A DNA stretch of 19,370 nucleotides from Elusimicrobiota bacterium (GTDB lineage: Bacteria; Elusimicrobiota; Elusimicrobia; UBA1565; UBA9628), in the NCBI GenBank assembly GCA_028871595.1, contig JAGWMT010000028.1:1-19370 (forward strand), read 5' to 3'. Positions 1-19,370 of the stretch are shown here, piece after piece. The translations under genes and the position numbers were made by a program. The notes beneath the pieces are model-generated. The model did no database searches, had not been told where the DNA came from, and saw only the letters and a list, made by a program, of their open reading frames with translations. Every line of letters starts with the position of its first letter. The stretch's first letter is position 1.

Positions 1-12
1 ACTTCGTCCTCA

Positions 13-693
13 ATGACCTGCTCTAAATACCTCGCCGCATCGGTCATCCTCATCGCGACGGCCGCCGCGGCCCAGGGACCCGCCGCGGACTACCTTCTCA
101 GGCAGAAGGGGGGGAAGACCGACGCTCCCGCGGATTGGGCGGGCGTCACGCAGAAGACGCCCTCCAAGACCAACTACTTCTTGCCCACCGGCTACACGTT
201 CCCGGTGCGGCTGGAAAACGCGGTCTACTCGTACAACGTCGAAACGCCGGCCATCGCGGTCGTCGAGAAAGACGTGATCTACCTCCAACGCGTCGTGATC
301 CCCGCGGACACGCGAGTCATCGGCACGGTGGGAATCATCAAAAGCCACGACCGGGTTCTCATTACCTTCCACACGCTGGTCTTCAAGACCGGCGACGAAG
401 TAAAAATCTCAGGAATGGCTTTATCACTCGACGGCTCGGCGGGAGTAAAGGGGAAAGTCGAAACGCACAAGGATTCTTCTGTCGCCAATACGGTTCTGAG
501 TTCGTTTCTGGGCGGCGCACAGACTGCGCTCACCGTCAGCGGCATCAGCCCCATCGCTGCCGGAGCGACTTCCGGCCTCGCACAGGAAGCCAACAAGTCT
601 CTCGACGCACAGCGCCAGGAGGTCACGGAAAGCATTTCGATCGATGCGGAAACAGGTCTACGGGTCTATTTGCCCCAGAGGTTGGAGTATTAG
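13..693 (+). CDS. Secreted VirB10/TrbI-like C-terminal domain protein
   Basis: This 226-aa protein starts with a probable signal peptide (hydrophobic residues 7-20, cleavage near AAAAQ). Residues about 56-226 follow the layout of the VirB10/TrbI/ComB10 C-terminal beta-barrel: an LPTGYTFPVRLENAV segment (57-71), a dVIYLQRVVIPADTRVIGTV segment (about 87-106) matching the family's 'IPkGtrliG' block, a glycine/alanine-rich helical stretch (about 160-195) and a final G-x-RVYLPQRLEY strand. In type IV secretion systems this domain forms the outer-membrane channel ring. The cytoplasmic, inner-membrane and proline-rich parts of full VirB10 are absent, so the protein is a stand-alone periplasmic/outer-membrane version. 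No other T4SS gene is visible. The frame is open to the window edge, so a start further upstream cannot be excluded, although the signal peptide favours ATG 13. GC is lower than in the genes after 3837. Confidence 0.6.
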   Translation: MTCSKYLAASVILIATAAAAQGPAADYLLRQKGGKTDAPADWAGVTQKTPSKTNYFLPTGYTFPVRLENAVYSYNVETPAIAVVEKDVIYLQRVVIPADTRVIGTVGIIKSHDRVLITFHTLVFKTGDEVKISGMALSLDGSAGVKGKVETHKDSSVANTVLSSFLGGAQTALTVSGISPIAAGATSGLAQEANKSLDAQRQEVTESISIDAETGLRVYLPQRLEY

Positions 694-712
694 GCGCGAA
701 ACTGGAGGTCTG

Positions 713-934
713 ATGGAACATGGCATAACAAACACCCTCACTGCGGGGCCGGCGTCATTCGACGGCTGCGTCGCCCATGGGAGGAAGTGTGCCCGTCCGA
801 ACGTCGAGAGCTTCAGCGACAATGACCTTCGAAGCTTCAGACAATTCTGCGGCGCCTTCCTAGGGGTACTTCTGAAACCTGTCGAGACGACGTCCACCTC
901 GTCCGCGGCTTGCGACCGTTTTGATAGGTCTTGA
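713..934 (+). CDS. Doubtful small ORF, 73 aa
   Basis: An ATG at 713 lies four bases after a GGAGG (704-708) and opens a 73-codon frame ending with TGA at 932-934. The product is Cys- and Ser-containing, has no signal peptide or membrane segment and matches no family I recognise. The only support is the ribosome-binding-like sequence and position between two genes. It could equally be non-coding spacer between the VirB10-like gene and the toxin operon; nothing else was found in 694-946. Confidence 0.2.
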   Translation: MEHGITNTLTAGPASFDGCVAHGRKCARPNVESFSDNDLRSFRQFCGAFLGVLLKPVETTSTSSAACDRFDRS

Positions 935-958
935 CTTATATAGGCTATGCGCTATACT
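931..958 (+). promoter_or_regulatory. Sigma70-type promoter of the toxin-antitoxin/recombinase operon
   Basis: TTGACT (931-936) and TATACT (953-958) are separated by 16 bases, a near-consensus vegetative promoter. It predicts a transcription start near 964-966. The -10 box lies downstream of the first in-frame ATG (947) of the toxin, so that ATG could not be used from this promoter, and the next ATG (974) becomes the likely start. Confidence 0.6.
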
Positions 959-973
959 ACAGATGACTTCGAA

Positions 974-1324
974 ATGCTTCGCGTCCAGTTCTATCCCTCA
1001 GGGGACAATGGCCCGGTACGGGAGTATCTTCGAGGTCTACGGAAAGACCCTCAGAGAAAGGGTGCGTCGGCTCGGCTCGGCCTGGATCTTCGGCTTTTGC
1101 AAGAGGAGGGACTCGCTTCCAAGCAGATCGATATCCTGCGTGTCACCGGGATTCCGGGGTCAGTTTGGGAGCTTCGCCGGACATTCGAGGGAATCCGTTA
1201 CCGAATCTACTTCTGCGTGAAACGCGGCGAAGTGTGGTTGCTTCACAATCTGGAGAAGAAGACGCCGAAAATACCGAAACACGACCTCAAATTGATCCGG
1301 ACTCGCGCGAAGGAGGTGCTGTAA
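974..1324 (+). CDS. Gp49/HigB-type (RelE superfamily) toxin
   Basis: This 116-aa protein resembles the phage-derived Gp49-like/HigB family, which are RelE-fold, ribosome-dependent mRNA interferases that cleave mRNA in the cytoplasm. Seen in sequence: an N-terminal LRVQFYPSGDNGPVREYL block, a central 'VWELRRTFEGIRYRIYFCVKRGEVWLLHNLEKKTPKIP' block with the family's R-x-(Y/F)R-x-x(Y/F) and F/LxKKTxKxP motifs, and a basic C-terminus. The start at 974 is preferred to the in-frame ATG at 947 because the family usually begins just before the VxFY strand and because a strong -10 box (953-958) lies between the two ATGs. The antitoxin ATG follows the stop by two bases. Toxin-first order is typical of higBA. 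Active residues were not tested against a structure. Confidence 0.8.
   Translation: MLRVQFYPSGDNGPVREYLRGLRKDPQRKGASARLGLDLRLLQEEGLASKQIDILRVTGIPGSVWELRRTFEGIRYRIYFCVKRGEVWLLHNLEKKTPKIPKHDLKLIRTRAKEVL
1310..1316 (+). promoter_or_regulatory. Ribosome binding site of the antitoxin
   Basis: AAGGAGG lies 10 bases before ATG 1327, inside the last codons of the toxin. It is one of the strongest Shine-Dalgarno sequences in the window. This sets the antitoxin start at 1327 rather than an earlier in-frame ATG (1165) that would overlap most of the toxin gene. A strong site before the antitoxin and none before the toxin would favour antitoxin excess. Confidence 0.75.
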
Positions 1325-1326
1325 CC

Positions 1327-1704
1327 ATGAATCACGCCAAACCGAAGCAAAGCGGCCTCGACAAGTTCCTGCTGGAAAGCATGGCGGAAGACGAGCAGTT
1401 CCGCACGCTCTTCCTCGCGGAGGTAATGAAGCTTCCTATTTCCTCGCAACTTAGAGCCCTCCGAAATTTTCGGGGCTTGTCTCAGTTGGCTCTCTCGAAG
1501 CGCACCAAACTTGTTCAGCCGGAAGTGGCGCGATTGGAGAGCGCCGGGGCGAATCCACGAGCCCGAACGTTGGAGCGCCTGGCAAAGGGACTCGGGGCAA
1601 GAGTAGAGATAATCCCCGAGAATCTCCTTCCCTTCGTGGGAGCGCAGCAGCTTCGCGCTCAAGGTGAAGAGTATTTCAATCGAGTCGCCGTGGCTGGGGC
1701 CTGA
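1327..1704 (+). CDS. HigA-type XRE-family antitoxin
   Basis: This 125-aa protein has a helix-turn-helix of the XRE/Cro type at about residues 40-95: LRALRNFRGLSQLALSKRT (scaffold and first helices), VQPEVARLESAGANPRARTLERLAKGLGARVEI (recognition helix and following helices). The N-terminal 35 residues are helical and acidic in part (ESMAEDEQF), probably contacting the toxin. By family knowledge it would neutralise the preceding RelE-fold toxin and repress the shared promoter at 931-958. The start is set by AAGGAGG at 1310-1316. Its stop TGA shares a base with the next gene's ATG (TGATG at 1702-1706), so the third gene is probably translationally coupled to it. Confidence 0.82.
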   Translation: MNHAKPKQSGLDKFLLESMAEDEQFRTLFLAEVMKLPISSQLRALRNFRGLSQLALSKRTKLVQPEVARLESAGANPRARTLERLAKGLGARVEIIPENLLPFVGAQQLRAQGEEYFNRVAVAGA

Positions 1705-2078
1705 TGCCTAAAGTCGATATACTGAATTTCATTCCATATCACGCCGGCAAGGCGAAAGGCCCCGAACCGTTGAACGGCCTCACTCCAAAGCTGGCCGCCG
1801 AACGTGTGCGTGAATCGTGTGCCGACCAGGGACCAAATTTCATGGGCTGGAGTAAGGGCATTTTGGATCACTGCATCATTCCTCCAGATCACCCTTACCG
1901 GGCTCTACTTACGAAGAAGAAGATTCCGGGCGATGACCCGCTCTGGGTCTTGGGCGCGATCGCGTACGGGACACAAAGCCCTTGGATCGGCTTTCGCCGC
2001 ATCGAGTGGGACGACGGAAAAGTGGAACTTCCGGACAACCTCGAACGTAAGTGGATAGTGAAGCAGGGAACCCTTTGA
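1704..2078 (+). CDS. Hypothetical protein, third gene of the toxin-antitoxin operon
   Basis: This 124-aa soluble protein was not recognised. It has no signal peptide or membrane segment. It contains two cysteines (in RESCADQG and LDHCIIPP), many prolines and a Trp-rich second half (MGWSKG, PLWVLGAIAYGTQSPWIGFRRIEW). Its start overlaps the antitoxin stop (TGATG), and its stop lies two bases before the recombinase ATG, so it sits inside a four-gene operon. The context suggests a role in control of the toxin-antitoxin module or in the mobile element (for example a recombination directionality or accessory factor), but nothing in the sequence proves either. Confidence 0.65.
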   Translation: MPKVDILNFIPYHAGKAKGPEPLNGLTPKLAAERVRESCADQGPNFMGWSKGILDHCIIPPDHPYRALLTKKKIPGDDPLWVLGAIAYGTQSPWIGFRRIEWDDGKVELPDNLERKWIVKQGTL

Positions 2079-2080
2079 CC

Positions 2081-3778
2081 ATGATCCGAGCCGGCATCTA
2101 CATCCGCAAGTCTCGCCAGGATAAGGGCCAGGAGGCCCACCGGCTGGAGCTTCAACGCAAGAAGCTCCCGGCGCACGCGGCCGCCCAGGGCTGGTCCTAC
2201 GAGCTCTACGATGACGACATCATCTCTGGAGCCGAAGTCGAGAACCGGCGGGAGATGGTCCGGCTGATCGCAGATATCGAGAAAGGCCTTATCAACGTGG
2301 TCCTGTGTATCGAGTTTTCGCGACTCTCCCGCGATGACTCCATGACCGATTACCTGACCTTCCTCAATCTCTGCGCCGCTAAGAAGGTCAAGCTCGCCAC
2401 CCCGGAGCGCCAACTCGATCCAACCGATACCTCCTCATGGTTCTTGGCCATCATGGAGGGGGGCTTCTCCGCGGTGGAAATGAAGACGCTCAAGAAGCGA
2501 CTCATGGAGGGACGCGAAGTGGCGCGCAGCAAGGGCCGCTGGCTGGGAGGCCCGCCGCCTTACGGTTTCAATTACGACAAAAACCTAAAGAAGCTGATTC
2601 CGAACCCGGAGACGGCGAAGATCGTCCAAAAGATTTTTCACGAACGGGGGAAGGGTCGGAGCATCGATGATATCGTCCGGATGGCCCGTGACCGCCGCTG
2701 GCCTCTGCCCTGCGGGGGCGCCTACTGGTGGAACATCAACGTTTTCCGCATTCTCAAGAAGCCTGTTTACGCGGGCTTGGCCATGCACAATGGCGAACTC
2801 ATCAAGGCCGCATCAGAGCCATTGGTTGACAGGGTCGCGTGGGAGGCGGCACAGCCGATCCACCTGCGCCCGCGCGGCAATCGAACAACATCGCTGCTGC
2901 TGACCGGTCGGGGCCGAGTTCGCTGCGGATACTGCGGCAGCACGGTCAACTGCATAACTTCTCGCGGGAAAAAGCACGCGAACGACGACGGACGCGGCCG
3001 GACGATCCGCTACTACCACTGCTACGGGCGAAACCAAGGCGTCAATTGCCGCGCCTTGAGGAACATCTCGGAAGATGAGTTGGACCGACTGGTCGTTTTA
3101 CTGCTCGGCCAGATCAGCCGAAACAAACGGGAGATTCTGGCCGGCATACAGGAATTTCTCACCAAGCGGCAGGGTGACACCCCGGCACGCAAGCAGCGGC
3201 TGGAAAACCAGCTACAACACGCCATGTCCGCCAGCCACAAAATACTCAACGCCTACGAACAGGGCATCATTTCATTGGAACAGCTCAAGGCTCGGAACGA
3301 GGAGCACAAGAATCGAATCGACGAATTGAGAAAGGGTATAATGGACATCGATCTGGAGTTGGCGCGTCAGGGACTCGATGTTGACTTGGCGACTCTGGAA
3401 AAACGTCTTGGCAGCTTCCAGGCAGATTTGACGAGGATCGACCCGCAGGGGCTCAGGGCACTCGTGGACCCACTGATATCTAAAGCACGATTATTCAACG
3501 AGAAGGTTGAGTTGACCTTTTCGTTCCCGGTTGACGGCGAGCACACGCATGTTTACGCGCTTCCTGGGAAGCCTCAAGCCACTTCGTACATTCATAACTC
3601 GACGGACGACCGTTCTGCTTTGCCGAAAAAACCGCTTAATGCCTCCGTAGCTCAATGGATCGAGCATCCGCCTTCTAAGCGGGCGATACAGGTTCGATTC
3701 CTGTCGGGGGCAGTCCCTTTGGAATTACTCGCCGGTCCCCATAGTAAAGTAACATACGCTAGAGCTCCTGCCTTCTAA
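2081..3778 (+). CDS. Large serine recombinase (integrase) reading into tRNA genes
   Basis: This 565-aa frame begins with a resolvase domain (about 1-150): Y-I-R-K-S (residues 7-11, Ser11 the likely nucleophile) and FSRLSRD (79-85) with the catalytic-arginine motif. A Recombinase domain follows (about 155-265, starting GGPPPYGF), then a zinc ribbon (Cys282, Cys285, Cys314, Cys323) and a coiled coil (about 345-430) typical of large serine integrases and phage/ICE or Tn4451-type enzymes. It catalyses site-specific strand exchange between att sites. ATG 2081 is chosen over an in-frame ATG at 2051 inside the upstream gene, because the YxRxS strand normally starts the protein. There is no stop after the expected end near residue 485: residues 521-565 are encoded by the tRNA-Arg gene at 3641-3712, the spacer and the 5' half of a second tRNA. 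The stop TAA (3776-3778) is in that tRNA's anticodon loop. The functional C-terminus is therefore uncertain. Confidence 0.9.
   Translation: MIRAGIYIRKSRQDKGQEAHRLELQRKKLPAHAAAQGWSYELYDDDIISGAEVENRREMVRLIADIEKGLINVVLCIEFSRLSRDDSMTDYLTFLNLCAAKKVKLATPERQLDPTDTSSWFLAIMEGGFSAVEMKTLKKRLMEGREVARSKGRWLGGPPPYGFNYDKNLKKLIPNPETAKIVQKIFHERGKGRSIDDIVRMARDRRWPLPCGGAYWWNINVFRILKKPVYAGLAMHNGELIKAASEPLVDRVAWEAAQPIHLRPRGNRTTSLLLTGRGRVRCGYCGSTVNCITSRGKKHANDDGRGRTIRYYHCYGRNQGVNCRALRNISEDELDRLVVLLLGQISRNKREILAGIQEFLTKRQGDTPARKQRLENQLQHAMSASHKILNAYEQGIISLEQLKARNEEHKNRIDELRKGIMDIDLELARQGLDVDLATLEKRLGSFQADLTRIDPQGLRALVDPLISKARLFNEKVELTFSFPVDGEHTHVYALPGKPQATSYIHNSTDDRSALPKKPLNASVAQWIEHPPSKRAIQVRFLSGAVPLELLAGPHSKVTYARAPAF
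3641..3712 (+). tRNA. tRNA-Arg (anticodon UCU)
   Basis: A complete 72-base cloverleaf can be drawn. The acceptor stem pairs GCCTCCG with CGGGGGC (one T-G pair); the D stem is GCTC/GAGC with an 8-base loop; the anticodon stem is TCCGC/GCGGG with loop CTTCTAA, giving anticodon TCT at 3674-3676; the variable loop has 4 bases; the T stem is ACAGG/CCTGT with loop TTCGATT; the discriminator base is A3712. CCA is not encoded. It lies entirely inside the open frame of the serine recombinase, and its first base is the first base of a recombinase codon (521). It probably marks, or was copied by, the element's attachment site. Confidence 0.9.
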
Positions 3779-3812
3779 GCAGGCAATTCAGGTTCGATTC
3801 CTGAAGGGGACA
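3735..3812 (+). tRNA. tRNA-Arg(UCU)-like gene with aberrant D-arm
   Basis: The 78-base segment has an acceptor stem of six pairs (GTCCCC with GGGGAC) plus an A-A mismatch at the seventh, a perfect anticodon stem CCTGC/GCAGG with loop CTTCTAA (anticodon TCT at 3774-3776), and a T arm TCAGG/CCTGA with loop TTCGATT. The D region (3742-3766) is about five bases too long and lacks the GCTC partner for GAGC (3762-3765); only a 3-bp GTA/TAC helix forms. It may be an unusual functional tRNA, a decayed tRNA, or a recombinant with a foreign 5' half. From 3765 to 3812 it is clearly homologous to the upstream tRNA. CCA is not encoded. Confidence 0.6.
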
Positions 3813-3836
3813 GTTGATCTGAGAGGGCTTAAGACC

Positions 3837-4835
3837 ATGAAAACGATCGCCGCCGTCATCGCCGTCCTGCTGTCCGTAACCGCCGCCCGCGCGGCCTCGC
3901 CGGCCGAGGCGACCCCGGCGGCGCCGGCCCCTGCGCCCGCTCCCGCTCCCACTCCCGCGCCCAAGTCGTTGTCCGCCAAGGAGATTTACGAAGCCGACGC
4001 GAAATCCGTGGTCCTCATCCTGGCCGGCAACTCCGGCGGCCAGGGGGAACTGGGCACGGGCAGCGTCATCGACGCGACCGGCCGCGTCCTGACCAACGCC
4101 CACGTCGTCATCGACGACAAGACCCACGAGCCCTACCCCGTCATCCGCGTCTATCTGAAGCCCGCCCGCGTCACCGGCGACGCCAAGACGGACATGGTCG
4201 ATCCGATCTCCGCGAAGGTCGCCCGCTACGACCGCGCGCTGGACCTGGCCGTGCTGGACCTGTCTCGGGCGCCCAACGTTCCCGCTTTGAACTTGGGCGA
4301 CGACGCCGGCGTCGAGACCGGCGATCCGGTGGTGGCCATCGGCCACCCCGAACAGGGCGGCCTCTGGACGCTGACGCAGGGCGTCATCAGCACCGTCGTG
4401 GCCGACCTGGGCGGCGTCCCGGGCAAGAACGCCTTCCAGACCGACGCCAGCATCAACCGCGGAAACTCCGGCGGCCCGCTGATCGACCGGACCGGAGGGA
4501 TCGTGGGCATCAACACCTCGATGGCCCGCAAGGCCGCCGACGGGCTGACCATCACGAGCGTGAATTTCTCCATCAAGTCCTCGGTCGCGCGCGCGTGGCT
4601 GGACCGCCAGTCCCAGACGGACTCCGCCGCCGCGGCGCCCGCGGCTCCCGCGGCCCCCGTCGCCGAGGCTCCCGCCCTCCCGCCCGCTCCGAAGACCAAG
4701 CCCGCGATCCTGACCCCCGCCAAACCCTACCGCATCGAGGACGTCGTGGAAGAGGGGATGAAGGAGATGGATCAGCAGTCGGACGAGATGCACGACGAGA
4801 TCCAGAAGCGCTTGGCTCCCGCCCCGACCCGCTAG
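3837..4835 (+). CDS. Secreted HtrA/Deg-type trypsin-like serine protease
   Basis: This 332-aa protein has a signal peptide (1-19), an Ala/Pro repeat linker (about 27-43), and one chymotrypsin-fold S1C domain (about 47-260). The catalytic triad is visible: His89 in LTNAHVV, Asp136 in ALDLAVL, and Ser211 in GNSGGPL. It should degrade or monitor proteins in the periplasm. Unlike DegP/DegS it has no PDZ domain; instead a second Ala/Pro linker (about 265-295) leads to a C-terminal acidic helix (EDVVEEGMKEMDQQSDEMHDEI), which might mediate oligomerisation or tethering. GAGAGGG (3821-3827) nine bases before ATG is a plausible ribosome binding site. No stem-loop terminator separates it from the tRNA just upstream, so it may be co-transcribed with it. 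GC rises sharply here relative to the recombinase. Confidence 0.87.
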   Translation: MKTIAAVIAVLLSVTAARAASPAEATPAAPAPAPAPAPTPAPKSLSAKEIYEADAKSVVLILAGNSGGQGELGTGSVIDATGRVLTNAHVVIDDKTHEPYPVIRVYLKPARVTGDAKTDMVDPISAKVARYDRALDLAVLDLSRAPNVPALNLGDDAGVETGDPVVAIGHPEQGGLWTLTQGVISTVVADLGGVPGKNAFQTDASINRGNSGGPLIDRTGGIVGINTSMARKAADGLTITSVNFSIKSSVARAWLDRQSQTDSAAAAPAAPAAPVAEAPALPPAPKTKPAILTPAKPYRIEDVVEEGMKEMDQQSDEMHDEIQKRLAPAPTR

Positions 4836-4842
4836 CCCTTCA

Positions 4843-5049
4843 TCAGAGGAACAGCAGGCTGACCAGCGCCAGGATGGCGCCGGTGATCATCCGGCCCAGG
4901 TCGGCTTCCTTGCGTCCGGTGGTCAGGTAATGCATGCCGGCGCCGAAGAGGACGATCGCCGCGGCGAACTTGAGCGCGTGTTCCGGTGTAAACCGGATCA
5001 CCGGTTCGACGGTTCCCCCGGGAACGGCAACCAGCGCCAGACCCGCCAT
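4843..5049 (-). CDS. Small two-helix membrane protein, 68 aa
   Basis: The 68-aa product has two predicted transmembrane helices: about 25-42 (LKFAAAIVLFGAGMHYL) and about 52-68 (GRMITGAILALVSLLFL), linked by a short charged loop (TTGRKEADL). No family was recognised. It starts three bases after the stop of the HEAT-like gene on the same strand, so the two are probably one operon. It converges with the serine protease gene, with only seven bases between their stops. Function unknown; the pairing suggests an inner-membrane partner of an exported protein. Confidence 0.6.
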   Translation of the reverse strand: MAGLALVAVPGGTVEPVIRFTPEHALKFAAAIVLFGAGMHYLTTGRKEADLGRMITGAILALVSLLFL

Positions 5050-5052
5050 CGC

Positions 5053-6087
5053 TCAGCGCGCCGCCGCCTTCGCCGCCCACGCGTCCCAGGAGGCGAAGTC
5101 CTGCTTGTCGTAGTTCTTCTTTGAGATGATCCCCAGCAAGGTGTAGGCCAAGTCGCGGCTTTCCGGCTGCGCCAGCTTCAGCAGCGCCGCCAGCCGCGGG
5201 GCCGCGCTCATCATGACCTGGCGGTCGGCGTCCTTCTCCGCCAACGGCACGAGCAGGCCCATGGCCTTGCCGCGCTCCGCCGCGGCCGGATCGTCCAGAC
5301 GGGGGAGAACCCGGTCGAGGGCGACGTGAAGGTCGGGCCGGTGGTTGGCGACGTCGGCCAGAATCTGCAGCGCGGCGCCGCGCACCCGCTCATCGGAGTC
5401 GTTCAGCGCCTCTTGGCACAGGGCGACCACGTCCGACCCCGTGGGGGAATAGCTGAGGACGAACAAGGCGGACGCCCGCGCCTCGCCGTCGGCGTCCGCG
5501 CGCAGGATCCGGCGCAGCTCCGCCGACTGCTTCACCGCGCCGTCCACGAAGGCTTTTTGCGCCGCGTCCAGCTCCGGCGTCCCGCCCCAAAGGCAATAAA
5601 TTCCCGGGCAGGCCGGCCGGTCGATGGGCATGTCGCCGCGCCGCGAGATCGACTCGCCCAGGGCGACGTAACGACGCCAGGCCTCGAGCAGGCCGTCGGG
5701 ATCCTTGAGATGGGCCTTCGGCGCCGGCGTGAAAGCCAGGCGCGACGCGTCGGCGGCGTCCACGACGTCGAAGACCGCGTACATCGCGTGGTCCACGGAC
5801 GTGAAGTATTCGGTCACGTGCAATTCGGCGAAGGCGATGCCGGGAATGGCCGCCGCGGCCTTCTGCAATTCGAGGCGCTTGGCCTCGGCCTTCGCCCGCG
5901 CTCCGGGCGTGCCCGCGTTCTTCAACGACACGTACTCGCGCAGGCCCGGGCCGAACAGGCGGACGGCGTCGGGCTGGGACAGCACGGCCGAACGGTAGAC
6001 GTCGATTCCGCGCAACGTCGCCGTGGACTGAGCCCGCGCCCCGGGAGCCGCGGCCAGGAAAACGAGCGCTAGAATCACTTTTCGCAT
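5053..6087 (-). CDS. Exported HEAT-repeat-like protein
   Basis: This 344-aa protein has a clear signal peptide (MRKVILALVFLAAAPGARA, cleavage before Q20). The N-terminal half is mixed alpha/beta with a Cys pair in PACPGIYCLWGG. The C-terminal half (about 180-330) is a run of helical pairs such as 'DGEARASALFVLSYSPTGSDVVALCQEALNDSDERVRGAALQILADV', typical of HEAT/PBS-lyase-type repeats, which normally serve as protein-binding scaffolds. It probably works in the periplasm. A TATAAT box (6099 to 6094) lies six bases before ATG and there is no Shine-Dalgarno sequence, which suggests a leaderless mRNA. It is divergent from the epimerase gene (37 bases between starts) and is followed by a small membrane protein gene. 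Confidence 0.7.
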   Translation of the reverse strand: MRKVILALVFLAAAPGARAQSTATLRGIDVYRSAVLSQPDAVRLFGPGLREYVSLKNAGTPGARAKAEAKRLELQKAAAAIPGIAFAELHVTEYFTSVDHAMYAVFDVVDAADASRLAFTPAPKAHLKDPDGLLEAWRRYVALGESISRRGDMPIDRPACPGIYCLWGGTPELDAAQKAFVDGAVKQSAELRRILRADADGEARASALFVLSYSPTGSDVVALCQEALNDSDERVRGAALQILADVANHRPDLHVALDRVLPRLDDPAAAERGKAMGLLVPLAEKDADRQVMMSAAPRLAALLKLAQPESRDLAYTLLGIISKKNYDKQDFASWDAWAAKAAAR

Positions 6088-6093
6088 GGGCCG

Positions 6094-6099
6094 ATTATA
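6094..6099 (-). promoter_or_regulatory. Consensus -10 box six bases before the HEAT-like gene
   Basis: On the minus strand the sequence is a perfect TATAAT, ending six bases before ATG 6087. No good -35 hexamer is seen at 16-18 bases. The predicted transcript would start at or next to the A of the start codon, leaving no room for a ribosome binding site. Confidence 0.5.
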
Positions 6100-6124
6100 G
6101 CGGATTTTTTGTTAAGGTGAGTTC

Positions 6125-7177
6125 ATGAGTCGAACCGTCGTGAGCGGGGCCCGCGTGGAGATTTTCCGGACGCCTTTGAAGCGCCCCTTCGTCACCGCGC
6201 TGGGGCGGCGCACGTATACCGAGAACGTCGGCCTCACCGTGCGCCTGTCCGGCGGCGCGGCCGGCTACGGCGAAGCCTCCACCTCGCTGGCGCTCAAGCA
6301 CCTGACCGCGCCGGCCCTGGCGCGGACCCTCTCGGCCTTGGCCCGGCTCGCCCGCGGCAAAGACGTCCGCGATTGGAAGGCCCTGACCGAGAACGCGTGG
6401 AGGCGCGCGCCGGAACACAGCCCGGCGGTCGCCGCGTTCGAGATCGCCCTCCTCTCCGCGCTGTGCGCGGAAGGCGGAACGACGCCGGCGTCCTGGTTCG
6501 GGGGGGCCCGAAGGACGCAGGACAGCGACATGACCCTGTCCGCTTGGACCGACGACGCGATGACCCGCGCCGCCGCCGCCGAAGCCGCGAAGGACGGCTT
6601 CAAGACCCTCAAAATCAAAGTCGGCGGGGAATTCGGCGACGATCTGGCGCGCGTGCGCGCCGCCCGGCGCGGCGCGCCCAAGGCGCGACTCATCCTGGAC
6701 GGAAACCAAGGCCTGACCCCGCGCGGCTCCCTTCGTCTGTTGGAAGCGGTATTAAAGGAGGGGGGCACTGTGGACCTCCTGGAACAACCCGTTCGCAAGG
6801 ACGACCTCAAGGGGATGGCCTTCGTCTCCCGCCGCGCCTCCGTGCCCGTCGCGGCGGACGAATCCGTGGGCACGCCGGCCCAGGCCGCCCGCGTCCTGGA
6901 GCTGGGGGCGGCCACCGCCGTCAACATCAAGCTGGCCAAATCCGGCGTCGCGCGCGGCCTGGAGATCGCCGCGACGGCCCGCGCCGCGGGGGTGCCGCTG
7001 ATGATCGGCTGCATGGCCGAGACCGCCCGGGGCCTCGCCGCGTCCGTCCACTTCGCCCTGGGCACGGGCTTCTTCCGTTTCGTGGACCTCGACAGCGACG
7101 TCCTGCTCGTCGAGCCCGCCTCCGCGCGGAGGAACGCGGGCTGGACGCGGTCAGGACCGACCGTCGGCGCGGTCTAA
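6125..7177 (+). CDS. L-Ala-D/L-Glu epimerase-type dipeptide epimerase (enolase superfamily)
   Basis: This 350-aa protein has the two-domain muconate-lactonizing/mandelate-racemase layout: capping domain (about 1-125) and TIM barrel (about 130-330). Seen in the barrel: KIKVG with Lys163 and Lys165, DGNQ (Asp192), EQP (Glu220), DES (Asp245), NIKLAKSG (Lys269), and the C-terminal DLDSD (Asp321, Asp323). Asp192, Glu220 and Asp245 would bind Mg2+; the two lysines on opposite faces epimerise the alpha carbon; the DxD binds the dipeptide amino group in L-Ala-D/L-Glu epimerases (YkfB/YcjG). It would act in the cytoplasm in recycling murein-derived dipeptides. No peptide transporter or murein peptidase is adjacent. 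AAGGTGA (6114-6120) four bases before ATG supports this start. Related dipeptide specificities cannot be excluded. Confidence 0.88.
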   Translation: MSRTVVSGARVEIFRTPLKRPFVTALGRRTYTENVGLTVRLSGGAAGYGEASTSLALKHLTAPALARTLSALARLARGKDVRDWKALTENAWRRAPEHSPAVAAFEIALLSALCAEGGTTPASWFGGARRTQDSDMTLSAWTDDAMTRAAAAEAAKDGFKTLKIKVGGEFGDDLARVRAARRGAPKARLILDGNQGLTPRGSLRLLEAVLKEGGTVDLLEQPVRKDDLKGMAFVSRRASVPVAADESVGTPAQAARVLELGAATAVNIKLAKSGVARGLEIAATARAAGVPLMIGCMAETARGLAASVHFALGTGFFRFVDLDSDVLLVEPASARRNAGWTRSGPTVGAV

Positions 7178-7201
7178 GGTCCTAATTTTCTTGGACCGAA
7201 A

Positions 7202-7221
7202 GGCCCATGAATTCATGGGCC
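7202..7221. repeat. Perfect 20-bp palindrome upstream of a promoter-like -10 box
   Basis: GGCCCATGAATTCATGGGCC is a perfect inverted repeat, followed after two bases by another ATGGGCC half-site (7224-7230). A -10-like TAGAAT (7240-7245) is placed so that its -35 region would overlap the palindrome's right end. An operator for the 7297 gene is therefore likelier than a terminator, since no T-run follows. A weaker 5-bp inverted repeat (GGTCC 7178-7182, GGACC 7193-7197) directly follows the epimerase stop. Confidence 0.5.
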
Positions 7222-7239
7222 ACATGGGCCATCCTCTGC

Positions 7240-7245
7240 TAGAAT
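7240..7245 (+). promoter_or_regulatory. -10 box upstream of the HExxH protein gene
   Basis: TAGAAT would start transcription near 7252, giving a leader of about 45 bases that ends in GGAGG (7288-7292) four bases before ATG 7297. No convincing -35 hexamer is seen; the 20-bp palindrome occupies that place. Confidence 0.4.
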
Positions 7246-7296
7246 AGAGGCCGTCGTACGCCGCGAGGGGTCGCGGCGGGCTTCACCGGAGGTGGT

Positions 7297-8178
7297 ATGG
7301 TTCGATCCGTCCTCGCCCAAGGCTTTCTGATCCTGGGCCTTCTGACGCTCGCGTCGTCTTCCCGCGCCGATTTCTTCGACGGTTCCGGCGGGGGCGCTCC
7401 GCAGATTCCCAAGGTGGACAAGGCGGCTCTCTCCGCGATGACCGCGCAGGCCGCCGCCGCCGCGGCCCCGCGCCGTCCCAGCTCCGACCTCTATTACTTC
7501 ACGAAGGAAGAGGCCGCGGCGGCCAAGAAGAAGTTCGGCTTCCGGCCCGACGCGCACGGCTGGACGTTCGATTCCGACGTCCCGGCCGCCATCCAGGCGC
7601 AGATGCGCGCCGACCTGGCCTTCATCTACGGCCTGAAGGGCGGCAAGGGCACGCCGCTGCACCAGAAGATCTTCGGCGCCATGGACGGCGCGGCCTACCG
7701 GAAGTTCTTCGAGTCCCGCGTCAGCGCCATCGGGATGGACGACTGCGGCAACGGCAACGCCGTGGCCTGCGTGATCCCGTTCCAGAACCCGTCGAAGATG
7801 TGGCTGACGCAGAACTTCATCAAGTTCAGCCACCCGCAGGTCTCGCGCATGATGGTCGTCTTCCACGAGGCGCGCCACACCGAGACGCGCAACGGCAACT
7901 GGCCGCACGCCACCTGCCCGACGCCGTTCCTGGACGAGAGCGGCAACGACATGAAGAGCATCTGGACCGGGGCGCTGCTGGCCGGCGAACCGGCCTGCGA
8001 CGAGACGCCGCTGGGCTCGTACGGCTCCTCGACCATCATGCTCAAGAACATCCAGAAATTCTGCACGAACTGCACCGACAAGGTGAAGCAGGACGCCGGC
8101 CTCTACGCCGACGACCAGATGGGCCGCATCATCGACGACGGGGCCAAGAAGGAAATGCTGGACGATTTCGCCAAATGA
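7297..8178 (+). CDS. Secreted HExxH-motif putative metalloprotease
   Basis: This 293-aa protein has a signal peptide (hydrophobic 8-20, cleavage near SSRA-D) and at least six cysteines (150, 158, 207, 234, 256, 259), suiting an oxidising compartment. FHEARHTETRNG at 189-200 contains HEARH (His190, Glu191, His194), the HExxH zinc-binding and catalytic motif; a third ligand may be Glu231 or Asp235 in LAGEPACDE, a proposal only. No named peptidase family was recognised. The Cys-bracketed insert NWPHATCPTPFLDESGND just after the motif is distinctive. The start is supported by GGAGG at 7288-7292. The stop overlaps the next gene (ATGATG at 8175-8180), so the two are probably translated together. 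Extracytoplasmic hydrolase acting on protein or peptide is the likeliest role. Confidence 0.65.
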   Translation: MVRSVLAQGFLILGLLTLASSSRADFFDGSGGGAPQIPKVDKAALSAMTAQAAAAAAPRRPSSDLYYFTKEEAAAAKKKFGFRPDAHGWTFDSDVPAAIQAQMRADLAFIYGLKGGKGTPLHQKIFGAMDGAAYRKFFESRVSAIGMDDCGNGNAVACVIPFQNPSKMWLTQNFIKFSHPQVSRMMVVFHEARHTETRNGNWPHATCPTPFLDESGNDMKSIWTGALLAGEPACDETPLGSYGSSTIMLKNIQKFCTNCTDKVKQDAGLYADDQMGRIIDDGAKKEMLDDFAK

Positions 8179-8753
8179 TGCGCGGCGTCGCGCTCGCGGG
8201 CGCGCTGCTGGCGCTCGCGGTGTTCGGCTGGCGGGCGGCGAGACGATCGCCGCCCGCCGTTTTGTTTTCGGCGCAACCCTCAGGGAAATTGAGGACGCTC
8301 AACGAGATACTCGGCTCACGCAATGACAACGACCCCCGATTAGATTCGGACTTCAATTCGTTGTCGCCCGAGGATAAGCGTCGTTTCCGCCAGGATTACG
8401 CGATGATTCCGCGTGAAAGCCGCAATGAGAGGGGCACCATCGTTTATCTTCTGGGCAAGAATATGGCGACCGCGGAAGACTGGACGTTCCTGCGGGACGT
8501 CGCTGGCGAACCGCCCTGCCTGAGCCTCGCGAACTGCGCCAAGCCGCCGAACGGCGAAGGCGATCCGGGCGACGACGTGACCCTCGCCTATCCCTCGTTG
8601 GTCGCCCTGAAGCGGGCGCAAAAGGCGCTCGAAGAGGGAACGGCGACGAAAGAGGCGCGCGCGGTGGTCGAAGCGGCGAGAGGCTCGAAGATGCCCGCCG
8701 TTCTGCGGCTGGCCGGACGGATCGAAAAGAAATTCCCTTCGTCGGCCAAATGA
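8175..8753 (+). CDS. Exported or membrane-anchored protein coupled to the HExxH protein
   Basis: This 192-aa protein starts with a hydrophobic segment (3-18) preceded by one Arg, a signal peptide or N-terminal anchor. The rest is hydrophilic and largely helical. One Cys pair (CLSLANC, 115-121) may form a disulfide. A block DSDFNSLSPEDKRRFRQDYAMIPRESRNERGTIVYLLGKN leads into two helices near the C-terminus, somewhat HEAT-like, but no family is certain. The start ATG overlaps the stop of the preceding gene (ATGA at 8175-8178); ATG 8178 is an equally possible start. Its first half (about 8270-8460) is visibly lower in GC than both neighbours. A partner, substrate or inhibitor of the upstream metalloprotease-like protein is a reasonable guess. 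It converges with the helicase gene, with four bases between. Confidence 0.62.
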   Translation: MMRGVALAGALLALAVFGWRAARRSPPAVLFSAQPSGKLRTLNEILGSRNDNDPRLDSDFNSLSPEDKRRFRQDYAMIPRESRNERGTIVYLLGKNMATAEDWTFLRDVAGEPPCLSLANCAKPPNGEGDPGDDVTLAYPSLVALKRAQKALEEGTATKEARAVVEAARGSKMPAVLRLAGRIEKKFPSSAK

Positions 8754-8757
8754 TCCG

Positions 8758-10041
8758 CTAGCGGCGGCGCCGGTGAGGCTGTCGGCGAGGTCCCTTGGAC
8801 CCGCCTCCGGGATGATTCGACCCGCCGTGACGGCCCGAGTGCTGGCCGCCGTGGCGCTGCCCCAGATGATTCCTCGCCTGCTCGCTCTGCTTCTGGGCAT
8901 GCGCCTGGTCGGGCGTCGGCGCGGCGTTGTAGTCGAATCCGGGGAGCTGGCGGCGCTCCAGCGCCTTGCCCATGCGCCGCTCGATGGCGCGGACCATGTC
9001 CTCGTCCTCGCGGCCGATCAAGGTGAAGGCGTCGCCGGTCTTGGCGGCGCGCCCGGTGCGCCCGATGCGGTGGGTGTAGGCCTCGGGGGTGTCGGGGATG
9101 TCGTAGTTGATCACGTGGGAGATCTGGGACACGTCGATGCCGCGCGCGGCGATGTCGGTGGCCACCATGATGTTGTACTTGCCGCTGCGGAAGCCGTCGA
9201 GCGCGGCCTTGCGGCGGTTCTGGGACAGGTTGCCCTGCAAAGACGTCGCCGCGAAGCCGGCGTTGACCAGCACCTTGTCGAGCTTCTTGGCGCGATGCTT
9301 GGTCCGGGTGAAGATCAGCACGGACTCCATCGCGGTGGGCTTGAGCAGCTCCAGCAGCATGGCGGTCTTGCGGTGCTCGGCCACCGGATACAGCGCGTGG
9401 GACACCGTGGTCAGCGCCACCGTGTGGTCCACGGAGACCGTCACCGGGTCGCGCAGGCACTCGTGCGCCAGGTGCCGGATGTCGTCGGGCATGGTCGCCG
9501 AGAACAATAAGGTCTGGCGCTTCGAGGGTATGCCTCTCAGGATCTTGCGGATGGAGGGGAGGAAGCCCATGTCGAACATCTGGTCGGCCTCGTCCAAGAC
9601 GAGGACTTCCAACGCGGACAGGTCGGCATGGCGCTGCTGCATGTGGTCGAGCAGGCGGCCGGGGCAGGCCACCACGATGTCCACTTTCTTGAGCGCGATG
9701 ATCTGGTGGTGCGGGCTGACGCCGCCGTAGATGGTGATGCTGTGCAGGCCGGTCTGCCGGCCCATGTTGGCGATGGACACCTGGATCTGCTCGGCCAGCT
9801 CGCGCGTCGGGGCGATGATCAGCGCGCGGATCCGCCCGCGCGGCCCCGACGACAGGCGCTGCAGGATGGGAAGCACGAACGCGGCCGTCTTGCCGGTGCC
9901 GGTCTGGGCCAGGCCCAGGACGTCGCGGCCCTCCAGGACCTTCGGGATGGCCTGGCGCTGGATGGGCGTCGGCGTCGTGTAGCCCAAGGGCTTCAGGGCC
10001 GCGTTGATATTGGCGTTGAAATGGAAGGCGTCGAAAGTCAT
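8758..10041 (-). CDS. rhlE: DEAD-box ATP-dependent RNA helicase, RhlE group
   Basis: All motifs of a DEAD-box helicase are visible in this 427-aa protein: Q motif GYTTPTPIQRQAIP (20-33), Walker A AQTGTGKT (45-52), PTRELAEQI (79-86), PGRLLDHM (127-134), DEADQMFDMGF (150-160), SAT (181-183), IFTRTKHRAKKL (243-254), ATDIAARGIDV (294-304) and HRIGRTGR (324-331). The C-terminal tail (about 385-427) is rich in His, Gly and Arg, as in RhlE-type proteins, and should bind RNA. It unwinds RNA duplexes in ribosome assembly or mRNA decay. ATG 10041 is chosen over an in-frame ATG at 10077 because GGAGAA (about 10046-10051) lies just before it and the family starts with the MTFDAF-like segment. A TAGACT box (10073 to 10068) could give it its own promoter downstream of the phosphoesterase gene. 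Confidence 0.93.
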   Translation of the reverse strand: MTFDAFHFNANINAALKPLGYTTPTPIQRQAIPKVLEGRDVLGLAQTGTGKTAAFVLPILQRLSSGPRGRIRALIIAPTRELAEQIQVSIANMGRQTGLHSITIYGGVSPHHQIIALKKVDIVVACPGRLLDHMQQRHADLSALEVLVLDEADQMFDMGFLPSIRKILRGIPSKRQTLLFSATMPDDIRHLAHECLRDPVTVSVDHTVALTTVSHALYPVAEHRKTAMLLELLKPTAMESVLIFTRTKHRAKKLDKVLVNAGFAATSLQGNLSQNRRKAALDGFRSGKYNIMVATDIAARGIDVSQISHVINYDIPDTPEAYTHRIGRTGRAAKTGDAFTLIGREDEDMVRAIERRMGKALERRQLPGFDYNAAPTPDQAHAQKQSEQARNHLGQRHGGQHSGRHGGSNHPGGGSKGPRRQPHRRRR

Positions 10042-10110
10042 GGGTTCTCCGTCGGAAATGGAGGACAAGTCTAGCAATTTACGGCGCGCCGCCGGCGCCG
10101 GGGCGGGGGC

Positions 10111-11088
10111 TCAGACGCCGAGGGACCGGGCCAGCTTGCGGCCGTACGCGCGCGCGAACTCCGTCCAGGTGCGGGAATGCTCGCGCGTCTCCAGGATGAC
10201 GGGCGCCTCCGGGATGTGGAAGTGGCGCCCGTCCATCGCGTGCACGCGCTCGCGGATGCCGTGAGGGCCGACGTCCACCGTCAGGAAGTGGTGGAACCGG
10301 TCGCTGGCGCCCGAGGGGAAAAGCGCGGAGCCGCCGCCGCCGGTCAGCACGTAGCGCACGCCCTGATGGTCCTGGACCCCGAAGGCGTGGACGTGGCCCA
10401 TGTACACCCGCTTGACCCCGTGCTTGGAGACCGTCTCGGAGAACTCCTGGGCGCCCCCGATGAAGCCGCCGAGGGCGTGCAGCTTGCCCACGCCGCCCCA
10501 CAAACCCAAATGCACCGGAGGCATGTGGGTGAACACGATCTTGCGCAGGGGGGTGGAGAGGACCTTGTCCAGCCAGCGCAGCTGCGCCGCGGTCACCCGC
10601 TTCGAGCTGGAGTCCAGCACCACGAAGCGCGTCTGCGCGTGGTCGAAGAAGTAATTGGCGGAGCCGAACAGCGAGCGGTACATCGTGGAGTGCGATTTGC
10701 CGTTCGGGCGCGAGCGGTCATGGTTGCCGATCACCGTCAGGTAAGGGCGCCCGCCTTTCCAGGCCCGCTTCAACTGCTGGAAGAAGCTCTCGTAGCGGCG
10801 CGGCTCGCCCTTTTCCACCATGTCCCCGAGCTGGACGATAAAATTCACTTTCTGCGCCTGGATGGCCTCCATCTGCGCGGCGAACACCCCCGTCTGGTTG
10901 AACAGGCGCCGCGCGATCCAGAAGCGGGAAGGTTCCACGTCGCCCAGCACCGCGAAGCTGACGCGCTCCCCGCCGGCCGTGGGCAGGCGGGAGAGGCGCT
11001 TCAACTGGCGTTCGGTGCGCCAGCGCGACGCCAGGCGCAGAAGTCCGTCGGAGGGGCGATGACGCTCGCCGGAAGAAGGCACCGGCAT
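10111..11088 (-). CDS. Calcineurin-like metallophosphoesterase
   Basis: This 325-aa protein carries the metallophosphoesterase motifs in order: AVLGDVE (Asp50), QLGDMVEKGE (Asp89), IGNHDRS (Asn122, His123), FTHMPP (His188) and MGHVHAFG (His232, His234). These residues form the di-metal site of phosphodiesterases and phosphatases. Motif I reads GDVE where GDxH is usual, so one metal ligand may be replaced by Glu52. No clear signal peptide; the basic first 40 residues (about R-rich) are of unknown role, and a later start is possible. The substrate cannot be told from sequence. It lies upstream of the helicase on the same strand with 69 bases between, and is divergent from the exported TIM-barrel-like gene. 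Confidence 0.85.
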   Translation of the reverse strand: MPVPSSGERHRPSDGLLRLASRWRTERQLKRLSRLPTAGGERVSFAVLGDVEPSRFWIARRLFNQTGVFAAQMEAIQAQKVNFIVQLGDMVEKGEPRRYESFFQQLKRAWKGGRPYLTVIGNHDRSRPNGKSHSTMYRSLFGSANYFFDHAQTRFVVLDSSSKRVTAAQLRWLDKVLSTPLRKIVFTHMPPVHLGLWGGVGKLHALGGFIGGAQEFSETVSKHGVKRVYMGHVHAFGVQDHQGVRYVLTGGGGSALFPSGASDRFHHFLTVDVGPHGIRERVHAMDGRHFHIPEAPVILETREHSRTWTEFARAYGRKLARSLGV

Positions 11089-11164
11089 AGGATGACTCCC
11101 ACGGCGGGCAAAGTCAAGACGCGCCGAGGACAGCGGTCCGGGGAATTTGGTTCAATCCTCGATC

Positions 11165-12034
11165 ATGAAATTCCTCGCGGCCTGCGCCATGCTTCTCGCC
11201 GTATCGGCGCCGGCCGCCGTGCCGCCGCCGTACTTTCCACCCGCCATGCCGTCCCCGCGGCGCGACGCTCTCCTCCCCTGGAACCGGATCGTCACCTACT
11301 ACGGCAATCCCCTGTCGAAGAAGATGGGCATCCTGGGGGAACTCCCGCCCGATCAGATGATGGCGGGCCTGCAGCGGGAGGCGGAGGCCTGGCGCCGGGC
11401 CGACCCGCACACTCGGGTGAAGCCGGGACTGGAGCTGGTGGCCACGGTCGCGTCGGACTATCCCGGGCCGTCGGGCTTCTACCGGACCCGGATGCCCGAC
11501 GCGCTGATCTCCAAGGTGATCGGCTGGGCCCGCTCGCGCGGCTGGCTGATCATCCTGGACGTCCAGGTCGGCCACGCGCAGACGAAGGACGAGGTCTCGC
11601 GTCTGCTGCCCTTCCTGGAGGCGCCCGACGTGCACCTCGCCCTCGATCCGGAGTTCGACATGCAGCCCGGCGTCGTCCCGGGGCGCCGCATCGGGACCAC
11701 CGACGCGCGCTCGGTCAACGCCGCGATCGCGATCCTGGCCGGCCTGGTCGAGAAGAAGCGCCTGCCCCCGAAGCTCCTGCTCGTCCACCGCTTCACCGAG
11801 GGCATGCTGACCAACGCGTCCGCGGTGCGGCTGGATCCGCGCGTCCAGGTCGTCATGGTCATGGACGGCTACGGCACGCCGGCCTTCAAGCGCACCGCGT
11901 ACCGCATCGCGATCCGCAAGCAGCCCGTCGAATACGCCGGCATCAAGCTGTTCTATAAGAACGACAAGCCCCAAATGACTCCGCGCGAGGCGTTGGCGCT
12001 CACCCCCGGACCGTCGGTCGTCATCTACCAATAG
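11165..12034 (+). CDS. Conserved-type exported protein, probable TIM-barrel fold
   Basis: This 289-aa protein has a signal peptide (1-18, cleavage near APAA) and then a Pro-rich linker. The mature part alternates strands and helices like a glycoside-hydrolase-type (beta/alpha)8 barrel: VTYYGNPLSKKMGILGEL (43-60), LELVATVAS (89-97), GWLIILDVQVG (126-136), DVHLALDPEFDM (155-166), KLLLVHRFTEGML (203-215), VQVVMVMDGYGTP (227-239), AGIKLFYKND (258-267), SVVIYQ (284-289). Acidic residues at strand ends (Asp132, Asp161, Glu163, Asp234) could be catalytic. I recall similar uncharacterised exported proteins with the same YYGxPLSxxMGxLGEL and ALDPEFDM blocks, but know no function. An in-frame ATG at 11147 is less likely because it would put polar residues before the signal peptide. 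The flippase follows after 43 bases, which hints at envelope polysaccharide work. Confidence 0.7.
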   Translation: MKFLAACAMLLAVSAPAAVPPPYFPPAMPSPRRDALLPWNRIVTYYGNPLSKKMGILGELPPDQMMAGLQREAEAWRRADPHTRVKPGLELVATVASDYPGPSGFYRTRMPDALISKVIGWARSRGWLIILDVQVGHAQTKDEVSRLLPFLEAPDVHLALDPEFDMQPGVVPGRRIGTTDARSVNAAIAILAGLVEKKRLPPKLLLVHRFTEGMLTNASAVRLDPRVQVVMVMDGYGTPAFKRTAYRIAIRKQPVEYAGIKLFYKNDKPQMTPREALALTPGPSVVIYQ

Positions 12035-12064
12035 TCCGGAGTAAGGCCCGCGGCCCGGATTTGG

Positions 12065-12070
12065 TATTCT
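12065..12070 (+). promoter_or_regulatory. -10-like box seven bases before the flippase gene
   Basis: TATTCT ends seven bases before ATG 12078, and no Shine-Dalgarno sequence lies between. No clear -35 hexamer is seen. It fits the pattern of leaderless starts seen at three other genes in this window, but alone it is weak. Confidence 0.35.
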
Positions 12071-12077
12071 CCTCGGA

Positions 12078-13550
12078 ATGTTCCGCGAGCTGAGGGGGCT
12101 GGCGAAGGAGACCGCGTTCTACGGCCTCTCCACCGTGCTGGGCCGGATGCTCAGCTTCCTGCTGACGCCGCTGTTCACGTACCTCCTCACCCGCTCGGAG
12201 AGCGGCGTCGTTCAGACCACGTACGCCGCGCTCGCTTTCCTGGGCATCGTGTACGGCCTGGGGCTCGACGTGGCCTACCTCCGGCTGGGCCGCCGCGGCG
12301 GCAAACGCGGCCCGGGAGCGTTCGGCGGGGCGATGCTGGTCACCGCCGTCTTCGCCGTCGTCGGCTCGCTCGCGATCCATGCGTTCGCCGCGCCGCTGGC
12401 GCGCGTCCTCGGCCTGCCCCCGGAGATGGCGCCGGTCGTGCGCTACGCCGCTTGGATTCTGGCCCTCGACTCGCTCACCACGATCCCCTACACCGAACTG
12501 CGCGCGTCTCACCGCGCCGGGACCTTCGCCGCCGTGAAGCTGGTCGGCATCGCGATGCATCTGATCCTGGCGTACGTGTTCGTGCGCACGCTGGGCCTCG
12601 GCGTGCGGGGCGTGTTCCTGGCGAACATCGTCGCCTCGGCCGCGGAGGTCGCGGTCCTCTCTCCCGTGATGGCGGCCAACATGGAGCGGCCCGACCCGGA
12701 GATGGCCCGCGCGATGCTGGCTCTCGGCCTGCCGATGGTGCTCGCCGCGCTGGGAGCGATGGTGGTGCAGGTCGCCGACCGTCCGATCATGGCGCGCTTG
12801 GGCGGCCTCGACATGGCCGGCGTCTACGGCAACTGCTACAAACTGGGCATTTTCATGTCCCTGCTGGTCGGCATGTTCGACCAGGCCTGGAAACCCTTCG
12901 TGTTGGAGCGCTCCGACCGGGAGGACGCCGACGCCATCATCGCCCGCGTCCTGACCTATTTCGCCGCTCTCGCCTGCTGGGCCTTTCTGGCGATCGCCTT
13001 CTTCGTGGAGCCGCTGGTCAAGGCTCCGTTGTTCGCCGGCCACTCTTTATTCGGCCCCGCCTACTGGGAAGGCCTGTCCATCGTCCCGATCGTGACGCTC
13101 GGGTACCTGTTCAACGGCCTCTATTTCGTGATGCTGGCCCCGCTGCTGATCGACAAGCGCATGACCTCGGTGACCTGGGCGACCTGGATCGGCGCGGCGG
13201 TGAACGTCGGCGTCAACTTCTACCTCATCCCGCGCTGGGGGATGAACGGGGCCGCCTGGGCCACCTGCATCGCCTACCTCGTCATGGCCGGATGCGTCTG
13301 GCGGCTGGGACTGCGCACGCGCACGGTGCCCTACGAATGGCCCCGCCTGACGGCGCTCGCGGTGTGGACCGCCCTGCTTTGGGCGCCGTCGCAGTCCGTC
13401 GGGCTCATTCCACGGCTGATCCTGCTGCTCGCCTACCCCGTCGGCCTGCGCGTGTCCGGCTTCCTTCACGACGAGGAACTGGTCGAGCTGAAGGCCTTGT
13501 TCAGCGCGCGGGCTTCACGTTCAAAGCCTCAGGCGCCGGCCGCGGGCTGA
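12078..13550 (+). CDS. Wzx/MATE-like polysaccharide (lipid-linked oligosaccharide) flippase
   Basis: The 490-aa protein is hydrophobic throughout, with about 12-14 membrane helices. It begins with the typical flippase start 'LAKETAFYGLSTVLGRMLSFLLTPLFTYLLTRSESGVVQTTYA', as in the MOP (MATE/Wzx/MurJ) exporter superfamily, polysaccharide biosynthesis branch. Repeats of the fold can be seen in the second half (GLPMVLAALGAMVVQVADRPIMARLGGLDMAGVYGNCYKLG; WGMNGAAWATCIAYLVMAG). It would flip undecaprenyl-linked sugars across the inner membrane for O-antigen, capsule or similar glycans. MurJ is less likely by the N-terminal sequence. No glycosyltransferase genes are nearby. Its last 50 bases overlap tail-to-tail with the minus-strand gene ending at 13501. 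Confidence 0.85.
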   Translation: MFRELRGLAKETAFYGLSTVLGRMLSFLLTPLFTYLLTRSESGVVQTTYAALAFLGIVYGLGLDVAYLRLGRRGGKRGPGAFGGAMLVTAVFAVVGSLAIHAFAAPLARVLGLPPEMAPVVRYAAWILALDSLTTIPYTELRASHRAGTFAAVKLVGIAMHLILAYVFVRTLGLGVRGVFLANIVASAAEVAVLSPVMAANMERPDPEMARAMLALGLPMVLAALGAMVVQVADRPIMARLGGLDMAGVYGNCYKLGIFMSLLVGMFDQAWKPFVLERSDREDADAIIARVLTYFAALACWAFLAIAFFVEPLVKAPLFAGHSLFGPAYWEGLSIVPIVTLGYLFNGLYFVMLAPLLIDKRMTSVTWATWIGAAVNVGVNFYLIPRWGMNGAAWATCIAYLVMAGCVWRLGLRTRTVPYEWPRLTALAVWTALLWAPSQSVGLIPRLILLLAYPVGLRVSGFLHDEELVELKALFSARASRSKPQAPAAG

Positions 13551-15336
13551 AAGGATCGGTCGCGGGACGAATCGGCCGCGGCGCCTCCAGCGGGCGCGCG
13601 TGATGGACGTAGAGGCGGTCCCCGACGAACGAAAACGCGACCTCCACGCCGGCGCCGCGCCACGCGTCCAGCGCGCGCGCCAGGCGCGCCAGCTTCGCCA
13701 ACCGTTCGGGGGACAGCCGCGGGTTGCCGTCCGCCGCGCCGGGAATGAAGTCCAGCGTCCGGCCCGAGCGCGGCTCCAAAGTCCAACGGTCGGCGTCGCC
13801 GCCGCCGGCCAGCAGGGTCTCGATGCCTCCGGGCGCCGCTTCCACTAAAACGCGCCGGCGGCCCGAGCCCGGATCGCGGGAAAACAACAGCCCGGAGACG
13901 TCGGCTTTTTCCGCCTTGGAAAAGCGCAGGCGTCCGGAATAGTCCGCGCCGCGCCCCGCGCGCAGGCGCGCGCCCAAGGGTCCGGGCCCCCAGGAGGCGG
14001 CCCAAACCTCGCGCGCGGCGGTCAGAGCCTCGCGCGCGTCGTCGGCCTTGACCGTCGCGTCGTCGCCGACGACGAGGCAGGGACAGGAGGACGCCGCCGC
14101 CGCGATCGCCCGGCCCGCCTCGGTCGCGGGATCGAGGCGCGCGCCCAGGAGCCGCGCGCGGACGCGCTCCGCCTTGCGGCGCAGGTCGAGAGAGGCATCG
14201 TCCAGGGTTTCGGAGAGAAAAGGGGCCAGGCCGTTTTCCTCGACGAACCAGCGCCAGGCGTTGGACGTCAGCTCCACGGAGTCGGGGAGGGACGCGCCGG
14301 CCGCCACCGCGGCCTCGTCCAAGGAAGGGGAAGCCGCCGGGACGGCGCGGCGCCTCTTCGCCGCGGCCGCCGCGCAAGCCCGGGCCAAACCGCCCAAACC
14401 TCCGTCGCCGCCGCCCAAAATCCGGCCCGCCGCCGCGGCGCGCGCGGCAACGGCCGACGCCTCCCCGGTCAATCGCTCCAGAACGTCCGCCGACGGCGCG
14501 TCCGCCGCCGCGGCGGCGCAGTCCGACATCCGCGGCCGCGCCGCGCGGACCGCGCGCAGCCACTCGCGGCGCTCGGCGCGCGTCAGCGCCGCCAGCCCGG
14601 CGGAGCCCGCCGCGGCGCGGGCGGCACGTTCGACCTTGGCCAGTTCCTCCGCGGAGATTCCGCCCTCCAGGGCGCGCGGGGCCAACTCGCGCATCAGCGC
14701 CGCCGCCCGTTCCGGATCGGGGGACGACTCCAGCCAACGCTCCAAGGACGGCTCGTCGCGCAGACCGTCGAACGCCCGCGCGGCGTCCGCGGCCGCGACC
14801 CGCGCCTCCGCTTCGTCGGCGGGGGGAAGAATGACGCGGCCGGCGGCGGCGTCCACGCACGCCGCGTCGTCTTCGCGCAGGACCCGGTCCCGCTCGCCCG
14901 TCGCGGGCCGCGCCGAAACGCCTCCGGCCGAGACGTCCGGGCCGAACACCGGCTCGCGCAACGTCCACGACGGCCCGGCCGCGTCCCACGTTCCGCGGCC
15001 GAGGGACACGGCCGGAACGCCGTGACGGCGCGCCGCGATCGCCGCCAGGCTGACCAGCCCCCCGCGCCGGGCGATGACGGCCTCGGCCAGCCGGATCCCG
15101 TCCTCGTCCCCGGTTTGGCCCGCGTCCACGACGAACACCCGCCCGCCCGCGACGGCCTTGCGGCGGTCGAAGGTGACGCGCCCGCAGACGGGACGCCCGG
15201 GGCCCAGGGACAACGTCAATCCGAAGAAGACCCCGGGCTCGGGCTCGGGGGCCGCCGCCAGGCGCGGATCCAACGCGGAGGCGGGAAGCGCCAGGGACAG
15301 GATCAGCGCGAACCGCGCCGCGGACGTCGCGTTCAT
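13501..15336 (-). CDS. Exported PEP synthase/PPDK-like protein with swapped domains, probably a pseudoenzyme
   Basis: This 611-aa protein has a signal peptide (about 1-21, ...ALPASA). Residues about 48-175 resemble the swivelling phosphohistidine domain of PEP-utilising enzymes: the block RGGLVSLAAIAARRHGVPAV (91-110) matches GGxxSHAAIxARxxGIPAV, but Leu97 replaces the phosphorylated His. A long Ala-rich helical region follows. Residues about 345-585 resemble the PPDK_N ATP-grasp domain: SVELTSNAWRWFVEENGL (353-370), AREVWAASW (441-449), KADVSGLLFSRDP (477-489) and LYVHHARPL (575-583). The R-S-S-A ATP-binding block appears replaced (VVGDDATVKADD, about 422-433), while Glu565 and Arg581 align with conserved residues. 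Normal PEP synthase has ATP-grasp before the His domain; here the order is reversed. Export to a compartment without ATP and loss of the His argue against dikinase activity. It overlaps the upstream gene by ATGA. Confidence 0.68.
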   Translation of the reverse strand: MNATSAARFALILSLALPASALDPRLAAAPEPEPGVFFGLTLSLGPGRPVCGRVTFDRRKAVAGGRVFVVDAGQTGDEDGIRLAEAVIARRGGLVSLAAIAARRHGVPAVSLGRGTWDAAGPSWTLREPVFGPDVSAGGVSARPATGERDRVLREDDAACVDAAAGRVILPPADEAEARVAAADAARAFDGLRDEPSLERWLESSPDPERAAALMRELAPRALEGGISAEELAKVERAARAAAGSAGLAALTRAERREWLRAVRAARPRMSDCAAAAADAPSADVLERLTGEASAVAARAAAAGRILGGGDGGLGGLARACAAAAAKRRRAVPAASPSLDEAAVAAGASLPDSVELTSNAWRWFVEENGLAPFLSETLDDASLDLRRKAERVRARLLGARLDPATEAGRAIAAAASSCPCLVVGDDATVKADDAREALTAAREVWAASWGPGPLGARLRAGRGADYSGRLRFSKAEKADVSGLLFSRDPGSGRRRVLVEAAPGGIETLLAGGGDADRWTLEPRSGRTLDFIPGAADGNPRLSPERLAKLARLARALDAWRGAGVEVAFSFVGDRLYVHHARPLEAPRPIRPATDPFSPRPAPEALNVKPAR

Positions 15337-17708
15337 TTCGCGCGCAGCAGCGCGCGAAGTTCGGCGGCGCCCAGCGGCGCGCCGTTCGGCTTCACCGCGC
15401 GGGCGTACTTGAGGAGACCCGTGTCGGGATCGCGCAGGGCGCTGACCACCAGCGGATGCGCGCCCACCACCACCGGCGTTCCTTCCAGCGCCACGTAATC
15501 GCCCACCAGTCCGATCACGCGCGCGCGCGCGAAGGCCTCGCGCCCGTCCATCCGGGCCGCCAAAGCCGCGGCGGATTTCGAGTCGCGCCGCGCGGCATCC
15601 TCCAACTCGCGCAGGCCGCCCGTCTCGGGTTCCGCGCCGCCCAGGGCGGCGCGCAGCGCCTGGGCTCCCAGAAGGCCCAGTTCCGCGCCGTCGCGGGCGA
15701 AATCCTGAGGGCCGACCTCGGCGCTCAGCCCCGCGCCTTCCGCGCGGACGGCGAAGCCCAGGTCCTCAAGCCGGCGAGAGAGCCGCGCGTCGCCCTTCTC
15801 CACGAACAACGCCACGGAGCCGCCCGGCCGGAGTTCGACCGACAGGCGCGCCTGGCCGTGAGAACCTCGGGCGGCCGCCCACAGACGGTCGTCCAGCGCC
15901 ACCATCGCGGCGGGAACGGGGGACAGTTCGCGGAGAGACGCGGCGGCGTCCACCGCCGGAGAACGGTCGGCGCCCAGGTTCGCGAACTCGGCGCCCGAGA
16001 GCGAGGCGCCGAAGCGCTCGTCCACGACGCGGCCGGCCTCCGCCTCGATGCGGCGGGCCCAGTGCGCGGGACCGCCCGGCGACGCGATGAAGCCGGTGCC
16101 GGGCCACGCGTCGCCCGCCCGGAGGGACCTGGCCGAAGCCTCGGTCTCGAAAGCGCGGCTCAACCCGTCCACCGCTTCCGACGCGGAGACGTCCCCGGTC
16201 AGCGCGCCGAGATCCACGGCCGCGCGGCCCAGAAGGCCGAACGCGGCCCGCAGTCCCGCGACGGTCGGGCGCTCGGAGGAAAAGAGCCGCTGGGCGGCCG
16301 CGGCCTCGTCCCGAGCCTTCCGCGCGGAGGACCAGTCGCGACGCAAGGCGTCCTGGCCGGACTTCTCGGAAAGACGGTAAGCCGTTCGGCCGTGGAAGAA
16401 CGCGACGAGTCGCTTCCAAGCCGCCTCCAGCGCGGCGCGCAGCCAGAAACGCCCGGCCGACAGCGCCGCCGAAGGCACCGACGAGCCGAGCGCGCGGCGC
16501 GCGCGGTAGATCAGGCCGGCGCCGGTGGAGGCGCGCGGATCCGCCGCGAAGGAGCGATACGCGTCGCCCAGCGCCGTCTCGGGAGCCAGAGCCGAGGGCG
16601 CGATCGCGAACGCGGCGGCCAAGGCCGGCACCGCGGCCACGCCGCCGCCGGGAAGCACCGCCGTGTAGGACCCGTCTTTCTTGGAGAACCAGACGTGCGG
16701 CGCCGACGGAGCGCCGCCGGAGGCCGCCTTCTCAAGGGTTTCACTCACGTCGCTTTTAAGAGCCTCGGCGTTCGTCACCAGCGGCCGGCCGGGAGCGCCC
16801 AGGACGGTCTCCCACTTGTCGAAGGCGGACAACAGCCGCTTGGTCTCGGGAGCCGCCCCCGAAACGGCCGCGCGGTACGCCGACGCGGCCAAATCGTCCA
16901 GGGAGGCGTCGGCTTTGTGCGTCGCGAAGCCGCGGACGACCTTGCCGATGGCGTCCGCGACGGGCGCGGGCAGGGCGTCCTGGGCGGTCTTGATGGCGTC
17001 CAGATAAAGTCCGGGAGCGTCCGCGGGGGACGAAGTGTTCGCGATGCCGATCTTCTGGGCGATCGCCTGCCGGACGTTCTGCGACTGGCCCGCCACTCCG
17101 GCGGCCGCGCGCGCGGCCGGCGCCGCCCGCTGGGAGTCGAACACGCGGTCCAACGCCTGGGAGACCGTCAGCTCGTCGCCGCCGGCGGCGGCGCGGGCCT
17201 CGGAGATATTTTTCGCCGCGGAGCCCAGCACGGCGTCCGCCGCGGGAGCGGCGGCGCCGCCGGGGCGGGCCTCCGAGGCGGCGCGCGGTGCTCCGCCGGC
17301 GGGCGAGGACGGGACGCGGCGCGCGGCGCCCGTCGGAACGGCCTCCGGGGAAGCGACCGTCGCCGCCGCGCGGCCCGGAAGGCGCGCGGGGGCGAACGCG
17401 GGCGCCCCGTTGGCGGCGGCGGGAGCGACCGAGGCGGCCGGTGACACGACGCCGGGAGCCGTCATCGCGGCGGGCGATGTCGGAGCCGCGCCCGTCGCGC
17501 CCAGGCTCGGAGCGCCGGAGAGGGGCAGGGGCGTCGTGAGCGCGGGATTCATCGCGGCTCCGGCGCCGCTGGTGACGGACGCTCCGACGGAGCCTCCCGC
17601 GGGGGCGGAGTTGGCCCCGGCGGTCGCGTCCACGCGCGGCTGGGCCGCGGCCATGCCGGAGCCGAGAGCGATCAGTGAGGCCGCAAGGATCTTGGGACGC
17701 AAGCTCAT
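15333..17708 (-). CDS. Large exported Ala-rich protein of unknown function
   Basis: This 791-aa protein starts with a signal peptide (MSLRPKILAASLIALGSGMAAA, cleavage before Q23). Residues about 25-165 are low-complexity Ala/Pro/Gly/Ser, probably a disordered linker. The remainder is mostly helical with folded blocks: TVSQALDRVFDSQ, SAPHVWFSKKDGSYTAVLPGGG, a helical segment FWLRAALEAAWKRLVAFFHGR, and a C-terminal alpha/beta part (about 600-791) ending in 'VIGLVGDYVALEGTPVVVGAHPLVVSALRDPDTGLLKYARAVK'. No family was recognised. The frame is open far upstream, but ATG 17708 is chosen for the signal peptide and for the TATAAT at 17720-17715 six bases before it. Its stop overlaps the ATG of the PEP-synthase-like gene (ATGA 15336-15333), implying coupled translation and a joint role in the envelope. 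Confidence 0.7.
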   Translation of the reverse strand: MSLRPKILAASLIALGSGMAAAQPRVDATAGANSAPAGGSVGASVTSGAGAAMNPALTTPLPLSGAPSLGATGAAPTSPAAMTAPGVVSPAASVAPAAANGAPAFAPARLPGRAAATVASPEAVPTGAARRVPSSPAGGAPRAASEARPGGAAAPAADAVLGSAAKNISEARAAAGGDELTVSQALDRVFDSQRAAPAARAAAGVAGQSQNVRQAIAQKIGIANTSSPADAPGLYLDAIKTAQDALPAPVADAIGKVVRGFATHKADASLDDLAASAYRAAVSGAAPETKRLLSAFDKWETVLGAPGRPLVTNAEALKSDVSETLEKAASGGAPSAPHVWFSKKDGSYTAVLPGGGVAAVPALAAAFAIAPSALAPETALGDAYRSFAADPRASTGAGLIYRARRALGSSVPSAALSAGRFWLRAALEAAWKRLVAFFHGRTAYRLSEKSGQDALRRDWSSARKARDEAAAAQRLFSSERPTVAGLRAAFGLLGRAAVDLGALTGDVSASEAVDGLSRAFETEASARSLRAGDAWPGTGFIASPGGPAHWARRIEAEAGRVVDERFGASLSGAEFANLGADRSPAVDAAASLRELSPVPAAMVALDDRLWAAARGSHGQARLSVELRPGGSVALFVEKGDARLSRRLEDLGFAVRAEGAGLSAEVGPQDFARDGAELGLLGAQALRAALGGAEPETGGLRELEDAARRDSKSAAALAARMDGREAFARARVIGLVGDYVALEGTPVVVGAHPLVVSALRDPDTGLLKYARAVKPNGAPLGAAELRALLRAK

Positions 17709-17714
17709 ATTCCT

Positions 17715-17730
17715 ATTATAGTCCATTATA
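17715..17730 (-). promoter_or_regulatory. Tandem TATAAT boxes before the large exported protein gene
   Basis: On the minus strand two perfect TATAAT hexamers occur at 17730-17725 and 17720-17715, ten bases apart. The nearer ends six bases before ATG 17708, so its transcript would start at the start codon; the farther would leave a leader of about ten bases. No good -35 hexamer was found for either. Confidence 0.5.
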
Positions 17731-17750
17731 GAGACGCGGAAGGATTCGCG

Positions 17751-17770
17751 CCTGGGCCCTAAGGCCCAGG
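17751..17770. repeat. Inverted repeat between divergent genes
   Basis: CCTGGGCC (17751-17758) and GGCCCAGG (17763-17770) form a perfect 8-bp stem with loop CTAA. It lies midway between the divergent starts at 17708 (minus) and 17820 (plus). No T-run follows on either strand, so a transcription terminator is unlikely; a regulator site acting on both promoters is possible. Confidence 0.4.
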
Positions 17771-17784
17771 GGCGCGCGGAACGC

Positions 17785-17813
17785 TTGGCCCCGGCGGCGC
17801 GATATCTTACAAT
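17785..17813 (+). promoter_or_regulatory. Promoter of the hydroxylase/dehydrogenase pair
   Basis: TTGGCC (17785-17790) and TACAAT (17808-17813) are 17 bases apart, a good sigma70-type promoter. The -10 box ends six bases before ATG 17820, so transcription should begin at or next to the A of ATG. The intervening bases CTGGGG are at most a weak ribosome binding site. Confidence 0.55.
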
Positions 17814-17819
17814 CTGGGG

Positions 17820-18806
17820 ATGAACGACCCTCTCGACGCGAGCCTTTGGCGCGCGCTGCTGCGCCGCCCCGACCGCTCCCTGAGCCGCCGCCTGTTCGAA
17901 CTCTACACGGCCGCCGGACTGCTCGCGCTCATCGCGCTGGCCTGGGCGGAGCCCTTCTCCGGCCGACTGTTCGCGCGTCTGCTCGCCGCGGGCGCTCCGC
18001 CGGCCTTGATCGCGTGGGGACTCAAGCCCCTGACGATGGCCCTGCGCGGCGTCCTGCTGGTCGAGTCGTTCGGCTACGCCTACCACCGCTTTTTCCAGCA
18101 CGTCGGCGCGCTGACGCGCCGCTCGTCGGTGGTGCGGCGCAATCAAATGTTCCACTGGCTGCATCACATGGTGATCTATCCGATCGGCCGCTTCTACAAG
18201 CGCGACACCGGCTACGTCGCCTCGGAAACGGGGCTGGCGCTCTCCTGGGTGGTCCCGGGGTGGATCGCCGCCGCGCTCACGGTCTGGTTGCACGGCTTCA
18301 CCCTCGCGGCGCTCGCCTTCGTCGCCGGAGTCGCCGTCTACGCGAAGCTGGTGGTGGACCTCACCCACTCGCGCTTCCATTTGGCCCGTCACCCCTGGGC
18401 GGAATCCGGATACTTCCATTGGCTGGAGGATATCCATCTCCTGCACCATTGGGACCAGGCCAAGAACTTCACCATCGTCCATCCGCTGATGGACCGCCTG
18501 TTCGGAACCTATCTGGCTCCGGAGACCCACCGGGCCGAGATCGCCGCCGTCGTCTCCGACGACGCGCTCACGGTGTCCGACGCGACCAACTGGCGCTATC
18601 TCCTCAAGGAAGCGACGCCCGCGGAGCACGCCGCGTTCATTTCACAGGCGCGGCGTCATCCGCGCTCGATCCGCAAGATCGAGTTACTTCTCGCCGCCCT
18701 GGACCGGCGCCTCGCCGCGTTCCCCGCCGAGGCCGAGGCGCTCGACCTGCACATCCGGGCCGCCGCCCTGCTGGCGCTGGCCCGGCCGACGCCGTCCGCC
18801 GCGTGA
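17820..18806 (+). CDS. Fatty-acid hydroxylase/sterol desaturase family membrane protein
   Basis: This 328-aa protein has four or more membrane segments and the eight-histidine di-iron signature of the FA_hydroxylase family: HRFFQH (His89, His94), HWLHH (His112, His115, His116) and HLLHH (His206, His209, His210), with extra HSRFH (183-187). The closing block NFTIVHPLMDRLFGTY (216-231) is also typical. Members use O2 to hydroxylate or desaturate lipid substrates (fatty acids, sterols, carotenoids, ether lipids) at the membrane; the substrate here is unknown. The last about 95 residues after the FGTY block are a soluble helical tail not usual in the core family. ATG 17820 fits a promoter six bases upstream. 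Its stop overlaps the GTG of the next gene (GTGA, 18803-18806). Confidence 0.87.
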   Translation: MNDPLDASLWRALLRRPDRSLSRRLFELYTAAGLLALIALAWAEPFSGRLFARLLAAGAPPALIAWGLKPLTMALRGVLLVESFGYAYHRFFQHVGALTRRSSVVRRNQMFHWLHHMVIYPIGRFYKRDTGYVASETGLALSWVVPGWIAAALTVWLHGFTLAALAFVAGVAVYAKLVVDLTHSRFHLARHPWAESGYFHWLEDIHLLHHWDQAKNFTIVHPLMDRLFGTYLAPETHRAEIAAVVSDDALTVSDATNWRYLLKEATPAEHAAFISQARRHPRSIRKIELLLAALDRRLAAFPAEAEALDLHIRAAALLALARPTPSAA

Positions 18807-19370
18807 GCGCTCCGCTGCGCGCCATCGTCACGGGCGCCACGTCGGGCCTGGGCCGGGAGCTCGCCGTCCAGCTGGGACGGCGCGGCGCGCGCGTCGCCGT
18901 CACGGGGCGCCGCCTCGACGAGCTCAAGCGCACCGCCCAGTTGGTCCGCGACGCCGGCGGCGAGACCCTGCTGCTCCCCGGCTCCGTCACCGACGAGGAC
19001 GAGGTCCGCGCGCATTACGCTCAGATCAAGGACGCCTGGGGCGGCGCGGACTGGGCGATCCTGAACGCCGGCGTGGGGGATTCCCTGGACGCCAAGGAGT
19101 TCAAGGCCGAATCCTACCGCTGGACGTTCGACACGAACGTGCTCGGCGTCTGCCGCTGGCTGGAGGCGGTCCTTCCGGACATGATCGCGCGCAGATCCGG
19201 CGTGGTGGCCGGCGTCGCCAGCCTGGCGGGCTTCCGCGGCCTGCCGAAATCCGGGCCGTACAGCGCCAGCAAGGCCGCGTTGATCACCTTGCTGGAATCC
19301 ACCCGCGTGGACCTGCGCGGCACCGGAGTGGACGTGGTGACCGTCTGCCCGGGCTTCGTGAAAAGCGAGA
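18803..19370 (+). CDS. Short-chain dehydrogenase/reductase (SDR), 3' end cut by the window
   Basis: 189 codons are visible and the frame is still open at the edge. Classical SDR motifs are present: TGATSGLG (residues 10-17, dinucleotide binding), NAG (88-90), catalytic Ser140 in VASLAG, Tyr153 and Lys157 in YSASK, and CPGF (182-185). After the glycine motif strand beta2 ends in TGRR (34-37), basic residues that favour NADP(H). It should oxidise or reduce a carbonyl/hydroxyl group in the cytoplasm. The start is GTG 18803, overlapping the hydroxylase stop (GTGA); there is no ATG nearby and the family normally begins a few residues before the TG motif. The coupling suggests the enzyme acts on the same lipid pathway as the hydroxylase. 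Confidence 0.88.
   Translation, partial: MSAPLRAIVTGATSGLGRELAVQLGRRGARVAVTGRRLDELKRTAQLVRDAGGETLLLPGSVTDEDEVRAHYAQIKDAWGGADWAILNAGVGDSLDAKEFKAESYRWTFDTNVLGVCRWLEAVLPDMIARRSGVVAGVASLAGFRGLPKSGPYSASKAALITLLESTRVDLRGTGVDVVTVCPGFVKSE

Follow-up and report, generated by a model that had tools for sequence, protein, structure and literature searches.

A candidate rescue tRNA nested in frame within the serine integrase gene of an Elusimicrobia mobile element

The stretch of Elusimicrobiota DNA analysed here (the window, 19,370 nucleotides) opens with what looks like an integrative and conjugative element, of which only the right end is included. The element's serine integrase gene contains, in frame, an intact tRNA-Arg(UCU). 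Taken together, our results very probably describe an element whose attP is in the 3' end of its integrase gene, whose target is the D-arm of a host tRNA-Arg(UCU), which brings with it an in-frame rescue copy of that tRNA and whose integrase has its C-terminus swapped on integration. In the mechanism that we propose, the D-arm of the host tRNA-Arg(UCU) is the target, and the serine integrase would recombine it with an attP in the 3' end of the gene that encodes the enzyme itself. Comparison with relatives shows that the insertion splits the host tRNA and leaves junctions that are not normal tRNAs, and that the host half furnishes the last codons and the stop of the integrase. The element-borne tRNA-Arg(UCU), released from the integrase transcript, would replace the broken and apparently single-copy host gene, and its altered D-loop would spare this rescue copy from the integrase. 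The circular form would encode a different, basic integrase C-terminus, which integration would remove.

The features of the window are collected in Table 1. Conjugation genes are present on the contig of a related element as well (genome G198; TrbI and TraG/TraC ATPases). The Gp49-like and HTH genes form a toxin-antitoxin-like pair 5' of the integrase, both in the window (947-1704) and, by eye, at about L001:412-1154. Upstream of a conjugation ATPase gene on contig C9 of G198 lies a gene (L023:11334-17792) whose 2152-aa product has fibronectin type III domains. Searches of viral contigs with the integrase gave two distant recombinases, the better one at 31% identity, and plasmid and phage proteins reached at most 33% and 28% identity, respectively, among the matches listed.

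Table 1 Features of the window around the right end of the element
Feature	Position	Strand	Basis
TrbI-like conjugation protein, element	13..693	+	Pfam
Gp49-like protein, element	947..1324	+	Pfam
HTH protein, antitoxin-like, element	1327..1704	+	Pfam
Small gene directly upstream of integrase	1704..2078	+	ORF; no Pfam match
Large serine integrase gene	2081..3778	+	Pfam Resolvase, Recombinase, Zn_ribbon_recom; 19 homologues
Intact tRNA-Arg(UCU), in frame inside integrase gene, element-borne	3641..3712	+	ARAGORN, Rfam, alignments
Conserved post-tRNA integrase tail	3713..3762	+	Tail kept in 19 homologues (alignment A1)
Presumed right attP arm, last ~25 bases of post-tRNA tail	within 3713..3762	+	G198 equivalent forms dyad
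Putative crossover TAGA, right end of element	3760..3763	+	Core common to relatives' left and right ends
Putative central dinucleotide AG of crossover	3761-3762	+	Shared core
3' part of host tRNA-Arg(UCU), right junction	3763..3812	+	Matches empty-site tRNAs such as L043
Last integrase codons and stop, host DNA	3764-3778	+	Comparison with relatives
Integrase stop TAA	3776-3778	+	Within host tRNA anticodon loop, CTTCTAA
Host trypsin-like protease gene, integration-site marker	3837..4835	+	Pfam; orthologue beside intact tRNA-Arg(UCU) in other genomes

The integrase gene and the tRNA within it

The integrase open reading frame runs from ATG 2081 to TAA 3778 and encodes 565 amino acids, or 575 from an upstream GTG. 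Its product has the resolvase domain, the recombinase domain and the zinc ribbon of a large serine integrase, and its top match among solved structures is the SPbeta integrase (YokA/SprA; 9dxh; sequence profile, E 1.4e-27); this protein would be the catalyst of the attP x attB integration reaction. Codon 521 starts at 3641, which is base 1 of the tRNA-Arg(UCU) called by ARAGORN (3640-3713) and by Rfam (RF00005, 3641-3712, 66.7 bits against a gathering score of 29), and translation of the tRNA in the integrase frame gives the readout ASVAQWIEHPPSKRAIQVRFLSGA. After the tRNA, the frame reads a short tail, AVPLELLAGPHSKVTYARAPAF, and then stops in a second, degenerate tRNA, with the last four codons and the stop contributed by host DNA. 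The preliminary description of this DNA had reported the stop-free passage through an intact tRNA-Arg(UCU) from codon 521 and the stop in the anticodon loop of the next tRNA, and both observations hold: ARAGORN, Rfam and the open reading frame agree on the first, and the second is seen in CTTCTAA. Its statement that the recombinase has no stop after its expected end is right as regards the open frame but not as regards an expected earlier end. The post-tRNA tail belongs to the gene, because all 19 homologues aligned with the window protein end in it (family V-[TA]-x-x-R-A-x-x-[SF]).

The tRNA readout precedes this tail in eight of the 19 homologues (P0001-P0008), two of which read the tRNA in the same frame as the window (VAQWIEH...RFLSG) and six in another (SSMDxST...RFDSxxG). 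By eye, the other 11 proteins (P0009-P0019) have no tRNA readout; eight end in RATPS and three in RASLS. Searching again with the profile of alignment A2, at E 1e-100, brought up these 19 proteins once more and no new members. In a tree of the first 470 residues, which like A2 omits P0018 (N-terminally truncated) and P0019 (a chimera), all 11 tRNA-carrying sequences (the window, G001, G198 and P0001-P0008) form one clade with support 1.0, and the nine tRNA-less sequences included (P0009-P0017) fall into two groups, one of which joins the tRNA clade with a weak support of 0.70. On this tree, a single gain of the tRNA by the integrase lineage is the simplest reading.

Among 340 Elusimicrobiota genomes searched at E 1e-25, nine had an integrase match; four were distant (25-29% identity; G122, G124, G197 and G205) and were left out, and five were close (G001, G198, G217, G189 and G216). 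The relatives' genomes are drafts, and the named Elusimicrobia genomes are metagenome assemblies. A scan of genome contigs for relatives gave ten loci, nine of which were mere tRNA matches or a distant recombinase. All five close relatives carry a tRNA-Arg(UCU) inside the integrase at the same place, although the right flanks of two (G001 and G189) differ from those of the others. The expectation that homologous frames would also enter tRNAs was thus borne out in eight proteins and five genomes, and the same recurrence assigns the intact tRNA at 3641 to the element and not, as in the earlier view, to the host locus. The G189 element (L025:10056-13507, contig C157) is decayed, with a TGA within the integrase and no right junction, and has two left ends, which are separated by 1 kb and flank a Bro-N gene; its embedded tRNA is intact and is the only match to the UCU pattern in that genome.

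The embedded tRNAs keep both their fold and an open frame. In an alignment of the five distinct embedded tRNAs (the tRNA of G216, L015, is identical to that of L013 and was omitted), 99% of the cells of the fold are paired and five pairs are changed on both sides; with five host tRNAs added, pairing is 100%. Frame 1 is the sole stop-free frame of the window tRNA and is the one the integrase uses. The four other distinct embedded tRNAs (G001, G198, G217 and G189) are open only in frame 3, and there the integrase uses frame 3. In all 12 ordinary host tRNAs compared, frame 1 is open, frame 2 is closed by a TAG at positions 8-10 and frame 3 by the TAA of the anticodon loop; the D-loop of the four frame-3 copies is one base longer than that of the hosts, and frame 3 thereby clears the TAA. 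Since the integrase always occupies the tRNA's single open frame, the readthrough is more than chance. The D-loops differ from those of the hosts in another respect: the core TAGAGC is absent from all five embedded tRNAs, which have TCGAGC (in the window), TCAGAGC or TAGCAGC, and the 17 tRNAs at empty sites carry TAGAGC in 14 cases and CAGAGC in three. The altered D-loop may protect the rescue copy against attack by the integrase and, in one lineage, would additionally hold the frame open.

The integration site and the point of exchange

When the trypsin-like protein was used as the query, 43 of the 340 genomes gave a match, and 30 of the matches were given loci, one of which was the occupied site of G198. 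At 17 of the other 29, one intact tRNA-Arg(UCU) adjoins the trypsin gene, upstream and on the same strand in 16 and in the opposite orientation in one; the remaining 12 are without it. None of the 17 loci holds both tRNAs, and their genomes gave no close integrase and no left-end match. The second tRNA of the window agrees with these empty-site tRNAs from TAGAGC onwards and is a junction chimera, degenerate in its 5' half, which ARAGORN calls 'tRNA-???' with a 4-nt anticodon and which scores 29.8 bits with Rfam. The preliminary description had proposed that integration into a tRNA locus replaced the end of the gene; the empty sites bear out the locus and the host-derived end, and the assignment of the intact tRNA at 3641 to the host falls away.

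The left ends were located by way of the tRNA 5' half, as a promoter-like stretch and the 5' half running into an attP arm (e.g. GCCTGTAACTGCTACG). This pattern gave 18 matches in 10 of the 340 genomes and none in a backwards control; in G001, which has the integrase, it gave no left end. In place of the AGAGC of the right end and of the hosts, AGAAC or AGGAC stands at the left ends of G216 and G217, and this difference suggests that exchange takes place at TAGA, with AG as the central dinucleotide. The exchange point would be the junction between D-loop and D-stem of the host tRNA-Arg(UCU). A crossover in the anticodon loop, considered on the strength of the shared CTTCTAA, was dropped, as the D-arm core is all that left and right ends have in common.

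G198 probably provides both ends of one element, as its sole left end, on contig C222, and its right end, on C9, would belong together. When the two host halves are rejoined, ARAGORN recognises a tRNA-Arg(UCU) with one acceptor-stem mismatch; at both junctions of G198 and at the predicted circle junction it finds no tRNA. The G198 attP arms are inverted repeats with a gapped score of 13, against a maximum of 11 in 3,000 random pairs from the same contigs, and G198 thus shows the dyad attP and the very short shared core (TAGAGC) of the large serine integrase type. The element's left end falls outside the window, and the window's right arm, comparable only with the left arms of other elements, scores 5-9 against four of these, within the background (mean 3.1, max 11). 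The empty sites, the left ends and the rejoined halves of G198 together place attP at the 3' end of the integrase gene, as had been proposed. At the right end of G001, the chimera is called tRNA-Arg(UCU) by ARAGORN and scores 65 bits against 96 for the embedded copy; some tRNA function may remain at this junction.

Fragments of these sites also occur on their own. In genomes with no close integrase, six left ends stand alone, each made up of the tRNA 5' half and the attP arm, at L121:3861, L122:13649, L124:9614 and L125:8803 (G228, G175, G186 and G183) and on G229 C42 and G234 C27. Four of them have an intact tRNA-Arg(UCU) 1.4-4.1 kb downstream and no right end was seen; between left end and tRNA, three carry cargo, for instance an SNF2 helicase, a peroxidase, or KaiC together with CheB, and these loci look like small cassettes. 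Dispersed units of about 110 bp, consisting of the promoter-like stretch, the tRNA 5' half and the attP arm, are found in G216 (L094:3984, L095:4649, L096:6486 and L097:5793) and in G217 (L098:5071 and 8014, and L099:6109). One unit of G216 and one of G217 share the left flank and differ in the right one, and the right flank of the G217 unit matches that of a third unit, as if they had recombined at the unit. On G198 C222 there is a second partial tRNA copy (L093:8572-8700) that ends in a GC-rich hairpin; between it and the promoter lies an inverted copy of the D-arm/anticodon segment. The D-arm antisense sequence, AGCTCTATCC, is present in several host promoters.

Rescue of the target tRNA and the two integrase C-termini

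A strict pattern for the 3' half of tRNA-Arg(UCU) matched 283 of the 340 genomes, once in 265 and two or three times in 18 (multiple matches were counted by eye, and some are not tRNAs), and was absent from 57. In each of the five element genomes it found the embedded tRNA, and in four of them the junction too; the sole other match, in G216, is not a tRNA. With a covariance model whose alignment includes the embedded tRNAs and so favours them, the embedded copy was the best match in all five genomes (94-99 bits), the next being another tRNA-Arg at 82 bits or less. Out of 131 matches to the model, 30 loci were run through ARAGORN, which called no UCU tRNA apart from the embedded copies and the junction chimera of G001; 40 further stretches of weaker matches gave 69 tRNA calls, none of them UCU. 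Among the tRNAs found in the five relative drafts, the embedded copy alone reaches a full score for tRNA-Arg(UCU). AGA is decoded by tRNA-Arg(UCU) alone, and AGG can be read by it as well; by these codon reading rules, the target tRNA would be essential. The embedded tRNA is probably a rescue copy for the host gene broken by the insertion, and the insertion is probably not lethal to the host thanks to the tRNA carried.

The tRNA-less relatives may provide the counterpart. RATPS followed by a stop is the readout of the Elusimicrobia tRNA-Arg(CCU) (G001 and G216) in the corresponding frame (AGA GCT ACT CCG TCC TAA), and the protein tails of the eight relatives ending in RATPS fit tRNA-Arg(CCU) as their target. 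This target would be dispensable and therefore no rescue tRNA would be needed. The pairing of UCU targets with a rescue tRNA, and of CCU-like targets with none, suggests that target essentiality drives tRNA capture. At L083 and L101 (G217 C205), a tRNA-Arg(CCU) is cut off past the anticodon loop; by pattern, no intact tRNA-Arg(CCU) was found in the G217 draft or in G198.

How the embedded tRNA is expressed bears on the integrase message. A -10 box matching at least five of six positions lies within 30 bases upstream of 17 of 21 host tRNAs and of none of the five embedded ones. A promoter scan of 1900-3900 found none and carries little weight, because only 0.6 matches are expected by chance and the promoter of the integrase operon was missed too. 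Because the -10 box survey shows no promoter of its own for the embedded tRNA, the integrase transcript is probably the precursor from which it is cut, and such cutting would remove the stop of the message. Cutting of the integrase message by RNase P is plausible. The preliminary description had seen in this an off-switch thrown by integration, with the circle making a normal protein; in that form the proposal is not supported, since the embedded tRNA is in the gene in the circle and in the integrated form, and RNase P could therefore cut either message.

On present comparisons, integration would instead swap the last few integrase residues. At the right junction of G198 the frame ends in ...KVTGPRASAF, the last codons being host DNA, and at the predicted circle junction in ...KVTGPRAPVTAMRPKKRKQK, each followed by a stop; read across the predicted attP it gives RAPVTAMRPKKRKQK and a stop, and across attR RASAF and a stop. 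Among the 18 left ends, 12 encode a basic tail like this one with a stop soon after; two run on unstopped in the stretch examined, one stops at the core, one is degenerate and two show the motif in frame. In 13 circle-form tails there is no third-position bias, with 289, 192 and 273 differences at codon positions 1, 2 and 3, and the codon positions therefore give no support for protein-level selection on the basic tail, which is at the C-terminus of none of the 19 homologous proteins. As a tentative idea, which we would not yet favour, these features could form a self-limiting circuit: survival of the host would need transcription of the integrase operon, each mature tRNA would destroy one message, the demand for AGA decoding would set the dose, and integration would exchange the basic tail for the host-encoded one. 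If this were true, the tail swap could alter the direction or the stability of the recombinase.

Other explanations of the arrangement have to be considered. That both tRNAs are ordinary host tandem genes, beside which the element integrated, with the open frame a matter of luck, is very improbable; this explanation is near to the picture in the preliminary description. In its favour, the two are neighbours, a common arrangement for tandem tRNAs, and both resemble tRNA-Arg(UCU), but the 17 empty sites hold one such tRNA each, the pattern matches exactly once in 265 of the 340 genomes, and the first tRNA accompanies the integrase in five genomes, two of them with other right flanks, and is read out in eight of 19 homologous proteins; we rejected this explanation on the single tRNA of the empty sites. 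We give almost no credence to an assembly artefact that joined an integrase contig to a tRNA locus: the named genomes are metagenome assemblies, but the structure recurs with different sequences in L001, G198, G216, G217 and eight protein records.

It is unlikely, if less extremely so, that the embedded tRNA is a passenger, a decoy or a relic of an earlier target with no role in rescue. The lack of a visible promoter of its own and the junction tRNA of G001 that ARAGORN still calls would suit a passenger; the top score of the embedded copy in all five genomes, the fold kept by changes on both sides of pairs, and the intact tRNA beside the broken integrase of G189 do not. A greater, though still minor, share of probability goes to the possibility that the readthrough has no meaning for the protein, the integrase ending near the tRNA (through an RNase P cut or a dispensable tail) and the tail being conserved as attP DNA only. 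The overlap of the tail with the attP arm is in keeping with this, as are the missing third-position bias of the left-end tails and the predicted disorder of residues 477-565 (pLDDT <50, in a weak model with mean 62 and pTM 0.30 that has another low-confidence stretch at 260-331). Against it, the tRNA is kept open in two different frames, the second only by way of the one-base-longer D-loop, and the stretch PLELL, between the tRNA and the attP arm, is largely conserved among the homologues. We retain the reading in which an in-frame tRNA rescues the host and the integrase C-terminus changes with integration.

Comparison with known systems

The nearest parallel is tRNA-dependent lysogeny, in which, according to the part of the source accessible to us, phage integration breaks an essential single-copy host tRNA via a short common core and the junctions do not rebuild it (Guerrero-Bustamante and Hatfull 2024, PMC10865867). 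The failure to rebuild the target tRNA is common to both systems, with the G001 chimera as the exception here. The differences, as far as that account goes, are that the phages use a tyrosine integrase, whereas the present element has a serine integrase and conjugation genes; that their tRNA gene is separate (in Gaia, downstream of int; PMC10865867), whereas here it is in frame inside the integrase; and that the crossover in the D-arm is a feature of this element. With the integration-dependent immunity of mycobacteriophage BPs, the element shares an attP inside a reading frame and a C-terminus altered by integration; in BPs, as described in the portion consulted, it is the repressor that integration alters, by taking away a degradation tag (PMC4557955), whereas here the integrase itself is altered, and the predicted tail that it loses is basic and does not resemble an ssrA tag.

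Serine recombinases at tRNA genes are described as rare (PMC3218068; PMC4383910), with the Mycobacterium AICEs in tRNA-Leu and phage phiRSM1 in tRNA-Ser as cases; the accessible text does not mention an embedded rescue tRNA in either, and phiRSM1 uses the 3' end of the gene (PMC3218068). Like the tRNA islands of Islander, the present element sits in a tRNA gene and displaces a tRNA fragment. In the islands, as far as the source was available, the gene is restored at one junction and the crossover is in the anticodon loop, the T loop or the T/acceptor junction (PMC4383910). In G198 neither junction restores a functional tRNA (the chimera of G001 being set apart).

A literature search conducted largely outside subscription journals found no description of a tRNA gene lying within the frame of an integrase, nor of a serine integrase accompanied by a rescue tRNA. 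To our knowledge, no tRNA lies within the gene of the SPbeta integrase (YokA/SprA). Rescue tRNAs, a C-terminus changed by integration and serine recombinases at tRNA genes were each known separately. What is new here is a serine integrase with a candidate rescue tRNA, the nesting of that tRNA in the integrase frame, and an integrase C-terminus apparently changed by integration. A single stretch of DNA would serve as protein code and as an apparently essential tRNA gene, in the single frame that tolerates both, and would offer a testable setting in which translation and RNase P compete on one transcript. If our reading is correct, integration with a rescue tRNA would extend from the tyrosine integrases of phages to serine integrases and conjugative elements.
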